Source of the DNA: Cupriavidus sp. AU9028
GTDB taxonomy: Bacteria; Pseudomonadota; Gammaproteobacteria; Burkholderiales; Burkholderiaceae
Length of the DNA: 64,000 nucleotides
NCBI RefSeq assembly: GCF_019795295.1
Contig: NZ_JAIMCG010000015.1
Location: 1-64,000 of the forward strand
Direction: 5' to 3'
Both the position numbers and the translations under genes were made by a program. Positions 1-64,000 of the stretch are shown one piece after another. A model generated the notes under the pieces. It searched no databases. It had not been told where the DNA came from and saw only the letters and a program-made list of their open reading frames with translations. Position 1 is the stretch's first letter; each line of letters begins with the position of its first letter.

Positions 1-97
1 GTACATCGTTGGCTTCTATAACCCGGTACGGCTGCACTCCACACTGGACTACCAGTCACCACAGCACTACGAGGACAAGTTCCACCAGACCACCTAA
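1..97 (+). CDS. IS3-family transposase OrfB, C-terminal end (partial)
   Basis: The window opens inside a reading frame that begins at base 2 and stops at 95-97. The visible 31 residues contain FYNPVRLHSTLDYQSP, which is the hallmark C-terminal end of the DDE integrase domain of IS3-family OrfB transposases. The catalytic residues lie upstream, outside the window, so it cannot be said whether the element is intact. The protein would catalyse excision and insertion of its own element. Identification of the family is confident; the subgroup is not determined. Confidence 0.88.
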   Translation, partial: YIVGFYNPVRLHSTLDYQSPQHYEDKFHQTT

Positions 98-126
98 ACA
101 CCTGTCTGAAAAAACTTGACCACTAC
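98..126 (+). mobile_element. probable right terminal end of the IS3-family element
   Basis: Directly after the transposase stop codon the sequence TGTCTGAAAAAACTTGACCA (102-121) runs on to an ACTACA end at about 126. A T/G-rich terminal repeat ending in CA just beyond orfB is typical of IS3-family right ends. The matching left repeat and any target duplication are outside the window, so the exact boundary is inferred. Confidence 0.45.
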
Positions 127-155
127 AAGAACACCCGCAGACCATAAACAACCAA

Positions 156-206
156 CGGTTTGCTCCCCTCTCCCGCCCCTGCGGGAGAGGGGCCGGGGGA
201 GAGGGC
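156..206 (+). repeat. GC-rich intergenic hairpin repeat, copy A
   Basis: The element contains a perfect hairpin with 12-bp arms, CCCCTCTCCCGC at 165-176 and its complement at 181-192, around a CCCT loop, followed by a GGGGGAGAGGGC tail. The same sequence, including the CGGTTTGCTCC lead-in, occurs inverted at 49681-49730 and more diverged at 49754-49798. It is therefore a dispersed repeat, comparable to REP/BIME elements, not part of the insertion sequence. The hairpin may also stop transcription leaving the IS element. Confidence 0.7.
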
Positions 207-240
207 CGTCGAGCACCAACAACACCTTCGGCCCCCAACT

Positions 241-260
241 CTTATATAAGATATAAGACA
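241..260 (+). promoter_or_regulatory. AT-rich palindrome upstream of acnB, putative operator
   Basis: CTTATATAAG at 241-250 is a perfect 10-bp palindrome and is followed at once by ATATAAGAC, an overlapping second copy of the half-site. It lies immediately upstream of the acnB -35 box. The position and symmetry suggest a site for a dimeric regulator, perhaps one controlling several TCA-cycle genes. Which protein binds is not visible in this window. Confidence 0.5.
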
Positions 261-261
261 T

Positions 262-290
262 TTGACCCCCAAGTGCAGAAATCGTACAAT
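262..290 (+). promoter_or_regulatory. sigma-70 promoter of acnB
   Basis: TTGACC at 262-267 and TACAAT at 285-290 are separated by exactly 17 bp. Transcription would start near 297, giving a leader of about 40 nt before the acnB ATG at 338. The palindrome at 241-250 abuts the -35 box. Confidence 0.75.
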
Positions 291-337
291 CGCGGGCACA
301 ACGGTGTTTCTTAAACCCTATCACCCCGCAGGCTCCC

Positions 338-2929
338 ATGCTCGAAACCTATCGCGCCCATGTCGCCGAACGCGCTGCGCTCGGCATTCCTCCGCTGCCG
401 CTGTCCGCCCAGCAGACCGCCGACCTGATCGAACTGCTGAAGAACCCGCCGAAGGGCGAAGAGCAGAACCTGCTGGAGCTGATCACCTACCGCGTGCCCG
501 CCGGTGTCGATGACGCCGCCAAGGTCAAGGCCTCGTACCTGGCCGCCGTCGCGCTGGGCAAGGAAACCTGCCCCCTGATCGACCGCGCCCGCGCCACCGA
601 ACTGCTGGGCACCATGCTCGGCGGCTACAACATCTCGCCGCTGATCGAGCTGCTCGATGACGCCGATGTCGGCTCGGTTGCCGCCGAGGCGCTGAAGAAG
701 ACCCTGCTGATGTTCGATGCCTTCCACGACGTCAAGGAAAAGGCCGACAAGGGCAACGCCAACGCCCGTGCCGTCCTGCAAAGCTGGGCCGACGCCGAAT
801 GGTTCACCAGCCGTCCGGAAGTCCCGCAAAGCCTGACCATCACCGTCTTCAAGGTGCCCGGCGAAACCAACACCGACGACCTGTCGCCGGCCCCGGACGC
901 CACCACCCGCCCCGACATCCCGATGCACGCCCTCGCCATGCTGAAGAACAAGCGCGAAGGCGCCGCGTTCCAGCCCGAGGAAGACGGCAAGCGCGGTCCG
1001 GTCAAGTTCATCGAATCGCTGAAAGAGAAGGGCCACCTCGTCGCCTACGTCGGCGACGTGGTCGGTACCGGCTCCAGCCGCAAGTCCGCCACCAACTCGG
1101 TGCTGTGGTTCACCGGCGAAGACATCCCCTTCGTGCCGAACAAGCGCTTCGGCGGCGTGTGCCTGGGCGGCAAGATTGCCCCGATCTTCTACAACACCAT
1201 GGAAGACGCCGGCGCCCTGCCGATCGAACTCGACGTCTCCAAGATGGAAATGGGCGACGTCATCGAGCTGCGTCCCTATGAAGGCAAGGCCCTGAAGAAC
1301 GGCGAAGTCATCTCCGAATTCCAGGTCAAGTCCGAAGTGCTGTTCGACGAAGTGCGCGCCGGCGGCCGCATTCCGCTGATCATCGGCCGTGGCCTGACCG
1401 GCAAGGCCCGCGAAGCGCTGGGCCTGCCCCCGTCGACCCTGTTCCGCCTGCCGCAGAACCCGGTCGACACCGGCAAGGGCTTCACCCTCGCCCAGAAGAT
1501 GGTCGGCCGCGCGTGTGGCCTGCCCGAAGGCAAGGGCGTGCGCCCGGGTACCTACTGCGAACCGAAGATGACCTCGGTTGGCTCGCAGGACACCACCGGC
1601 CCGATGACCCGCGACGAACTGAAGGATCTGGCCTGCCTCGGCTTCTCCGCGGATCTCGTGATGCAGTCGTTCTGCCACACCGCCGCCTATCCGAAGCCGG
1701 TCGACGTCAAGACGCACCATACCCTGCCGCAATTCATCAGCACCCGCGGCGGCATCTCGCTGCGCCCGGGCGACGGCGTCATCCACTCGTGGCTGAACCG
1801 CATGCTGCTGCCCGACACCGTCGGCACCGGCGGCGACTCGCACACCCGCTTCCCGATCGGCATCAGCTTCCCGGCCGGCTCGGGCCTGGTCGCCTTCGCG
1901 GCTGCCACCGGCGTCATGCCGCTGGACATGCCGGAATCGGTGCTGGTCCGTTTCAAGGGCAAGATGCAGCCCGGCGTCACCCTGCGTGACCTGGTCAACG
2001 CCATCCCGCTGTATGCCATCAAGCAGGACCTGCTGACCGTTGCCAAGCAAGGCAAGAAGAACATCTTCTCCGGCCGCATCCTCGAAATCGAAGGCCTGCC
2101 CGACCTGAAGGTCGAGCAAGCGTTCGAACTGTCCGACGCCTCCGCAGAGCGTTCGGCCGCCGGCTGCTCCGTGCGCCTGAACAAGGAACCGATCATCGAG
2201 TACATCAACAGCAACATCACGCTGCTGAAGTGGATGATCGCCGAAGGCTACCAGGACGCCCGCAGCCTCTCGCGCCGCATCAAGGCCATGGAAGCGTGGC
2301 TGGCCGATCCGAAGCTGCTCGAGCCGGACGCCGACGCGGAATACGCCGCCGTCATCGAAATCGACCTGGCCGACGTGCACGAGCCCATCGTCGCCTGCCC
2401 GAACGACCCGGACGACGTCAAGACCCTGTCCGATGTCGCCGGCGCCAAGATCGACGAAGTGTTCATCGGCAGCTGCATGACCAACATCGGCCACTTCCGT
2501 GCAGCATCGAAGCTGCTGGAAGGCAAGCGCGACATCCCGGTCAAGCTGTGGGTCGCCCCGCCGACCAAGATGGACCAGAAGCAGCTGACCGAGGAAGGCC
2601 ACTACGGCGTCTTCGGCACCGCTGGTGCGCGTACCGAAATGCCGGGCTGCTCGCTGTGCATGGGCAACCAGGCACAGGTTCGCGAAGGTGCCACGGTGAT
2701 GTCGACCTCGACCCGCAACTTCCCGAACCGTCTGGGCAAGAACACCAATGTGTATCTGGGTTCTGCCGAACTGGCGGCCATCTGCTCCCGTCTGGGTCGG
2801 ATCCCGACCAAGCAGGAGTACATGGAAGACATCGGCGTCATCAATGCCAATGGCGACAAGATCTACCGCTACATGAACTTCGATCAGATCGAGGATTTCA
2901 AGGGCGTGGCGGATACGGTGACGGTTTGA
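338..2929 (+). CDS. acnB: bifunctional aconitate hydratase 2 / 2-methylisocitrate dehydratase AcnB
   Basis: This 863-residue protein is the AcnB-type aconitase. It isomerises citrate to isocitrate through cis-aconitate in the TCA cycle and commonly also acts on 2-methyl-cis-aconitate. The N-terminal HEAT-like domain (roughly 1-155) and swivel domain come first, as in AcnB and unlike AcnA. The three [4Fe-4S] ligands are visible as Cys713 ([10 protein letters not shown]) and Cys771/Cys774 (PGCSLCMGN), matching the spacing in the E. coli enzyme. Length is normal for the family. The gene is monocistronic: its own promoter lies upstream and a strong terminator follows 50 bp after the stop. Very long antisense frames across it are codon-bias shadows. 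Confidence 0.97.
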
Positions 2930-2978
2930 GGCACCGAATGCTGGCGGGTTGAATCTGCTGGCTGGTGTTTGGAAGAAG

Positions 2979-3014
2979 AAAGCCCCGGAGGTGTGAGCCT
3001 TCGGGGCTTTTTTT
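2979..3014 (+). terminator. rho-independent terminator of acnB
   Basis: AAGCCCCGGAGG and its partner CCTTCGGGGCTT form a stem followed by a T-rich run (TTTTTTT to about 3014). Similar CCCCGGA-type hairpins close the next three transcription units. Confidence 0.85.
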
Positions 3015-3394
3015 GCTTGTAGCTGGCCGTAGTGGCGGCGCAGGAGAAGCTCGATCATTGGAGTGCCCTGCCGGTCGTCGCCTTATTTAGGTCGTGGTCT
3101 GGGCCCGTCGTGTTGCTCATAGTGGAGGTCGCAAACTTAGCGGGAGCGGTTGGCGGATTTGCTTCCGACCGGCGGCTGTCGTCAACCCGTTGTGGACACC
3201 CGAGCTTCTTCAAAGCAGTCGTTTTTGCCGATGCCATCCCCGCTCAACTAGCGCTTGTCCACGCAAAGGAGAGACTTCATGACTCAGGCGTGCCTTTGGC
3301 GTGCTGAGTCACACCTACCCTCGAGGGTAGGGGGCATGGCTACATGCGGATCCTCTACAATCCCGCATCGCTCACTTTGCCGATACACACGGAA
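3015..3394 (+). other. 380-bp stretch without a convincing gene; lower GC
   Basis: No open frame here has a recognisable product. The stretch has a lower GC content than its flanks. A good Shine-Dalgarno-like AAGGAGAGA precedes an ATG at 3279, but the frame it opens (to 3461) encodes nothing recognisable and runs through two inverted repeats. It may be the leader of the lipoprotein gene starting at 3395 or a decayed gene. Confidence 0.4.
3280..3330. repeat. two consecutive inverted repeats
   Basis: TGACTCAG (3280-3287) pairs perfectly with CTGAGTCA (3304-3311) across 16 bp. Directly after it CTACCCTCGAGGGTAG (3315-3330) is a perfect 16-bp palindrome. The second could be an operator for a dimeric regulator acting on the lipoprotein gene 65 bp downstream. 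No regulator gene lies adjacent. Confidence 0.5.
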
Positions 3395-3853
3395 ATGCGG
3401 ATCATTTTGGCCATTCTTGCAGCGGTCGCACTCTCTGGATGTACAGTTTATTCAAAGGTAAAACTATATGATGGACTGGTGAGAGACGCTGACAGCGTGG
3501 CGCAACTGTATGTCGATCCACATGTGGTTGTGCGTCGCTTTGATAATAAGACCGAAAAGCCTGGTGAAAGAGCTCTGGTACATTCCGCTGGGAAACGCCG
3601 TGAGATAGTCGAAATGTTGCCCGGCGAGCATGAGGTTGAAGTGCAGTTCTTTCTGCTTTGTCGAAAGTCAGAAGTCGCAACAATGCGATTTTTCGCGGAA
3701 GCCGGAGAAAGATATCGGCTTACTTATGATATCGGCCCAAATAGTGCTTGGTGGCGACCAAAGATTACTAAGTACGGCGGCGAGGAGATAACGGATCAGG
3801 CGAGCATGTTCGATTCAATGTGCCGCGTTCAAATAATCAGAATTTTGAGATAA
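3395..3853 (+). CDS. small putative lipoprotein, unknown function
   Basis: This 152-residue protein starts with an export signal, MRIILAILAAVALSGC, ending in the lipobox LSGC with the lipidated cysteine at position 16. It is predicted to be anchored to the inner or outer membrane. The mature part is soluble and contains a CRKSEVAT segment, but no family was recognised. I chose this ATG rather than the one 51 bases upstream because it places the signal peptide at the N-terminus; the ribosome-binding site (GGAA) is weak. The surrounding DNA is visibly richer in A+T than the rest of the window, which suggests horizontally acquired or poorly adapted sequence. Confidence 0.6.
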   Translation: MRIILAILAAVALSGCTVYSKVKLYDGLVRDADSVAQLYVDPHVVVRRFDNKTEKPGERALVHSAGKRREIVEMLPGEHEVEVQFFLLCRKSEVATMRFFAEAGERYRLTYDIGPNSAWWRPKITKYGGEEITDQASMFDSMCRVQIIRILR

Positions 3854-4063
3854 AACGCCACGTTCGACTTGTTGCTCATTTTCAGGAGTACTGCCAAGAG
3901 GTGCCGCCCGGGCGACCTCGCCGCGGCCAGAAATCTCAGGATCGTGTGCGAACCAGATCTGTGAGTCAGCAGATCGATGAAGAATGTGCAAGCCTGCCAC
4001 CTGTCAGGGGTCGCCCCTGCCACCCTATAGAATGACGCCTCGTGCGACTGCGGCAACAACACC

Positions 4064-4459
4064 ATGCCACCCCTCAATGCGCTCCCCGGCAATCTTCGCA
4101 ACTGGGCAAGGCGCATCAAACGCGATGGCGTCACCTTATGGTTCGCTTGCCGCCATCCCGCTACCCCGAAGCTGACGAAGATCCTCTGCGCCTTCGTCGT
4201 CGCCTACGCGCTCAGCCCGATCGACCTCGTTCCGGACTTCATCCCGGTGCTCGGCTACCTTGACGAGATAGTGCTTCTGCCGGCGCTGATCTGGCTGGCA
4301 GTTCGCCTGATGCCCAGGGACGTTCTTGCGGTGTGCCGGTCGCAGGCGGAACGATGGATAGCGGAACGAAAGGCAAGGCCGACCAGCTACTGGGGCATAG
4401 CGCTGGTGCTATGTGTATGGATCCTGCTCGCCTGCAGCCTCTGGATGGCCTTCCGATAG
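4064..4459 (+). CDS. YkvA-family (DUF1232) membrane protein
   Basis: The 131-residue product carries the DUF1232 signature: a hydrophobic helix leading into YALSPIDLVPDFIPVLGYLDE (about residues 45-65), followed by a second helix. A further transmembrane segment, WGIALVLCVWILLACSLW, closes the C-terminus. Family members are small membrane proteins of unknown function found in many bacteria. The 210 bp between the lipoprotein and this gene hold nothing else recognisable. An A/T-rich TATAGAAT about 40 bases upstream could be part of its promoter. Assignment to the family is confident; the cellular role is unknown. Confidence 0.85.
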   Translation: MPPLNALPGNLRNWARRIKRDGVTLWFACRHPATPKLTKILCAFVVAYALSPIDLVPDFIPVLGYLDEIVLLPALIWLAVRLMPRDVLAVCRSQAERWIAERKARPTSYWGIALVLCVWILLACSLWMAFR

Positions 4460-4686
4460 TCGGGACAAAGGGAGCGGACCATCCGCGATTGGCCGACGCG
4501 CATCCCGACATCCACGCGCAACTGCTTGATGTGATTCGCCGCAGGGCTGACGTAAACACTGTTTGAGCTTCAGAGGCGCGCCCCCTGCCGATACCCCCCG
4601 AAAGAGGGGTGCTTCGCCCTCCCGTCCCATCCGTTATTCCACGGGGCGCACATACCGTCGAGCCCTTAACCGATGTGGATAACAAC

Positions 4687-5241
4687 ATGATTCAAAGCAG
4701 GATTGCGCTCGTCGCCAGCATCTGCGCAGCAGCCGTTGTATTGGCCGGCTGCGAGACCACGAATTCGATTCCCTACAAGGCATCTGCCGCCAACGTCATC
4801 GCCATTCAGCAAAGCTTGCAGCCGAAGAAGGTCAGCGTCGCCGACGTGGGCCTGGCTCCGGGCGTGGACGAGAGCCCGCTGTGCCGGCTGAACGGTCCGG
4901 TGAAGGTCGCGCCGGGCAAGACGCCTTCGCAGTACATCAAGGACGCGCTGCAGGAAGAGATTCTGTTGGCGCAGTCGTATGACATCAAGGGCGCGCCGAT
5001 CGAAGGGCGGATCGAGGAGCTGAAGTTCAGCTCGGTCTCGCCGGCATATTGGCAGATCACGATGGCGGTGAAGTCGCCGGTGGACAACGGTTACAAGGTG
5101 TCGGTGAAGTACCCCTTCGACACCAGCTGGACCGCTGCCGGCGCCTGCAAGAACGTTGCGGATGCGTTCGGTCCCGCCGTGCAGGAGCTGCTGAAGCAGG
5201 TCGTGACCAACCCGCAATTCTCGGCACTGGCAGGGAAGTAA
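4687..5241 (+). CDS. putative lipoprotein, unknown function
   Basis: This 184-residue protein begins with a lipoprotein signal peptide ending in VLAGC, with Cys22 as the lipidated residue. The mature part is about 160 residues, mixed alpha/beta, and contains VGLAPGVDESPLCRLNGPVK and a paired Cys near residue 155, which could form a disulphide in the periplasm. I do not recognise a family. The start at 4687 is chosen because the signal peptide begins there; longer in-frame starts upstream would add unlikely leader residues. The gene stands alone: a rho-independent terminator follows 16 bp after the stop. Confidence 0.75.
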   Translation: MIQSRIALVASICAAAVVLAGCETTNSIPYKASAANVIAIQQSLQPKKVSVADVGLAPGVDESPLCRLNGPVKVAPGKTPSQYIKDALQEEILLAQSYDIKGAPIEGRIEELKFSSVSPAYWQITMAVKSPVDNGYKVSVKYPFDTSWTAAGACKNVADAFGPAVQELLKQVVTNPQFSALAGK

Positions 5242-5256
5242 GCGGGCAAGGCAAAG

Positions 5257-5290
5257 GAAAACCCCGGAAGCGAGAGCTTCCGGGGTTTCT
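5257..5290 (+). terminator. rho-independent terminator
   Basis: AAACCCCGGAAGC pairs with GCTTCCGGGGTTT, followed by a short T-containing tail. It ends the transcript of the lipoprotein gene at 4687-5241. Confidence 0.85.
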
Positions 5291-5431
5291 TATTGGCACT
5301 GCACCCACGGACTTCGGGCGACTACGAGCAGTTGGTTGGACCGCTCCACCGCCACTCTGAATTGCCACCATTCAGTCACCGGTATGTAACCAAATATTCC
5401 TACGCTCGCCGGATTACAACGGGGAGCAACA

Positions 5432-7411
5432 ATGCACAACAGACGTGGTTTGTACCACCATTACCGCCGCATCGGCGCCATCGCGGGCCTGCTGTTGGCC
5501 TTGGCGGGATGCGGCAGCGATTCCGACGAAACCGCCCACCCGCCAGTGAATCCCGATCCGGCCCCGGCGCCCGCGCCAGCCCCAACGCCACCCGAACAAG
5601 CCAAGACTCTGCGCATCGGCGTGTTGCCCGACACGCAGGGCAGCGCTTCCGGCGTCGCGGAGCACCCGATGCGCGCGGCTCTGGACAAGCTCGCACAGGA
5701 AGGCGCTTCCATCGTGCTGATGGCCGGCGACCTGACCGAGAACGGCACGGCGGCCGAATACGCGCAATGGCGCGCCATCGCCAGCAATTACACGGACCGC
5801 ATGGTCCTGCTGCCGATCATGGGCAACCATGACAACAAGGGCATCGACCAGGACTATTTCGACACGGTAAGCGCCCTCATTCCGGCCGACGCGCAACACA
5901 TGCCGGGCTCGAAGTACAAGAACTACGCGCTGGTGCGCGAGAACGTTCTCTTCATCAATATCTCGTACGACTGGCTGCCATTCGCCTACGACTTCGTCGA
6001 GAAGCAGATCCTGCAGCATCGCAATCGTGTCGAGCACATCATCCTGATGACGCACAATCCTCTGGTCGGCAACCGTTACGGCTTGCTTCGCGAGAAGATC
6101 CTCGAGGGCTATCTGTCCGAACCCTCGGATGCCGCCTTCCGTGACGTGCATGACAAGCTCCGTGCGCTGTTGGCGGAGAACGATGTGATCTACGTCGCGG
6201 GGCACGAGCACATGTACTCGCGCAGCCAGATTCGCGATGCCACGCAGCGCGCCTTCACGCAGATCGTCGCCGGCAGTGCGGCGTACAAGGGCTACGAGAA
6301 CCGGTATGGCGAACACGAGCAGGTGCAGAATACCGTGATGGTGAAGGTCGCGGCCGACGTCTCGGGATCGATCGATACCAACGTCTCGCTCTTCACGGTG
6401 CAAGGCGGTGCCATCGACTACCAGGCCTTCTACGCGCCGCATACGGTGTACGCCAATGCCGATGGCCCGAAGGAGCTGGCCGCGCCGTCCTGGCGTCTGT
6501 TCGATCGGTTCACGCGGACTGCCACGCGCTGCGACAAGATGGTCTATCCCTCCAGCGTGCCGGCCGGCATCCAGAGCAACAACGTCTACGACCCCAGCTA
6601 TCGCACCAGCGCGTGCGCGTCGCCCGCGGGACATAACGCGCGCATCCTGGACGGGCGCAATACCCTGTTCAACCGCTATGACACGCGCACGCGCAGCATG
6701 GCGGTCGAGCCGGGCGTGACGTTTGCCAGTACCAATCGCGAGCTTCAGTCGCTGATGTACCGCTACATGTTCATTGGCGATGCAAGCTGGCGTCGCAACC
6801 TGAACAATAGCCAACGCGCACGCGTCATCAACGAGGGTACGGCGAGCGAAGCGGTGGAGATCCGCGAGACCACCATCGATCTCGCCAAACTGGTGTCGCT
6901 GTCGTGGAAAGCCAGCGCGGGCAATACGCTGTCGGACGTGCTGGTGGTCTCCGGCATCAGTGGCCAGACCGGGATGTACACCGACCCCTACGGCCGGTTG
7001 AAGGACATCACGGCGGAAACGGGCTTGCCCGGCAGTCTTGGCGATGGCTCGGAACAGGGCAAGGCGCCGGTCACGTTGCCGGCAGGTGCCACCCGCGAGT
7101 GGGAACTGAAGCCGGGCAAGACGGGACATGCCTACGTGCTGGAATTCTCGCTGCCCAAGGACACAGCCACCGATGCGGTCGCGCTCGCTCGGTGGGATGG
7201 CCAGCGTTGGATTGCTCTCGCCGACGCGGGATGCGTGAGCAGGCAACCGTATCGCGCGGACTTCCTCGAAAGTTCGCAGCCGTCCGACGTGGCTGGCGCT
7301 TGCGCAGGCGATGCGCTTGTCGGTCTGGACGCGGCACGCGGCGCCTTCTGGGCGCGGCTGCATGAGGATGGCCAGTTCGCAATCATCGCCAGGAATTCGG
7401 CTACTCGATAG
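5432..7411 (+). CDS. exported lipoprotein metallophosphoesterase
   Basis: The 659-residue product starts with a lipoprotein signal ending in LALAGC (Cys27), then a Pro-Ala linker (PAPAPAPAPTPP) and a calcineurin-like phosphoesterase domain from about residue 58 to 300. Metal-binding motifs are visible in order: DTQG (Asp67), GDLTENG (Asp100), GNHDN (131-135), THNP (about 206) and GHEH (257-260). The first motif has Gln69 where most relatives have His, a known variant. The C-terminal 350 residues have no recognised domain. It probably hydrolyses a phosphoester in the periplasm or on the outer membrane. The start is supported by GGGGAG 6 bp upstream. It is monocistronic and followed by a hairpin terminator. 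Confidence 0.85.
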   Translation: MHNRRGLYHHYRRIGAIAGLLLALAGCGSDSDETAHPPVNPDPAPAPAPAPTPPEQAKTLRIGVLPDTQGSASGVAEHPMRAALDKLAQEGASIVLMAGDLTENGTAAEYAQWRAIASNYTDRMVLLPIMGNHDNKGIDQDYFDTVSALIPADAQHMPGSKYKNYALVRENVLFINISYDWLPFAYDFVEKQILQHRNRVEHIILMTHNPLVGNRYGLLREKILEGYLSEPSDAAFRDVHDKLRALLAENDVIYVAGHEHMYSRSQIRDATQRAFTQIVAGSAAYKGYENRYGEHEQVQNTVMVKVAADVSGSIDTNVSLFTVQGGAIDYQAFYAPHTVYANADGPKELAAPSWRLFDRFTRTATRCDKMVYPSSVPAGIQSNNVYDPSYRTSACASPAGHNARILDGRNTLFNRYDTRTRSMAVEPGVTFASTNRELQSLMYRYMFIGDASWRRNLNNSQRARVINEGTASEAVEIRETTIDLAKLVSLSWKASAGNTLSDVLVVSGISGQTGMYTDPYGRLKDITAETGLPGSLGDGSEQGKAPVTLPAGATREWELKPGKTGHAYVLEFSLPKDTATDAVALARWDGQRWIALADAGCVSRQPYRADFLESSQPSDVAGACAGDALVGLDAARGAFWARLHEDGQFAIIARNSATR

Positions 7412-7438
7412 CTGCCGATCGGCTCCTCGGCAGGATAG

Positions 7439-7466
7439 GCCCCGGAGGTGCGAGCCCCGGGGCTTT
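7439..7466 (+). terminator. rho-independent terminator of the phosphoesterase gene
   Basis: GGCCCCGG and CCCCGGGGC form a GC-rich stem followed by TTTC. It separates the phosphoesterase transcript from the ParD-like/map unit. Confidence 0.7.
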
Positions 7467-7533
7467 CTGCTTCATGCGCAATCCCGCTACGAAATGGATC
7501 CGGGCTCCGCACCGGGTGCTGGTGGGGTGCGGG

Positions 7534-7562
7534 TTGTATTGAGCTGCGCGGGAATATACAAT
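7534..7562 (+). promoter_or_regulatory. promoter of the ParD-like/map operon
   Basis: TTGTAT (7534-7539) and TACAAT (7557-7562) are spaced by 17 bp. Transcription would begin near 7569, about 23 bases before the chosen GTG start. Confidence 0.65.
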
Positions 7563-7572
7563 CCATGTACGT

Positions 7573-7584
7573 TCCATATATGGA
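7573..7584 (+). promoter_or_regulatory. palindromic operator candidate at the transcription start
   Basis: TCCATATATGGA is a perfect 12-bp palindrome lying on the expected transcription start and touching the ribosome-binding site of the ParD-like gene. Antitoxins of the ribbon-helix-helix class usually repress their own operon through such a site; here this is an inference from position. Confidence 0.5.
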
Positions 7585-7591
7585 GAGCAGG

Positions 7592-7804
7592 GTGGGCATA
7601 GTCAATATCGACGACGATCTGCACGATCAGCTACGCAAGGCGAGCGCGGTATCGTGCCGGTCCATCAACGCACAAGCCGCCTTCTGGATAAAGGTCGGCA
7701 TGCTCAGCGAGATGAATCCCACGCTGTCTTTCAATGACATCGTGGCACGAGAGCTGAGAGCCGCTGGAGTCGTCGCGCAACCGATGAAAGCCGCATCGGC
7801 ATGA
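7592..7804 (+). CDS. ParD-like antitoxin-family protein
   Basis: The roughly 70-residue product begins VGIVNIDDDLHDQLRKAS and resembles the ParD-like antitoxin family (short ribbon-helix-helix type DNA-binding proteins). The segment SINAQAAFWIKVGML is typical of that family. I chose the GTG at 7592, preceded by GGAGAGCAGG, because it places the palindrome at 7573-7584 outside the coding region; ATGs at 7580 and 7565 are alternatives. The stop codon overlaps the ATG of the methionine aminopeptidase gene (ATGA), so the two are translationally coupled. No classical ParE toxin gene is next to it. It probably regulates its operon and may bind the aminopeptidase. Confidence 0.75.
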   Translation: MGIVNIDDDLHDQLRKASAVSCRSINAQAAFWIKVGMLSEMNPTLSFNDIVARELRAAGVVAQPMKAASA

Positions 7805-8568
7805 TCAAGACGCCGGGGGAGATCGCCTTGCTTGCGGAGTCGGGCAGGTTGCTGGCGGACGTGTTCGTCTATTTGGACGGACTGGATCTGATGGGGATGT
7901 CGACCATGCAGGTCAACGATCTGGTGGAGAACCTGATCGTGGAGCGACTGCAAGCGCGGCCGGCCAGCAAGGGGCAATACGGCTACGCCTTCTCGCTCAA
8001 TGCATCCCGCAACAACGTGGTCTGCCACGGGGTTCCCGCGACCACGGACGTCCTGCGAAGCGGGGACATCGTCAATTTCGACATCACGCTGGAGAAGAAC
8101 GGCTATATCGCCGATTCCAGCAAGACCTATCTGGTGGGCAACGTGTCACCGCCGGCCAGGCGGCTGGTGCAGGTGGCTTATGAATCGATGTGGAAAGGGA
8201 TCAGGGCGGTGCGTCCGGGCGCGCGACTCGGCGACGTCGGCTATGCGATCGAGCGGCATGCCAGGACGAACGGCTATTCGATTGTGAAGGAATACTGTGG
8301 CCACGGCATCGGGCGGGAGATGCACGAGGAGCCGCAGGTATTGCATTGGGGCAGGCCGCACTCGGGCTTGATGCTGCGAGAGGGCATGGTGTTCACCATT
8401 GAACCGATGGTGAACGAGGGCCGGGCCGCCGTTTTTACCGAGGACGATGGCTGGAGCGTCGTTACGCGCGATGGCAAGTTGTCGGCGCAGTTCGAGCACA
8501 CCGTGGCAGTGACTCGTGATGGCGTGCGGGTATTGACCCTGCGTCCCGGAGAAATCAGGCGCAGTTGA
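7801..8568 (+). CDS. map: type I methionine aminopeptidase
   Basis: The 255-residue enzyme removes the initiator methionine from new proteins. All five metal ligands of the family are present: Asp94 and Asp105, His168 (CGHGIG), Glu201 (FTIEPM) and Glu232 (QFEHT). They are shifted by exactly three residues from the E. coli enzyme. The substrate-binding His in NVVCHGVP is also present. It lacks an N-terminal zinc-finger extension. Housekeeping map genes normally sit next to rpsB; this copy instead overlaps a ParD-like antitoxin gene by 4 bp, so it is probably an accessory paralogue with a regulatory partner. A hairpin terminator follows 26 bp after the stop. Confidence 0.93.
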   Translation: MIKTPGEIALLAESGRLLADVFVYLDGLDLMGMSTMQVNDLVENLIVERLQARPASKGQYGYAFSLNASRNNVVCHGVPATTDVLRSGDIVNFDITLEKNGYIADSSKTYLVGNVSPPARRLVQVAYESMWKGIRAVRPGARLGDVGYAIERHARTNGYSIVKEYCGHGIGREMHEEPQVLHWGRPHSGLMLREGMVFTIEPMVNEGRAAVFTEDDGWSVVTRDGKLSAQFEHTVAVTRDGVRVLTLRPGEIRRS

Positions 8569-8594
8569 AGCTGGCGTAGTAGTTGAACGCGAAG

Positions 8595-8628
8595 AAAGCC
8601 CTGGAAGCGAAACCTTCCGGGGCTTTTT
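8595..8628. terminator. rho-independent terminator between convergent genes
   Basis: AAGCCCTGGAAG and CTTCCGGGGCTT form a stem with one G-U pair, followed by TTTTT on the plus strand and preceded by A residues. It can serve map and, from the other side, the alcohol dehydrogenase gene ending at 8642. Confidence 0.8.
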
Positions 8629-8641
8629 CCTTCGAAGAACG

Positions 8642-9691
8642 TCAGGCAGCCAACGACGCGCTGTCGATGACGAACCGATACTTCACGTCGCCCTTGAGCA
8701 TCCGCTCGTAAGCGTCATTGATTTGATCCGCGCGAATCATTTCAATGTCGGCGACAACGCCATGCTCCGCACAGAAGTCCAGCATCTCCTGCGTTTCGGG
8801 AATGCCGCCGATCAGAGAGCCGGCAAGGCTGCGGCGTTTCATGATCAGGTTGAAGACCTCGGGCGAGGGATGCGGCGTGGCTGGGGCACCGACAAGCGTC
8901 ATGGTTCCATCCCGCTTGAGCAGCGTGAAGAACGCATCCAGGTCATGCGGTGCCGCTACGGTATTGAGGATAAAGTCCAGGCTCTTCGCATGGGCTGCCA
9001 TCTCGTCGGGGTTGCGAGAGACGACGACCTCATCCGCACCGAGAGCCAGCGCGTCGGTTCGCTTCGATTCGGAGGTGGTGAAGGCAACGACGTGCGCGCC
9101 CATCGCATGCGCGAGCTTGATGCCCATGTGGCCCAGGCCGCCGATGCCAACCACGCCTACCTTGTGACCGGGGCCGACTTTCCAGTGCCGCAGCGGAGAG
9201 TAGGTGGTGATGCCTGCGCACAACAGCGGCGCGACGGCGGCCAGGTCCGCTTCGGGATGGCGAATGCGCAGGACATAGCGCTCGTGCACGACGATCTGCT
9301 GGGAATATCCGCCCAGCGTATGGCCGGGCGGGTCCTGCGTGGGACCGTTGTAGGTGCCGACCATGTTGTCGCAGTAGTTCTCCAGTCCCGCCTCGCACTC
9401 GCTGCAGTGCTGGCAGCTGTCGACGATACAGCCGACGCCGACAAGATCGCCTTCCTTGAAGCCGGAGACGTGCGCGCCCACGGCGCTGACTCGCCCGACG
9501 ATCTCGTGGCCGGGGACACAGGGGTAGAGGGTGCCCGCCCATTCCGAGCGGACCTGGTGGAGGTCGGAATGGCAGACGCCGCAATAGGCGATGTCGATCT
9601 GAACGTCATGGGCACCCGGTTGGCGCCGGGCGATGTCGAGCGATTCGAGGGGCCGGTCGGCGGCTTGTGCGCCGTAAGCTTTGACGGTCAA
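8642..9691 (-). CDS. NAD(P)-dependent zinc alcohol dehydrogenase
   Basis: This 349-residue protein belongs to the zinc-containing medium-chain dehydrogenase family (cinnamyl-alcohol/YahK-like). Catalytic zinc ligands appear in CGVCHSDLH and GHE, and the structural zinc motif as Cys-rich CIVDSCQHCSECEAGLENYC. The nucleotide-binding motif is VVGIGGLGHMG. It would reduce aldehydes or oxidise alcohols in the cytoplasm. The start is an unusual TTG at 9691-9689, preceded by AGGAG; the TTG overlaps the TGA of the upstream MFS gene (TTGA), which supports this choice and indicates translational coupling. No ATG or GTG fits the conserved N-terminus. It ends at a bidirectional terminator. Confidence 0.9.
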   Translation of the reverse strand: MTVKAYGAQAADRPLESLDIARRQPGAHDVQIDIAYCGVCHSDLHQVRSEWAGTLYPCVPGHEIVGRVSAVGAHVSGFKEGDLVGVGCIVDSCQHCSECEAGLENYCDNMVGTYNGPTQDPPGHTLGGYSQQIVVHERYVLRIRHPEADLAAVAPLLCAGITTYSPLRHWKVGPGHKVGVVGIGGLGHMGIKLAHAMGAHVVAFTTSESKRTDALALGADEVVVSRNPDEMAAHAKSLDFILNTVAAPHDLDAFFTLLKRDGTMTLVGAPATPHPSPEVFNLIMKRRSLAGSLIGGIPETQEMLDFCAEHGVVADIEMIRADQINDAYERMLKGDVKYRFVIDSASLAA

Positions 9692-10935
9692 CGTAGTTCT
9701 CCTGGGGAGGGTTCGAGGTCTCGGGCGGCGAGCTTCCCTTCCGAGCGCGAGGTGAGCGACGCAAGTCCGCCGGCGATGAGCAGTAGCAGGGCGCTCGCCT
9801 CCAGCGTGCTGCGATAGCCGAATGTGTCGAAGAGCGCGCCACCGACAGTGGAGCCCATGGCGATCGACAGCTGAACGGTGGCGACCATCAGGCCCCCGCC
9901 CGCCTCCGCGTGCTCCGGAAACGTACGCGCGACCCAGCTCCACCACCCCACGGGCGCCGCGGTGGCGACCAGTCCCCACACCGCAAGCAAGGAAATGACC
10001 GCGGCGGTCTGGTGACCGAGGACGGCCAACGCGAGTGCGATGACGGACATCAGCACGGGAATTGCCGCCAGTGTGCCGTACATCCCTCGGTTGAGGACAG
10101 TGCCGATCAATGTGGTGCCGACGAATCCGGCGATACCGATAACCAATAGGACCAGCGAGAGGGTGCGAGGTTCGACGCCCGTTACCGTTTCGAGGAAGGG
10201 CCGGATATAGGTGAAGAGGGTGAACTGCCCCATGAAGAATGCACCAGCGGCGAGCATGCCGAATGCGACGACCGGCCTGCGCAGATGCGCAAAGATGTTG
10301 CCGTGGCGGCCCTCGTCCGGCTTGACGGGCATCGACGGCAGGCTGATCCATTGCCAGATCAGGGCAAGAATTGCGACGGGCACGAGACAATAGAACGCGC
10401 CGCGCCAGCCAACCACGGCACCGAGGTAGCTGCCCAGCGGCGCGGCGATGATCGTGGCAAGGGCATTGCCGCCATTGAAGACCGCCAGCGCACGAGGAAC
10501 CTGGGCAGGCGGAACGAGGCGCATGGCGACGGCAGCGGACATGGACCAGAAGCCGCCGACGACGACACCGATCAGCGCACGACCCGCCATATAGGCCAGA
10601 TAGGTCGGTGCGATGGCGATGATGGCGCTCGACGCCGCCATCAAGGCGGTCAGGCCCAGCAGCAGGGTCTTGCGGTTGATGCGCCCGGCGAGCATGGAGA
10701 TGAAGAGGCTGGTGACGACCGCGAATGCGCCGGAGATGGCGATACCCTGGCCTGCCATGCCTTCGGTGACGCGTAGTTCCTCGGCCATCGGTGTGAGCAA
10801 GCTGACGGGCATGAACTCGGAGGCGATCAGCGCGAAGACGCACAGGGTCATCGCGAAGACGCCGCTCCAATGGCTGGAGGCCGATGGGCAGACACCGGAA
10901 GACGCTCCGGTCGGGCGTTGCACTGAAGTTTCCAT
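9688..10935 (-). CDS. MFS transporter, drug/sugar efflux type
   Basis: The 415-residue protein has twelve predicted membrane helices and resembles the AraJ/NepI/YdhP group of major-facilitator exporters. Typical elements are FALIASEFMPVSLLTPMA in helix 1 and the loop AGRINRKTLL between helices 2 and 3. It is probably a proton-driven inner-membrane exporter of small molecules; the substrate cannot be read from sequence. It is the first gene of a two-gene unit with the alcohol dehydrogenase, with overlapping stop and start codons. The 246-bp region upstream is divergent from the molybdenum hydroxylase genes and would hold both promoters. Confidence 0.9.
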   Translation of the reverse strand: METSVQRPTGASSGVCPSASSHWSGVFAMTLCVFALIASEFMPVSLLTPMAEELRVTEGMAGQGIAISGAFAVVTSLFISMLAGRINRKTLLLGLTALMAASSAIIAIAPTYLAYMAGRALIGVVVGGFWSMSAAVAMRLVPPAQVPRALAVFNGGNALATIIAAPLGSYLGAVVGWRGAFYCLVPVAILALIWQWISLPSMPVKPDEGRHGNIFAHLRRPVVAFGMLAAGAFFMGQFTLFTYIRPFLETVTGVEPRTLSLVLLVIGIAGFVGTTLIGTVLNRGMYGTLAAIPVLMSVIALALAVLGHQTAAVISLLAVWGLVATAAPVGWWSWVARTFPEHAEAGGGLMVATVQLSIAMGSTVGGALFDTFGYRSTLEASALLLLIAGGLASLTSRSEGKLAARDLEPSPGELR

Positions 10936-11181
10936 GGAGCGGCATTCTGTGCGGGATTGGCGCGCGAGACTAGATCATCAATCCACATTGCCGATATGAA
11001 GCCGGTTCATCAATAGCGGGGGCAGTATTGGCACGGTGCCTGGCGGTCGGATCGGAACCATTTATCGATTCGGCTCATAACACTATGCGCATGAGCTAAT
11101 GAATCCACAGCAGGCTTCTCCGCTACCATCCCGCGATCCCCTATCTGTCTCCTACCCGTCCCTACTGTTCCTTCGAACCCG

Positions 11182-11664
11182 ATGACATCGCTGAAGATCA
11201 ACGGCAAGGTCCACGACGTGGATCTTTCCCCCGATACCCCCTTGCTCTGGACCCTGCGCGACGAACTTGGCTACACCGGCACGAAGTTTGGCTGCGGCAT
11301 GGCGCTGTGCGGTGCGTGCACCGTCCACGTGGATGGCCAGCCGGTGCGCTCCTGCGTGACGCCAGTTTCGGCGGTGGGCGGCAAGCCGGTCCGCACGATC
11401 GAGTCAATGGCGTCGGACCCGGTCGGCAAGGCGGTGCAGGACGCATGGGTGGAACTGGGCGTGGCCCAGTGCGGGTACTGCCAGGCGGGCCAGATCATGA
11501 CCGCGACCGCGCTGCTCAAGAGCAACCCGAAGCCGACGGACGAGGAGATCGTGGCGGGGATGAGCGGCAACCTCTGCCGGTGCGGTGCCTATCAACGCAT
11601 CAATGCAGCGGTGCGGCTGGCATCGCAACGCCTGCAGGGCAACCGGACGGGAGCGAAGGCATGA
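11182..11664 (+). CDS. iorA: molybdenum hydroxylase small subunit, [2Fe-2S] (IorA-like)
   Basis: This 160-residue subunit carries two [2Fe-2S] clusters. The plant-ferredoxin-type site is FGCGMALCGACTVHVDG plus a later Cys (VRSC), and the second is QCGYCQAGQ with NLCRCGAY. It resembles the alpha subunit of isoquinoline 1-oxidoreductase and of membrane-linked aldehyde dehydrogenases, and passes electrons from the molybdenum centre to an acceptor. Its stop overlaps the ATG of the large subunit (ATGA), so the two are made together. The symbol is used for family resemblance only; the substrate is unknown. Confidence 0.88.
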   Translation: MTSLKINGKVHDVDLSPDTPLLWTLRDELGYTGTKFGCGMALCGACTVHVDGQPVRSCVTPVSAVGGKPVRTIESMASDPVGKAVQDAWVELGVAQCGYCQAGQIMTATALLKSNPKPTDEEIVAGMSGNLCRCGAYQRINAAVRLASQRLQGNRTGAKA

Positions 11665-13997
11665 CCCGCGCCGACAACCATTCCTTGGAGCAACCGTCGC
11701 GCCGCCGGGTGCTGCAAGCCGGCGCGGCTTTCGTGTTGTCGCTGCAGTTCGGCGGACTGATCGCGAAGGCGAGCTCGGCCGAGGCAGACGACGCTGCCGC
11801 CGGCAAGTCGGCACCGAAGTACGGCGCCGACACCATGCCCGGCGGCGTCGTCGACGATCCGCTGGTGTTCGTCTCTCTCGCCCGGGACGGTACGGTGACC
11901 ATCATCGCGCACCGCGCCGAGATGGGAACGGGCGTGCGGACCAGCCTGCCGATGGTCGTTGCCGACGAGATGGAGGCCGACTGGAGCCGTGTGAAGATCG
12001 TGCAGGCCGACGCCAACGAAGCGCGCTACGGCAGCCAGAACGTGGACGGCTCCCGCAGCATGCGGCATTTCCTCGCGCCGATGCGCCGCGTGGGTGCCGC
12101 CGCGCGGCAGATGCTGGAGGCGGCTGCCGCGGCTCAATGGCAGGTGCCGGTTGCCGAAGTGGCGGCCCGCAACCATGAGGTGATCCACCTGCCGACCGGC
12201 CGGCGGCTGGGCTATGGCGCATTGGCGGACGCGGCCATGCGGCAGCCGGTGCCCACGCAGGCGCAGCTGAAGCTGAAGCAGCCCGAAGCGTTCCGCTATA
12301 TCGGCAAGGGCAGGATCGTGCCGACCGACAGCCGGGACATCACGCAAGGCAAGGCGATCTACGGGATCGACGTGCGCCTGCCGGGCATGCTCTACGCCGT
12401 GATGGCACGGCCACCGGTTTATGGCGGCAAGCTGCGCAGCGTCGATAGCACGGAGGCGATGAAGGTGCCGGGCGTGCTGCGCGTGATCGAGATGAAGGGC
12501 TTCGACGGTCCGCCCTTGTTCAATCCGGTCGGCGGCGTTGCCGTGGTGGCGAAGAACACATGGGCAGCAATGCAGGGCCGTGCGGCATTGAAGCTGCAGT
12601 GGGACGATGGTCCCAATGCCGGTTACGACTCGAAGACGTTCCGCGGTGCGCTGGAGGCGGCGGTGCGTCAGCCGGGCAAGCCGCTGCGCAACGACGGCGA
12701 TGCAGTCGGCGCGCTGGCAGCCGCCGGCGCGAAGGGACAGCGCACGGTCTGCGCCGAGTACTACATTCCCCATCTCGCGCATGCCTCGATGGAGCCGCCG
12801 GTCGCGACCGCGCGGTTCGTCGGCGGCAAGTGCGAGATCTGGGCGCCGTCCCAGGCCCCGCAGGGCGCCCTGGAGAGCGTCGCCGGGCATCTCGGAATGA
12901 AAGCGGAGGACGTGACGCTGCACGTCACGCTGCTCGGCGGCGGGTTTGGCCGCAAGTCGATGGCAGACTTCATCTCCGAGGCAGCACTGGTATCGAAGGC
13001 AATGGGCGGCAAGCCGGTCAAGCTGCAGTGGACGCGCGACGACGACATCCGGCACGACTACTACCACACGGTGTCGGTCGAGCGGATGGAAGCCGCGCTC
13101 GATGCGGATGGCAAGCCTGCGGTGTGGCGCCACCGCTCGGCGGCGCCGACGATCGCCTCGACCTTCGCGGTAGGGGCAAAGGGCAAGGCCGAGTTCGAAG
13201 CGGGCATGACGGCCATCAACATTCCGTTCCAGATTCCGTCGATCCGTCTGGAGTCGGCGGACGTGCCGGCGCACACGCGCATCGGCTGGTTCCGCTCGGT
13301 CTCCAATATCCCGCACGCCTTCGCCGTGCAGAGCTTCGTTGCGGAGCTGGCGCACGAGGCCCGCCGGGATCCGAAGGACTACCTGCTGGAGCTGATCGGT
13401 CCGCCGCGCAGGATCGATCCCGCGGCGCTGTCGGACAAGTGGAATTACACCGAATCGCCCGACCTGTACCCGCTCGACACCGGCCGGATGCGCGCCGTGA
13501 TCGAGGAGGCCGCCAGCCGCGCGGGTTGGGGACGGAAGCTGCCCAAGGGACATGGTCTTGGCATCGCGATGGCCTATAGCTTCGTGACCTATGTCGCGAC
13601 AGTGGTGGAAGTGACGGTCGACGAGAAAGGCCAGATTTCGATCCCGCGTGTCGACATGGCGATCGACTGCGGACCGCAGGTCAATCCGGAGCGCATCCGC
13701 TCGCAGGTCGAAGGCGGCTGCGTGATGGGCGTCAGCCTGGCGATGCTCGGCGAGATTTCGTTCGAGCAAGGCCGGGTCAAGCAGAGCAACTTCCACGACT
13801 TCGAGATCCTGCGCTCGCACATGGCGCCGGGCGCCATTCATACCTGGATGGTGGGCGGCGGCTTCGATGTGCCGCCCGGTGGCGTAGGCGAGCCGCCGGT
13901 GCCGCCGATCGCTCCGGCGTTGTGCAATGCGATCTTCGCCGCGACAGGCGTGCGCATCCGCTCGCTGCCCATCCGCGACCAGCTGGCGCAGGCCTAG
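11661..13997 (+). CDS. iorB: molybdenum hydroxylase large subunit, Tat-exported (IorB-like)
   Basis: The 778-residue protein has a twin-arginine signal, [16 protein letters not shown], and the molybdopterin-cytosine-dinucleotide aldehyde oxidase fold with GGGFGRKS as a typical cofactor loop. With the small subunit it would oxidise an N-heterocycle or aldehyde in the periplasm, the folded pair being exported together. No FAD subunit is encoded, as expected for the IorAB group. The c-type cytochrome that often accompanies such enzymes is also missing here. The ATG at 11661 overlaps the iorA stop. Its stop TAG is shared in the palindrome CTAG with the stop of the convergent LysR gene. Confidence 0.88.
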
Positions 13998-14902
13998 CGG
14001 CGGCTGCCGTCGGGCCGATGGCGGATGGCGTCGATCACGATCTTCAGCGCGCGGGAGGACTGACGGCGGCTCGGGTAGAACGCGTGATAGCCCGGGAAGG
14101 TCGGGCACCAGTCCTCCATCACGCGGACCAGTCGGCCGGCTTCCACATAGGGCTGCACCATCGGATAGGGCAGGAACGTCAGGCCAAAGCCGTCCAGCGC
14201 GGCATTCAGCATCTGGTTGGTGCTGTTGCAGATGACCTGCCCCTCGACGCGCGCCTGCACTTTCTTCGATCCCTTGGCCAGTTCCCAGGCATACAGGCCG
14301 CCGCTGGTGGCCAGCCGCAGATTGATGCAGCGCTGCCCGAGCAGGTCCCGCGGCGTCGCCGGTTTCGGGCGGCCCTTGAAGTACGAGGGGGCGCCCACGA
14401 TCGCCATCTTCACGTCGGGGCTGATGCGGACCGCGATCATGTCCTTCTCGATCTGGTCCCCAAAGCGCACGCCAATGTCATAGCGCTCGCCGACGATATT
14501 GGTCAGGCCATAGTCGACCGTCAGCTCGACGTTCAACTCCGGGTATTGCGGCAATACCTTGGCCAGTCGCGGCCAGATGATCGCGTCGATGGGGTGGTCC
14601 ACCGACGTGATCCGGATGGTGCCGGCGGGGCGCTCGCCAAGTTCGGCCACGGCCGAGAGGTCGGCCTCGATTTCCTCGAACTTCGGCCCCAGCGAGCGAA
14701 GCAGCCATTCTCCCGCGTCGGTAGTGGACACACTGCGCGTGGTGCGCGTCAGCAGCCGCACGCCGAGTTTGGCTTCGAGTCCGCGGATGGTGTGGCTCAG
14801 GGCCGATTGCGTGACGCCAAGTCTGGCAGCGGCGCGGGTGAAGCTGCGCTCCTTCGCTACGGTGACGAGGGCGAGCAGGTCGTTGAGGTTATGACGGGGC
14901 AT
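13994..14902 (-). CDS. LysR-family transcriptional regulator
   Basis: The 302-residue protein has an N-terminal winged helix-turn-helix (about 6-65, with FTRAAARLGVTQSALSHTIR) and a substrate-binding domain of the group often found near oxidoreductases (MCR/AaeR-like). It ends at the same four bases as iorB, which is transcribed towards it, so it is not divergent from its likely target. It may control itself, the VOC protein gene downstream of its promoter region or the hydroxylase. No co-inducer can be deduced. Confidence 0.9.
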   Translation of the reverse strand: MPRHNLNDLLALVTVAKERSFTRAAARLGVTQSALSHTIRGLEAKLGVRLLTRTTRSVSTTDAGEWLLRSLGPKFEEIEADLSAVAELGERPAGTIRITSVDHPIDAIIWPRLAKVLPQYPELNVELTVDYGLTNIVGERYDIGVRFGDQIEKDMIAVRISPDVKMAIVGAPSYFKGRPKPATPRDLLGQRCINLRLATSGGLYAWELAKGSKKVQARVEGQVICNSTNQMLNAALDGFGLTFLPYPMVQPYVEAGRLVRVMEDWCPTFPGYHAFYPSRRQSSRALKIVIDAIRHRPDGSRR

Positions 14903-14968
14903 GGGCGGCTATACGGTGGCGGGTGTTGCGCCAGCCGCCATTATCGGCCCAACGGCTGGAATCGATCG

Positions 14969-15304
14969 CTAGACCTGCTGCTGAAACGCGAGCAGATAGC
15001 CATTGCAATCGATCAAGGCGAACTCGATGGACCCATAGCGCATGCGCTGCAACGGCCAGGCCATGGTGGCCCGGCCCTTCACCGACTCGTAGAACGCTTC
15101 GACGTCCGGGATGGTGCAATAGATCGTCCCGGTAAGAGCGGGCGGTGCGTTCCACAAATCCTGCTCGGTGAACAGCAGCTTGCAGCCGTGCCGCTCCACC
15201 GTGATGGTGTTCTGCTGCGATGCGCGGACATCGAAGCCCAGCGCCGCATACCATGCTTCGGTTTGCCGCAGGTCGGTACAGTAAAGCAGCAGGGAAAGAG
15301 ACAT
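14969..15304 (-). CDS. VOC-family (glyoxalase/bleomycin-resistance-like) protein
   Basis: The 111-residue protein has the vicinal-oxygen-chelate layout: LLLYCTDLRQTEAWYAALG at the N-terminus and FALIDCNGYLLAFQQ at the C-terminus. Only one betaalphabetabetabeta pair is present, so it should dimerise. Family members are metal-dependent lyases, dioxygenases or antibiotic-binding proteins. The ATG at 15304 is preferred because GGAG lies 5 bp upstream; an ATG at 15319 is the alternative. It is co-oriented with the LysR gene 66 bp downstream. Confidence 0.8.
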   Translation of the reverse strand: MSLSLLLYCTDLRQTEAWYAALGFDVRASQQNTITVERHGCKLLFTEQDLWNAPPALTGTIYCTIPDVEAFYESVKGRATMAWPLQRMRYGSIEFALIDCNGYLLAFQQQV

Positions 15305-15362
15305 GCTGGCTCCGTTCATCGGTGGGGAACAGAACAGTCGAGGATGAGCGGCACCGGCCGCG

Positions 15363-15827
15363 TCACGATGGCGCCCTGGGCGGCGCGTGCCGTGCCAGAA
15401 ATCGGTCCAGCTGACCGGCGAATGCCTTGCTGTCCTGCGCGGAGTACGCCGCCGGCCCTCCGGTATCGATGCCCGATGCCCGCAGCTGATCCATGACCTC
15501 GCGCATCGTCAGCCGCTCCTGGATGTTCTCCCGCGTGAACCAGTTGCCTCGGGGGTCCAGCACATGCGCCCCCTTGTCCAGCGCAGCGGACGCCAGTGGA
15601 ATGTCGGCTGTCACCACGAGGTCGCCGGGCGCGGCCAGTTCGACAATGCGCTGGTCAGCCACGTCGAAGCCGGCCGGGACTTGCAGAGCCTTGATGAAGC
15701 GGGAAGGCGGCGTGCGCAGGTACTGGTTTGCGACGAGCGTGACACAGACCTGGACGCGCTGGGCCGCGCGAAAGAGCATTTCCTTGACCACAACGGGGCA
15801 GGCGTCTGCGTCGACGAGTACTTGCAT
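15363..15827 (-). CDS. YaiI/YqxD-family (UPF0178) protein
   Basis: The 154-residue protein starts [18 protein letters not shown] and contains the [21 protein letters not shown] segment typical of the UPF0178 (DUF188) family, a PIN/NYN-like fold. Conserved acidic residues (Asp6, Asp8 and the ADIPLA aspartate) suggest a nuclease-like metal site, but no activity is established. The start at 15827 is preceded by AAGGAA; a longer frame reaches upstream but lacks a site. It stands between the VOC gene and the TetR gene on the same strand. Confidence 0.9.
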
Positions 15828-15910
15828 TGCGATGATTCCTTGAAAGGGCTCGCCCATGATACTGGCGGTGGGCCATTGGGCCGGCTCATTCGCCCGGCTC
15901 ATTGGCCCCC

Positions 15911-16546
15911 CTACCGGCTGCGCTTGACCATCGCCACGATGACCTCGATCAGCTCATCCCGCGCCTGCTCCTCGGTGAGGTCGCCGGCAACCACCGCATG
16001 AGACAGCGAATCCGCCGCCCCCAGCATCGCCCACAGCCCCCCCGCAGACACGCCGCCTGGCCCGGAGAACGGCGCCAGAATCGTGCGGCACTTCGCGATG
16101 AACGCCTGCTCGTACTGGCGTTTGAGCGTTGCGAGTTCGGGCGAGCCGTTCAGCGCAGACAACACATCCGGCATTTCGCGCCCCTGTGTCAGCACGCAAT
16201 CGACATAGCTGGCCGCAATCACCCGCGCCTTGTCTTTCAGCGTGGGGCGGCTCGCCGCGATGGCAGCGTCGATGATGGCGGTCTGCCGTTCGTCGAAATC
16301 CTGATAGAGCGCGGCCAGCAGTCCATTGCGGGTGCCGAAGTGATCGTAGACGACCGGTTTGGCGACTCCCGCAAGTTCCGCCAGGCGCCCCATGGTCAGG
16401 GCGTCGGATCCTTCTTCCCTGACAAGTTTCCAGGCGCAGTCGAGCAGTTGCCGCTGCCGCTGGTCGCGCGGCAGTCTGCGGCGCGGTGACGGGGACGGGC
16501 CTGCTGGGTCGTCCCCGGACGAGGTGCGCTTCGGTTGTGGAGGCAT
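15911..16546 (-). CDS. TetR-family transcriptional regulator
   Basis: The 211-residue protein has a TetR helix-turn-helix (about 28-75, [20 protein letters not shown]) and a ligand-binding helical C-terminal domain. An N-terminal Pro/Arg-rich extension of about 25 residues precedes the DNA-binding domain. It lies 6 bp downstream of the quinone reductase gene in the same operon. It probably represses the operon through the repeated TACC/GGTA site at 17165-17193 and lets go upon binding a quinone-like or aromatic ligand. Confidence 0.92.
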
Positions 16547-16552
16547 TCCGTG

Positions 16553-17140
16553 CTACGAGAAGAGGTGCTGGCCGATCTGGCGCGCCCTGGCGATGTGCGA
16601 AGTTGCGGTTTCGAAGTCCGAAGGTAGCAGAAGTTCGGACGTCGCGACAGGCGCGCCACAGTATCCGAAGATGCCGTGATCGATCTGCGTCTTCATGGCG
16701 TTGGCATAACCGTGCCGGTCGTAGGTGCCCATATTCGCGCCGCCGATGCCGACCAGGTGGACGGCAAGATGGCCGAGCTTCTTCACTGTCTTGCCCCCCG
16801 GTTCTTCCTCGTAGGCCCAGCCGTTGGTGAACACGCGGTCGATCCAGCCCTTGAGCATGCCCGGGAACGACCACCAGTAGACGGGGAAAACCAGCACCAG
16901 CGCATCCGCCCGCTCCAGTCGGGCGTGCTCAGCGGCGACGTCGGGCGGTGGCGGGGCTTCGCGCAGATGCAGGGCCAGGTCTGCCGCCGTGAAGCGAGGG
17001 TCGAAGCCCTCGGCGGCAAGGTCGGCGATCTCGAAGGTGTGCGTTTGGCCGGATGCGGACAAGCCAAGTCCGATCTCTTCTCCGACGGCATGGGTCAAGG
17101 ATTTCGGATTGGGATGCGAAACGACGATCAGTGCGTGCAT
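16553..17140 (-). CDS. NAD(P)H dehydrogenase (quinone)-type flavoprotein
   Basis: The 195-residue protein is a flavodoxin-fold reductase of the KefF/MdaB/NQO1 group: VSHPNPKSLTHAV at the N-terminus binds FMN or FAD phosphate and FPVYWWSFPGMLKGWIDRV is the conserved quinone-pocket segment. It would carry out two-electron reduction of quinones, limiting redox cycling. It is the first gene of a two-gene operon with the TetR regulator. A promoter-proximal operator lies about 25 bp upstream of its ATG. Confidence 0.9.
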   Translation of the reverse strand: MHALIVVSHPNPKSLTHAVGEEIGLGLSASGQTHTFEIADLAAEGFDPRFTAADLALHLREAPPPPDVAAEHARLERADALVLVFPVYWWSFPGMLKGWIDRVFTNGWAYEEEPGGKTVKKLGHLAVHLVGIGGANMGTYDRHGYANAMKTQIDHGIFGYCGAPVATSELLLPSDFETATSHIARARQIGQHLFS

Positions 17141-17164
17141 GATGGCTCCCCTCTGGGATAACGT

Positions 17165-17193
17165 TACCTACGAATGGTAGGATACCTTTGGTA
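17165..17193. promoter_or_regulatory. operator candidate for the TetR regulator
   Basis: CCTAC-GAATG-GTAGG (17167-17181) is an inverted repeat with 5-bp arms, embedded in a series TACC..GGTA..TACC..GGTA from 17165 to 17193. It lies just upstream of the quinone reductase start in the region shared with the next gene. The binding protein is assumed from operon structure. Confidence 0.55.
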
Positions 17194-17288
17194 GATTTGC
17201 TTGACCATGCTGCTTGAAGGGCGATTTCGCGACCCGGGAGCCGCTTGGCGGGTCGCCGGTGACAGCACAGCGGCTTGCTGGGCCACCG

Positions 17289-18176
17289 TCACTGCTCGGC
17301 GAAACACTGCACAAGAAAGTCGACCACCGCGCGAACGGCCGGCAACTGGCCGCGCCGGTGCGGCATCAGGATCGATGTCATGACTTCGCCCGCCGTCCAT
17401 TGCGGCAGGACACGCCGGACGTCGCCTTCCTGCAGCGCCCGGCGACAGATGGACTGCGGCAGGCAAGCCACGCCCAGGCCCGCCACCGCGGCGCACAGCA
17501 GCGCGGTCGATTCGTTCGCTGTCATCCGGGGCAGCGGGCTGACGGCGATGGTCTGGCCGTCGCGGTGCAGTCGCCAGCTGGTGGCCAGCTTTCCTGTCAG
17601 CAAGCCATCGTGCCGGCTCAACGCCTCGGGGCTTTCCAGCGGAGCACTGACTTCGAGATAGCGGGGCGAGGCGACGAGGATGATCGGCTCGGTGGACAGC
17701 AGCCGCTGCACCAGATCGGAATCGGGCAGCGGCGCGAAGTGGCTGCGGATGGCCAGATCGAAGCCCTCCTGTGCCACATCGACGAAGCGGTCCGACACAT
17801 CGAGTTGCAGATGCAGCCTGGGATAGACTCGCGCCAGCTCGGGCAGGCGCGGCGCGAGGGCGTGCTGGGCGACCGGGACCGAGGCGGTCAGCCGCACCGT
17901 GCCGGCAGGTTCGGCCACGCGCTGGCGTACCACGTCCTGCGCGGCCTCGGCCTCGATCAGTGCCGCCCGCGCGTGCTCGTGGAAGGCTTGTCCAACGTCA
18001 GTGAGGGCGAAGCTGCGGGAGTTGCGATGGATCAGCCGCGCCCCCAGCTGCTGCTCCAGCTCCGCTACCCGCTTGCTCAGGGTGGACTTGGGTATGCCAA
18101 GCTGGCGGGAGGCCGCGGCGAAACCGCCGTGTTCGACGGCGGCAGCGAACAGCACGAGATCGTTCAGGTTCAGCAT
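17289..18176 (-). CDS. LysR-family transcriptional regulator
   Basis: The 295-residue protein has the N-terminal helix-turn-helix (FAAASRQLGIPKSTLSKRVA) and a CrgA/DmlR-type substrate-binding domain. The start MLNLNDL at 18176 is chosen as it matches the family N-terminus; an ATG 27 bases upstream would add nine residues. The gene is divergent from the glutathione S-transferase gene (starts 138 bp apart), the classic arrangement for a LysR regulator and its target. Confidence 0.9.
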   Translation of the reverse strand: MLNLNDLVLFAAAVEHGGFAAASRQLGIPKSTLSKRVAELEQQLGARLIHRNSRSFALTDVGQAFHEHARAALIEAEAAQDVVRQRVAEPAGTVRLTASVPVAQHALAPRLPELARVYPRLHLQLDVSDRFVDVAQEGFDLAIRSHFAPLPDSDLVQRLLSTEPIILVASPRYLEVSAPLESPEALSRHDGLLTGKLATSWRLHRDGQTIAVSPLPRMTANESTALLCAAVAGLGVACLPQSICRRALQEGDVRRVLPQWTAGEVMTSILMPHRRGQLPAVRAVVDFLVQCFAEQ

Positions 18177-18314
18177 GGGGGACAGGGGGGCTGCAAAGTC
18201 CACAGGCGTGGACGATGCGTTGAATTTTTGCCGGCTACCGCCGCAATGTCCAGCGATCTACAGTCCTCCGTGTCGACCGGCCCTCCGGCTGGTCCCATAT
18301 TCGGAGAACTGACC

Positions 18315-19043
18315 ATGACCCCCATCCTGTTCTATGGCGTCCCCTCGGGATGCTCCTTCGGTTCCATCGTCGCGCTGGAATGGCTCGGGCAGCCCTATCG
18401 CCTGTGCCGTATCGACATGCCCGACGTCGTGACCAGCGAAGCGTTCCGCCGTATCAATCCCGTTGGCGAAACCCCGGCGCTGGCTACCGAAAGCGGGGCG
18501 ATCGTCACCGAAAGCATGGCAATCCTCAACTGGATCGGCGCACGAGGCATGGAGCATGGGTTGGGGTTTGCGCAGGGCACCGAGGCATTCGACCGACTCA
18601 ATCGGATGCTGGGCTACCTGAATACGACCTTCTTTGGCGCCTTCGCGCCTTTGTGGCATCTGTATGAGCATGCCAGCGACGACACGGCCAAGGCGGTGCT
18701 GCGCGAATATGGCGCGGTGAAGGTCAGGAAGGCACACGAGCAGCTTGACGCCATGCTTGGCGACGGCCAGTGGCTGCTGGGCGATCGTCCCAGCGTGGCG
18801 GACGCGTACTTCGCTGGCATTGCACGCTGGACCGACTATCACGGCGTTGTCAGCCGCTCCGATTACCGGAATCTGGATCGGCTGTATCGCAAGCTGCAGG
18901 CCGATCCGGCGGTGCGCTTCGCGCACGGGGGCGAGGCGGGCGAGCCAGTGCGCTCGGCCGCAGGCCTCGTGGATCAAATCGGACTGGACGAGGCGTGGCT
19001 GGAGATCGCGGCCGCGCAGCGGGAGAGGCTGACGCGGGCGTGA
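18315..19043 (+). CDS. glutathione S-transferase family protein
   Basis: The 242-residue protein has a thioredoxin-fold N-terminal domain (residues 1-80; MTPILFYGVPSGCSFGSIVA, and the glutathione-binding ETPALATESGAIVTES) and an all-helical C-terminal domain. It would conjugate glutathione to electrophiles or act as a peroxidase or chaperone-like reductase in the cytoplasm. GGAGA 8 bp upstream supports the start. The divergent LysR gene is the probable regulator. The Ser/Cys pair near residues 11-13 could provide the catalytic residue. Confidence 0.9.
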   Translation: MTPILFYGVPSGCSFGSIVALEWLGQPYRLCRIDMPDVVTSEAFRRINPVGETPALATESGAIVTESMAILNWIGARGMEHGLGFAQGTEAFDRLNRMLGYLNTTFFGAFAPLWHLYEHASDDTAKAVLREYGAVKVRKAHEQLDAMLGDGQWLLGDRPSVADAYFAGIARWTDYHGVVSRSDYRNLDRLYRKLQADPAVRFAHGGEAGEPVRSAAGLVDQIGLDEAWLEIAAAQRERLTRA

Positions 19044-19079
19044 CCGTACCGTTCACGTTGCGGCTTGCGGGACGTCCAA

Positions 19080-19301
19080 TCAGGACTTGTGGCGATAGTT
19101 GATGCGGCCTTTGGTCAGATCGTAAGGCGACATCTCGAGCGTGACCCGATCCCCGGCGAGAACGCGAATGCGGTTCTTCTTCAGGCGTCCCGACGAATAG
19201 GCCCATACCTCGAAGCCGTTCTCGAGGACAACGCGAAAGCGGTTGTCAGGAAGGACTTCGGACACCTTGCCGCCAAATTCCACCAATTCTTCTTTAGCCA
19301 T
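19080..19301 (-). CDS. infA: translation initiation factor IF-1, second copy
   Basis: The 73-residue protein is an S1/OB-fold IF-1: [20 protein letters not shown], then [18 protein letters not shown]. It binds the ribosomal A site during initiation. Its sequence differs from the copy expected in the ribosomal protein operon and fits the second IF-1 (infA2) that many beta-proteobacteria encode elsewhere. It lies next to a cold-shock protein gene. The start is unambiguous. A small gene of unknown function lies 27 bp upstream on the same strand. Confidence 0.93.
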
Positions 19302-19328
19302 TTTTTACTCCGGTGTAGTGAGACAGGG

Positions 19329-19592
19329 TTATTGCATGAAGCGGTGGCGGTTCTGCAGGCCGTTCCCATTTGCCGCCGGTCGCATGCCGGCGACCGCGCT
19401 GTCGCCGGCGCGGCGAGCGGCCTGCTTGGCCTTCGCTTCGGTCGCGAACGTGATGTGGCGCAGGGAAACGTTGGCCACGACACGTTCGTAGCCGTCTCGA
19501 TACTCCGAGATCATGTAGCTGCCGAACCAGAGGCCGGGTTCTTGCTCAATCGGGAAAACGGAAACGGTAAAAGGAGTGGAGCTGTGATTCAA
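19329..19592 (-). CDS. small protein of unknown function upstream of infA
   Basis: The 87-residue frame opens with a TTG codon (19592-19590) and has only a weak ribosome-binding site. The middle, GLWFGSYMISEYRDGYERVVANVSL, followed by an Ala/Lys-rich helix (ATEAKAKQAARRAGDSAVAG), reads like a genuine small cytoplasmic protein, but I do not recognise a family. It lies 27 bp upstream of infA in the same direction and is probably cotranscribed. The start codon is uncertain. Confidence 0.5.
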   Translation of the reverse strand: MNHSSTPFTVSVFPIEQEPGLWFGSYMISEYRDGYERVVANVSLRHITFATEAKAKQAARRAGDSAVAGMRPAANGNGLQNRHRFMQ

Positions 19593-20001
19593 ATTGTTCT
19601 CTGTTCTGCGCCGATGCAGCGGTCAGCATGATGTGCCGGACCGGATTCGTCGCAACCACCGTGTGTGATGGTGGTCTTTGGGTAAGAAGGGGGCGCGTCG
19701 TTGCCTCGCTTGCGCGGGCGGTGACATGCGCGTGATGCTTGACCAAACTTGCGCACCTCAGCAGCTGTACAGGGGCTGGGTTGCGGAGCGGGCGCGTGCC
19801 GCTGGTCGTTCTGGTTACGGGCAGCAGTTGCCCTGAAAGCCCGATGTACACCGGGTGGCCGATGACGCTTTTCTAGTGGTGATGTCGTACAGCGGCGCCT
19901 GCGTCGAGATTGTCGACGGGAGACCGCATAGTAGCACCCTTGTGCATTCCTTGCCGGCGCCCGCTGTGCCGGGAGGGAACACCGGCAGATTCACGCGCAC
20001 G
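19593..20001. other. non-coding divergent region before infA2 and cspA
   Basis: No convincing gene is seen. Short frames exist on both strands (for example 19855-20055 plus, 19815-20033 minus) but lack recognisable products and ribosome-binding sites. The stretch should carry the promoter of the infA2 unit on the minus strand, which I could not place. Confidence 0.4.
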
Positions 20002-20030
20002 TTGACGCCGATGCGGTATGCCTGTATAAC
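20002..20030 (+). promoter_or_regulatory. promoter of cspA with long 5' leader
   Basis: TTGACG (20002-20007) and TATAAC (20025-20030) are separated by 17 bp. Transcription from about 20037 would give a leader near 132 nt before the ATG at 20169. Long structured leaders of this size are characteristic of cold-inducible csp genes. Confidence 0.65.
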
Positions 20031-20168
20031 CAATCGGGCAGGATCTTCAAGTTAGCCTCACAGCGTCAGCTGCGCACCCTCCTGGGGCCACTTTCTCTCC
20101 ATGTTTCTTCTTGATCGTCATGCCTTGTCCGTATTTTCCGCGGGCGAGAATCTATCAGGAGTTCCTAC

Positions 20169-20372
20169 ATGGATACCGGTACCGTAAAGTGGTTCAACGA
20201 GTCGAAGGGTTTCGGCTTCATTTCGCCTGACGCAGGCGGCGACGATCTGTTCGCGCATTTTTCCGAAATTCAGGGCAACGGCTTCAAGACGCTGCAGGAA
20301 GGCCAGAAGGTGCGTTACGTTGCGGGCATGGGCCAGAAGGGTCCGGCTGCGACGAAGATCGAAGCGGTCTGA
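20169..20372 (+). CDS. cspA: cold-shock protein, CspA family
   Basis: The 67-residue OB-fold protein contains the RNA-binding motifs KGFGFI (RNP1) and LFAHF (RNP2). It binds single-stranded RNA and DNA and melts secondary structure. AGGAG lies 6 bp upstream of the ATG. It has its own promoter with a 130-nt leader and a strong terminator just downstream. Several csp genes are usual in these bacteria, so the assignment to cold response rather than growth-phase control is not certain. Confidence 0.95.
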
Positions 20373-20392
20373 ACCCGCTCAGCGCTGGATGA

Positions 20393-20424
20393 AAAAACCC
20401 CGCCAGGATTGGCGGGGTTTTTTG
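20393..20424 (+). terminator. rho-independent terminator of cspA
   Basis: AAACCCCGCC and GGCGGGGTTT form a perfect stem around AGGATT, followed by a T run. Confidence 0.92.
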
Positions 20425-20470
20425 TTTTGGGCGTTCGGCGCGGCCCGGCGTCCGGGCCGCGCATCGCGCT

Positions 20471-22150
20471 TCAACGCGGCGCGGAGGGACTGCCCTTCTC
20501 GAACACTTTCTCTCCTGCAACCCAGGTCTGCTCCACCTGGATCTTCCAGATATCGGCCGGCGCGACCTTGAACAGGTCCCGATCCACCAGGATGAAGTCC
20601 GCCCACTTGCCCGGTTCCAGCGACCCCAACGTCTTCTCCTGATGCTGTGCGAACGCCGCGTCCAGGGTGAACGCGCGGAACGCCTGCGGCAGGGTCATCG
20701 CCTCTTCCGGATGCCAGCCGTGGATCGGACGACCTTCATGGTCGGTACGCGTGACCGCGGCATGCAGGCCATAGAACGGGTTCGCCGACTCCACCGGGAA
20801 GTCCGAACCCCCAGCGATGACCGTGCCCTGCTTCAGGAAGGTCTGCCATGCATAGGCGCCCTTGATCCGCTCCTTGCCGATACGGTCTTCGGCCATGTTC
20901 ATGTCGCTGGTCGCGTGGGTCGGCTGCATCGACGCGATCAGGTCCAGCGCCTTGAAGCGCGGGATATCCGGCAGCGATACCACCTGCGCGTGCTCGATGC
21001 GGTTGCGCAATTCGCGGCCGCCGACATCCTTGTAGGCCACTTCCATGGCGTCGAGCACCTGATGGTTGGTCTTGTCCCCGATCGCATGGACGTTGACCTG
21101 GAAGCCGGCCTTGAGCGCCGCCTTCACACTGGCCTGCATCGCGGCATCGCTCATGAAGAGCAGGCCGCTATGCGCATGGTCGTCGGTGTACGGTTCCATC
21201 AATGCGGCGCCGCGGCTGCCCAGCGCGCCGTCGCCGTACAGCTTGACCGAACGCAGGTGGTAGCGGTCGTTGCCGTAGCCGATCACCGGACCCTTGGCCG
21301 ACAGGGCCTTGAAGTCGTCTCCGGTGTCGCGGATCATCGCGTAGATGCGCGTGGTCAGCTTGCCCTGGTCGGCGAACTCGCGGTAGATGCGGTCGTCGGT
21401 CACCGTGACGCCGGCATCGCCGACAGCCGTCAGCCCGAGCCCGTTCATGTGCGAGAGGGCGGCGCTCAGTGCCGCGCGGCGATCGTCGTCCGAGTAGGGC
21501 GGGATGACGCCGTTGACCAGCGCCATGGCCTTGTCGACCAGCACGCCGGTGGGGTTGCCGCTGGCGTCCCGTTCAATGCGGCCGCCCACCGGATCCTTGG
21601 TGTCGCGCGTGATGCCGGCCGCCTGCAGGGCCTTGGTGTTCAGCCACGCGGCGTGGCCGTCCACCCGTACCAGCCGTACGGGGCGGTCCGACACGGCGGC
21701 ATCGAGTTCCGCGGCGGTGGGGAAGCGGCCCAGCTTCCAGTTGACCTGATTCCATCCATAGCCGAGCAGCCATTGGCGCTGCGGGTTCTTCTGACCGTAG
21801 GCGCGAATCCGGGATTGGGCTTCCTGCAGCGACCGCGTATCGGACAGCGAGATCTCGGTGGTCTTGAAGCCAAGGCGGAACACGTGCCCATGGGCGTCGA
21901 TCAGGCCCGGCAACAGCGTCTTGCCCTTGCCGTCGATGCGCGTTGCGTCGGGATACTGGCTGCGCAGCGCGGCGGCGTCGCCGGTGGCGATCACCTTGCC
22001 GTGGTCGAACACCAGGCCGCTGAAGGTGGCGAGCTTGTCGTTCTGCAGGGTGTAGCCCTGCACCGACTCCACCAGCGTGGGCGCGGCGTGGACCTGCAGG
22101 GCGGCCATGGCGGCCAGCGCCAGCAGGCTCGTGCGGACGGATTTCTTCAC
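20471..22150 (-). CDS. exported amidohydrolase (amidohydrolase 3 / YtcJ-like)
   Basis: The 559-residue protein has a cleavable signal peptide (KKSVRTSLLALAAMAALQVHA) and an amidohydrolase-3 domain. Metal ligands are visible in LIDAHGHV, in NVHAIGDKTN and in the C-terminal GGSDFPVE. It would hydrolyse an amide or related bond of an unidentified substrate in the periplasm. The start is GTG at 22150-22148, 7 bp after AAGGAG; longer frames upstream enter the intergenic region and lack the signal peptide. The permease gene lies 77 bp upstream on the same strand, so the enzyme may supply or process an amino-acid derivative that the permease imports. Confidence 0.85.
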   Translation of the reverse strand: MKKSVRTSLLALAAMAALQVHAAPTLVESVQGYTLQNDKLATFSGLVFDHGKVIATGDAAALRSQYPDATRIDGKGKTLLPGLIDAHGHVFRLGFKTTEISLSDTRSLQEAQSRIRAYGQKNPQRQWLLGYGWNQVNWKLGRFPTAAELDAAVSDRPVRLVRVDGHAAWLNTKALQAAGITRDTKDPVGGRIERDASGNPTGVLVDKAMALVNGVIPPYSDDDRRAALSAALSHMNGLGLTAVGDAGVTVTDDRIYREFADQGKLTTRIYAMIRDTGDDFKALSAKGPVIGYGNDRYHLRSVKLYGDGALGSRGAALMEPYTDDHAHSGLLFMSDAAMQASVKAALKAGFQVNVHAIGDKTNHQVLDAMEVAYKDVGGRELRNRIEHAQVVSLPDIPRFKALDLIASMQPTHATSDMNMAEDRIGKERIKGAYAWQTFLKQGTVIAGGSDFPVESANPFYGLHAAVTRTDHEGRPIHGWHPEEAMTLPQAFRAFTLDAAFAQHQEKTLGSLEPGKWADFILVDRDLFKVAPADIWKIQVEQTWVAGEKVFEKGSPSAPR

Positions 22151-22227
22151 GTTGACTCCTTGTTGTCGTGCTGGGTTTCTTCTTGTGGTGTTGTCGAAAG
22201 CGCCCGGGGCGGCGCTCGGGTGGTGCC

Positions 22228-23742
22228 CTATTCGCCGGCCGCTGCGCCCACGCCGCGCAAGGTGGGGGCATTGGTGTCGGGCAGCGCGGGGAATTGCATG
22301 TCGGCGTAGCGCACGAAACGCGTCTTGCGCTTGATGCGGTAGCCGAGCCAGATCAGCAGGAAGATGGGGATGCCGATATAGGTCGCCGCCACCGACACCC
22401 AGTCGATATTGCCGGCGGTGAATGCCTGATAGTTCTGGCCCAGCGTCACGATCATGCACAGCGCGAACGCGAAGATCGGGCCATACGGGAAGAAGGGAGA
22501 GCGGTAGGGGAGCCGGTTCAGGTCGTGCCCCTGCGCGACGAATCCCTTGCGGAATCGGTAGTGGCTGGCGGCGATACCGAGCCACGCAATGAAGCCGGTC
22601 ATGCCGGACAGGCTGAGCAGCCAGAGGTAGACCGCCTTGCTTTCGAACAGCGAGGTCAGGAAGCACAGCCCGCCGACGGCGGTGGTCGCCAGCAGCGCCA
22701 TCAGCGGCACGCCGTTGCGCGTCAGCCGCGCGAATACCTTCGGTGCGCGCCCTTCCGTGGCAAGGTTGTAGAGCATCCGGGTGGAGGCGTACATGCCCGA
22801 GTTGCCCGCCGACAGCACGGCAGTCAGGATCACCGCGTTCATCACGCCGGCGGCGAAGGCGAGGCCCGCGTTGCGGAACACCAGGGTGAACGGGCTCACG
22901 CCCACGGTTTCGACGTCGCTCTTGAGCAGGCTCGGATCGGTGTAGGGAATCAGGATGCCGATGATGAGGATGGCCAGCACGTAGAACAGCAGGATGCGCC
23001 AGAACACCTGCCGCACGGCGCGCGGAATGTTCCTGGCCGGGTCGGCCGACTCACCGGCGGCCACGCCGATCAGCTCGGTGCCCTGGAAGGAAAAGCCGGC
23101 GATCATCGCCACGCCGATCAGTGCCGGCAGCCCGCCGACGAATGGCGCGTCACCGGCGGTCAGGTTGGCGAGCCCCTGCGCGTGCGAGAAATCGCCGCGC
23201 ATGATGCCAAAGATCATCAGCGTGCCGATCACGATGAAGGCGATCACGGTGACGACCTTGATCAGCGCAAACCAGTATTCCGCCTCGCCGAAGCCGCGCA
23301 CCGAGATTGCATTGAGCGCGAACATCAGCCCAAGGAAGAGCGCACTCCATAGCACGCCCGGCGTATCGGGGAACCAGTACTGCATGACCAGCTGGGCCGC
23401 GGCCAATTCCACCGCAATGGTCACCGCCCAGTTGTACCAGTAGTTCCAGCCCAGCGCGAAGCCGAAACCCTCGTCGACATAGCGTGCACCATAGGTGGCG
23501 AACGACCCCGACACTGGCATGTAGGCGGCAAGCTCGCCCAGGCTGGTCATCAGGAAATAGACCATCGCGCCGATCAGGATATAGGCCGCCAGCGCGCCGC
23601 CGGGGCCGGCCTGGGCGATCGTCGCGCCGGATGCGACGAAAAGGCCGGTGCCGATCGAACCGCCAATGGCGATCATGGTGAGATGGCGCGCGCGCAACGT
23701 GCGGCGCAGCCCGGGCGCGTGCGCGCCTTCTTGTGCTTTCAT
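22228..23742 (-). CDS. amino acid permease, LysP-like (APC superfamily)
   Basis: The 504-residue protein has twelve predicted membrane helices. The N-terminal signature, LRARHLTMIAIGGSIGTGLFVASG, and SFQGTELIGVAAGES are typical of the amino acid permease group with E. coli LysP and GabP. LysP is the closest by recollection of motifs, so lysine or another cationic amino acid is a possible substrate. The start MKAQEG at 23742 fits the family; an in-frame ATG 45 bases upstream is less likely. It is followed by the exported amidohydrolase. Confidence 0.88.
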   Translation of the reverse strand: MKAQEGAHAPGLRRTLRARHLTMIAIGGSIGTGLFVASGATIAQAGPGGALAAYILIGAMVYFLMTSLGELAAYMPVSGSFATYGARYVDEGFGFALGWNYWYNWAVTIAVELAAAQLVMQYWFPDTPGVLWSALFLGLMFALNAISVRGFGEAEYWFALIKVVTVIAFIVIGTLMIFGIMRGDFSHAQGLANLTAGDAPFVGGLPALIGVAMIAGFSFQGTELIGVAAGESADPARNIPRAVRQVFWRILLFYVLAILIIGILIPYTDPSLLKSDVETVGVSPFTLVFRNAGLAFAAGVMNAVILTAVLSAGNSGMYASTRMLYNLATEGRAPKVFARLTRNGVPLMALLATTAVGGLCFLTSLFESKAVYLWLLSLSGMTGFIAWLGIAASHYRFRKGFVAQGHDLNRLPYRSPFFPYGPIFAFALCMIVTLGQNYQAFTAGNIDWVSVAATYIGIPIFLLIWLGYRIKRKTRFVRYADMQFPALPDTNAPTLRGVGAAAGE

Positions 23743-23967
23743 TGACAGGACAGGTAAGCAGGCGCCGAACCTGTCCCATGGCATCAAGGCTCAGGCGCGG
23801 CGCATCGGTTCTCGGGGGGCGGTCTCCATCGCCCGCCGACCGGATGGATGGGCGGCATCATAAGAGAAAACGGAGGTGGGGGAAAGCCGTGGAAGGCCGG
23901 AAAGGGAATCGGGTTTGCATCCGCGACAGCCAGGGCATGAGCCAGGGCATGCTTGTGGGTAGTCAAG

Positions 23968-25017
23968 TCAACGCCGCAATCCCGCCATCCCAGACAATGC
24001 GCCCATGGCCTGCCGCATGAAGTCCAGCAGTTCCCCGCTGGCCCAGGAGCCGGCGGCCAGATCGGGTTCGCTCATCATCGCCTGCCGGAATTTCGCGTGG
24101 GTGGCAGGATTGTCGCCCGCGTAGCTGCGAAACAGGTCCAGCCAACGCCGCGCCAGTTCGATGCCGGCGCGCGAGTCTGGCGCGGTGCCTGTTTCCAGGG
24201 CCTGGCGCACGTCCGCCATCAGCTGCGGCCACTCGCCCGCGCGCTTGCCGTAGTTGGCGCGCATATAGGCGGCCTCTTGCGGCGACAGATACCTCTCGTA
24301 GATCCGCATCTGCCTCTCCGAGAACGCACGCAGCACGTAGTCCAGCAGGCGGGGCGAGACGCCCATCTGTTCCTGCAGCGCGGGCTCCTGCTCATGCATC
24401 GAGTTCAGTTTCACCAGCAGCCGCGGGTCGCCACCGGTGTCGCGCACCAGCATTTCCATCCAGCGCAGGGCCAGTTGCCGAGGCCGCTCGTCCTCTGCCG
24501 GGACCCCGGCGTCCAGCTGCGCCTGTACTTCGGCCACCAGCGCCGGCCACTCCGGATCGTTGGCCTGGCGATTGCGGTACAGCGGCATGCGGTCGAGTTC
24601 GTCCTGGGAGAAGTACTTGTCGTACACGGTCATCAATTCCAGCGTGGTCAGCCAATCGGCCAGCTCGGGTTCCGCGCCATCGAGCAGCTGCTCGCGCAAC
24701 TGCGCAAGGCGTTGGCGCAACTGGCCGGCCTGTTCGATCTGGCGGTCCAGCATGTCGATCTGGCGGGAGACCAGGTCGGCGAGCGCGGTGTCGGGTTGGT
24801 CCAGATAGGCGCCGATCTCGGCCAGCGACAGTCCGAAGCGACGCAGCGCCTGGATCTGGTGCAGCCGCGCGATATCCTCCCGACCGTAGAGCCGGTAGCC
24901 GTTCTCGGCGCGCGCCGAAGGGGCGAGCAAGCCGATTGCGTCGTAGTGATGCAGCGTGCGGACCGTCAGTCCGCAGCGGCGGGCCAGTTCTCCAACTTTC
25001 AGTCGCACGTGATTCAC
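23968..25017 (-). CDS. MerR-family regulator with duplicated TipAS-like domain
   Basis: The 349-residue protein begins with a MerR DNA-binding domain (GELARRCGLTVRTLHHYDAI, residues about 8-75) and a dimerisation coiled coil (about 80-118). Two related TipAS-like modules follow: YDKYFSQDELDRMP (about 128) and YERYLSPQEAAYMR (about 245), each continuing into WPxLxAxVxxxLxxG and LARRWxxLxR-type helices. TipA-like regulators bind cyclic peptide antibiotics or other drugs. Most have one such module (about 250 residues), so this longer form is unusual. It probably activates its own promoter from the site at 25051-25070. Confidence 0.85.
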   Translation of the reverse strand: MNHVRLKVGELARRCGLTVRTLHHYDAIGLLAPSARAENGYRLYGREDIARLHQIQALRRFGLSLAEIGAYLDQPDTALADLVSRQIDMLDRQIEQAGQLRQRLAQLREQLLDGAEPELADWLTTLELMTVYDKYFSQDELDRMPLYRNRQANDPEWPALVAEVQAQLDAGVPAEDERPRQLALRWMEMLVRDTGGDPRLLVKLNSMHEQEPALQEQMGVSPRLLDYVLRAFSERQMRIYERYLSPQEAAYMRANYGKRAGEWPQLMADVRQALETGTAPDSRAGIELARRWLDLFRSYAGDNPATHAKFRQAMMSEPDLAAGSWASGELLDFMRQAMGALSGMAGLRR

Positions 25018-25050
25018 CTCTGTCGGTTGCGCAAGCCGAACGATGAGGCA

Positions 25051-25070
25051 TTACGTTACGTCAGGGTCAA
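25051..25070 (-). promoter_or_regulatory. MerR-type operator/promoter upstream of the TipA-like regulator
   Basis: On the minus strand TTGACC (25070-25065) is followed at once by CTGACGTAACGTAA, a near-symmetrical ACGTAACGT element in the place where MerR proteins bind, between -35 and -10. The -10 box is not clear. The start codon is 35-50 bp downstream. Confidence 0.5.
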
Positions 25071-25173
25071 GGGCGGTTGCAATGCCGCATCTTCGGCACT
25101 TGCTGCCCGTCAGGGGACGCGGAATGAAAAAGACGGGCGTTGCGCCCGTCCCTCTCACTGCTGAAAATCACCC

Positions 25174-25243
25174 TGTCGTCCCCGCGAAAGCGGGGACCCA
25201 GCGGCTTTCAAAGACGCTGGATTCCCGCTTTCGCGGGAACGAC
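25174..25243. repeat. inverted pair of REP-like intergenic repeats
   Basis: TCGTCCCCGCGAAAGCGGGG and its continuation CCCAGCG (25177-25203) is mirrored by CGCTGGATTCCCGCTTTCGC with GGGAACGA (25215-25242). Each half contains its own small palindrome (CCCCGC-GAAA-GCGGGG and CCCGC-TTTC-GCGGG). Such 'CCGCGAAAGCGGG' elements are widespread between genes in Burkholderiales and related bacteria. It lies between gdhA and the MerR gene. Confidence 0.75.
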
Positions 25244-25304
25244 GTGTTGGTTGTTCAAGCGCTGTCAGCAATCCAGGGCGGGCATTGCGCCCATCCCTGT
25301 TCGC

Positions 25305-26648
25305 TTACAACACCCCTTGCCCCAGCATCGCGTCGGCGACCTTGACGAAGCCGGCGATGTTGGCGCCTTCGACGTAGTTGACATAGCCATCGTCCTTGCG
25401 CCCGTGGTGGATGCAGTTCTGATGGATGTCCTTCATGATCGCGTGCAGCTTTTCGTCGACCTCGGCGTGGTGCCACGACAGACGGATCGAGTTCTGCGAC
25501 ATTTCAAGCCCCGACGTGGCCACGCCGCCGGCATTGCTGGCCTTGCCCGGCGCGTACAGGATGCGCGCGTCGATGAAGTGGTCGACGGCGTCGAGCGTGG
25601 ACGGCATGTTGGCGCCCTCGGCGACGCAGAAGACGCCATTGGCGAGCAGCCGTTTGGCGTCCTCGCCATCGAGCTCGTTCTGCGTGGCGCAGGGCAGGGC
25701 GACGTCCGCGGGTACGTGCCACGGCGTGCGGCCCGCTTCGAACTGCAGGCCATGACGCTGGGCGAAGTCGGCAAGCCGGCCGCGCTCTTCATTCTTGAAG
25801 GCCATCAGTTCCGCCAGCTGTTCCGCGCTCATGCCTTGCGGGTAGTGCAGCACGCCACCGGAATCGGACACCGTCAGCACCTTGGCGCCGAGCTCGATGA
25901 GCTTGTCGGCGGCGTACTGCGCGACGTTGCCCGAGCCGGAGATCAGCACGCGCAAGCCGTCGAACTCCCGGCCGGTACGGTGCAGCATTTCCCGGGCGAA
26001 GTAGACAGTGCCGTAGCCCGTGGCTTCGGGCCGCATCAGGCTGCCGCCGAAGGCGAGGCCCTTGCCGGTGAAGACGCTGGCCGACGAGTTCGACAGCTTC
26101 TTCATCATGCCGGCCATGTAGCCGACTTCACGGCCGCCCACGCCGATGTCGCCGGCGGGCACGTCGGTGTCCGGGCCAAGATGCCGGTACAGCTCGGTCA
26201 TCAGCGCCTGGCAGAAGCGCATGACTTCCGCATCGGACTTGCCCTTGGGGTCGAAGTCGGAGCCGCCCTTGCCGCCGCCCATGGGCAGCGTGGTCAGGGC
26301 ATTCTTGAAGGTCTGCTCGAAGCCGAGGAATTTGAGGACCGACAGATTGACGGTGGGGTGAAAGCGCATGCCGCCCTTGTAGGGGCCGATCGCCGAGCTG
26401 TGCTGGACGCGGAAGCCGCGGTTGACCTGCACCTGGCCGCGGTCGTCCGTCCAGGAGACGCGGAACTGGATGACGCGCTCGGGCTCGACCAGCCGTTGCA
26501 GCAGTGCCTGGTCGGCGTAGCGGGGATTGCGCTGGACAAACGGCCACAAGGTCATCATGACCTCCTTGACCGCCTGCAGGAATTCGGGTTGATGCGGGTC
26601 ACGCCGCGACACGCCATCGAGGAAGGCTTCGAGGGTGGGAATGCTCAC
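25305..26648 (-). CDS. gdhA: NADP-specific glutamate dehydrogenase
   Basis: The 447-residue enzyme converts 2-oxoglutarate and ammonium to glutamate. Conserved parts include GPYKGGMRFHPTVN, PMGGGKGGSDFDPKGKSD with the catalytic lysine region, DVPAGDIGVGGREVG and the Rossmann motif ISGSGNVA. The start is taken as GTG at 26648, with GGAG 7 bp upstream; this gives exactly the 447 residues of the E. coli enzyme. A TTG five codons upstream is the alternative. It is monocistronic, preceded by a 138-bp region and followed by the REP-like pair. Confidence 0.95.
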   Translation of the reverse strand: MSIPTLEAFLDGVSRRDPHQPEFLQAVKEVMMTLWPFVQRNPRYADQALLQRLVEPERVIQFRVSWTDDRGQVQVNRGFRVQHSSAIGPYKGGMRFHPTVNLSVLKFLGFEQTFKNALTTLPMGGGKGGSDFDPKGKSDAEVMRFCQALMTELYRHLGPDTDVPAGDIGVGGREVGYMAGMMKKLSNSSASVFTGKGLAFGGSLMRPEATGYGTVYFAREMLHRTGREFDGLRVLISGSGNVAQYAADKLIELGAKVLTVSDSGGVLHYPQGMSAEQLAELMAFKNEERGRLADFAQRHGLQFEAGRTPWHVPADVALPCATQNELDGEDAKRLLANGVFCVAEGANMPSTLDAVDHFIDARILYAPGKASNAGGVATSGLEMSQNSIRLSWHHAEVDEKLHAIMKDIHQNCIHHGRKDDGYVNYVEGANIAGFVKVADAMLGQGVL

Positions 26649-26786
26649 TACTGTCTCCGTCAATCTTCAGGTCGGAGGGCGAGCTTAGCACTTAAAGGGT
26701 GCGGCGCGACAGTCGGGGTGCACCGAAGTCGCGCGGTATCCGGTCACTGCGCACCCCTTGCATTCGCAGTGCACCGTCCTGGTGCG

Positions 26787-27761
26787 TCACTCTGCCTTCA
26801 GCCCCGCCTTCTCGATCAGCGGCGCCCAGGCGGCGCGTTCGCTGCGGGCGAAGCCGCCCAGGTCAGCCGGCGAACCGCCGGCAGGCTCATGACCGAGATC
26901 GAGCAGCCGCTGTCGCACTTCGGGCCGCGCCAGAACTTTCTCCAGTTCGACATTGATCCGCTGCACCACCGCGGGTGGGGTGCCGCGCGGTGCGTACAGG
27001 CCGTTCCACGCGACCACCTGGAAGCCTTCCAGTCCCTGCATCGATACTGGCTTGACGCCGGACGCCAGCGCGGAGGGCTTGAGCGACGTGACGGCGAGCG
27101 CCTTCAGCTTGCCGCTTGCGATGAAGGGCCGGGCGGCGCTGACCGTGTCGATGGCGAGGGACACCTGGCCGCCGATGAGGTCGGTCATCGAGGCGCCCGA
27201 TCCCTTGTAGGGGATGGCGCGGATGCTGTTGACCCCACGCTGCTTGAGCAGTTCGAGCACCAGGCGTGCGGTGGTGCTGGGCAGCGCGACATTGACGGTG
27301 TCCGCTTTCGCCTTCGCCGCGTTCTGCAGGTCGGCGAGGCTGTCGTAGGGCGCGGAGGCCGGCGCCAGCATCACCATGGGAAAGGTGCTGACAAGCATGA
27401 CCGGCTCGAAGTCCTTGTCGACGTCGAAGGGCACGCTGGCATAGAGAAATGGGTTCAGCACGTGCGTGCCGTTGGTGCCCATCAGCAGCGTGTAGCCGTC
27501 TGGCGCGGCGCGCGCGACTTCGGCCGCGCCAATATTGCCGCCAGCGCCGGGCCGGTTCTCGATGACGATGGGCTGGCCCAGGGCGCGGCCGAGGTAGTCG
27601 GCCAGATACCGCGTCGCGACATCGGTGCCCTGGCCGGCCTGATACGGAACGATGATCTTCACGGGCCGCGCGGGATAGGGCTGTGCGGCAGCGGGCGTCA
27701 TGATCCCGATCGAGATGCCTGCCGTCAGGCCGAGCGTAGCCAGGATGTTGCGCATGTTCAT
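26787..27761 (-). CDS. Bug-family tripartite tricarboxylate receptor protein
   Basis: The 324-residue protein has a signal peptide (to about residue 25) and the Bug fold: YPARPVKIIVPYQAGQGTD at the start of the mature chain, ENRPGAGGNIGAAEVARA and the DGYTLLMG signature. It is a periplasmic high-affinity binder of an organic acid or amide. It is the last gene of a four-gene operon for activation and breakdown of a CoA ester, so it may bind the pathway's substrate. No TctAB membrane partners are nearby, as is common for Bug proteins in Cupriavidus and Bordetella. GAGGAGGAGA supports the ATG. Confidence 0.9.
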   Translation of the reverse strand: MNMRNILATLGLTAGISIGIMTPAAAQPYPARPVKIIVPYQAGQGTDVATRYLADYLGRALGQPIVIENRPGAGGNIGAAEVARAAPDGYTLLMGTNGTHVLNPFLYASVPFDVDKDFEPVMLVSTFPMVMLAPASAPYDSLADLQNAAKAKADTVNVALPSTTARLVLELLKQRGVNSIRAIPYKGSGASMTDLIGGQVSLAIDTVSAARPFIASGKLKALAVTSLKPSALASGVKPVSMQGLEGFQVVAWNGLYAPRGTPPAVVQRINVELEKVLARPEVRQRLLDLGHEPAGGSPADLGGFARSERAAWAPLIEKAGLKAE

Positions 27762-27834
27762 CGGTGTCTCCTCCTCGTCTGGTGCGAGTGGTCGTTCGAA
27801 TCGTTCTGCCGCGGATTTCGCTGGTTGCGTCGCG

Positions 27835-29079
27835 CTATTGCGGGTGGTTGCGTCGCGTCGGCAGCGCGCCGCTCCGACGCAGCCGCTCGATCTCCGCCGA
27901 GCCAAAGCCGGCTTCCCGCAGCACCGCCTCGGCATCCGCGGCGAACGCTGGCGGCGCCGATCCCGCGCGACCCGGCGTGCGCGACAGGCGCGTTGGCACG
28001 CCGATGCCGCGATAGTCGTCCCGCTCGATGCGCATGCCACGATGGCCGGCATGCGCCTGCTGGAAGGCTTGCGGCACGGTGTTGACCGGCCCGGCGGGAA
28101 CGCCATGCTGCATCAGGGTCTGGCACAGGGCGTTGCGCCCCATCGGCGCGAGCACCCTCTCGATCTCGGCGCGTAGCGCGTCACGATGCTGCAGGCGCTG
28201 ACTGTTGCTGGTGAAGCGCTCGTCGTCGGGCAGATGCGCCAGCCCGACCAGTTCGCAGAAGCGGCCGAACTGGCGGTCGTTGAGGATGCCGAGGAAGATC
28301 GCCCCGTCGCGGCAGGCAAAGCGATCGTAGGGTGCGATGTTGGGATGCGCGCTGCCGAGCAATTCCGGCGTACGGTCCGATGCCATCCAGTTGCCGGCGT
28401 GCGGCACCAGCAGGCTCAGCGCGGTGTCGAACAGCGTCGCTTCGACGCATTGCCCGAGACCGCTGCGCTCGCGCTCGACCAGCGCAAGCAGCAGTCCGGA
28501 CAGCGCCGTGTAGGCGGTGAGGTGATCGACGATGGGGATGCCGATACGCGTGGGACCGCAGGCGGGATCCCCGTTGATGCTCATCAGGCCGCACAGTGCC
28601 TGCAGCACGGCGTCGTAGCCCGGTAGCCCGCCGAGCGGACCGTCGGCGCCGAAACCGGAGATGGTGCAGTAGATCAGCCGCGGAAAGCGCGGCCTGAGCA
28701 CGGTATCGTAGTCCAGGCCCCAGCGCGCCATCGTGCCTGGCACGAAATTCTCGACCAGCACATCGGCGTCTTCTAGCAGGCGAAGCAATACGGCCCGGCC
28801 GTCCGCGCCGGACAGGTCGAGCGCGATGGCGCGCTTGCCCCGATTGACGGCCGTGAAGTAAGCCGCGTCGCCGTTGTCATCGAACGGGGGACCGAGCGTG
28901 CGGGTCTCGTCCCCGGCCGGCGACTCGACCTTGACGACGTCGGCGCCGTGGTCCGCCAGCATCTGCGTGCATAGCGGGCCGGCGAGAACGCGGGACAGGT
29001 CGACGACGCGGATGCCGGCAAGCGAGCCGGTTTTCTCGCGTGCGTCGGCCGGCGCGGAATGGATGGCGTGTCGCAGCAT
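27835..29079 (-). CDS. CaiB/BaiF-family CoA transferase
   Basis: The 414-residue class III CoA transferase has the family N-terminus LAGIRVVDLSRVLAGPLCTQ and the catalytic aspartate in LPGYDAVLQALCGLM. It would move CoA between two carboxylic acids. The start ATG at 29079 lies 8 bp after GAGGGGAG; an ATG 18 bases upstream is the alternative. It sits between the hydratase gene (110 bp upstream) and the Bug receptor gene (73 bp downstream) and belongs to the same catabolic operon. Confidence 0.88.
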   Translation of the reverse strand: MLRHAIHSAPADAREKTGSLAGIRVVDLSRVLAGPLCTQMLADHGADVVKVESPAGDETRTLGPPFDDNGDAAYFTAVNRGKRAIALDLSGADGRAVLLRLLEDADVLVENFVPGTMARWGLDYDTVLRPRFPRLIYCTISGFGADGPLGGLPGYDAVLQALCGLMSINGDPACGPTRIGIPIVDHLTAYTALSGLLLALVERERSGLGQCVEATLFDTALSLLVPHAGNWMASDRTPELLGSAHPNIAPYDRFACRDGAIFLGILNDRQFGRFCELVGLAHLPDDERFTSNSQRLQHRDALRAEIERVLAPMGRNALCQTLMQHGVPAGPVNTVPQAFQQAHAGHRGMRIERDDYRGIGVPTRLSRTPGRAGSAPPAFAADAEAVLREAGFGSAEIERLRRSGALPTRRNHPQ

Positions 29080-29188
29080 CGATGCATCTCCCCTCATCGG
29101 CCCGATGTCAGCGGCCGGGTTTGCCTGGGCACTGCGGGTGAGCCGCCTCGACGGTTGCCACGCGAGACGCTCACACCGGAGGGACCGA

Positions 29189-30328
29189 TCAGAGCCGCGA
29201 CGGCAGCTCGACCACGCCGACGCCAAGCACCGACAGTTCATCGTCCTGGTTGCGCGCTTCCTGCTCGATCTCCACCAGGTGCCGGCCCGCTTCGACGTAC
29301 TTGCGCTTGACCGTGCCCTTGATGAAGAGCATGTCCCCCTCGGGATTGTGCCGGCGGATCTTGCAGTATGACTTGCGCAGGAAGCCGTCGTCGCCCATCC
29401 AATTGGTCAGGTGGTGCGTCAGCCAGGAGTTGCGCTCGGGCCCGTAATCATAGGCACCGGGCGCGCCGACCTCGAGCGCGAAATCCTCCTCCCAATGCAC
29501 GCGCTCCGGCACGTCGGGGATGCCAAAGCGATTGGTGATGCCCACGCCCGGATGCGCGTCGATCAGCTTCCAGGCCAGCTTGTTGGCGCGGATATACAGG
29601 CCGCCCCAACCCTGCGCAAACGCAATGAACCCGGTGACCGTCATCGGCCCCTTGAACATCACGGGCAGGGCTTCGCCTTCGCTGACGTCTTCCCAGTAGC
29701 GCGGAGTGCTGCCGCGCACCTCCTCGTTGGCGTACAGCTGGCAGGCTTCCGCGATCTCCTCCCGGCTATAGCGGCGCGGCTCGCGCGCACGCACCTCCCG
29801 GTACTTGCTGCCCTGTTCGCGTGCGTGGTCGCGCTCGGTGCGGAAGCACCAGCTGTCGGCCTCGGCCACCTTGTCGCCCTGCTGGTTGAAGAAGTCGACG
29901 TGATAGATCTGCTGGATGGCACGGCCGGCGAAGCGCGTCTCGTGCTCGACCAGGTCTTTCAGATGCGCCTCGGTGGAGATGGTGTCGTTGCGCCGGACGA
30001 TCTTGTGCCAGGTCCAGTCCGCACCCGACCACATCGCATGCACGCCGGGCAGGCCGCCGACGTAGCCCGATACGATCCGGCTGGTGGAGAACAGGAAGCT
30101 CGGCAGGGCGATCAGCCCGCCGTGCCGCGTTTGCGCGGCGTAATCGGGATCGCACCACAGCGGGTTGTCGTCGCCGATGCCGTGGGCATAGTGCCGGATG
30201 TTGTCGCGCGTGGCCTCGTAGCACCACGGCTCGGCGGTGGCGCCGATCTTCTGCCCGATGCGCTCGCGCAATTCATCGAGGCCGGCATCGCTGATCTTCG
30301 GGAAGGTCCTGGCGGTCTGGTACGACAT
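29189..30328 (-). CDS. MaoC-like / FAS1-type dehydratase-family protein
   Basis: The 379-residue protein looks like a fused double hotdog-fold enzyme. The N-terminal half resembles the FAS1-like dehydratase domain (WCYEATRDNIRHYAHGIGDDNPLW, with the hydratase-type D/H pair), and the C-terminal half a MaoC-type domain (KGTVKRKYVE). It would add water to or remove it from an enoyl-CoA. The start at 30328 is preceded by AAGGAGAGGAG. It lies 23 bp after the acyl-CoA ligase gene and is cotranscribed with it. The substrate is unknown. Confidence 0.78.
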   Translation of the reverse strand: MSYQTARTFPKISDAGLDELRERIGQKIGATAEPWCYEATRDNIRHYAHGIGDDNPLWCDPDYAAQTRHGGLIALPSFLFSTSRIVSGYVGGLPGVHAMWSGADWTWHKIVRRNDTISTEAHLKDLVEHETRFAGRAIQQIYHVDFFNQQGDKVAEADSWCFRTERDHAREQGSKYREVRAREPRRYSREEIAEACQLYANEEVRGSTPRYWEDVSEGEALPVMFKGPMTVTGFIAFAQGWGGLYIRANKLAWKLIDAHPGVGITNRFGIPDVPERVHWEEDFALEVGAPGAYDYGPERNSWLTHHLTNWMGDDGFLRKSYCKIRRHNPEGDMLFIKGTVKRKYVEAGRHLVEIEQEARNQDDELSVLGVGVVELPSRL

Positions 30329-30351
30329 AAGTGTCTCCTCTCCTTGGGATG

Positions 30352-31944
30352 TCAAAGAACGGCAGGGGCCGCTCGCTGGTCGTTGTCGGGTGTCTGTTGC
30401 CGTGCGGCCGCTTCCTGCTCGCGCAGCTTGCGCCGGTGGATCTTGCCCGCCGGCGTCTTGGGCAACTCGCTGACGAAGGCGATCCTGCGCGGGTACTCGT
30501 GCTGGCTCAGTCGGGTACGCACGGCCTCCTGGAGCTCCTGCACGAAGCCGTCGTCTCCATCGCGGTCCGTCACCACGAAGGCCTTGACCACCTGTCCGCG
30601 CAACGCATCGGGCACGCCGATCGCCGCGGCTTCCTTCACGTCGGGGTGCTTGAGCATGGCGTCCTCGATCTCGACCGCGCTCATGGTCCAGCCGGCGGAG
30701 ATGATGACGTCGTCGGCGCGGCCCCCGTGCCAGAAGTAGCCGTCTTCATCGATGCGGCCCAGGTCCTTGGTGGCCATCCATTGGCCGCGGCGCCACAGCT
30801 TCAGTTCGCCGGTGACGCCCGGCGGGCACGGCGATCCGCTGGCGTCCTGCACCTGCACCTGCAGGCCGGGCACCGCCTTGCCAAGCGATCCGGGCTTGAC
30901 GGTGAAATCCTGCGCGCCCGGATAGTTGACCAGGCAGACGCCGATCTCGGTGGTGCCATACATGCTGCAGGCCGGGCGGCCGAAGGTCGTTTCGATGAAC
31001 TGCGCCGTCTCGCTGTCGATGGGCTCGCCAGTGAAGGACACCTTGTCCAGGTAGTAGCGGTACCGCGATGCCGCGCCGCAGGTGCGCATCATCCGGTAGT
31101 GGGTGGCGGCGGCGGAGATGTTGTCGAAGCGGTGGTCCTGCAGCGCCTGCAGCAGGCGCTCCGGATGGAACTTGCCGGCATAGGCGCCGATGGTGACGCC
31201 GAGCGCGAGCGGCGCCAGGGTGCCGTGCCACAGTCCATGTCCCCATGCCGGTGACGACGGACACATGAAGCGGTCGCCGGGACGCACGCCGGTGCCGTAG
31301 AGCGCCGCGCTCATCAGCGTCACCAGCGCCCGGTGCGTATGCCGAACCGCGTCGGGCAACTCGCGCGTGGTGCCGGACGTGTACTGGAAGATCGCCAGAT
31401 CGTCGGCGCGGGTGCGTGCCGCGAAGTGCGAAGGGAATCGCTCCAGCCCGTCGATGAAGGCGCGGTCGACGACGGTCACCTGCGAGGACCCGCACCCGGC
31501 GGCCAGCGCGGCCTTCTCCTGGTTCGTCAGCAGCAGGCGCGGCTCGCAGTCCTGCACGCGCAGGCGGATGCCATCGGGGCCGAACAGCGTGAACAGCGGC
31601 ACGGCGATGGCGCCCATCTTGATGGCGCCGAACATCGCCGCGTAGAACTCCCGCGACGGCTCCAGCATCACCGCGACGCGGTCGCCCGGCTCGATGCCAC
31701 GCTCGACGAGATAGTGGGCGAAGCGCGACGAGATCTCCGCCAGCTCGGAAAATCCGAAGCGCTCGTCGTCGCCATTGGCGCGCACCAGGATCACCGCGGT
31801 GCGGTCGTCGCCCGCATGCCGGTCGATGCACTCATGCGCGATGTTGAGGAACGCTTTGTCGCCGTCGAACAGCTCCCACAGCTTCTGCTGGGTGAAATGT
31901 CGCTGCGCATCCGCGTACGACGTGTACTCCGTCAACTTGGTCAT
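30352..31944 (-). CDS. AMP-dependent acyl-CoA synthetase, variant P-loop
   Basis: The 530-residue enzyme belongs to the adenylate-forming superfamily and would activate a carboxylic acid as its CoA thioester. Motifs in order: FQYTSGTTRELPDAVRHTHR (P-loop), MYGTTEIG (A5), KDLGRIDEDGYFW (A7/A8) with GRADDVI, and KTPAGKIHRR carrying the adenylation lysine. The P-loop departs from the usual TSGTTGxPKG: Arg replaces Gly and the conserved Lys is absent. It is the first gene of the catabolic operon and is divergent from the IclR gene. Confidence 0.88.
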   Translation of the reverse strand: MTKLTEYTSYADAQRHFTQQKLWELFDGDKAFLNIAHECIDRHAGDDRTAVILVRANGDDERFGFSELAEISSRFAHYLVERGIEPGDRVAVMLEPSREFYAAMFGAIKMGAIAVPLFTLFGPDGIRLRVQDCEPRLLLTNQEKAALAAGCGSSQVTVVDRAFIDGLERFPSHFAARTRADDLAIFQYTSGTTRELPDAVRHTHRALVTLMSAALYGTGVRPGDRFMCPSSPAWGHGLWHGTLAPLALGVTIGAYAGKFHPERLLQALQDHRFDNISAAATHYRMMRTCGAASRYRYYLDKVSFTGEPIDSETAQFIETTFGRPACSMYGTTEIGVCLVNYPGAQDFTVKPGSLGKAVPGLQVQVQDASGSPCPPGVTGELKLWRRGQWMATKDLGRIDEDGYFWHGGRADDVIISAGWTMSAVEIEDAMLKHPDVKEAAAIGVPDALRGQVVKAFVVTDRDGDDGFVQELQEAVRTRLSQHEYPRRIAFVSELPKTPAGKIHRRKLREQEAAARQQTPDNDQRAAPAVL

Positions 31945-31978
31945 CGTTCGAGCCTTGTGGTGGCGACAGGGTGGATTC

Positions 31979-32007
31979 ACTATGGTCGCTAGACGCCAAA
32001 TTGTCAA
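31979..32007 (-). promoter_or_regulatory. sigma-70 promoter of the acyl-CoA catabolic operon
   Basis: Read on the minus strand, TTGACA (32007-32002) and CATAGT (31984-31979) are 17 bp apart. The ligase start codon is at 31944. An IclR-type palindrome sits just upstream of the -35 box. Confidence 0.7.
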
Positions 32008-32020
32008 ATACGTCTATCAA

Positions 32021-32034
32021 TTGTCTATGGACAA
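32021..32034. promoter_or_regulatory. IclR-type operator, distal box
   Basis: TTGTCTATGGACAA is a palindrome with one central mismatch, 13 bp upstream of the -35 box of the ligase promoter. It matches the second box at 32121-32134 in 13 of 14 bases, and the two begin exactly 100 bp apart. Confidence 0.7.
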
Positions 32035-32120
32035 TAGAAGGCGCGGGCGATGGCCTGCCTGGAGAGGCGTCGTCAGTCCCGGTGCAATGCGACCCGGCAG
32101 TTGTCCTCCAGCGTGTATGC

Positions 32121-32134
32121 TTGTCCATGGACAA
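32121..32134. promoter_or_regulatory. IclR-type operator, proximal box
   Basis: TTGTCCATGGACAA is a perfect 14-bp palindrome 20 bp upstream of the IclR start codon, where binding would block transcription or translation of the regulator gene. This position suggests autorepression. Confidence 0.7.
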
Positions 32135-32154
32135 ATGAAGGAGAGAGAGACCCC

Positions 32155-32949
32155 GTGGCGAATCCCACCAGCGCAGCGTCCCCCACAGGCCCGCGCCTGC
32201 GTCCCGTGCCTGCGGTCAGCCGGGCCATTGCCATCCTGCGTCTGCTCGGACGGGCGCAAGGCGCCATGACGTTGAAGTCCATCTCGGAGGAGCTGGGCAT
32301 GGTGACCAGCACCTGCCTGCATATCCTTCGCGTACTGGTGGACGAAGGGCTGGTCAAGGTCGATGCCGCGACCAAGCGCTACAGCCTGGGCGTCGGCATG
32401 CTGGCCCTCGCCCGGAGCGTGATCGAGACCAGTTCGTTCGCTGCGCTGGTGCAGCCGGTGCTGGATCAGCTGTCCGCGGCGTGGAATGTCACGACCATCG
32501 GTGTCGAGGTCGCGGGCAGCGACCACATGGTGGTGCTGGCCCTATCGAGGTCGAGCTCGCCGTTCAGCCTGCATGTGGATGTGGGCAGCCGCTTTCCGGC
32601 GCTGATCAGCGCGACCGGACGCCTGGTCGCCGCTTTCGGCGATCTGCCGGAGGAGGAGCTGGAGCGCCGCTTCAAGTCGCTGCGCTGGGACCAGCCTCCC
32701 GAGCTGGAGGCGTGGAAGAAGGAAGTCGAGGTGGTGCGCCGCAAGGGGTACAGCATCGACCGGGGCAACTACATCGGCGGCGTGGTGGTGGTCGCCGTGC
32801 CGGTACTGGACGCGCACGGGCGCATGACCCATGCCCTGGTCGGCGCCGGGGTCGCGGATCAGCTCGCTGCCAGCCGGGCGCAGGCGCTCGCCAAGGACTT
32901 GCAGGCACAGGCGCAGGCGCTGTCGCAGATGCTGGCCGCGGGGCGATGA
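32155..32949 (+). CDS. IclR-family transcriptional regulator
   Basis: The 264-residue protein has an N-terminal winged helix-turn-helix (about 20-80; LKSISEELGMVTSTCLHILR) and a C-terminal effector-binding domain of the IclR type (SATGRLVAAFG, VVAVPVLDAHG). The GTG start at 32155 follows GGAGAGAGAGA; no ATG fits the N-terminus. It is divergent from the four-gene CoA-ester operon, and the shared 210-bp region has two identical-type 14-bp palindromes, so it very probably controls that operon and itself. Confidence 0.92.
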   Translation: MANPTSAASPTGPRLRPVPAVSRAIAILRLLGRAQGAMTLKSISEELGMVTSTCLHILRVLVDEGLVKVDAATKRYSLGVGMLALARSVIETSSFAALVQPVLDQLSAAWNVTTIGVEVAGSDHMVVLALSRSSSPFSLHVDVGSRFPALISATGRLVAAFGDLPEEELERRFKSLRWDQPPELEAWKKEVEVVRRKGYSIDRGNYIGGVVVVAVPVLDAHGRMTHALVGAGVADQLAASRAQALAKDLQAQAQALSQMLAAGR

Positions 32950-32980
32950 CCCTGCCGCTCTTTCGCCGGGAGGGGCCGCC

Positions 32981-33943
32981 TCACTGCATCTTGACGAAGG
33001 ACAGGTTCGTCATGCCGGGGTGCGAGAACTGCTCGACGATTTCGAGCAGGTCCCTGGCCGTCACGACAATGTAGTCCAGCACCTGCCGCTTCTCCTCGTC
33101 GACCAGCCGCTTGTCGGCGATCAGGTTGATCGGCGTGGCATGCAGCAGGCGATTGACCAGCCCGTCGATAAAGCGGTAATGCTTCTCCAGCCCCGCTTCG
33201 GCCGCCCGCTCGCGCCAGTTCCATTCCGAGGTGGCCAGTTCCATCAGCCGGGGGGAGAGCAGCCGGGGAAGGGCCTTGTCGAAGGCCGACTGGAAGCCGA
33301 GGATGTTGTCCAGTTGCGCCTGGCAGCGCGGCGCGGTGCGGGTGCGCAGGATCCGCGCCTGCAGGCTGTAGCCGATCTGCCCGGCCTGCTCGGCATAGAG
33401 GGCGAACTCGCGGCGGATCATGTCTTCCAGCAATCGGGTGCGACCGTGGATGCGGACGTCCCAGATGTGCTTCTGCACCGACGGATCCCCGGCGTGCAGG
33501 ATGGCGTCAGCCATCTCGCGGCCGATTTCGGCATCGATCTCGGCCGCGGTCTCGAACAGCGCGGCCTCGTCCGCCAGCCGGCTCAGGTAGATCTCGCAGT
33601 TCTGGCGCTGGTTGCGCAGCAGTTGACCGTAGAACACCAGGCCGAAATCGCTGTCGGCTTCCATCAGGCGCAGCCACACGAGGTTTTCCAGCAAGGTGCG
33701 CGCGCTGGCCAGCAGTTCGAAGGTCTCGTGCGGACCCTCATGCGGGAGCAGGTCGTCGATCTTCTCCAGCGTGCCGCGGTGGGCGAAATGGACCCAGCGC
33801 GGGGCCAGGTGATTGATGTCGGTATCCTCCGGCCGTTCCGATCCGTGCACGTACTTGCGTCCGTTCACCTTCAGCTGAAGACCCGGCACGCGGTCCTTCA
33901 GGGCCGCGAGTTCGTCGTACAGCGTTTGCATGGCTTCGGTCAT
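32981..33943 (-). CDS. protein of unknown function, helical, 320 residues
   Basis: The frame begins MTEAMQTLYDELAALKDRVPG and is almost entirely predicted helix, with LLASARTLLENLVWLRLMEAD and YGQLLRNQRQNCEIYLSRL as well-defined amphipathic helices. Two His-rich spots (HLAPRWVHFAHRG, LPHEGPHETF) lie in the first third. No signal peptide or membrane segment is seen. I do not recognise a family; a DUF5677-like helical protein is one possibility. The ribosome-binding site is weak. It is convergent with the IclR gene (31 bp apart) and stands alone. Confidence 0.75.
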   Translation of the reverse strand: MTEAMQTLYDELAALKDRVPGLQLKVNGRKYVHGSERPEDTDINHLAPRWVHFAHRGTLEKIDDLLPHEGPHETFELLASARTLLENLVWLRLMEADSDFGLVFYGQLLRNQRQNCEIYLSRLADEAALFETAAEIDAEIGREMADAILHAGDPSVQKHIWDVRIHGRTRLLEDMIRREFALYAEQAGQIGYSLQARILRTRTAPRCQAQLDNILGFQSAFDKALPRLLSPRLMELATSEWNWRERAAEAGLEKHYRFIDGLVNRLLHATPINLIADKRLVDEEKRQVLDYIVVTARDLLEIVEQFSHPGMTNLSFVKMQ

Positions 33944-34053
33944 GGAATGGTCTGGGGAAGTCGATCCCGTGGAATATCGGCTGCCAGGGTCCGCATCTGA
34001 ACCCCCGGAGTGTATGACGGCGCCCGCGCGCGCACGGCAACGATTCCGGTTCT

Positions 34054-34677
34054 CTAAAGGGTTTGCCGGGTTTGCTGCAGCAGCCCGGCGATCCTCTCCC
34101 GCAGCATCGGCACCACTTCCCGCTCGAACCAGGGATGCCGCTTGAACCAGGCGACATTGCGCGGCGACGGGTGCGGCAGGGGCAAGTAATCCGGCGCAAC
34201 GTCGCGCCACCCCATCACGGTTTCCGTCAGCGAGCCGCGCCAGCGCTCGCCCAGGTAGTGCCGCTGCGCATACTGGCCGATCAGCAGGGTCAGGCCGATC
34301 TGCCCGAGTTCGGCCATCAGGGGCCGGTGCCAGCGCCGGGCGCATTCGGGCAGCGGCGGGTTGTCGCCACTTGTGCCCCGCCCCGGGTAGCAAAAGCCCA
34401 TCGGCACGATGGCAAACCGGGTTTCGTCATAGAACGTTGTCGCATCGACGCCGAGCCAGTCTCGCAACCGTTTGCCGCTGGCATCGTCCCAGGGGATGCC
34501 GGAGGCATGGACACGGGTGCCCGGTGCCTGGCCGACGATCAGGATGGTCGAGCTGGCACTTGCCCGGACCACCGGGCGCGGCCCAAGCGGCAACTGGCCT
34601 TCGCAGGCGCGGCAGGCGCGCACGTCGGCGAGCAGCGAGGGCAGGCGGGAAGGCAGGGGGGAGGGCAGTGCGGACAT
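34054..34677 (-). CDS. uracil-DNA glycosylase-family protein
   Basis: The 207-residue protein has the uracil-DNA glycosylase superfamily motifs: ILIVGQAPGTR (first active-site motif, about 45-55), GFCYPGRGTSGDNPPLPEC and the second motif LPHPSPRN (about 166). An N-terminal CRACEGQLPLGPRP has two cysteines but not the four of the Fe-S family 4 enzymes. It would remove uracil or other damaged bases from DNA, or be a related protein of undefined activity. It is monocistronic. Confidence 0.85.
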   Translation of the reverse strand: MSALPSPLPSRLPSLLADVRACRACEGQLPLGPRPVVRASASSTILIVGQAPGTRVHASGIPWDDASGKRLRDWLGVDATTFYDETRFAIVPMGFCYPGRGTSGDNPPLPECARRWHRPLMAELGQIGLTLLIGQYAQRHYLGERWRGSLTETVMGWRDVAPDYLPLPHPSPRNVAWFKRHPWFEREVVPMLRERIAGLLQQTRQTL

Positions 34678-34873
34678 TGCAGGACAACGACGGCCACGCG
34701 TGGCGGCATGGTGAAAACGGGGCCAGCGGAGGCGGCGGCGGTGCCGGAATACTACCTCAAGCCCCGTTTCCCGGCAGCCGGGCCCAGAGGCACGGAACTT
34801 GCCGCGTCAGCGGCCGATGCGGCCCGCGAGGCCCATTCGCGTGTCCATTTCTTTCAAACAGCGAGGGGACGGG

Positions 34874-35773
34874 ATGAAGCGCTTTGCAGAAGTTTCAACG
34901 ATGCCAACGGCCGCCCGCGCGGGGGAGGGCAAGCTCCGCGGCCAGGAGCAGGGCCCGGGCGGCGTACTCAGCGGTAATGCCTGGCGCAAGGGCGCCCGCG
35001 TGACGCTCCCCCTTGCGCAACTGCACCCGACGCAGATGACGGTCGGGCTGCACCACGTTCACAGCAAGATGGCGACGACGGCGCGCCATCAGGGCCGCAA
35101 GCAGATCGAGCTGCTGGACCGCCACCGCCTGCACGTGGTGATCGGGCCAGGGCCGGCGTTCTACGTGATCGACCATCACCACTGGGCGCGCGCCTGGCAC
35201 GACCTGGGCATCGAAAGCGTGCCGGTGGTGATCAAGCACAACTGGAGCCGGCTGCCGCCGGACCGCTTCTGGCTTGAGATGGAGGCGCGGCATCTGGTGC
35301 ATCCCTACGACGAGTACGGCGAGCGCCAGGCGCTGGCAGCGCTGCCGCACTCCATCGGAGACATGCGCGACGACCCCTACCGCAGCCTGGAGGCGTTTGC
35401 GCAACTGGCGGGCGGGTATGAGAAGGTCAAGCAGGCGTACCCGGACTTTCGCTGGGCTGACTTTTTTCGCCGCCATATCGACGGCCCCCTCGATACCGTG
35501 GCGGATTTCGCGCTGGCACTGGCGCTGGCGGTCAAGCTGGCCCGTAGCGGCAAGGCGCGCGGACTGCCCGGCTGGATTGGCGAGGACGACAGGCGCGGGG
35601 ACGGGAAGCGGACGAAGAAGGGCAGGAGCGAGAAGACGGCGGGCGGCAAGGCGAGCGGCAAGAAGCGCAAGGACGACGGCAAGTCCAGGGGCGCCAGGCT
35701 GGCCACGCTGACCCGTACGCAGATGGCGGCGGCAGACAAGCCCGCCAAGGCAGCCGCAGGCAAGGGCAAATGA
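34874..35773 (+). CDS. ParB-like nuclease-domain protein with basic tail
   Basis: The 299-residue protein contains the ParBc_2-type domain: LPLAQLHPTQMTVG, then KMATTARHQGRKQIELLDRH and YVIDHHHWARAWHDLG. The last 75 residues are a low-complexity Lys/Gly/Arg/Ala tail of the histone-H1 kind, likely to bind nucleic acid. It is not the chromosomal ParB: there is no helix-turn-helix and no parA. The start at 34874 follows GAGGGGACGGG. Its TGA overlaps the ATG of the MFS gene by 4 bp. Confidence 0.82.
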   Translation: MKRFAEVSTMPTAARAGEGKLRGQEQGPGGVLSGNAWRKGARVTLPLAQLHPTQMTVGLHHVHSKMATTARHQGRKQIELLDRHRLHVVIGPGPAFYVIDHHHWARAWHDLGIESVPVVIKHNWSRLPPDRFWLEMEARHLVHPYDEYGERQALAALPHSIGDMRDDPYRSLEAFAQLAGGYEKVKQAYPDFRWADFFRRHIDGPLDTVADFALALALAVKLARSGKARGLPGWIGEDDRRGDGKRTKKGRSEKTAGGKASGKKRKDDGKSRGARLATLTRTQMAAADKPAKAAAGKGK

Positions 35774-37293
35774 CCGGCGCGGATGGCGGCGTTATGCCGC
35801 ACGCCGCGAGCACCGGATCCGACGCCAGGGCGGGTGGCGGCGCGGCGGGCGCCGACATCCCGGCCCGGCTCGACGCGCTGCCATGGTCGCGCTGGCACTG
35901 GCGCGTGGTGCTGGCGCTTGGCGTGGCCTGGGTGCTGGACGGCCTGGAGGTGACGCTGGTCGGCTCGCTGGGCGGCGTGCTGCAGCGTCCCGACACCCTC
36001 GGGCTGTCCGCATCCGAATTTGGCTGGTCCGGCTCGCTGTACATCGCGGGAGCCGTCGTCGGTGCGCTGGTGTTCGGGCGGCTCGCCGACCGTCTGGGGC
36101 GCAAGCGGCTCTTCCTGCTGACGCTGGCAGTCTATATGGGGGCGACGTTCGCTACCGCGTTCGCGCCCGACGTGGTCTGGTTCATGATCTGCCGCTTCGT
36201 CACCGGGCTGGGCATCGGGGGCGAGTATGCGGCGATCAACTCCGCGATCGATGAACTGGTGCCTGCCCGGGTGCGCGGCCGCGTCAGTCTCGCCATCAAT
36301 GGCAGTTTTTGGCTGGGGGCGGCCCTCGGGGCCGGCTTGAGCCTGGTGCTGCTCGATCCCCAGGTGCTCGGCGCCGAGTGGGGATGGCGCGCCTGCTTCG
36401 GGCTCGGCGCCGTCCTTGCCGTGGCGATCCTGCTGGTGCGCCGGGATGTGCCCGAAAGTCCGCGCTGGCTGGTCACGCATGGGCGCGCGGAAGAAGCAGC
36501 GAAAGTCGTGGCGGCCATCGAAGCGGCGGTCCGCCATGGCGGCCGCGCCAGTTCCCACCTGCGGATGCCGGATGACGTACCGCCGCCGGCCGCAAGCGAC
36601 CGCGCCGCCAGCGCAGTGCGGAGCCGGGTGCCGTCGCTGGCCATGGTCGCGCAGGTCATGCTCCATCGCTATCGCCGCCGCACCGTGGTCGCGCTGGCCT
36701 TGATGGTGTCGCAGGCGTTCTTCTACAACGCCATCTTCTTCACCTATGCGCTGGTGCTGACGCGCTTTTATGCGGTGCCGGACGACGCCGTGGCGCTGTA
36801 CATCTTCCCCTTCGCCCTGGGAAACGTACTGGGTCCGCTGATCCTGGGGCCGCTGTTCGACGCGGTTGGACGGCGGCGGATGATCGGCCTGACCTATTCG
36901 CTGTCCGGCGTCGGCCTGGGGTTGACCGGTTGGGCGTTCCTGACCGGGGCGCTCGACGCCCGGGGGCTGGCCTGGTGCTGGTCGGCCGTGTTCTTCCTGG
37001 CGTCGGCTGCAGCGAGTTCGGCCTACCTGACCGTCAGCGAGGTGTTTCCGCTGGAGATGCGCGCACTGGCCATCTCGATCTTCTTTGCGATCGGCACGGG
37101 CACCGGCGGCTTCCTCGGACCCGCCCTGTTCGGCATGCTGATCGAGAGCGGCGAGCGCGCAGCGGTGGCGGCTGGCTATGGGCTCGGCGCCGCGATGGTG
37201 CTGAGCGCGGGCCTGCTCGCCTGGCGTTACGGGGTGGACGCGGAGCGCAAGCCGCTCGAGGAGGTTGCCGAACCGTTGCATCGGCACCGGTAG
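35770..37293 (+). CDS. MFS transporter, sugar/organic acid type
   Basis: The 507-residue protein has twelve membrane helices and the metabolite-symporter signatures GRLADRLGRKRLF (loop 2-3), RFVTGLGIGGEYAAINSAIDE (helix 4-5) and RRDVPESPRWLVTHGRAEEA (central loop). It is probably an inner-membrane proton symporter for a carboxylic acid or similar metabolite. A Gly/Ala-rich 30-residue extension precedes helix 1. Translation is coupled to the ParB-like gene by ATGA overlap, an odd pairing with no obvious functional link. A 16-bp-arm hairpin follows 7 bp after the stop. Confidence 0.9.
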   Translation: MTGADGGVMPHAASTGSDARAGGGAAGADIPARLDALPWSRWHWRVVLALGVAWVLDGLEVTLVGSLGGVLQRPDTLGLSASEFGWSGSLYIAGAVVGALVFGRLADRLGRKRLFLLTLAVYMGATFATAFAPDVVWFMICRFVTGLGIGGEYAAINSAIDELVPARVRGRVSLAINGSFWLGAALGAGLSLVLLDPQVLGAEWGWRACFGLGAVLAVAILLVRRDVPESPRWLVTHGRAEEAAKVVAAIEAAVRHGGRASSHLRMPDDVPPPAASDRAASAVRSRVPSLAMVAQVMLHRYRRRTVVALALMVSQAFFYNAIFFTYALVLTRFYAVPDDAVALYIFPFALGNVLGPLILGPLFDAVGRRRMIGLTYSLSGVGLGLTGWAFLTGALDARGLAWCWSAVFFLASAAASSAYLTVSEVFPLEMRALAISIFFAIGTGTGGFLGPALFGMLIESGERAAVAAGYGLGAAMVLSAGLLAWRYGVDAERKPLEEVAEPLHRHR

Positions 37294-37300
37294 CGACGAC

Positions 37301-37338
37301 GCCACCATGGTGTTGCATATCGGCAACACCATGGTGGC
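37301..37338. terminator. perfect 16-bp-arm hairpin after the MFS gene
   Basis: GCCACCATGGTGTTGC (37301-37316) and GCAACACCATGGTGGC (37323-37338) are perfect complements around the loop ATATCG. No T run follows, so it is not a standard intrinsic terminator; it may protect the 3' end of the mRNA or act with Rho. CACCATGGTG within each arm is itself a palindrome. Confidence 0.6.
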
Positions 37339-37375
37339 CCGGGCGCTGGCAGAGCGAGGCAAATCTCCGTCCTGC

Positions 37376-37404
37376 TTGCTGCAACGCAGCAGTTGTTGTA
37401 TAGT
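37376..37404 (+). promoter_or_regulatory. promoter of a candidate small RNA
   Basis: TTGCTG (37376-37381) and TATAGT (37399-37404) are spaced 17 bp. The predicted start near 37411 lies only about 30 bases before a strong intrinsic terminator. Confidence 0.6.
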
Positions 37405-37410
37405 TGCATC

Positions 37411-37469
37411 TGTCTCCTCCACCACCTCGGTGGATTCCAGCCGCTCGGTTCTCCGAGCGGTTTTTTTTT
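37411..37469 (+). ncRNA. candidate small RNA (about 59 nt) with anti-Shine-Dalgarno tract
   Basis: The transcript predicted from the promoter at 37376-37404 starts TGTCTCCTCC, which can pair with Shine-Dalgarno sequences. Then comes a hairpin CCACC-ACCTC-GGTGG (37419-37433) and a perfect terminator stem CCGCTCGG-TTCT-CCGAGCGG (37441-37460) with nine T residues. There is no open frame in it. Compact size, own promoter and own terminator fit a trans-acting sRNA. It could also be an attenuated leader, but the next gene starts 220 bp downstream. Expression is unproven. Confidence 0.5.
37441..37469 (+). terminator. intrinsic terminator of the candidate sRNA
   Basis: An 8-bp perfect stem with a TTCT loop is followed by nine consecutive T residues, the strongest intrinsic terminator in the window. 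Confidence 0.92.
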
Positions 37470-37688
37470 GCCCGCATCCACCTGTATTTCAGCCCATCCT
37501 TCCCCCATCCCCGCCGATATGCCGGCGCAGGCCGGTCTATATCGGGCGGTTGCACTAAAACGGTGCGGCGTTGACAGCGGCCTGACAGGTTATGCACCGC
37601 GCCAAGGAAAACAACGCGCCGGAACCCGTTTTATTGCGATGCAGCATCCAGTGGCCTAGAGTGCTCGAGACGTTTCACGATCTCTCCG

Positions 37689-39875
37689 ATGCCCCGCTCG
37701 CCAATGCTCTCCCTTGCCGGTTTTTCGTTTCGTCCAGGCGACTACGCCCGCTTCTGGCGCCGCGGGCTGGTGTACGGGTTGTCCTTTCTGGCCTTGGCGT
37801 GGCTCGCGTGGCTGGAGGGAGATCGCGGGCTGTTCTGGTCCGCCACCGCATCGATCTGGACCTGCCTCGCCGACCCCGGTGGAACGGCGAGGCGGCGCCT
37901 GCAAGCGATGGGCGCGGTCGCGCTCGGGGGCGCGTTGGCTAGCACGGCAGGCGCCGCGCTAGCCGGCATGCCGGCGCTGGCGCTGGTCCTGGTGGTAATG
38001 GCCGGTCTTGCCGCCGGCATGATGGAAATCCGTGGTCCGGTCGCGGCGCTGTGCGCGAAGCTGTTGTATGTGGTGCTGATCGCCTCGATGTTGCAGCCGC
38101 TGACCGAAGTCTCCGGCGCCTGGTGGGCCGGAGGCGCCAACGCAGTCGGCGTAGCGTGGCTACCGCTGCGAGCGGGCATCGACTTCCTGGCCGGTGGCCT
38201 GTTCGCGTCCCTGTTTTGCCTGGCCCTGTTGCCGTCCGCATACGATGGCCGGCCCCGCACCGAAATCGTGGCGGCCTATGCGGCGCTCGACACCCTCGCG
38301 CGCCGGCTGGCATCGGTCCAGGAAGACGGCGCGCCGTCCGAGGCGCGGCTGAACGCCGACAAGCGGCGTATCCGTGAGGCCCTGGAGCAGGCGCTAGCCG
38401 CGGTACAGTCTCGTCGCGGATGGTTCGAGGCGACGGCGTTGCTCCACTACCGCTACCTGGCGGCGATGGCCGATGCGCTGTTCGCCCTGTTGATCGTTGC
38501 CGCCGAACTGCGCGGCCGCCCGGGCTATGCCAAGGTGCCTTGGCGCCATCTGGCGCGCTGCCTGGAGGATCTGCGGGCGCAGCTCCGCGATGGCCTGAAG
38601 GCGCACGGCCCCGACCTGCCAGCGCTCACGCGCGCCTCGCATCGGCAACTGCGGCACCTGCACGGTCAGCTGGCCAACGGCGGGGCGCCGCCGCTGTATC
38701 AGGCTGCGCTGTCCACGCTCGCCCGCTTTGGCGCCTTCGAGGACTGGCGCGGCGCGTTTCGCTGGCCGCGCCCCTCGCTGTGGCTAACGCTGCGGCAGTG
38801 CCGCCAGGCGCTGGTCGAACATCTCGCGCGCGACGCGCGTGTCAGCCGCCATGCGCTGCGCCTCGCCTTCGCGGGCGGTCTGAGCCTGCTGCCCGGGCAT
38901 CTGCTGGAACTGGACCACGGGTACTGGGTGGCCGTGACGGTGATCATGGTGCTGACGCCCCAGCTGCAGACCACCCGGCGGATCACGCTGCAGCGCTTCG
39001 CCGGCTCGCTTGCCGGCGCGCTGCTGGCCACGCTGATGGTCTTCATGCTGGCGCTTGGCCAGGTGCCACCGTGGCTCGCCCTGCCGATCAGCGCAGGGTG
39101 TCTTGGCCTGGCCTATAGCGCACGGCTGGCCGGGCATCTCGGCGTCTTCGCCTCGATGCTGACGCCTGCCGTGATCCTGTTTTCGTGGATCGGCGAGCCC
39201 GGCGCCGATGGCAGTCATTTCGCCGCGCTGCGGGGGCTGGATACCGCGCTCGGTTGCCTGATCGCGCTCGCCAGCTACGCCTTGCTTACCCAGCGGGCGG
39301 AAGTGTCGCGGGCACGCCGGTTCACGCTGGATGCGCTGGAGGTCCACGCCATCTATCTGCGCGCCGCGTTCTCGGCCGCGCTGGATCGACACGGCGCGTC
39401 CCAGCGGGAGGCATCGCTGGAGGCGATGCGGGTCGCGGCGGGACGCGCGTCGGTGCGGGCCGAGCAGTGTCTGGAGCAGGCCGGGTCCGACATCGCTCCG
39501 GCCACGGCCAGCGCATTCGCCAGCCTGCATGCCACGCTGCGGCGCATGGCGGCCTTGGCCGGGCTGCTGCGTGCGGAAGCGTCAGGCGGCGAGGAGGCGG
39601 GATCGGTGGCCGACGCGACGCGGCATCGGGTCGACCAGGTACGCGCAGCGCTTGCGACACTGGCGGTCCGGCCAGGGCTGCAGGATCTCAACGAGGCCGA
39701 CAGGGAAATCGCAGGCGCGCGTGCCCGCGCGGAAACAGCACACGACCGCGCTTCGCGCGACGTCTTCCTGCAGGAGCAGGTGGCGCTTGCGTGGGCCAGC
39801 ATTGCCGCGGCCCATGCCGATGCCCTCGTCCTGCGGGTGCCCCGCGCTGATGCGGTCAGGCCAGCCCGCCGTTGA
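37689..39875 (+). CDS. FUSC-family (YccS/AaeB-like) membrane protein
   Basis: The 728-residue protein has the duplicated layout of the fusaric-acid-resistance/aromatic-acid exporter family: about six membrane helices at 25-185, a cytoplasmic helical region (190-385), about five more helices (400-535) and a helical C-terminal domain. The conserved ELDHGYWVAVTVIMVLTPQ begins the second membrane half. It is probably an efflux protein for aromatic or other weak acids, without a visible HlyD-type partner. The ribosome-binding site is weak; an ATG 15 bases downstream is an alternative. Its 3' end overlaps the convergent SDR gene by 20 bp. Confidence 0.88.
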   Translation: MPRSPMLSLAGFSFRPGDYARFWRRGLVYGLSFLALAWLAWLEGDRGLFWSATASIWTCLADPGGTARRRLQAMGAVALGGALASTAGAALAGMPALALVLVVMAGLAAGMMEIRGPVAALCAKLLYVVLIASMLQPLTEVSGAWWAGGANAVGVAWLPLRAGIDFLAGGLFASLFCLALLPSAYDGRPRTEIVAAYAALDTLARRLASVQEDGAPSEARLNADKRRIREALEQALAAVQSRRGWFEATALLHYRYLAAMADALFALLIVAAELRGRPGYAKVPWRHLARCLEDLRAQLRDGLKAHGPDLPALTRASHRQLRHLHGQLANGGAPPLYQAALSTLARFGAFEDWRGAFRWPRPSLWLTLRQCRQALVEHLARDARVSRHALRLAFAGGLSLLPGHLLELDHGYWVAVTVIMVLTPQLQTTRRITLQRFAGSLAGALLATLMVFMLALGQVPPWLALPISAGCLGLAYSARLAGHLGVFASMLTPAVILFSWIGEPGADGSHFAALRGLDTALGCLIALASYALLTQRAEVSRARRFTLDALEVHAIYLRAAFSAALDRHGASQREASLEAMRVAAGRASVRAEQCLEQAGSDIAPATASAFASLHATLRRMAALAGLLRAEASGGEEAGSVADATRHRVDQVRAALATLAVRPGLQDLNEADREIAGARARAETAHDRASRDVFLQEQVALAWASIAAAHADALVLRVPRADAVRPARR

Positions 39876-40650
39876 CCCGTACCACCTGGCCGTTGATCCA
39901 GCCGCCCTCGGGACTGGCAAGAAAGGCGACGACCCCGGCGATGTCCTCGGGTTGGCCCAGGCGCTCGAGCGGCGGCATCCGCGAGAAATGCGCGATCTGC
40001 TCCTCGGTCTTGCCGGACAGAAAGAGTTCGGTGGCAACGGGGCCGGGGGCGACGGCGTTGACCGTGATCCGGCGCCCGCGCAGTTCACGCGCCACCACCA
40101 TGGTCATGCCCTCGATCGCGCCCTTGGTCGCGTTGTAAATGGCGTAGCCAGGCAGGTGCAGGGCCAGCGTCGTGCTCGAGAGATTGACGATGCGGCCGCC
40201 ATCGTTCAGCCGGCGCACCGCCTCGCGCATCGTATTGAAACTGCCCTGCACATTGATGGCGAAGATGCGCGCGTACTGCTCGTCGGTGATCTCGGCAAGC
40301 GGCGCGGTCAGCAGCATGCCAGCGTTGTTGACCAGCACGTCGACCTTGCCCAGCTCTGCCTCGGTGGTATCGAACATGCGCGCCACCGCGGCGGAGTCGG
40401 AAACGTCGGCTTGCACCGCGATCGCGCGGTGGCCCGCGCCGTTCAGTCCGGCCGCCATCGATTCCGCATCCGCCGAGCCACGCGTGTAGTTGATGGCCAC
40501 GCTGAAGCCATCGGCGGCCAGGCGTCTGGCGATGCTGGCGCCGATGCCGCGGCTGGACCCGGTCACGATGGCCACGCGCTGCGCGGGCGAAGGGCTGGTG
40601 TTGCGAACCGCGTCGGCGGAGGGCAGGGAGGAAGAGGAATTCGGCATCAT
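39856..40650 (-). CDS. short-chain dehydrogenase/reductase
   Basis: The 264-residue classical SDR has the cofactor motif VTGSSRGIGASIA (about 29-41), NNAG, the catalytic Ser in NLSSTT and Tyr/Lys in YAIYNATKGA. A basic residue after the glycine motif suggests NADP(H). It ends with a typical VVRVNGGLA tail. The start at 40650 follows AAGGAG; two consecutive ATG codons make the exact first residue uncertain by one. A Ser-rich 20-residue lead precedes the fold. The substrate cannot be deduced. Confidence 0.9.
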   Translation of the reverse strand: MMPNSSSSLPSADAVRNTSPSPAQRVAIVTGSSRGIGASIARRLAADGFSVAINYTRGSADAESMAAGLNGAGHRAIAVQADVSDSAAVARMFDTTEAELGKVDVLVNNAGMLLTAPLAEITDEQYARIFAINVQGSFNTMREAVRRLNDGGRIVNLSSTTLALHLPGYAIYNATKGAIEGMTMVVARELRGRRITVNAVAPGPVATELFLSGKTEEQIAHFSRMPPLERLGQPEDIAGVVAFLASPEGGWINGQVVRVNGGLA

Positions 40651-40784
40651 GGTTGGGCTCCTTGTCGGTGATGCCCAATGATGCTGTCCACGCGCTGCCC
40701 GATAAACGGGCAAATCCTGCGCAGGCTGTTCAGCCGGCGCAAACAATCCCCGGGTTGCGTCTCGCTTTCCCAGGGGAAAGGGCA

Positions 40785-41639
40785 TCAGCCGCGCTTGGCG
40801 TGCTGGTATGCCGAATACAGCTGGCGAAAGACCGGCCCCGGCTTGCCGCTGCCGATTGTCCTGCCGTCGATGGTGACCACCGGCAGGATTTCCTTGCTGG
40901 CGGACGACAGCAGCACCTCGTCTGCGGCGAACACCTCGTCGCGCGGGATGTCGCGCGCCACCAGCGGGATGCCGAAGCCCTCGCACAGTTCCTCGATCAG
41001 TCCGTAGCGAATGCCCTCCAGGATACGGTTGTCCTTCGTCGGCGCCGCGACCGCGCCATTGCGCACGACCCAGACGTTGGAGGCCGAGGCTTCGGTCAGC
41101 AGGCCGTCGCGGAACTGGATCGCCTCGGTAACGCCGTGGCTGGCAGCGGTCTGCGCGGCCAACACGTTGCCCAGCAGCGAGGTGGACTTGATCTGGCAGT
41201 GGAGCCAGCGGCGGTCCTCCATCGTGACGCACGCCACGCCCCGTTCCACCGCGGCGGCCGGGGGCAGGGCCATCGGGCTTGCCATCAGGAACACGGTCGG
41301 CGTGGCGTCCTTCGGAAAGGCATGCATGCGGCGGGCGACGCCGCGCGTCACCTGGATGTAGACCATCTGGTCCGGCATCGGATTGGCGCGCATCAGGTCC
41401 GCGATCAACGCACGCCAGCCGGCCTCGTCATGCGGATTCGGAATACCGATCGCGTCGAGGCTGCGCGCCAGCCGGGCCAGATGCTCCTGCGCGCGGAACG
41501 GCTTGCCGCCGTAGACCGGGATCACCTCGTACACGCCGTCGCCGAAGATGAAGCCGCGGTCCAGGACCGGGATGCGGGCGTCGGCGATAGGCAGCATCTC
41601 GCCGTTCAGGTACACGATGGAATCGGTGGGGACAGTCAT
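40785..41639 (-). CDS. dat: class IV aminotransferase, D-amino acid aminotransferase-like
   Basis: The 284-residue PLP enzyme of fold type IV has Lys151 in CQIKSTSLLGNVLA as the cofactor-binding lysine. RGFIFGDGVYEVIPVYGGKPFR near the N-terminus is typical of D-alanine aminotransferases, and the C-terminal SSASKEILPVVTIDGRTIG of the same group. It would exchange amino groups between D-amino acids and 2-oxo acids. Branched-chain aminotransferase activity is a less likely alternative. It is monocistronic. Confidence 0.87.
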   Translation of the reverse strand: MTVPTDSIVYLNGEMLPIADARIPVLDRGFIFGDGVYEVIPVYGGKPFRAQEHLARLARSLDAIGIPNPHDEAGWRALIADLMRANPMPDQMVYIQVTRGVARRMHAFPKDATPTVFLMASPMALPPAAAVERGVACVTMEDRRWLHCQIKSTSLLGNVLAAQTAASHGVTEAIQFRDGLLTEASASNVWVVRNGAVAAPTKDNRILEGIRYGLIEELCEGFGIPLVARDIPRDEVFAADEVLLSSASKEILPVVTIDGRTIGSGKPGPVFRQLYSAYQHAKRG

Positions 41640-41841
41640 GGGCGGTGCGATGGCGCTGGCTGGGTCGGAAAGAGGGCGGCGTCAGGGCAGGGCCAACGCC
41701 ACCGGCAGTCCTTCTGCATGGTAGGAAAGGACCAGCCAATTCTTTCACAGGTGAAGGCGGCGCTTCATGCCGAAGTTGCATGAGAGCCGTTGCACGGCCG
41801 GCGGCTCGACCGCGTTCAGGGAGGGAAGGCGCTGGCCTCGC

Positions 41842-42279
41842 TCAGAGCTCGGCCTGCATCAGCAGGTCCTTGTCGATGCCGCTGGCGCCCTCGGCGGCAA
41901 ATCCCGGAGCCCCGCGCACCGACGGCGGCACGGCGGCAGGCTCGAGCGGCGTGAATCCAAGCCGCATGAAGTAGCCGCTGGCGTCGCGCGAGCGCAGGAC
42001 AAGGGTCTGTACGCCGCTCTGGCGCACCTGGGATACCAGGGCTTCCATCAGCAGCTCCCCCAGACCGGCGCGGCGCCCGCGTTCAGCGACGGCAATGGCG
42101 CGCAGCACGGCGACCGACCCATACGGCTCGACGCAGGCGCAGCCGAGCATGCCCGCGGTGTCCCGCACCACCAGATACGCCCCGGGATGGTCCGGCAGGC
42201 CCTGGCAAGGCAGGCCGCAGGTAATCAAGAGACCCTTGATGTCCTGGAGATCGTATTGGGTGGCGGCATGGGGGCGCAT
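41842..42279 (-). CDS. GNAT-family N-acetyltransferase, ArsN-like
   Basis: The 145-residue protein has the acetyl-CoA motif AVAERGRRAGLGELLMEAL (about 65-85) and VEPYGSVAVLRAIAV, which resembles the ArsN group found in arsenic-resistance loci. No ars gene is nearby, so the substrate is open. The start at 42279 is preceded by GGAGAG at 4 bp spacing; a frame extending to 42423 adds 48 residues of unconvincing, Pro/Arg-rich sequence. Confidence 0.75.
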   Translation of the reverse strand: MRPHAATQYDLQDIKGLLITCGLPCQGLPDHPGAYLVVRDTAGMLGCACVEPYGSVAVLRAIAVAERGRRAGLGELLMEALVSQVRQSGVQTLVLRSRDASGYFMRLGFTPLEPAAVPPSVRGAPGFAAEGASGIDKDLLMQAEL

Positions 42280-42638
42280 CAGGCTCTCCGGTTGCACGCG
42301 GGGGACGCGGCGAAAACGTGGCACATATCGGCCGGCTGGCTGCGGCGAAAGCGTTGACGGATCAGGGGCGGCACGGTCCTCGCCCATTGCAAAAAGCGTG
42401 GGCAAAGGAAGGGCCGAAGTCAAGCCGTCCTTGCTCGTGTCATCGGGACAAATAGATGACGATGGCGATAAGGCCCAGGCCGGCGAGAGTGATCAGCAGA
42501 AAGGTGAGCACGACGACGGGCGGCGGGTTTGTTGGTTCTCCCCGAGTATCCGGCAGCGTCGTCCGGCTTGCCGTAGGCGATGGACTGATTAGCCCGAGGA
42601 TTCGTCCTACATGTCCATTCCAGCGGGAAGCAGGTGGT
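42280..42638 (-). other. intergenic stretch with a possible small membrane-protein frame
   Basis: Between the acetyltransferase and the hydrolase genes a minus-strand frame ends at 42440 with PTNPPPVVVLTFLLITLAGLGLIAIVIYLSR-like sequence: a Pro-Pro-Pro turn, one strongly hydrophobic helix and a short polar end. No good ATG, GTG or TTG precedes it outside the hydrolase gene, so it is either a gene with a rare start, a decayed gene or chance. Confidence 0.3.
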
Positions 42639-43610
42639 TCACCCGCCACCAGTTCCGGCCACGTGCAGCGGTGTCTCGTCGGCTGGCACGGGCGCCGGCA
42701 TGTCGACTTCGTCCAGCCGGTTGCCATGGGCGTCAAGTTCGGGATGCCGCGCGAAGTGCAGCGCAAACTCCGTCATCGCTTCCCAGGTGCGGCGGTGGGC
42801 AACGATGCTCGAGTGATCGGTGCCGGCGATGGTTTCGACCGCAACCGGTCCCGGCCAGGCGGCCATGAGCCGCTCCGAACACTCGTGCGGCACCACCACG
42901 TCGACTTCGGCAAGCAGCACCTTCGTCCGCTGCACGACTTTCTTGCAATGTGCGATCGAATCGAAGTGGTGTCGCATCAGCTGCCGCAAGGGGACCAGCG
43001 GAAAGCGCTTGCGCACCACCTCGATCAGCGAATCGTAGGGAGTGATCAACTGCAGGCTCTCGAAATCCTGGAGGTCGGCCAGTTGGACCGCGACGCCGGT
43101 GCCCAGGCTGCGGCCCACGACATGCACCCGCACCCCCGGCAGCACCCGGCGCAGGTGGAGCAGGAACTGGCTGGCGTCGGCCACCGCGGCGGCGGCCGAC
43201 GGCTCGCCGTCGGAATCGCCCATGCCCCGGTAATCGAAGGTGGCGAAGCCAACCTGGGCCGGTAGCCAGTCCAGGAATTTCATCGTGTCGAGCACATCTT
43301 CCCCGCGCCCGGGCAGATAAAAGAGCAGGTCCGTCACATCCTGCCGGGCGTCGGCTCGCCAGGCGTAGCCGCGCAGCATGCCGCCCGGGATCGCATGGGA
43401 GTAGGCCGTAATGCCCTCCGGCAGTTCGCGCGGTTCGCGCCGCCGGGCGTCGAACAGCAGCCGCCCCTGGTTGACCGCCAGGTATGTCCAATAGCCGATG
43501 AAGGCCCCGGCCGTCAGCGCGGCGGTGGTGGCGAGGGCCCGGTAAGGAAGGCGGGCCAGTCCACGCAGCAGGGGCCGCGTGGAAACGTCCTTGGGGTCGG
43601 TGTCATGCAT
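42639..43610 (-). CDS. alpha/beta-hydrolase, membrane-anchored
   Basis: The 323-residue protein has one N-terminal membrane helix (about 28-48) and an alpha/beta-hydrolase domain of the BEM46/ABHD13 type. The catalytic triad is visible as Ser168 (GRSLGTG), Asp237 (AEVDVVVP) and His266 (GTDHSS). FATFDYRGMGDSDGEPS is the conserved oxyanion-side loop. It is probably an inner-membrane esterase or thioesterase of unknown substrate. The stop lies 200 bp before the next gene on that strand. Confidence 0.88.
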   Translation of the reverse strand: MHDTDPKDVSTRPLLRGLARLPYRALATTAALTAGAFIGYWTYLAVNQGRLLFDARRREPRELPEGITAYSHAIPGGMLRGYAWRADARQDVTDLLFYLPGRGEDVLDTMKFLDWLPAQVGFATFDYRGMGDSDGEPSAAAAVADASQFLLHLRRVLPGVRVHVVGRSLGTGVAVQLADLQDFESLQLITPYDSLIEVVRKRFPLVPLRQLMRHHFDSIAHCKKVVQRTKVLLAEVDVVVPHECSERLMAAWPGPVAVETIAGTDHSSIVAHRRTWEAMTEFALHFARHPELDAHGNRLDEVDMPAPVPADETPLHVAGTGGG

Positions 43611-43878
43611 CGGGGCAGGCTAAACCATTCCTGTAGAGACGGCAAATCCACTCGGCCCGCGCCGGTACGAAAGTTGTTTCGCCAGGTAACGAGCGTCGCT
43701 GGGCGGCACTCCACTCCAGTAGCGCCGAAGCCTTAATAGATAAACCTAATCGACATGGTTGAAACGATGAATTTCACAAATTTCGGCGACATCCGCACAA
43801 TTCGTCCGTCGCTGCAATGAACAGCCAGCCACAAGCAAGACAGACAACTTACCCAGTATCCAGGACAGGAGAGATCTC

Positions 43879-44610
43879 ATGCTGCAATCCCGCGAAGGCC
43901 AACGCATCCCCAACGTCACGTTCCGCGTCCGCGAGAACAACGAGTGGAAGAACCTGACCACTGCCGAACTGTTCGACAACAAGACCATCGTTCTCTTCTC
44001 GCTGCCGGGCGCCTTCACCCCGACCTGTTCGTCGACCCATCTGCCCCGCTACAACGAGTTGGCGCCGGTCTTTGCCAGGCACGGTGTCGACGCCATCCTG
44101 TGCGTGTCGGTCAACGACACCTTCGTGATGAACGAGTGGGCCAAGGACCAGGAGTCGCAGAACATCGTGATGATTCCGGACGGCAACGGCGAGTTCACCG
44201 AAGGCATGGGCATGCTGGTGGACAAGGCCGACCTCGGCTTCGGCAAGCGCAGCTGGCGCTATTCGATGCTGGTGAAGAACGGCGTGGTCGAGAAGATGTT
44301 CATCGAGCCGGAAGAGCCGGGCGACCCGTTCAAGGTGTCGGACGCCGACACGATGCTGGACTATGTCGCGCCGAACGCGAAGAAGCCGGACCAGGCGGTG
44401 GTGTTCTCGAAGGAAGGCTGCCCCTTCTGCGCCAAGGCCAAGCAACTGCTGGCCGATAACGGCTACGACTACGTCGACCTGCCGCTGGAACACAAGGTCC
44501 GCGGCAAGGTGCTCGGCGCCGTGTCCGGCACGATGACCGCCCCGCAGGTATTCATCAACGGCAAGCTGATCGGCGGCGCGGAACAGCTCGAAGCGTTCCT
44601 GAAGGCCTGA
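43879..44610 (+). CDS. hybrid peroxiredoxin-glutaredoxin (Prx5-Grx)
   Basis: The 243-residue fusion has a Prx5-type peroxiredoxin domain (1-160) with the peroxidatic Cys50 in [13 protein letters not shown], and a glutaredoxin domain (172-243) with Cys181-Pro-Phe-Cys184 and the [14 protein letters not shown] substrate loop. It reduces hydrogen peroxide and alkyl hydroperoxides with glutathione, the fused domain recycling the active cysteine. AGGAGAGA precedes the start. A dihydrolipoyl-dehydrogenase-like gene follows 200 bp downstream in the same direction, but a strong hairpin lies between. Confidence 0.95.
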
Positions 44611-44686
44611 CGCCCGGTCAATTCTCCCCCACCCGCGTCCTGCGTTTGTCCCCCGCCAAAAACGGGGCGCGGTTCCGGCAGTCGCC

Positions 44687-44718
44687 GGACCCGATGGTGG
44701 CGTGCTGCCATCGGGTCC
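44687..44718. terminator. perfect 11-bp-arm hairpin after the Prx-Grx gene
   Basis: GGACCCGATGG (44687-44697) and CCATCGGGTCC (44708-44718) pair perfectly around a 10-nt loop. No T run follows, so it may act with Rho or stabilise the upstream mRNA. A smaller CCCCG/CGGGG hairpin lies at 44651-44666. Confidence 0.55.
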
Positions 44719-44811
44719 GAGGATTGACGTTACCCAGAATTTCTCGAATCGATTGGCGCCGCCCCTAGGTGGATAAACCAGTCAACGGATCAACAGCATT
44801 TCAGGAATAAC

Positions 44812-46224
44812 ATGAGCACCGAGACCGCGCTTCAAACCACGCTTCAGACCGATGTTGCCGTCATTGGCGCCGGTACCGCAGGCCTTGCCGCCTATCGCGC
44901 TGCCAAGGCAGCCGGCAAGCGGGCCGTCATCATCGAGGGCGGGGAATACGGCACCACCTGCGCGCGGGTCGGCTGCATGCCGTCCAAGCTGCTGATCGCC
45001 GCCGCCGAGGCCGCGCACGAGCTGCGCCATACCGGGCCGTTCGGCGTGCATGTCGATGGCCAGATCCGCATCGAGGGGCGCGAGGTGATGGACCGGGTGC
45101 GCCGCGAGCGTGACCGCTTCGTCGGCTTCGTGGTGCGCGGCGTCGAGAAAATTCCGGAACAGGATCGCATCCGGGGGTACGCCCGATTCATCGACAACAC
45201 CGTGCTCGAAGTGGGCGGCCATACCCTCGTGCGGGCCAGCCGCGTGGTCATCGCCACCGGCTCCAGCCCCGCCGTGCCCGAGCCGTTCCGCGTTTTCGGC
45301 GACCGCTTGATCGTCAATGATGACGTCTTCGCGTGGGAGGACCTGCCGCGCAGCGTCGCCGTGTTCGGCCCTGGCGTGATCGGATTGGAACTGGGCCAGG
45401 CGCTCTCGCGTCTTGGCGTGCGGGTGCGCGTGTTCGGCGTGCGCGGTGGCGTGGGTCCGCTGACCGACCCCGCCATCCGTGACTACGCCGCGGGGACCTT
45501 CCGTGAGGAGTTCCATCTGGATCCGGACGCCAAGGTGTCGCGGATGCAGCGCGAGGGCGACGAGGCGGTCATCACCTTCCTCGATCGCGAGGGCAATACG
45601 GTGACCGAACGCTTCGACTACGTGCTGGCCGCGACCGGCCGCACGCCCAACGTGCGCGGCCTGGGCCTGGAGAATACCGGCCTCGAGCTGGACAAGCGCG
45701 GGGTGCCGGTGTTCGATGCCGCGACCCTGCAATGCGGCAGCTCGCCGGTCTTTATCGCCGGCGATGCCAATGACGTGCTGCCGCTGTTGCACGAGGCCGC
45801 CGACGAAGGCAAGGCCGCCGGGGAAAACGCGGCATCGTGGCCGCAGGTCAGGCCGCTGGCACGTCGCGCGCCGCTGGGCATCGTGTTCTCGGATCCGCAG
45901 ATCGCCATGGTCGGACAGCGTTACGCCGATCTGGAAACGGGCAGCTTCGTTATCGGCGAGGTCAGCTTCGAGGACCAGGGCCGCAGCCGCGTCATGCTGA
46001 AGAACCGCGGGCTGATGCACGTATATGCCGACCGGTCGAGCGGCCGCTTCCTCGGCGCGGAATGGACCGGTCCGCGCGCGGAGAACATCGCCCACCTGCT
46101 GGCCTGGGCGTATCAGCAGGGATTGACCATCGAGGCGATGCTGGCGATGCCGTTCTATCACCCGGTTGTCGAGGAAGGTCTGCGTACCGCCTTGCGTGAC
46201 GCGCTGGCGAAGTTGTCGGCCTGA
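44812..46224 (+). CDS. dihydrolipoyl dehydrogenase-family flavoprotein
   Basis: The 470-residue pyridine nucleotide-disulphide oxidoreductase has the FAD motif GAGTAG (19-24), the redox pair Cys50/Cys55 in TTCARVGCMPSK, an NAD-binding motif GPGVIGLELG and the C-terminal dimer motif FYHPVVEEGLR. It lies alone, not with E1/E2 subunits of an oxo-acid dehydrogenase. The CVNxGC pattern of true Lpd is replaced by CARVGC, so it may be a specialised disulphide reductase. Its position beside the peroxiredoxin-glutaredoxin gene suggests a role in thiol homeostasis. Confidence 0.85.
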   Translation: MSTETALQTTLQTDVAVIGAGTAGLAAYRAAKAAGKRAVIIEGGEYGTTCARVGCMPSKLLIAAAEAAHELRHTGPFGVHVDGQIRIEGREVMDRVRRERDRFVGFVVRGVEKIPEQDRIRGYARFIDNTVLEVGGHTLVRASRVVIATGSSPAVPEPFRVFGDRLIVNDDVFAWEDLPRSVAVFGPGVIGLELGQALSRLGVRVRVFGVRGGVGPLTDPAIRDYAAGTFREEFHLDPDAKVSRMQREGDEAVITFLDREGNTVTERFDYVLAATGRTPNVRGLGLENTGLELDKRGVPVFDAATLQCGSSPVFIAGDANDVLPLLHEAADEGKAAGENAASWPQVRPLARRAPLGIVFSDPQIAMVGQRYADLETGSFVIGEVSFEDQGRSRVMLKNRGLMHVYADRSSGRFLGAEWTGPRAENIAHLLAWAYQQGLTIEAMLAMPFYHPVVEEGLRTALRDALAKLSA

Positions 46225-46346
46225 TTCGCGCAACCTCGCTTCCCCCGGCCCCTCGTCCGCCAGCGGGGCTGGGGAAAACGGTTCGCCGGCGCAACCCATC
46301 GCTGGCCCCAGCTTCATCCATATTCCGGATTGCCGCTTACCCCGTT

Positions 46347-46393
46347 CCGCTCCACGGCGCCGTTTTAGGCTGTGGGGCGGTTTTTGTTTTTTT
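46347..46393 (+). terminator. imperfect terminator with T-rich tail
   Basis: CCGCTCCACGGC and GCTGTGGGGCGG form a stem with two mismatches around CGTTTTAG, followed by TTTTTGTTTTTTT. It ends the transcript of the flavoprotein gene. Confidence 0.7.
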
Positions 46394-46632
46394 GGGCACG
46401 GTGCAAATCCCGATGACGAGGTCTGTTGCAGTGCGCTAGCATAATGGCCACTCACCGATTAATACGGCCCAGGTCTTCCTTTGACGCCTCCTGCCGTAAA
46501 GGCGGTGATTGACGCGAAGCCGGCCCGATCCGTCCATTGGCGGATATCGGCCGATCGGGGAAGGCCTGCCAGCGGCATCACTATCCCCGATCCGTGTTTC
46601 TATCCAGAACAACTTCCCCGAAGGAATATCGA
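46394..46632 (+). other. leader region of the H-NS gene
   Basis: No gene is seen between the terminator and the H-NS start. An extended -10-like TAGCATAAT (46437-46445) could drive H-NS but has no good -35 box. The rest holds inverted GC-rich segments such as GATATCGGCCGATC near 46545-46560. Confidence 0.4.
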
Positions 46633-46932
46633 ATGGCTACTTACAAGCAATTGCTGGCGGAAAAGGAAAAACTGGAGGCCCAGCTGGAGGAAGTTCGCCG
46701 GAACGAAATCTCCGACGTCATTGCCCAGATCCAGGGGCTGATGGAAGAGTACGGCCTCACTATCGAGGATCTGGCGCCACGACGCCGGGGCCGGCCCCGC
46801 AAGAACCCGGCGTCCGCCAGCGGACTGCCGCCGAAGTACCGCGATCCGAAGACCGGCAAAACCTGGTCCGGCCGTGGCCGCGCACCGGCCTGGCTGGGCA
46901 AGAACCGGGACAAGTTCCTGATCGCCGAATAA
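46633..46932 (+). CDS. hns: H-NS family nucleoid-associated protein
   Basis: The 99-residue protein has an N-terminal coiled-coil dimerisation region (1-45; YKQLLAEKEKLEAQLEEVRR) and the C-terminal DNA-binding motif GKTWSGRGRAPAWL, preceded by an RRRGRPRK AT-hook-like patch. It binds AT-rich DNA and silences foreign genes. AAGGAA lies 7 bp upstream of the ATG. Burkholderiaceae carry several such small H-NS (BpH3-like) proteins. The AT-rich lipoprotein region at 3-4 kb would be a plausible local target. Confidence 0.93.
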   Translation: MATYKQLLAEKEKLEAQLEEVRRNEISDVIAQIQGLMEEYGLTIEDLAPRRRGRPRKNPASASGLPPKYRDPKTGKTWSGRGRAPAWLGKNRDKFLIAE

Positions 46933-47311
46933 TCCGCGCATTTCGTCGCCATAACGGGCGACGATTGACCGTTGACGGGAACGGATATACCGGACGGTCG
47001 GTCTATTCGCGCGGACTGTATCGGGCTTGAAACAGGCGGGCAGCCAACGCGCAGGAGAAGGCGCTCATGTGAATCGCGCTGGTGTTAATGTGGGGCTTAT
47101 AGGGCGCTTTCTCTCTTGCTGCACTGCGGTGAGATTTAGTTAAGCAATTACCCCATAACGAAAGGGTGGTGGATGCAGGCAAGCTGCTCCAGCGGTATCC
47201 GCGCCGACACGCCCCTTCGCACCCGACGGCTGGCGCCCGTACCCGTACCTCTATAATCATCGGCAGCCGCGCCGCCCTGGCGCGGGTGCGATCTTCCGGA
47301 AGCCTTTGCCG
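46933..47311 (+). other. 379-bp intergenic region with promoter of the monooxygenase gene
   Basis: A hairpin CGTCGCC/GGCGACG (46944-46963) directly after the H-NS gene may end its transcript. A perfect -10 box TATAAT at 47252-47257 lies about 55 bp upstream of the next ATG, with only weak -35 matches (CTGGCG at 47230). No coding sequence is recognised. The middle (47095-47165) is noticeably AT-rich. Confidence 0.5.
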
Positions 47312-48292
47312 ATGAACGTCGAATCCGACACGCCCGCGGGCGTCGATCAAGTGCTGTTCCGCCAAGGGGAGATGGGCATCGGGCTGGTGATGCCGCTGGT
47401 TCGCCCCGGTACCGTGCAGGTCGATCTGGCGCAGCAGCTGGCGCTTGCGGTCCAGGCTGACCAGCTCGGCTTCGATGCTCTGTGGATCCGTGACGTTCCG
47501 CTCAATACCCCCGACTACCCCGATCCGCTCGGCCATATCGACCCCTGGGTCGCGCTCGGGGCGCTGGCCGTGCGCACGCAACGCATTGCGCTGGTGACAG
47601 GGGCCATCGTCCTGACCCTGCGTCATCCCCTGCACGTGGCCAAGGCCGCCGTGTCAGTCGGGGCGTTGTCGGAAGGACGGCTGCTGCTGGGCCTGGGGTC
47701 GGGGGACCGGCCCGCCGAGTATGCGGCCTTCGGGCGGGCGCCGGACGCGCGTCGCGCCCTGTTCCGGCACAACTGGGACATCGTCGCGGCGGCCCTCGCT
47801 CCCGACAGTCGCATCGTCCCCGACCTGGTGCCGATGCACACAGCCGACGGTCCCGCGCAAACGCAGGGCTTTACGCTGCTGCCCCGGCCCGCGCGGCCGG
47901 TGCCGATGCTGACAGTCGGTTCGGCAGGGCAAAGCGTGGAGTGGATCGCGGCCCATTCGATCGGCTGGGCCACCTATCACCGCGCGCCCGAGATCCAGCG
48001 GGAACGCTATCGGCTGTGGCGGCGCGCAGTGGAGCGTATCGTGCCCGAGGCGTTCCGCAGCTTCAGCGTGTCGATGCGGCTCGAGCTCGACGATGATCCC
48101 GATGCACCGCCGCAGGCGCTGCCACTGGGCTATCGAGCCGGTAGCCGGACGCTGGTGCCGATCCTCGAGCAATTGCGCGAGGAGGGCACGCATCACGTCG
48201 CGCTGAACCTGGCAGGCAACGGGCGGCCGCATGCGTCCATGCTGGATGAGCTCGCCGATGCCGTGCTGCCGGCGTTTCGCCGCGGCGCCTGA
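47312..48292 (+). CDS. LLM-class flavin-dependent oxidoreductase (luciferase-like)
   Basis: The 326-residue protein has the bacterial-luciferase TIM-barrel signature: GEMGIGLVMPLVRPGT at strand 1, DALWIRDVPL, then VALGALAVRTQRIALVTGAIVLTLRHPLHVAKAAVSV and LGLGSGDRPAEY. It would use reduced FMN or F420 to oxidise an unknown substrate. An ATG two codons upstream is an alternative start. The last 100 bp overlap the convergent DUF2917 gene. Confidence 0.87.
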   Translation: MNVESDTPAGVDQVLFRQGEMGIGLVMPLVRPGTVQVDLAQQLALAVQADQLGFDALWIRDVPLNTPDYPDPLGHIDPWVALGALAVRTQRIALVTGAIVLTLRHPLHVAKAAVSVGALSEGRLLLGLGSGDRPAEYAAFGRAPDARRALFRHNWDIVAAALAPDSRIVPDLVPMHTADGPAQTQGFTLLPRPARPVPMLTVGSAGQSVEWIAAHSIGWATYHRAPEIQRERYRLWRRAVERIVPEAFRSFSVSMRLELDDDPDAPPQALPLGYRAGSRTLVPILEQLREEGTHHVALNLAGNGRPHASMLDELADAVLPAFRRGA

Positions 48293-48543
48293 AGGGCAAA
48301 GGCCAGCCTGACCGGCTGCCCTCCCAGCGCGGACGCGATCAGCGACGCCTCGCCGTCCATCTGCCATTGGTCGCCGGCCTGCAGCACGAGGTCGGCCACG
48401 GCTGTACCAGCCACCCGCGATTCGCAGGTCAGCCACAGCGTTCCTTGCAGGCAGAGGAGGCGGTAGCCGTCCGGGACGCGTAGCCGGCACGGCCCCCGGT
48501 CGATCCAGCCTTCGATCCAGCCGCCAAGCAGTCGCGGTTCCAT
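48193..48543 (-). CDS. DUF2917-family protein
   Basis: The 116-residue protein matches the pattern of the DUF2917 family: CRLRVPDGYRLLCLQGTLWLT and VLQAGDQWQMDGEASLIASALGG, a small cupin-like beta fold of unknown function. The core ends near residue 82; the remaining 35 residues, rich in Ser and Ala, are read antisense to the end of the monooxygenase gene. It is divergent from a LysR gene (97 bp between starts), which probably controls it; this pairing is frequent in the Burkholderiales as I recall. Confidence 0.75.
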   Translation of the reverse strand: MEPRLLGGWIEGWIDRGPCRLRVPDGYRLLCLQGTLWLTCESRVAGTAVADLVLQAGDQWQMDGEASLIASALGGQPVRLAFALQAPRRNAGSTASASSSSMDACGRPLPARFSAT

Positions 48544-48640
48544 GTTGTCCCCCGTCCTCGCGAATTGGTCTGCTTGCATTCTGGGCTTGCCCCGGTCACG
48601 ATGCCCGGATGTTTGGTCATCCGAGCCATGCCGCCCATTC

Positions 48641-49564
48641 ATGACGCCGAACCGCCCCGACATCGCCGCTGCCCTCCGCGCGCTATCGCTCGACGCGCTG
48701 CGCGGCTTCGACAGCGCCGCCCGGCATCTGAGCTTCACCGCCGCGGCCGACGAGCTGTACCTGACGCAGTCCGCGGTCAGCAAGCAGGTCAAGAGCCTGG
48801 AGGATGCGCTCGGCACCGCGCTGTTCCGCCGTGGCGGCAAGGGGCTTGCGTTGACGCAGGAAGGCCGCCTGCTGCTGCAGGCCACCCGGACCGCGCTCGA
48901 CGCGCTGGGCGACGCGGTCGGCACCATCGTCACCCCGCCACGCGCCGCACTGGCGGTGACGACCACGCCCTCGTTCGCCTCGCTATGGCTGGTGCCGCGG
49001 CTCACCCGGTTGCAGCGGTACGCGCCGGAGATCGATGTGCGCATCGATGCGTCGGAAGCAATGGCAAGTCTCGAGCGCGACGGCTATGATCTCGCGATCC
49101 GATTGCGGATGCCGGGGCAGCTTGAAGAGAAGCCGCTGCTGCGCGAGCGGCTGATGCTGGTCGCCGCGCCGGAGGTGGCGGCGCGCCTGCGGCAGCCCGA
49201 GGACCTGCAACGGGTGCCGCTGCTGGTGTTTCACGACCCGGGCACGCGCTTTGGCTGGATGTCGTGGACGCAGTGGTATGCGCGGCTCGGCCTGCAACCG
49301 ATGCCCGATCAACCCTGCCTGTATTTTTCCCGCTATGACCATGTGGTCGAGGCCGCGCTCCAGGGTGCGGGCATTGCCATCGGCCGCGCGCCGCTGATCC
49401 TGCCCGCGCTTGCGCAAGGCCGGCTTGCCGTGGTGTTTCCCGACCATGCGGCCGACGGCCTGGAATACGAGCTGGTGGTCACGGGCAACCCCCGCACGCG
49501 TGCGGTGGCAATGCGGTTTCGGGACTGGTTGCTGATGGAGCTGGCGGCCGATGTGACCGGGTGA
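48641..49564 (+). CDS. LysR-family regulator, GcvA-like
   Basis: The 307-residue protein begins with the GcvA-type N-terminus LSLDALRGFDSAARHLSFTAAADELYLTQSAVSKQVK and has a substrate-binding domain with FHDPGTRFGWMSW. The start at 48641 is chosen because it immediately precedes the conserved domain; longer frames overlap the DUF2917 gene promoter. The probable target is the divergent DUF2917 gene. The gene is followed by two copies of the GC-rich repeat. Confidence 0.9.
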   Translation: MTPNRPDIAAALRALSLDALRGFDSAARHLSFTAAADELYLTQSAVSKQVKSLEDALGTALFRRGGKGLALTQEGRLLLQATRTALDALGDAVGTIVTPPRAALAVTTTPSFASLWLVPRLTRLQRYAPEIDVRIDASEAMASLERDGYDLAIRLRMPGQLEEKPLLRERLMLVAAPEVAARLRQPEDLQRVPLLVFHDPGTRFGWMSWTQWYARLGLQPMPDQPCLYFSRYDHVVEAALQGAGIAIGRAPLILPALAQGRLAVVFPDHAADGLEYELVVTGNPRTRAVAMRFRDWLLMELAADVTG

Positions 49565-49680
49565 GGCCCCGCTCGTCGCGGGGCGCTCCGGGTCTTCGTC
49601 CGCCCGGCTCGGTGAATCTGTCCTCGTTCGCGGCCTGTACCTCGTCCTTCGGGTCTGGCGGTGGGTGCTCGCGGTGCATT

Positions 49681-49730
49681 GCCCTCTCCCCCGTCCCCTC
49701 TCCCGCAGGGCGGGAGAGGGGAGCAAACCG
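49681..49730 (-). repeat. GC-rich intergenic hairpin repeat, copy B
   Basis: Read on the minus strand this is nearly identical over 50 bases to copy A at 156-206, including the CGGTTTGCTCC lead-in and the hairpin of about 11-12-bp arms. It stands head-to-head with copy C. Confidence 0.8.
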
Positions 49731-49753
49731 CTGGTGCCGGAGAGGCCGTCTGT

Positions 49754-49798
49754 CTTCTCCCCTCTCCCGCTCCCCGGGAGGGGGCCGGGGGAGAGGGC
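49754..49798 (+). repeat. GC-rich intergenic hairpin repeat, copy C
   Basis: CCCCTCTCCCGC-TCC-CCGGGAGGGGG with the GGGGGAGAGGGC tail is a diverged copy of the same element in opposite orientation to copy B, 23 bp away. The pair forms a BIME-like unit in the space between the LysR gene and the dehydrogenase gene that end there. Confidence 0.75.
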
Positions 49799-49820
49799 AT
49801 CGGGCGTCAGCCCGGCTGAC

Positions 49821-50843
49821 TCAGGTGTTGACCGCCGCCCAGCCTTGCAAGCGGCTCAGGAACATTTCCACGACACGCGCCGCGTTGCCGTCGGAGAAGC
49901 CGGCGCTGTGCGGGGTAGCCAGAACATTGGGCATGTCCCACAGCGGCGAGTCCGCAGGCAGCGGCTCGTGCGCGAAGACGTCCAGGTAGGCGCCCGCCAG
50001 CTTGCCGCTGCGCAGCGCTTCGATCAGCGCCGCTTCGTCGACCACTTCTCCGCGCGAGACGTTGATCACTCGCGCGCCGTGGGCCAGTCGCGCGAGGGCG
50101 TGTGCGTCGATGAGTCCGCGCGTCTGCGCGGTCAGCGGGCAGGCGAGGACCAGCCAGTCGGTGCGCGGCAGGACTTCGTCGAGATTGGAGAATGCGATGG
50201 TTTCAAGGCCATCGCCGGCGGGCTGCGCGCTCTGGCGTACCACCACGACGCGCAGGCCGAGCACGCGCAATACCGCGCCGATCTGCTGGCCGATCGGGCC
50301 CCAGCCCACGATGGTGGCGGTCTGCCCCTGCAGGTCGCGGGGCAGTCCGCTGGCGATCAGCGGGGCCCAGCGCTTCTCGCGCTGCGCGTCCAGCAGCTGC
50401 GGGAAATGCCGTGCCAGCGCCAGCAGTCCGGCCAGCGCGGTCTGCGCGACCACGGCGGCGTTTGCGCCGGAGGAGGTCGATACCTCCACGCCGCGCTCGC
50501 GCAGCTGGACGTACACCGGGCGGTCGGCGCCCGCCGAATGGACGTGCACCCAACGCAGAGACGGCGCTTGCAGCATCGCCGTGTAGAAGCGCGCGGTGGC
50601 AGGCTGCACCTCGTGCTTGGTGGACAGGCCGGTCACGTCGCGCGAGACGAAAGCGATGTCGGCGTCGATCGCGCCCGCGTCGTCGATGGCCGGCGGCGAG
50701 ACCGCCGTCCAGCGGCGGCCCCGCAGTACCTGGTCGATGCGCGCACCGACGGTACGCGCAGCCTGCTCGGACAGCAGGATGCGCAGGGGCGCCGCGGCAT
50801 CGGCAATCCCCCACGCTTCGGTCGAAGCGGCGGCTTGCGTCAT
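49821..50843 (-). CDS. D-isomer-specific 2-hydroxyacid dehydrogenase
   Basis: The 340-residue protein has the NAD-binding motif GWGPIGQQIG, the substrate Arg in INVSRGEVVDE, the catalytic Glu in FAHEPLP and the His in ATPHSAGFSDGN. It would interconvert a 2-oxo acid and a D-2-hydroxy acid in the cytoplasm. Its ATG shares one base with the TGA of the Bug gene (TGATG), so the two are coupled. It is the last gene of the tcu-like cluster and ends beside the repeat pair. Confidence 0.9.
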   Translation of the reverse strand: MTQAAASTEAWGIADAAAPLRILLSEQAARTVGARIDQVLRGRRWTAVSPPAIDDAGAIDADIAFVSRDVTGLSTKHEVQPATARFYTAMLQAPSLRWVHVHSAGADRPVYVQLRERGVEVSTSSGANAAVVAQTALAGLLALARHFPQLLDAQREKRWAPLIASGLPRDLQGQTATIVGWGPIGQQIGAVLRVLGLRVVVVRQSAQPAGDGLETIAFSNLDEVLPRTDWLVLACPLTAQTRGLIDAHALARLAHGARVINVSRGEVVDEAALIEALRSGKLAGAYLDVFAHEPLPADSPLWDMPNVLATPHSAGFSDGNAARVVEMFLSRLQGWAAVNT

Positions 50844-51823
50844 CACTCCACCGTGGCGCCGGACGCCTTCACGACTTCCTTCCATTTGACGTATTCGGCC
50901 CGGGTGAACTTGCCGAATTGCTCCGGCGTGCCGCCGACCGGGTCGGCGCCTTCGCGGATCATCTGCGCCTGCAGCGACGGCAGTACCTCGTTGACCGCCT
51001 GATTCAGCTGCTTGACGACGTCGTTGGGCGTGCCCTTCGGCGCGAAGAAGCCGAACCAGGAGCCGGCCTCGAAGCCGGGGAATCCTTTCTCGGCGACGGT
51101 GGGGACATCCGGCATGGAGCGCGAGCGCTTGGTGCTGCTGACGGCGAGCGCGCGCAGCTTGCCGGACTTGATGTGCGGAATGACCGAGGGAATGGTGGCG
51201 AACATGAACTGCACGCGATTGGCCATCAGGTCGTTCAGCGCGTCCGCGCCCTTGTAGGGAATATGGGTCGCGGTGGCGCCGATGCGTTCGGTCAGCATGA
51301 AGCTGGACAGGTGCGAGGAGGTGCCGACGCCGGTGGAGCTGTAGTTCAGCTTGCCGGAGTTGGCCTTGACGTAGGCGACGAACTCTTCCAGCGTCTTCGC
51401 CGGCATGGAGGGATGGACCACGAGCACGTTCGGCACGTCGGCGATCTGCACGACCGGCACCAGGTCGGTCAGCGGGTCGTAGCTCAGTCGCTTGTAGAGC
51501 GTCTGGTTGATCGAGATCGGTCCGACCGAGTTGACCAGCAGCGTGTAGCCATCGGCCGGAGCGCGCACCACCACCTCGGTGCCGATATTGCCGCCGGCGC
51601 CGGGACGGTTGTCGATCACGAACGATTGCTTGAAGCGCTGCGACAGCTGCTGGCTGACCGTGCGGGCCAGGATGTCGGTGGTGCCGCCCGCCGAGAAGGC
51701 GACGATGACACGCACCGGTTTGGTCGGATAGGCATCGTCGGCGTGGGCGGACGCGGTGAGGCTGGCGAGCGCGCAGGCAAGCGCGGGGGCCAGCCCGCGC
51801 AGGGAGCGGGGGAAGCGGGTCAT
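50843..51823 (-). CDS. Bug-family tripartite tricarboxylate receptor protein
   Basis: The 326-residue protein has a signal peptide (to about residue 28), then YPTKPVRVIVAFSAGGTTD, DNRPGAGGNIGTEVVVRAPADGYTL and the IPYKGADALNDL segment of the Bug fold. It binds an organic acid in the periplasm. In this cluster it replaces the dedicated TcuC permease of known tricarballylate systems; no membrane TctAB genes are adjacent. The start is followed 72 bp upstream by the aldolase gene on the same strand. Confidence 0.9.
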   Translation of the reverse strand: MTRFPRSLRGLAPALACALASLTASAHADDAYPTKPVRVIVAFSAGGTTDILARTVSQQLSQRFKQSFVIDNRPGAGGNIGTEVVVRAPADGYTLLVNSVGPISINQTLYKRLSYDPLTDLVPVVQIADVPNVLVVHPSMPAKTLEEFVAYVKANSGKLNYSSTGVGTSSHLSSFMLTERIGATATHIPYKGADALNDLMANRVQFMFATIPSVIPHIKSGKLRALAVSSTKRSRSMPDVPTVAEKGFPGFEAGSWFGFFAPKGTPNDVVKQLNQAVNEVLPSLQAQMIREGADPVGGTPEQFGKFTRAEYVKWKEVVKASGATVE

Positions 51824-51895
51824 GGTGTCTCCTCGGTATGTCGTTATGGTTTGACGGATTTTGATCGTGGATGGCGGCGCCGTCAGTCGCCGCGG

Positions 51896-52684
51896 TCAGT
51901 CCCGGTAGCTCGGATCGAGGCGGTCGAGCTTGCGCAGCAGCGCGGGCCACTCCATCACGCCGTAGGGACGGCGCGTGCCCGGCTGGTAGTTGTTCCAGGT
52001 GGCTTCGAGCACGTCGGCACCGACGTTCTGTAGCGGGGTGTTGCAGGACATCGCCCCGATCTGCGCACGGCACGCCAGTTCGAGCCGGTGCATCCAGTTG
52101 AAGGCTTCGCCGACGGTGTTGCCAACCGTCAGCGCGCCGTGATTGCGCAGGATCAGCGCTTCGCCCTTGCCCAGGTCTTCGATCAGGGAGGCCTGCTCGG
52201 CAGTGTCGAGCACCACGCCCTGATAGTCGTGGTAGCCGATCTTCAGGAAGCGCATCGCGGTCTGGGTGATCGGCAGCAGGCCGCATTCGAGTGCCGACAC
52301 CGCCATCGACGCCCAGCTGTGCGTGTGGATGACGCAGGCCACTTCCGGACGGGCGTGGTGCACGGCGCTGTGAATCACATAGCCGGCCTTGTTGATCCCG
52401 TAGTTCAGCTCGCCGAAATCCGGCCTGGCGAGGATGTTGCCGTCGTGATCGACCTTGATCAGGCAGGACGCGGTGATTTCCTCGTACATCATCCCGTAGG
52501 GGTTGATCAGGAAGGCGTTTTCCTCGTCGGGCACGCGCACCGAGATATGGTTGGCCATCATGTCGGCCATGCCGTACAGCTCGACCAGCCGGTAGCAGGC
52601 GGCGAGATCGACGCGAGCCTTCCATTCGGCCTCGCTGCAGCGATCGCGCATGGACGGGATGGTCAGAACGCCGGGTTTGCTCAT
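51896..52684 (-). CDS. class II aldolase/adducin-family protein
   Basis: The 262-residue protein has the zinc-binding His pair in HTHSWASM (about 120-122) and another in LRNHGALTVG (about 181), with the acidic residue in LACRAQIGA context, as in fuculose-phosphate aldolases. It would cleave or decarboxylate a hydroxylated acid, acting on the product of the flavoenzyme pair upstream. It is a housekeeping-length member (family 220-270). GGAGGAG supports the start. It lies 45 bp after tcuB. Confidence 0.88.
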   Translation of the reverse strand: MSKPGVLTIPSMRDRCSEAEWKARVDLAACYRLVELYGMADMMANHISVRVPDEENAFLINPYGMMYEEITASCLIKVDHDGNILARPDFGELNYGINKAGYVIHSAVHHARPEVACVIHTHSWASMAVSALECGLLPITQTAMRFLKIGYHDYQGVVLDTAEQASLIEDLGKGEALILRNHGALTVGNTVGEAFNWMHRLELACRAQIGAMSCNTPLQNVGADVLEATWNNYQPGTRRPYGVMEWPALLRKLDRLDPSYRD

Positions 52685-52729
52685 GGGTGTCTCCTCCTTG
52701 GGTACTGCCGTTTGTCGAGCCAGGCCCTG

Positions 52730-53902
52730 TCAGTCCGCGCCCAGTGCCAATTCGCTCGGGCGGCGCTTTTCGATATGCCACTTGAGCAGCGCGGCGCTGC
52801 GATAGATGCCGTGGGCGAACTTGCCGTAGGGCAGGGTAGCGAACAGCGCCATCACGATACCCAGATGGATTGCCAGCAGCGCGGCCATCGCGGCGGTGTC
52901 GCGCCAGACCAGCAGGGCGAGCCCCGTTGCGCTGGTCAGGAACAGCAGCGCGATGAAGCCGCGATCCATCGGACGCTGCGCCTGATCGCCGGTACGCGGG
53001 TCGCGCTTGATGTTCAGCCACAGCAGGCCGGCGGGACCGATCAGCAGGCCGATGCCGCCCAGCGTGCCGAGGATGACCGGCAGGCTGGTATAGCCATACG
53101 GCGCCTGCAGTCCCAGCAGATAGTGGTAGCCGGTCGCCACCACGGTGGAGGCGAAGCACAGCATGAAGCCGTAGAAGGTGAAATGGTGGAAGCGCCGGCG
53201 CGCCAGCGTGAAGGCATCGTCGTCGTTGTTGCAGCCTTCGCCGTGCCCGCCGTCGAGATAGCGCAACGCCAGCGCGTCCTGCACGGCGCCGCGCGCCGCG
53301 GGGGCACGCGTCTCGCCGGGCCGCGTGCCCGGCGAGACCTGCCGCCAGAACCGGGTCACGCCCACCCCGAGGGCGAACACCGAGAACAGGAACACCGCGC
53401 CGAACATGCCGGCCAGCAGGTTGTGCGGAAAGATCGCGTAGAAGTTGCCAGCCAGCGGTTCATGCAGCAGCGAGCCGCGCAGCGCGACCGCCATCAGCAG
53501 GAACAGCGCGAGCCCGCCCGCCAGCGCCAGTGCGGTGGTCAGCCCCGCGCGGCGGTACAGTGCGCCAAAGGCCGCGGGGAAGGCGTAGTCGCCATAGGTC
53601 TGCACCCGTACCTTGGCCATTGCCTGCGGGATATTCACGGCGAATTCGTGCGGTGGCGCGTACTGGCAGGCATGAAAGCAGGCCCCGCAGTTGTGGCACA
53701 GGTTGGACAGGTAGTGGATGTCCGCCTTGCCGAATTCGAGCCGGCGCGTCATGGCGGGAAATACCGCGCAGAAGCCTTCGCAATAGCGGCAGGCATTGCA
53801 GATCTGCAGGGTACGGGAGACTTCGCTCTCGTCGGCGGTCAGGGGCAGCGTGGACTGGGCCAGGGCCGCCGCTTCGCGCGTCAGCGCTTCAAGATGCTTC
53901 AT
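52730..53902 (-). CDS. tcuB: TcuB: tricarballylate-type electron-transfer membrane protein
   Basis: The 390-residue protein has two [4Fe-4S] motifs near the N-terminus, [15 protein letters not shown] and [16 protein letters not shown], and about six membrane helices with His residues fit for haem. This is the layout of TcuB (CitB), which takes electrons from the reduced flavin of TcuA to the quinone pool. The start overlaps the end of tcuA by 14 bp. The acidic insert [10 protein letters not shown] lies between helices. Confidence 0.92.
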
Positions 53903-55337
53903 GCTGTTCTTCCTGGATTGCGGTGCGCACCGGTGCGGTGCCATGCCCGGCGGGAGCCTGGCGCGCGGCGAGCGCGGCCTGCGTGCCGGCGATGCGGCCG
54001 AAGGCGGTGCCGATCGACATGCCGACCCCCGCGGTGTAGCCCTTGCCCAGCACGTTGCCGGCCATCATTTCGCCGGCGACGAAGAGGTTGGGGCTGGGCT
54101 TGCCGCCGAAGTGGACCGCGGCCTTGTCGTTGACCTTCAGGCCGAGGTAGGTGAAGGTGATGCCCGGGCGCAGCGCGTAGCCGTAGAAGGGCGCGGTGTC
54201 CAGCGGGCGGGCCCAGTGGGTTTTCGGTGGCGTCAGGCCCTCGGTGTGGCAGTCGTCCAGCACGGTGTGGTCGAAGGTGCCGGTGCGGCAGGCGGCGTTG
54301 TAGTCGCCGATGGTCTGCATGAACCGCGCTTCGTCCAGGCCGAGCTTGCGCGCCAGTTCCGGCAGCGTCTGCGCGGTGACGCCCGGAAATACCGGCGGCA
54401 TGAAGCGGCCCACGGCCTTGGCGTCGATGATGGAGTAGCCGATCTGCCCTGGCTGCTGCGCGACGAGGCGCCCCCAGATCGCGTAGCGCTTCGGCCAGAA
54501 GTCCTCGCCTTCGTCATAGAAGCGCTCGGCATTGGCGTTGAGCACCACACCGAGCGAGACGCAGTCGATGCGCGTGCAGATGCCGCCGTCGTACAGCGGC
54601 GCGCGCGCATCGATGGCCACGCAGTGCGATTGCGACGGGTCGCCGATGGCATCGGCGCCGGCGTCGATCATGTACTTGAGCAGCACGCCCTGGTTGAAGC
54701 GGGTGCCGCGGATCAGGAAATTGTCGGCCGGCCATTCGCCGCGCTCGTTCTGGCCCCAGGCCTCACGCAGCCATTCCCGGTTGGACTCGAAGCCGCCGGC
54801 CGCCAGCACGCAGCTGCGCGCCTCGATGCGCTCCTCGCCGATGCGGGCGGCCACGAAGCGGTCGCCGTCGAGCTCGATGGCATCGACCGGGGCGTTGTAG
54901 CGGATCTGCACGCCCAGCTTCTGCGCGCTGCGGTAGTAGGCGTTGACCAGGGCCTTGCCGCCGCCCATGAAGAAGGCGTTGGTGCGGGCCACGTGCAGCG
55001 CGCCGGATAGCGGCGGCTGGAAGTGCACGCCGTGGCTGCGCATCCAGTCACGGCAGTTGGACGAGGCGCGGATCACCAGCCGGGCCAGATATTCGTCGGT
55101 CAGCCCGCCGGTCACCTTGAGCAGGTCCTGCCAGTACTCTTCTTCCGGGTAGGCGTCGACCAGCACATCCTGCGGCGCATCGTGCATGCAGCGCAGGTTG
55201 CGGGTGTGCTGGGAATTGCCGCCGCGCCACTCGCGTGGGGCGGCTTCGAGCAGCAGCACGCTGGCGCCGGCTTCGCGCGCCATCAGGGCTGCGCACAGGG
55301 CGGCATTGCCGCCGCCAATGACGAGGACGTCGATCAT
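53889..55337 (-). CDS. tcuA: TcuA: FAD-dependent tricarballylate dehydrogenase-like
   Basis: The 482-residue flavoprotein of the fumarate reductase/succinate dehydrogenase family begins [18 protein letters not shown] (FAD motif) and carries SQHTRNLRC, the active-site region [12 protein letters not shown] and the C-terminal [20 protein letters not shown]. TcuA of Salmonella oxidises tricarballylate to cis-aconitate. The cluster also has an aldolase and a dehydrogenase, so the actual substrate may differ. It is coupled to tcuB. Confidence 0.92.
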
Positions 55338-55455
55338 GATGCGGCGTCCTCGGAGGAGGTCGTGGGGAAGATGGGCACGATTGCGTCGCTTGTAGGAGTG
55401 ACGCGACTCTACCGACCCCCCGTCGCCCTGCTAATGCCTCCGATGAAATGGGGGT

Positions 55456-55470
55456 ATCACGAAAAGTGAT
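55456..55470. promoter_or_regulatory. LysR-type binding site upstream of tcuA
   Basis: ATCAC-GAAAA-GTGAT is a perfect inverted repeat and contains the T-N11-A core of LysR sites. It lies 120 bp upstream of tcuA in the 170-bp gap after tcuR. Confidence 0.55.
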
Positions 55471-55507
55471 TGCCTTCGGGGTATTTGCGATTATTACGGC
55501 ACTTAAA

Positions 55508-56446
55508 TCACAGCGCACTGGGCCGGGTCCCGCCCCAACGGCCGGAAGCGACCAGCCCCCGGGCGGTGTCGATCAATACCGCCCGCAACGCCAGGGCCGC
55601 GGGGGAAAGCTCGTCGTCGGACAGGCTGCACACCAGATTGCGGCGTCCCACCGCGGGGTCGTCGAGCTGCGCCAGATGGAAGCGGCTCGCGGCGTCCTCG
55701 TAGCGGCCGACCGCCGCCCACGGCTGCAATGTCGCGCCCAGACCCATGTCGACCGCTTCCATCAGCATCGCCAGCGAGTCGATTTCCTGCACCACGCGAG
55801 GAACGATCTTGGCGCGGGAGAAGGCCGCTTCCAGCGTGCTGCGCAGGCCGTGGTGCCCGGTGGGCAGGATCAGCGGGATGTCGGCCAGATCGGTGATCGC
55901 CAGCCGGTCCTCGCGCGGCTCGCCGCCCGGGTAGCGATGCCGGGAGCGGATCAGGAACAGGGTTTCCTCCAGCAGCGGCAGCACGGTCCAGCGGCGGGCG
56001 GCATGGGTGTCGAACAACACCGCCACGTCGAGCTGCCGGGCGTTGAGCATGGCCGTCAGATGGCCTGACAGGCTTTCGACCATATGCAGGCGGACGTCGG
56101 GATAGCGCTCGTGCATGGCGCGGATCAGCGGCACGCCGATCATCGACGCCGTGGTCGGCGCCAGCCCCACGCTCACGGTGCCGGACAGCCGGGCGTGCTG
56201 CGCCGCGCGCCGGGCCTGCTCGGCATGGCGCAACGTCAGTTGCGCTTCATGGAAGAAGGCGAGGCCGGCTTCCGTGGGCGTGACGCCCTGCGGCGTGCGC
56301 AGCAGCAGGCGGGTGGACAACTCGCTCTCGAGCCGGCTGATCTGCTGGCTGACGGCGGACTGCACCATGTCCAGCTCCAGCGCGGCGCGGCTCATGCTGC
56401 CGAGTTCGACGACGCGGACGAAGTATTGCAGTTGGCGCAGCTCCAT
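55508..56446 (-). CDS. tcuR: LysR-family regulator, TcuR-like
   Basis: The 312-residue protein begins MELRQLQYFVRVVELGSMSR, with the helix-turn-helix LDMVQSAVSQQISRLESEL, and has a CysB/Nac-like substrate-binding domain. Its place directly before tcuA on the same strand suggests it is the TcuR-type activator of the cluster. The start at 56446 matches the family; the porin gene ends 77 bp upstream. Confidence 0.88.
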   Translation of the reverse strand: MELRQLQYFVRVVELGSMSRAALELDMVQSAVSQQISRLESELSTRLLLRTPQGVTPTEAGLAFFHEAQLTLRHAEQARRAAQHARLSGTVSVGLAPTTASMIGVPLIRAMHERYPDVRLHMVESLSGHLTAMLNARQLDVAVLFDTHAARRWTVLPLLEETLFLIRSRHRYPGGEPREDRLAITDLADIPLILPTGHHGLRSTLEAAFSRAKIVPRVVQEIDSLAMLMEAVDMGLGATLQPWAAVGRYEDAASRFHLAQLDDPAVGRRNLVCSLSDDELSPAALALRAVLIDTARGLVASGRWGGTRPSAL

Positions 56447-56523
56447 GGGCTCTCGGTACAGGCATCGGCGTGACAATATGCCGATGCTTATACCAGAGAC
56501 GGGCCGGGCGGCGCCGTGGCCGG

Positions 56524-57615
56524 TCAGAACCGGTGGCGGATGCCGACGCCGTAGGTGTCGCCGTGCGAGCGGTCGCTGACCTTGTCGAAGAAGTACGCGG
56601 CGTAGACGTCGGTACGCCTGGACAGGTTGTAGTCGTAGGCGATGCCGGCGGTCTTGCGGCGGAAGTCGCCCACGTCGTTGTCGACCTTGGCATAGGCGTA
56701 CGACACCAGCAGGCTGCCCGCGCCGATCGGCACCGCCGCGCCCACCTGCCCGTTGACGTGCTTCAGGTCGCCGGTGGGACCGTCGATGTCCGACTTGATG
56801 TACTGCGCCTGGCCGAACAGCTTGACCACCTTGAAGTCGTAGCTGACGCCGGCCTGCACCGCGGTCTGCTTGTCAAAGCCGACCAGCGTGGCAGGCGAGG
56901 TCACGTCGCCCGGGGTGTTGTTGAACTTGACCTGCTGGAACGCGACGGTGGCGGCGAACGGGCCGCTGGCATACATCACGTTGCCGCCGAACTTGTTCTC
57001 GCCGGCTTCGCCGGCCTGCTCGCCGAAGGCGTAGATCGCATTGAAGGACAGCCCGCCGAATTTGGGCGAGGAGTAGACCACCGAGTTGCTCCAGCCGCTG
57101 TCGCCGATCAGGCCCGGGTCGTAGACGTTGGTGCCGGTGGCGGTCTGGTAGGTCTGGAAGATCGCCGGCGAGAACCAGTACGAGTCGACCAGCGGATTGA
57201 ACAGGATGGTCGACAGGAAGTACGGCGTGGTGTTCCGGCCCAGGCGCAGCGTGCCGGCCTTGTCGCTCTGCAGGCCGACATAGGCGCTGCGCGTCAGCAT
57301 GCCATCGGCGTCGAAGCGGCCGGCGCGGCCATTGTCGGCGCGATAGAAGCCGTTCAGGTCGAAGATCGCCTTCAGGCCGCCGCCCAGATCCTCGGTGCCC
57401 TTGATCCCCCAGTACGACGTCTGCATGCCGCCGCCGCCGACGATATAGGCGCGCTCGCCGCCGATTGCCTTGCTGCTGCCGACGAAGGAATCGACCTGGC
57501 CGTATAGCGTGACGCTGGACTGCGCCAGCGCATGACCCCCGTGCAAGGCCGTGGCGGCAACCAGCAGCCGCGCGGCGTTCTCCAGCGCGTGCGCCGGCAT
57601 GGTTTTCTTCTTCAT
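56524..57615 (-). CDS. Gram-negative porin (Burkholderiales type)
   Basis: The 363-residue outer-membrane protein has a signal peptide ending ALAQ, then QSSVTLYGQVDSFVG, the N-terminal strand typical of Neisseria/Burkholderia-type trimeric porins. The chain shows alternating beta-strand pattern, the NSVVYSSPKFGGLSF motif and the terminal aromatic GVGIRHRF. It would admit small solutes, perhaps the tricarboxylate used by the tcu genes just downstream. GGAGG lies 5 bp upstream of the ATG. Confidence 0.93.
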   Translation of the reverse strand: MKKKTMPAHALENAARLLVAATALHGGHALAQSSVTLYGQVDSFVGSSKAIGGERAYIVGGGGMQTSYWGIKGTEDLGGGLKAIFDLNGFYRADNGRAGRFDADGMLTRSAYVGLQSDKAGTLRLGRNTTPYFLSTILFNPLVDSYWFSPAIFQTYQTATGTNVYDPGLIGDSGWSNSVVYSSPKFGGLSFNAIYAFGEQAGEAGENKFGGNVMYASGPFAATVAFQQVKFNNTPGDVTSPATLVGFDKQTAVQAGVSYDFKVVKLFGQAQYIKSDIDGPTGDLKHVNGQVGAAVPIGAGSLLVSYAYAKVDNDVGDFRRKTAGIAYDYNLSRRTDVYAAYFFDKVSDRSHGDTYGVGIRHRF

Positions 57616-57964
57616 ATGGACCTCCATGGTTGACCCTTGATTTCTCTCTCGTAGCGCTTCGTCTCTGTTGTGGCCCGTTGCCTTGGCGCGCATGCAGCAT
57701 GGCGCGGCAGGGGCATGAGACGTAGCAGTCACAGGAGAGCAAGGACCATGCTCGGTGTCGCGTGCGCTGGGAGAACAAGGAAATCCCGTGGCGGGAGGCG
57801 CTTTTCTGGCCTTGCGGGCACGCTGCACCTATTGTTGACAGGTTCGGCCGCGCCAACACGGTGCGCCCGGCTCCCGGACCCGTGCAGCCCTGACCGCGCC
57901 GCGCCACATCGCGGTGCACGGCCTCGCACGGGCTTTTCCATGACCAGCGAGGAAAGGTGCGACG
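57616..57964. other. 349-bp divergent region between porin and OsmC genes
   Basis: No coding sequence is recognised. TTGACA at 57836-57841 on the plus strand could be a -35 box for the OsmC gene, but no clear -10 follows at 17 bp. The promoter of the porin was not located. Confidence 0.4.
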
Positions 57965-58390
57965 ATGCAGAAGATCGGATCGGCAAGATGGCAGGGCGGC
58001 ATCAAGGATGGCAGCGGCACGATATCGACCCAGAGCGGCGTCCTGAATGGCGCGTCCTATGGGTTCCGCGCCCGTTTCGAAGGCGGGCCGGGAACCAACC
58101 CGGAGGAGCTGATCGGCGCCGCGCACGCGGGCTGCTTCTCGATGGCGCTGTCGCTGATATTGGGGGAGGCCGGCATGACCGCCGACTCGATCGAGACGCG
58201 CGCCACCGTGACGCTGGAGAAGGAGGGCGGCGGCTACAGCATCACGGCGATCCACCTGGACGTCACGGCCCGCATTCCTGGCGCCGAGACGCAGGCGTTC
58301 GAGCAGTGCGCGCAGAGCGCCAAGGAGAACTGTCCGGTGTCCAAGCTGATGAAGGCGCCCATCACGATGGACGCGCGGCTGGAATCGTGA
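57965..58390 (+). CDS. osmC: OsmC-family peroxide reductase
   Basis: The 141-residue protein has the two catalytic cysteines of OsmC/Ohr proteins: Cys57 in AAHAGCFSMALS and Cys123 in KENCPVSK, plus Arg37 in FRARFEGGPGTNPEELI. It reduces organic and inorganic hydroperoxides, usually with a lipoylated partner as electron donor. It fits OsmC better than Ohr by the GGPGTNPEELIGAAHA segment. It begins the stress-related block and is 132 bp upstream of the BON protein gene. Confidence 0.93.
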   Translation: MQKIGSARWQGGIKDGSGTISTQSGVLNGASYGFRARFEGGPGTNPEELIGAAHAGCFSMALSLILGEAGMTADSIETRATVTLEKEGGGYSITAIHLDVTARIPGAETQAFEQCAQSAKENCPVSKLMKAPITMDARLES

Positions 58391-58439
58391 CGCAAAGAGC
58401 ACTCGCGTAAAGTCAGGAACCTGCGAATCAACCGGCTTT

Positions 58440-58446
58440 CTATACT
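58440..58446 (+). promoter_or_regulatory. RpoS-like -10 element of the BON protein gene
   Basis: CTATACT has the C immediately before TATACT that is typical of stationary-phase (sigma-38) promoters; no sigma-70 -35 box is found at 17 bp. It is 77 bp upstream of the chosen ATG. Confidence 0.5.
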
Positions 58447-58522
58447 GATGTGGGCATCGACCGGGGTCGGCACCATCACGCCGGCCGCCGCGCTGCCCCC
58501 TCACTTCATGGAGGCGATCGAT

Positions 58523-59254
58523 ATGCAGAGCAGCGAAGCAGTGCTGGCACAGGCCCGCTCGGCGCTGGCCAGCCTGACGCATCACGGCCAGCCGGTTCAA
58601 CCGTCCATTCAGTTGCGCTTTGTCGACGGCGCGCTGGTGCTGGAAGGCGAAGTTCCGGACATCGAAGCAAAGACCCGCGCGGCGACGCGCATTCGCAGGA
58701 TCGATGGCGTCAACGTGGTCGACCACATCCGGGTCGCCAACGGCTCGACCACGGGCGGCGACGGCGAGTTGCGCAATGCCGTCTGCGAGCGTTTGCTGCA
58801 GAGCATCGATTTCCGCAGCTTCCGCATCTGCTCCCATGCCAAGGGGCGGTCGGAGACGATGCGCGAGGCCATGGGCGAGTGCTGGGGCGAAATCGCGGTG
58901 CATACCGAGGACGGCGTGGTTACGCTGCGCGGCCAGGTCATCAGCCTGTCGCACATGCGGCTGGCGGGGGTGCTGGCGTGGTGGACGCCGGGCTGCCGCT
59001 GCGTGATCAATGAACTGAAGATCGAACCCGCCGAGCGCGACAACGACGAGGAAATCAGCGAGGCGCTGCGCCTGGTGCTGGAAACCGATGCACTGGTCGA
59101 TGCCGACCAGATCGTCATCAAGACCGAGAACCGGGTGGTGACCCTGGAAGGGTTTGCGACCGAAGGTGCGCGCCGGCAGGCCGAGCGCGATGCCTGGTAT
59201 CTGCAGGGCGTCGAGGAGGTCGTCAATCGCATCGCGGTGCAGCAGCCGAGCTGA
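58523..59254 (+). CDS. triple BON-domain protein
   Basis: The 243-residue protein contains three repeats of the BON type: VDGALVLEGEVPDIEAKTRA (about 33-52), TEDGVVTLRGQVISLSHMR (about 131-150) and TENRVVTLEGFATEGARRQA (about 202-221). BON domains bind phospholipid or membranes, often in stress or osmotic proteins. No signal peptide is present, so it may be cytoplasmic. The start ATG at 58523 follows GGAGG at 7 bp; an in-frame ATG at 58508 is the alternative. Confidence 0.85.
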   Translation: MQSSEAVLAQARSALASLTHHGQPVQPSIQLRFVDGALVLEGEVPDIEAKTRAATRIRRIDGVNVVDHIRVANGSTTGGDGELRNAVCERLLQSIDFRSFRICSHAKGRSETMREAMGECWGEIAVHTEDGVVTLRGQVISLSHMRLAGVLAWWTPGCRCVINELKIEPAERDNDEEISEALRLVLETDALVDADQIVIKTENRVVTLEGFATEGARRQAERDAWYLQGVEEVVNRIAVQQPS

Positions 59255-59831
59255 CCGCAGCGCTTTCGTACTGGTCCCTGAGAGCCTGGGTGGCTGGCCC
59301 CGTGGATGGGGCCAGCCACCGCTGGAGCGGCTGCCGCGACTCCGGTTCCTTCGCTTGCTCGCCGTTCCTCCTTCCTCCTCCCTTCTTCGCCTTCCTTTCC
59401 TTTCTTTCGCTTCATTCCTGCCGGCGCACACGCAAGTTTTGCAACGCGTGGAGTGTTGGCCCTGAATTGCCCCGCAAATTGCATGCGTCGAGCGCATACG
59501 GCGCCATCGGTCCGGCAAATCCCGGGAACGGTTGGCGGTATGTCTGGCGGCCGGCGCTTTAATTAAGCGCCGATCGAATCGGCAATTTTCGCCTTCCAGT
59601 AGTCATTTGCTCATGCACGAACGTGCGCAATTTGCGCGGCAGCCCCGATTTCGTGGGGGGAGATGCGGACGCAAGCCGTGTCCCCGGGCGGCAGCGGGTG
59701 TTTGCGCGGTGGCAATCGGCCCGCGCCGGGAAGTGTCGGCACGCGCGTTGCTAAAGAAGGACTACGAGCCACCGCGAAAGACGCAGAGAAACGCGCGGAG
59801 GTATTACGTCCACCCCCACATCGGAGTTTCC
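59255..59831 (+). other. 577-bp non-coding region with hairpins and a polypyrimidine tract
   Basis: A perfect hairpin, GGTGGCTGGCCCC (59289-59301) with its complement at 59308-59320, follows the BON gene. From about 59340 to 59420 the plus strand is almost pure C and T, a G-poor, C-rich stretch of the kind Rho uses. Two further hairpins, GCGCTT-TAATT-AAGCGC (59554-59570) and GCCGAT-CGA-ATCGGC (59569-59583), lie before the ferritin-like operon. No gene is seen. Confidence 0.55.
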
Positions 59832-61004
59832 ATGGATACCTTGACCGATCTGCTGGACGCCAAGGGCACACCGCTTGGCCAGCAACGTTTTACCTGGAAA
59901 GAGCTTGTGCAGGAGCCGATCAGCAAGCTCGACGATGACGCCTTCACCCGCGTGCGGATCATCCTGATGAACGGCATCGAGCTCGATGCGCTGCGCTTGA
60001 AGCACATCATGGCGCGCTGCAACCGGGAGCTGCGCATTCCGCTGGCACAGGTGCGCCGTGTCGAGCAACACCAGGCCACGATGATCAACTGGCTGATCGG
60101 TGCCGACCATTCCCCGCTGGAAACCACCATCGCCTACGAGCAGGTGGCCGTCGAAGTGACCGCCGCGGTCGCGCAGAACGAGCCCGACCCGTATCAGGCG
60201 CAGGCCTATCGTTTCGGCCTGCTGGAAGACTTCGACCACTTGTATCGCTATAGCGCGATGCTGGACCGGCTGGAAGGGAAGGACCCCAACAACATCACGC
60301 AGGGCTACTCAGACATCGTGCCGGGCCGCTCGACCTGGGTGGAGCACCGCGCCCCGCAGGACGATGTGCGCGACAGCTATGACCGCAACAGCGCCGCACT
60401 GATCACCAAGATTCACGCGGCCATGATTACCGCGGCGGAGTACCAGACCCACGATTACTACATGAATATCGGCCCGCTGTTCACCGACCCGCTGGCGCGC
60501 CAGCTGTACGCCGAGATCGCCTCGATCGAGGAGCAGCACGTGACGCAGTACGGTTCGCTGACCGATCCGGACGAAAGCATGATCGAGAAGTGGGTCATCC
60601 ATGAAGCGATGGAGGCCTACAACTACTACAGCTGTGTGCAGCAGGAGAGCAACCCGCGCATCAAGGCGATCTGGGAGCGTTTCCTGGATTACGAGCTGGG
60701 CCATCTGCATGTCGCCTGCGAAATGCTCAAGCGCCACGAGGGCCGCGATCCGGCCGAGATCCTGTCCGGCCCGCTGCCCAAGCCGATCGATTTCGCCAGC
60801 CAGCGCGACTTCGTGCGCAAGGTGCTCGCCGACGAGGTCGATATGCGCGCCAACGGCATGGACTTCGTGCCGCTGGACCAGGACAGCCCGGCTTCGATCG
60901 AGTATCGCAACCATATGAATTCGGAGGGGTCGCCGACGCAGATCGTCTCGTCCGGCTATGTCTGGACCCCGGGTACCGAGCTGGCGCGCCTGCGCGCCGC
61001 CTGA
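59832..61004 (+). CDS. ferritin-like diiron protein, 390 residues
   Basis: This mostly helical protein carries two ExxH motifs of the ferritin-like fold, Glu233-x-x-His236 (IEEQHVTQYG) and Glu288-x-x-His291 (YELGHLHVACEML), consistent with a four-helix bundle binding two metal ions. The first 190 residues contain a second helical region with an MARCNRELRIPLAQVRRVEQHQATM-like stretch. No family name is recognised and the length is well above usual ferritins. GGAG lies 6 bp upstream. It is the first of four genes with the same direction and short gaps. Confidence 0.75.
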   Translation: MDTLTDLLDAKGTPLGQQRFTWKELVQEPISKLDDDAFTRVRIILMNGIELDALRLKHIMARCNRELRIPLAQVRRVEQHQATMINWLIGADHSPLETTIAYEQVAVEVTAAVAQNEPDPYQAQAYRFGLLEDFDHLYRYSAMLDRLEGKDPNNITQGYSDIVPGRSTWVEHRAPQDDVRDSYDRNSAALITKIHAAMITAAEYQTHDYYMNIGPLFTDPLARQLYAEIASIEEQHVTQYGSLTDPDESMIEKWVIHEAMEAYNYYSCVQQESNPRIKAIWERFLDYELGHLHVACEMLKRHEGRDPAEILSGPLPKPIDFASQRDFVRKVLADEVDMRANGMDFVPLDQDSPASIEYRNHMNSEGSPTQIVSSGYVWTPGTELARLRAA

Positions 61005-61046
61005 TATCCGGCAGCTGTGTTGGACCCCACAAACAGGAGAATACGG

Positions 61047-61796
61047 ATGGAACCCACCTCGCAAATGGGCATGAACCGCACCGGCGCACAGATGTCCCCC
61101 ATGGATACCGAGAAGATGGAGCGCTACTCGGAATCGATGGGCCCGGACGTCGGCATCGACGACATGAACGCCCCTGCCGAAGCGCAGCCGGCAGCGGAAC
61201 TGCGCGCGCAGTACATCGACGAAGCGCACCTGGTCGGCTCGGTGCCGCTGCCGGGCACCGTCAAGGGCGCGATGAGCACGACGATGGACAAGCTGACCGG
61301 CAACCGGCCGGAGGTGCTGATCGACAAGCTGGGCGAGCGCCTGGCCTTCGAGCGGCAGGGCACCCGGCTGTACGAGCTGATGATGGCCAAGTGCCGGGAG
61401 ATGGATACCTCGGCCCTCGATCCAGACGTGCTGAGCACGCTGTCCCATTTCCGTGACGAGGAAGCCGAGCACTTTGCCCTGGTCGATGAATCGATGCGGG
61501 CGCTGGGCGCCGATCCCACCGCGATGACGCCCTGTGCGGATGTCGCGGCGGTTGCCTCGATGGGCGTGCTGCAGGCCATCGCGGATCCGCGCACGACGGT
61601 GCCGCAATGCCTGAACGCGCTGCTGACGGCGGAGATGACGGACAACGCCGGCTGGGAGCTTCTGATCAAGCTGGCGGACTCCACCGGCCACACCGAGATG
61701 GCCGACAAGTTCCGCCAGGCGCTGATCGAGGAGAACGAGCACATGGCGACCATCAAGCAGTGGCTGGAGCGCGCGGTCGTCACGGAAGCGTCCTGA
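61047..61796 (+). CDS. ferritin-like protein, 249 residues
   Basis: The protein has a Met/Pro-rich N-terminus and a four-helix bundle with ligand-like motifs ERLAFERQGTRLYE (about 97-110), FRDEEAEHFALVDE (about 136-149), and ENEHMATI (about 231-238). These fit a diiron site of the DUF892/rubrerythrin-like class. It lies 42 bp after the first ferritin-like gene and is preceded by AGGAGAA. It may store or detoxify iron, or reduce peroxide; nothing shows which. Confidence 0.78.
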   Translation: MEPTSQMGMNRTGAQMSPMDTEKMERYSESMGPDVGIDDMNAPAEAQPAAELRAQYIDEAHLVGSVPLPGTVKGAMSTTMDKLTGNRPEVLIDKLGERLAFERQGTRLYELMMAKCREMDTSALDPDVLSTLSHFRDEEAEHFALVDESMRALGADPTAMTPCADVAAVASMGVLQAIADPRTTVPQCLNALLTAEMTDNAGWELLIKLADSTGHTEMADKFRQALIEENEHMATIKQWLERAVVTEAS

Positions 61797-61897
61797 GCGC
61801 CGGCTCGCCGCGAGCCGCCGAGCCTTTTCCCCCGCGGGCCGCGACGTTCATCGCAACGCCGCGGCCCACGGCCTTGAGCATCCAGCAAGGAGCCTGC

Positions 61898-62218
61898 ATG
61901 AAGGAAATGTTCTACCGCGATCATGTCATCGCCGCGCACGCGGTGCCGGTCGGCGCCAGCACCGGCGTGCGCTACGGCTACCAGGGCGAAATCCTGCCCG
62001 CGGAGGAACGCAGCCAGGGCCTCGTCTCCACCGTGCCGCGCGCGTTCGCCTCCGACATCGAACTGGCTTACGACAATGCCGCCACGGCGGTCGAAGCCTG
62101 CCTGCTCGAAGGCCGGCGGCTGATCGATGCCGCGCTCGATGGAGCCGAGACGCCGACGGCCTCGGCAGGGGTACCCCGTACGGAAATCGATCCTCCCACC
62201 AACCGGAGCAGCGTATGA
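61898..62218 (+). CDS. small protein of unknown function in ferritin-like operon
   Basis: The 106-residue product begins MKEMFYRDHVIAAHAVPVGA and has the central helix ELAYDNAATAVEACLLEGRRLIDAAL. No signal, membrane segment or family is recognised. The ATG follows AAGGAG at a good distance. Its stop overlaps the ATG of the DUF2795 gene (ATGA), so the two are translated together, which argues that it is real. Confidence 0.7.
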   Translation: MKEMFYRDHVIAAHAVPVGASTGVRYGYQGEILPAEERSQGLVSTVPRAFASDIELAYDNAATAVEACLLEGRRLIDAALDGAETPTASAGVPRTEIDPPTNRSSV

Positions 62219-62475
62219 CCTCGAAGCAAGGCCAGGAAAACAATGGCAACGGCAAGCAGGGCGGCCAGCAGCAGGGAGGCCGTCAGGAGCCGAGCCCGAT
62301 CGACGTGCAGAAGTCGCTGAAGGGGCTCGATTTCCCTGCCAGCAAGGACGATATCGTCAGCAAGGCGCGCGACGGCGGCGCCAGCGAGGACATTCTCGCG
62401 GAGCTGGAGCAGATCCCCGAGCGAGAGTACGAAACGCCGGCGGACATCTCCAAGGAGTTGGGCAAGCTGCATTGA
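62215..62475 (+). CDS. DUF2795-family protein
   Basis: The 86-residue protein has a Gln/Gly/Asn-rich N-terminus (about 1-28) and the DUF2795 core: VQKSLKGLDFPASKDDIVSKARDGGASEDILAELEQIPEREYETPADISKEL. The family is short, helical and of unknown function, often near stress genes. It is the last gene of the ferritin-like operon, translationally coupled to the preceding gene. It ends 36 bp before a convergent LysR gene. Confidence 0.85.
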   Translation: MTSKQGQENNGNGKQGGQQQGGRQEPSPIDVQKSLKGLDFPASKDDIVSKARDGGASEDILAELEQIPEREYETPADISKELGKLH

Positions 62476-62511
62476 GCGAGCCGCAACGGCCAAGTCCGCA
62501 GGCGCGCGATG

Positions 62512-63537
62512 TCAGGCGGGCGCCGGTACCGCGGCGACCGCCGCCGGTGCGCCCGGCCGCGCCCCTGCGGCAATCGGCGCGATTGGCCCGATCGGCGCAA
62601 TGGGCGCAATCGGCCGCAGCGGGCCGCCCTGGCGCTGCAGCTCGGGATCGCGCGCGAACAGCTCGGCGGCCCAGTCGACGAACACCCGTACCTTGGCCGA
62701 CAGGTTGCGGTTCTGCGGGTACATCGCCGAGATCGGCATTTCCTCTTCCTGCCAGTCGGCCATGATTTCCACCAGCCGGCCGCTCTCCAGATAGGGCTGC
62801 GCCATCAGCCGCGATATCACCGCAATGCCGTGGCCTTCCAGCGCGCAGCCGATATAGACCTCGGGATCGTTGGTCGAGATGGCCGAAGGCAGCAGCAGCT
62901 CGTGCCGCTCGTCGCCACGGGTCAGGATCCACGGCATTTCCCGGCCGGTCCGTGTCGAGATGTAATTGATCGCCCGATGCTCGCGCAGCTCGTCCGGAGT
63001 GGAGGGGGTGCCGTGCTGCTTCAGATAGATCGGCGAGGCATAGAACGCCAGCCGAAGCTCGCCGATGCGGCGCGCCACCATGGTGTCGTCCACCGTGTCG
63101 CCGACGCGGATCACCACATCCACCCCTTCCTTTAACAGGTCGATCGGCTTGGTGTTGATCGTCAGCTCCACCTTCAGGTCCGGATACCGCGTGATGAACT
63201 CATGCAGGTGCGGCACCAGTACCAGACGCGCCAGCCCGCCGATCGTATCGACCCGCAGCGTGCCTTTGGGCGTCTGGTTCTGCATGGTCAGCGACTGCTC
63301 GGCCTCGTCCACATCGGACAGGATGCGCACGCACCGTTCGTAATAGGCCGCGCCCTCGGAGGTCACGCTGATGCGCCGGGTGGTCCGGTGCAGCAGCTTG
63401 ACGCCGAGGTGGGATTCCAGGTTCTGGATCAACCGGGTCAGGGTCGCCTTGGGCAGGTCCAGCGACTCCGCCGCGCGGGCGAAGCTGCCGAAATCGACGA
63501 CTCGGGTGAAGGCCTGCATTGATACGAAGCGGTCCAT
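62512..63537 (-). CDS. LysR-family regulator with low-complexity C-terminal tail
   Basis: The 341-residue protein begins MDRFVSMQAFTRVVDFGSFARAAESLDLPKATLTRLIQ, typical of the DmlR/CrgA group, with a normal substrate-binding domain up to about residue 300. It then carries a roughly 35-residue tail made of PIAPIAPIGPIAPIA-type repeats and Ala/Pro, which is not part of the family fold. It is convergent with the DUF2795 gene. Its target is unknown; nothing divergent is seen within 340 bp. Confidence 0.88.
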   Translation of the reverse strand: MDRFVSMQAFTRVVDFGSFARAAESLDLPKATLTRLIQNLESHLGVKLLHRTTRRISVTSEGAAYYERCVRILSDVDEAEQSLTMQNQTPKGTLRVDTIGGLARLVLVPHLHEFITRYPDLKVELTINTKPIDLLKEGVDVVIRVGDTVDDTMVARRIGELRLAFYASPIYLKQHGTPSTPDELREHRAINYISTRTGREMPWILTRGDERHELLLPSAISTNDPEVYIGCALEGHGIAVISRLMAQPYLESGRLVEIMADWQEEEMPISAMYPQNRNLSAKVRVFVDWAAELFARDPELQRQGGPLRPIAPIAPIGPIAPIAAGARPGAPAAVAAVPAPA

Positions 63538-63884
63538 GATGGCTATCCAGTCAGAGGCGGCGGCCGGCGCCGCCCGCGTTGCTGCCGCAAGGGGTCGTAG
63601 CCGCGAATATTACGCACTATGGAAGGCATATGCAGCGTAGGGTCTCCCGGCTGCCACCTTGTTGGCGCGATTGCAACAAAGGCATCCGCGAGCCGGTCCT
63701 TTGCCGCGGATGCGATTATGCGTTCGCACGAGCTGGAACAGGACGCTGGATTATTTCACCGGCAGAATAGTGCATTGGCAAAGACCCGCTTTATCCCGTC
63801 CATGTCAACCACCATAATCCGCTCAACCCAACTTGCAATTACCTGTCCGGTCTTCGCCAGCGGAGCCGGCGCCAAGGATTCACC
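63538..63884. other. 347-bp region upstream of the LysR gene
   Basis: No recognised gene. Moderate AT content (63760-63850) and TTGCAATTACC near 63833 may belong to a promoter for the gene starting at 63885. Short frames on either strand have no supporting evidence. Confidence 0.35.
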
Positions 63885-64000
63885 ATGACGAGCAAATCGA
63901 CGATGCAGGGCAGCAAGGCCGCGAACGGCAGCGGCGCTCGTGTCGTGCGCCATTCGCTCGAGAGCTGGGATCGCACTGTTGCAGTGCACGTGTGCTACCC
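63885..64000 (+). CDS. start of a gene of unknown product (partial, runs off the window)
   Basis: A frame opens with ATG at 63885, preceded by AAGGAT, and continues to the window edge without a stop. The first 38 residues begin MTSKSTMQGSKAANGSGARV and continue VRHSLESWDRTVAVHVCY. They do not allow identification. A minus-strand frame overlapping this region is less convincing. Confidence 0.5.
   Translation, partial: MTSKSTMQGSKAANGSGARVVRHSLESWDRTVAVHVCY

Follow-up and report, generated by a model that had tools for sequence, protein, structure and literature searches.

Antitoxins of the PF11903 (ParD_like) family occur in type II toxin-antitoxin operons with ParE-like (PF15781) or zeta (PF06414) toxins; the combination with zeta toxins is given in the TASmania paper (PMC6504116), in whose main text the word aminopeptidase is absent. 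The gene pair described here lies in a 64,000-nucleotide stretch of DNA from Cupriavidus sp. AU9028 (the window), and its regulator belongs to the same antitoxin family. Like the toxin-antitoxin operons, it has the small regulator gene in front, a short or overlapping junction and presumed autoregulation. The partner, however, is a methionine aminopeptidase (MAP), a normally essential enzyme that removes the initial methionine from new proteins; the regulator is on a branch of its own, and the operator that we propose for the window pair is absent from all 14 PF11903 loci compared that have no MAP.

On the enzyme side, the closest known counterpart is E. coli Map, which shares with the window MAP its family (TIGR00500), the metal ligands, the catalytic histidines and the P1' residues. 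The window MAP differs in that it is not located beside rpsB, has its own regulator gene, and belongs to a type with the P1 pocket S-Q-Y/F-N-M-W where E. coli Map has C-Y-Y-C-F-W. The mycobacterial MetAP1c resembles it in being a second MAP beside a housekeeping one, and we know of no dedicated ribbon-helix-helix (RHH) regulator for accessory MAP paralogues of this kind. MetJ is an RHH repressor that acts on met-box operators composed of repeated 8-bp palindromes. By description, the window pair is similar, i.e., an RHH protein with repeated 8-bp palindromes, but differs in its octamer, YRTATAYR with 3-bp spacers (11-bp period). Our literature search for a ParD-like protein paired with a MAP found no paper whose title concerns the pair; among the papers that came up were PMC6504116, PMC7354421 and PMC3948609. 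The last of these, which combines MAP and ribbon-helix-helix, deals in its relevant part with two unrelated genes of one fosmid. Since public plasmid annotation names ParD-like and map side by side, databases do show the pair, but as far as our literature searches go it has not been discussed.

The ParD-like gene (7592..7804, + strand) encodes an RHH protein of 70 amino acids, a probable autorepressor with a Met-Gly N terminus, which scored 74.7 bits against PF11903 (cut-off 23). Its start is most likely the GTG at 7592 because homologues begin at that residue. The second gene (7801..8568, + strand) encodes a type I MAP of 255 amino acids that scored 277.3 bits against TIGR00500 (equivalog cut-off 171.35). 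The two genes overlap by 4 bp, with ATGA at 7801-7804, so that the first-pass annotation of a ParD-like gene overlapping a complete type I MAP gene was correct. It had also placed this MAP gene away from the usual rpsB locus, and the canonical map is indeed a separate gene of the same assembly (G000:C2:51106-51858), beside a divergent rpsB (PF00318). In this assembly (42 contigs, 4.68 Mb, 94.56% complete) the 7592-7804 gene is the only match to PF11903. A two-gene overlapping operon with the regulator first is the layout of type II toxin-antitoxin systems; the effector is a MAP and no member of a known toxin family, and PADLOC models gave no match at the window pair. On the 3' side of map, inspection by eye shows a hairpin (8594-8630), imperfect and accompanied by a run of T, which a strict terminator scan did not report. 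Further on, between 8642 and 18203, are genes for a zinc alcohol dehydrogenase, an MFS transporter, LysR and TetR regulators and a flavodoxin-fold reductase, and also molybdenum hydroxylase-like frames, the last identified by reading only.

The expectation that a ParE toxin would occupy the place of the MAP fits with the partners of PF11903 genes in 198 genomes (own and relatives). The 49 matches, in 47 genomes, have a MAP as partner in 28 cases (27 genomes), a ParE-like motif nearby in 15 and a zeta-type kinase in two, and four are unassigned; Pfam assigned PF15781 to all of the seven ParE-like neighbours on which it was tested and PF06414 to both kinases. Beyond the relatives, most members of the family have no MAP neighbour: in a class sample, PF11903 matches were present in 68 of 369 genomes, and eight of the 29 loci fetched lie beside a MAP. 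The 21 others include a ParD-like gene followed by an apparent MAP start that breaks off, a remnant (L054). For the phylum sample, 22 of 23 newly fetched loci, which were the best-scoring ones, adjoin a MAP. In a genome-contig collection, 79 of 80 kept loci (of at least 592) have a MAP on the same strand within 200 bp, and in the remaining one (L126) the MAP match starts late; some of these 80 loci repeat genomes of the other samples.

Linkage can also be viewed from the enzyme. A profile of window-type MAPs gave eight matches of at least 439 bits in the 369 class genomes, with the next match at 386 bits, and further 14 and 27 matches in the 198 relatives and in 349 phylum genomes. With the cut placed at the observed score gap and repeats removed, 42 copies were left, of which 40 adjoin a PF11903 gene. 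The exceptions are an intact window-type MAP in front of which a ParD-like frame survives only in its C-terminal part (L294, genome G058) and one that has no ParD-like gene (G815). Alpha-, beta- and gammaproteobacteria all have the pair, and plasmids carry it too, so the recurrence in proteobacteria that had been suggested for it is real and not confined to the window. Among 111 pairs, after repeated MAP sequences were dropped, the first in-frame MAP start is at -4 relative to the ParD-like stop in 96 and at -1 in four, while in the remaining 11 it lies between -8 and +13 or was not placed. In four of these pairs the MAP frame is below 240 amino acids. Another MAP over the cut-off was present in 26 of 27 pair-bearing genomes, and the exceptional genome is 70% complete.

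In a MAP tree of 74 selected rows, the window-type MAPs form one group (100/100), and the paired groups A and B are set apart by branches with support 100/100 and 100/99, with unlinked MAPs between them. Group B sits among unlinked MAPs, one of which (L170) is inside the group and another (L168) beside it. The ParD-like tree (50 rows, 65 columns) is weak inside and has long branches for L051 and L052, and it splits 36 MAP-linked sequences, with groups A and B together, from 14 others at 100/99; 11 of these 14 have an assigned toxin-like partner. Because one regulator lineage thus goes with two MAP lineages, the partner is, judging from the trees, to be regarded as exchanged or recruited twice, and as a MAP each time. 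The same pattern is the best evidence on what is regulated and suggests that it is MAP activity itself. A contrary case is an Aureimonas plasmid (L087:9950-10655), on which a ParD-like gene of the MAP-linked kind is followed by a SnoaL-like gene and not by a MAP. Gly follows the initiator Met of the ParD-like protein in 111 of 111 pairs and in 22 of 22 phylum loci, and conservation in group A extends beyond the RHH part (F47 96%, E54 97%, A58 99%, G59 96%). A search for solved structural relatives of the protein gave none at E-values up to 1.

The region in front of the pair contains a promoter-like sequence, TTGTAT (7534-7539) and TACAAT (7557-7562) separated by 17 nt (7534..7562, + strand), and a perfect 12-bp palindrome, TCCATATATGGA (7573..7584). 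Both are as first described, but the strict scan reported neither a promoter nor a terminator at the window pair, and the promoter assignment rests on comparison for that reason: of 85 homologous arrays, 62 have a TTG 16-19 nt 5' of the TATRAT in box 1, and five have one at a control offset. The palindrome, although real, does not stand alone. It holds the third box of a 30-bp array (7553..7582) of three YRTATAYR octamers with an 11-bp period (7553-7560, 7564-7571 and 7575-7582), a probable operator that matches at 22 of 24 positions, i.e., with two mismatches. This putative operator overlaps the -10 region and extends to the ribosome-binding region.

Arrays scoring at least 22/24 were present in 74 of 90 window-type upstream regions (the window included, and one of 91 left out as too short) versus 1 of 1800 dinucleotide shuffles; the motif was defined from the same sequences that were then scored, and related sequences are not independent. 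Among 22 further loci from the phylum sample, 17 score at least 21/24 and five score 15-20. Group B upstream regions reach 22/24 in only one of 16 cases, with a mean of 19.3 versus 14.9 in shuffles, and all 14 PF11903 loci without a MAP (13 with a ParE-like motif and the unassigned L047) score only 13-16/24. In the window assembly an array with at most three mismatches occurs once, at 7553-7582. The genome-wide site search covered the 12 genomes with window-type pairs among the 27 pair-bearing genomes, and eight pair-less congeners. All 12 sites with at most two mismatches in the former (13 pairs) are located at pairs, the thirteenth pair having three, and no such site was found in the eight congeners. 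Three-mismatch sites also occur elsewhere in these genomes, in pair-less genomes and with a reversed control pattern. Because the array is conserved at pairs and comparable sites are absent elsewhere in the searched genomes, we read the ParD-like protein as an autoregulator that is dedicated to its own operon and lacks a second target of similar quality. The self-regulation proposed earlier thus gains sequence support from a conserved, genome-unique array at the promoter of the pair. By eye, operator-like boxes are also visible 5' of the ParD-like gene of the Aureimonas plasmid.

The window MAP keeps the metal ligands D97, D108, H171, E204 and E235, all five as first reported, and both catalytic histidines, H79 and H178. 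Its P1 pocket consists of Ser59, Gln62, Tyr65, Asn70, Met177 and Trp221 (E. coli numbering), with the P1 and P1' positions taken from Table 2 of PMC10724148; the YHGY loop is part of the MAP pocket (PMC2238726). Across 92 window-type MAPs, counted with the four paired frames below 240 amino acids left out, Gln62, Asn70, Met177 and Trp221 are invariant, Ser59 is present in 91, and position 65 is Tyr in 69 and Phe in 23. The P1' residues C78, E204, M206 and Q233 are kept in all 92, Y168 is retained in 88 and replaced by Phe in four, and the metal ligands are complete in 92 of 92. All 16 window-type loci added later (L238 and L240-L254) have the same pocket. Group B MAPs (n = 17) have N59, Y62, C70 and Y177, with Leu at position 70 in two further group B loci (L233 and L235), and unpaired MAPs (n = 24) mostly have P59, Y62, C70 and F177. 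Four MAPs that are not linked to a ParD-like gene (L211-L214) also bear the window-type pocket. In the genomes of two of them (L211 in G213 and L212 in G362, one genus, 97% and 94% complete) this is the only MAP over the cut-off, and the pocket therefore seems compatible with general methionine excision. The window MAP has probably kept methionine removal despite its pocket changes.

The pair behaves as a mobile unit. DNA common to the window and eight pair loci of other Cupriavidus genomes is limited to 7552..8568 (+ strand) at its outermost, with one alignment per comparison in 8 of 8, and the flanks of these eight loci (about 0.7-2 kb) have nothing in common with those in the window. Four of the nine Cupriavidus loci have flanks in common with each other, which leaves six contexts. 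Another genome (G001) contains an 83% homologue of the DNA 5' of the window pair, on a contig that bears its own pair at a different place. No common family was found among 90 neighbouring ORFs (longest-ORF picks, 90 of 138), the commonest families accounting for at most five. That the two genes are neighbours by chance can be given practically no weight in view of the 40/42 linkage and the unrelated flanks; by conservation of the pairing, the overlap and the operator, the arrangement is, at the level of sequence, beyond chance.

We consider it likely that the window pair is a mobile cassette for an auxiliary MAP, autoregulated and laid out like a toxin-antitoxin operon. The ParD-like RHH protein would bind the three 11-bp-spaced octamers at its own promoter and repress the operon, as suggested by the co-conserved and genome-unique operator, and the 4-bp overlap would couple translation of the MAP to that of its repressor. 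Relief of repression would then provide extra N-terminal methionine excision on top of that by the rpsB-linked MAP. The presence of another MAP over the cut-off in nearly all pair-bearing genomes points to such a spare or auxiliary role. Because one regulator lineage accompanies two MAP lineages, the regulator may read the status of the MAP, and by analogy with the contact between antitoxins and toxins its C-terminal segment (residues 44-60) would most likely contact the enzyme. A generic autorepressor without MAP contact, i.e., one confined to transcriptional control that does not bind or sense MAP, would account for most of the data. It suffices for the operator and single-site results, and one SnoaL-like partner exists. 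We regard this alternative as possible but somewhat doubtful, because it accounts neither for two MAP lineages with one regulator lineage nor for the conserved C-terminal segment beyond the RHH part.

The earlier proposal of a toxin-antitoxin-like or enzyme-regulator couple holds for the couple, and less so for the toxin. In an addiction module, free MAP would be harmful, e.g., by trimming proteins that need their methionine, and the ParD-like protein would neutralise it. Regulator-first order, the 4-bp overlap and an RHH regulator with a putative operator at its own promoter agree with such a module, as do the conserved C-terminal segment, mobility and plasmid carriage, and the non-MAP PF11903 partners that could be assigned among relatives, 17 of 21, are toxin-like. 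We nevertheless find it very unlikely. The P1' residues, on which the second-residue rule depends, have hardly changed, and over-expression of E. coli MAP is not known to be harmful. Furthermore, the window-type MAP persists where the regulator is partly lost (G058) or the ParD-like gene is missing (G815), and in G213 and G362 the sole MAP above the cut-off has the same pocket type. These two genomes also bear on the idea that the P1 changes (C59S, Y62Q, C70N and F177M) serve removal of a residue other than plain methionine, e.g., oxidised methionine. The near-invariance of the four residues, with P1' residues and metal ligands kept, and their recurrence in all further window-type loci favor a changed substrate, but the pocket also occurs in the four unlinked MAPs, two of them without a second MAP over the cut-off, and we consider this explanation unlikely. 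MetAP2, moreover, takes methionine. In human MetAP2, Met384 is in the row of E. coli Phe177 (PMC10724148, Table 2). A spare MAP acting as a target resistant to a natural inhibitor was also considered and rejected. Met at the F309 position of human MetAP1, which we take to correspond to E. coli F177, reportedly raises sensitivity to ovalicin, the opposite effect for that drug class.

A more specific version of the auxiliary MAP reading, which we see as quite a long shot, has the ParD-like repressor as a sensor of N-terminal methionine excision. Its Met-Gly start would make it a good MAP substrate, and by homology this is where its DNA-binding beta strand is expected to begin. With too little MAP activity, repressor left unprocessed would fail on the operator and the spare MAP would be made. 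Met-Gly as a special signature is weakened by the fact that PF11903 frames without a MAP often have a small second residue as well (Ala, Ser or Gly). If the sensor reading were true, the pair would keep an essential step of protein maturation in balance as a mobile homeostat, derived from a toxin-antitoxin system whose toxin was swapped for a housekeeping enzyme. More generally, an antitoxin-type regulator appears here to serve a housekeeping-type enzyme, its partners coming from two MAP lineages, and the putative operator is sharp enough for bench testing. A gene annotated as a ParD-like antitoxin need not have a toxin as its neighbour.

One may ask under which conditions bacteria need another, inducible MAP, and why plasmids carry it. 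The ParD-like protein matches 161 plasmid records, 136 of them at less than 60% identity. In 12 plasmid stretches inspected, map adjoins the ParD-like gene in 10; the Aureimonas plasmid is different as described above, and one stretch (L295) is without annotation. Eleven Klebsiella/Salmonella plasmid records contain the pair segment at 99-100% identity, and four conjugative ones that were inspected share the block LysR - NTF2-like - ParD-like - map - alpha/beta hydrolase - LysR (L082:2396-8320, L083:12490-19271, L201:7566-14271 and L202:7567-14271), flanked by IS26 on both sides in three and on one side in the fourth (L082). The Klebsiella plasmid segment had no match in E. coli genomes at megablast sensitivity. 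In a phage collection, the ParD-like protein gave no match and the MAP gave 40 records, all below 60% identity; among the 20 phage matches listed for the MAP, 15 are unannotated and one is named as a Salmonella. The pair is also borne by two Acinetobacter plasmids with blaOXA-58 and by a 24-kb Psychrobacter plasmid. One Cupriavidus genome (G033) has two copies of the pair (L022 and L034), in unrelated contexts.
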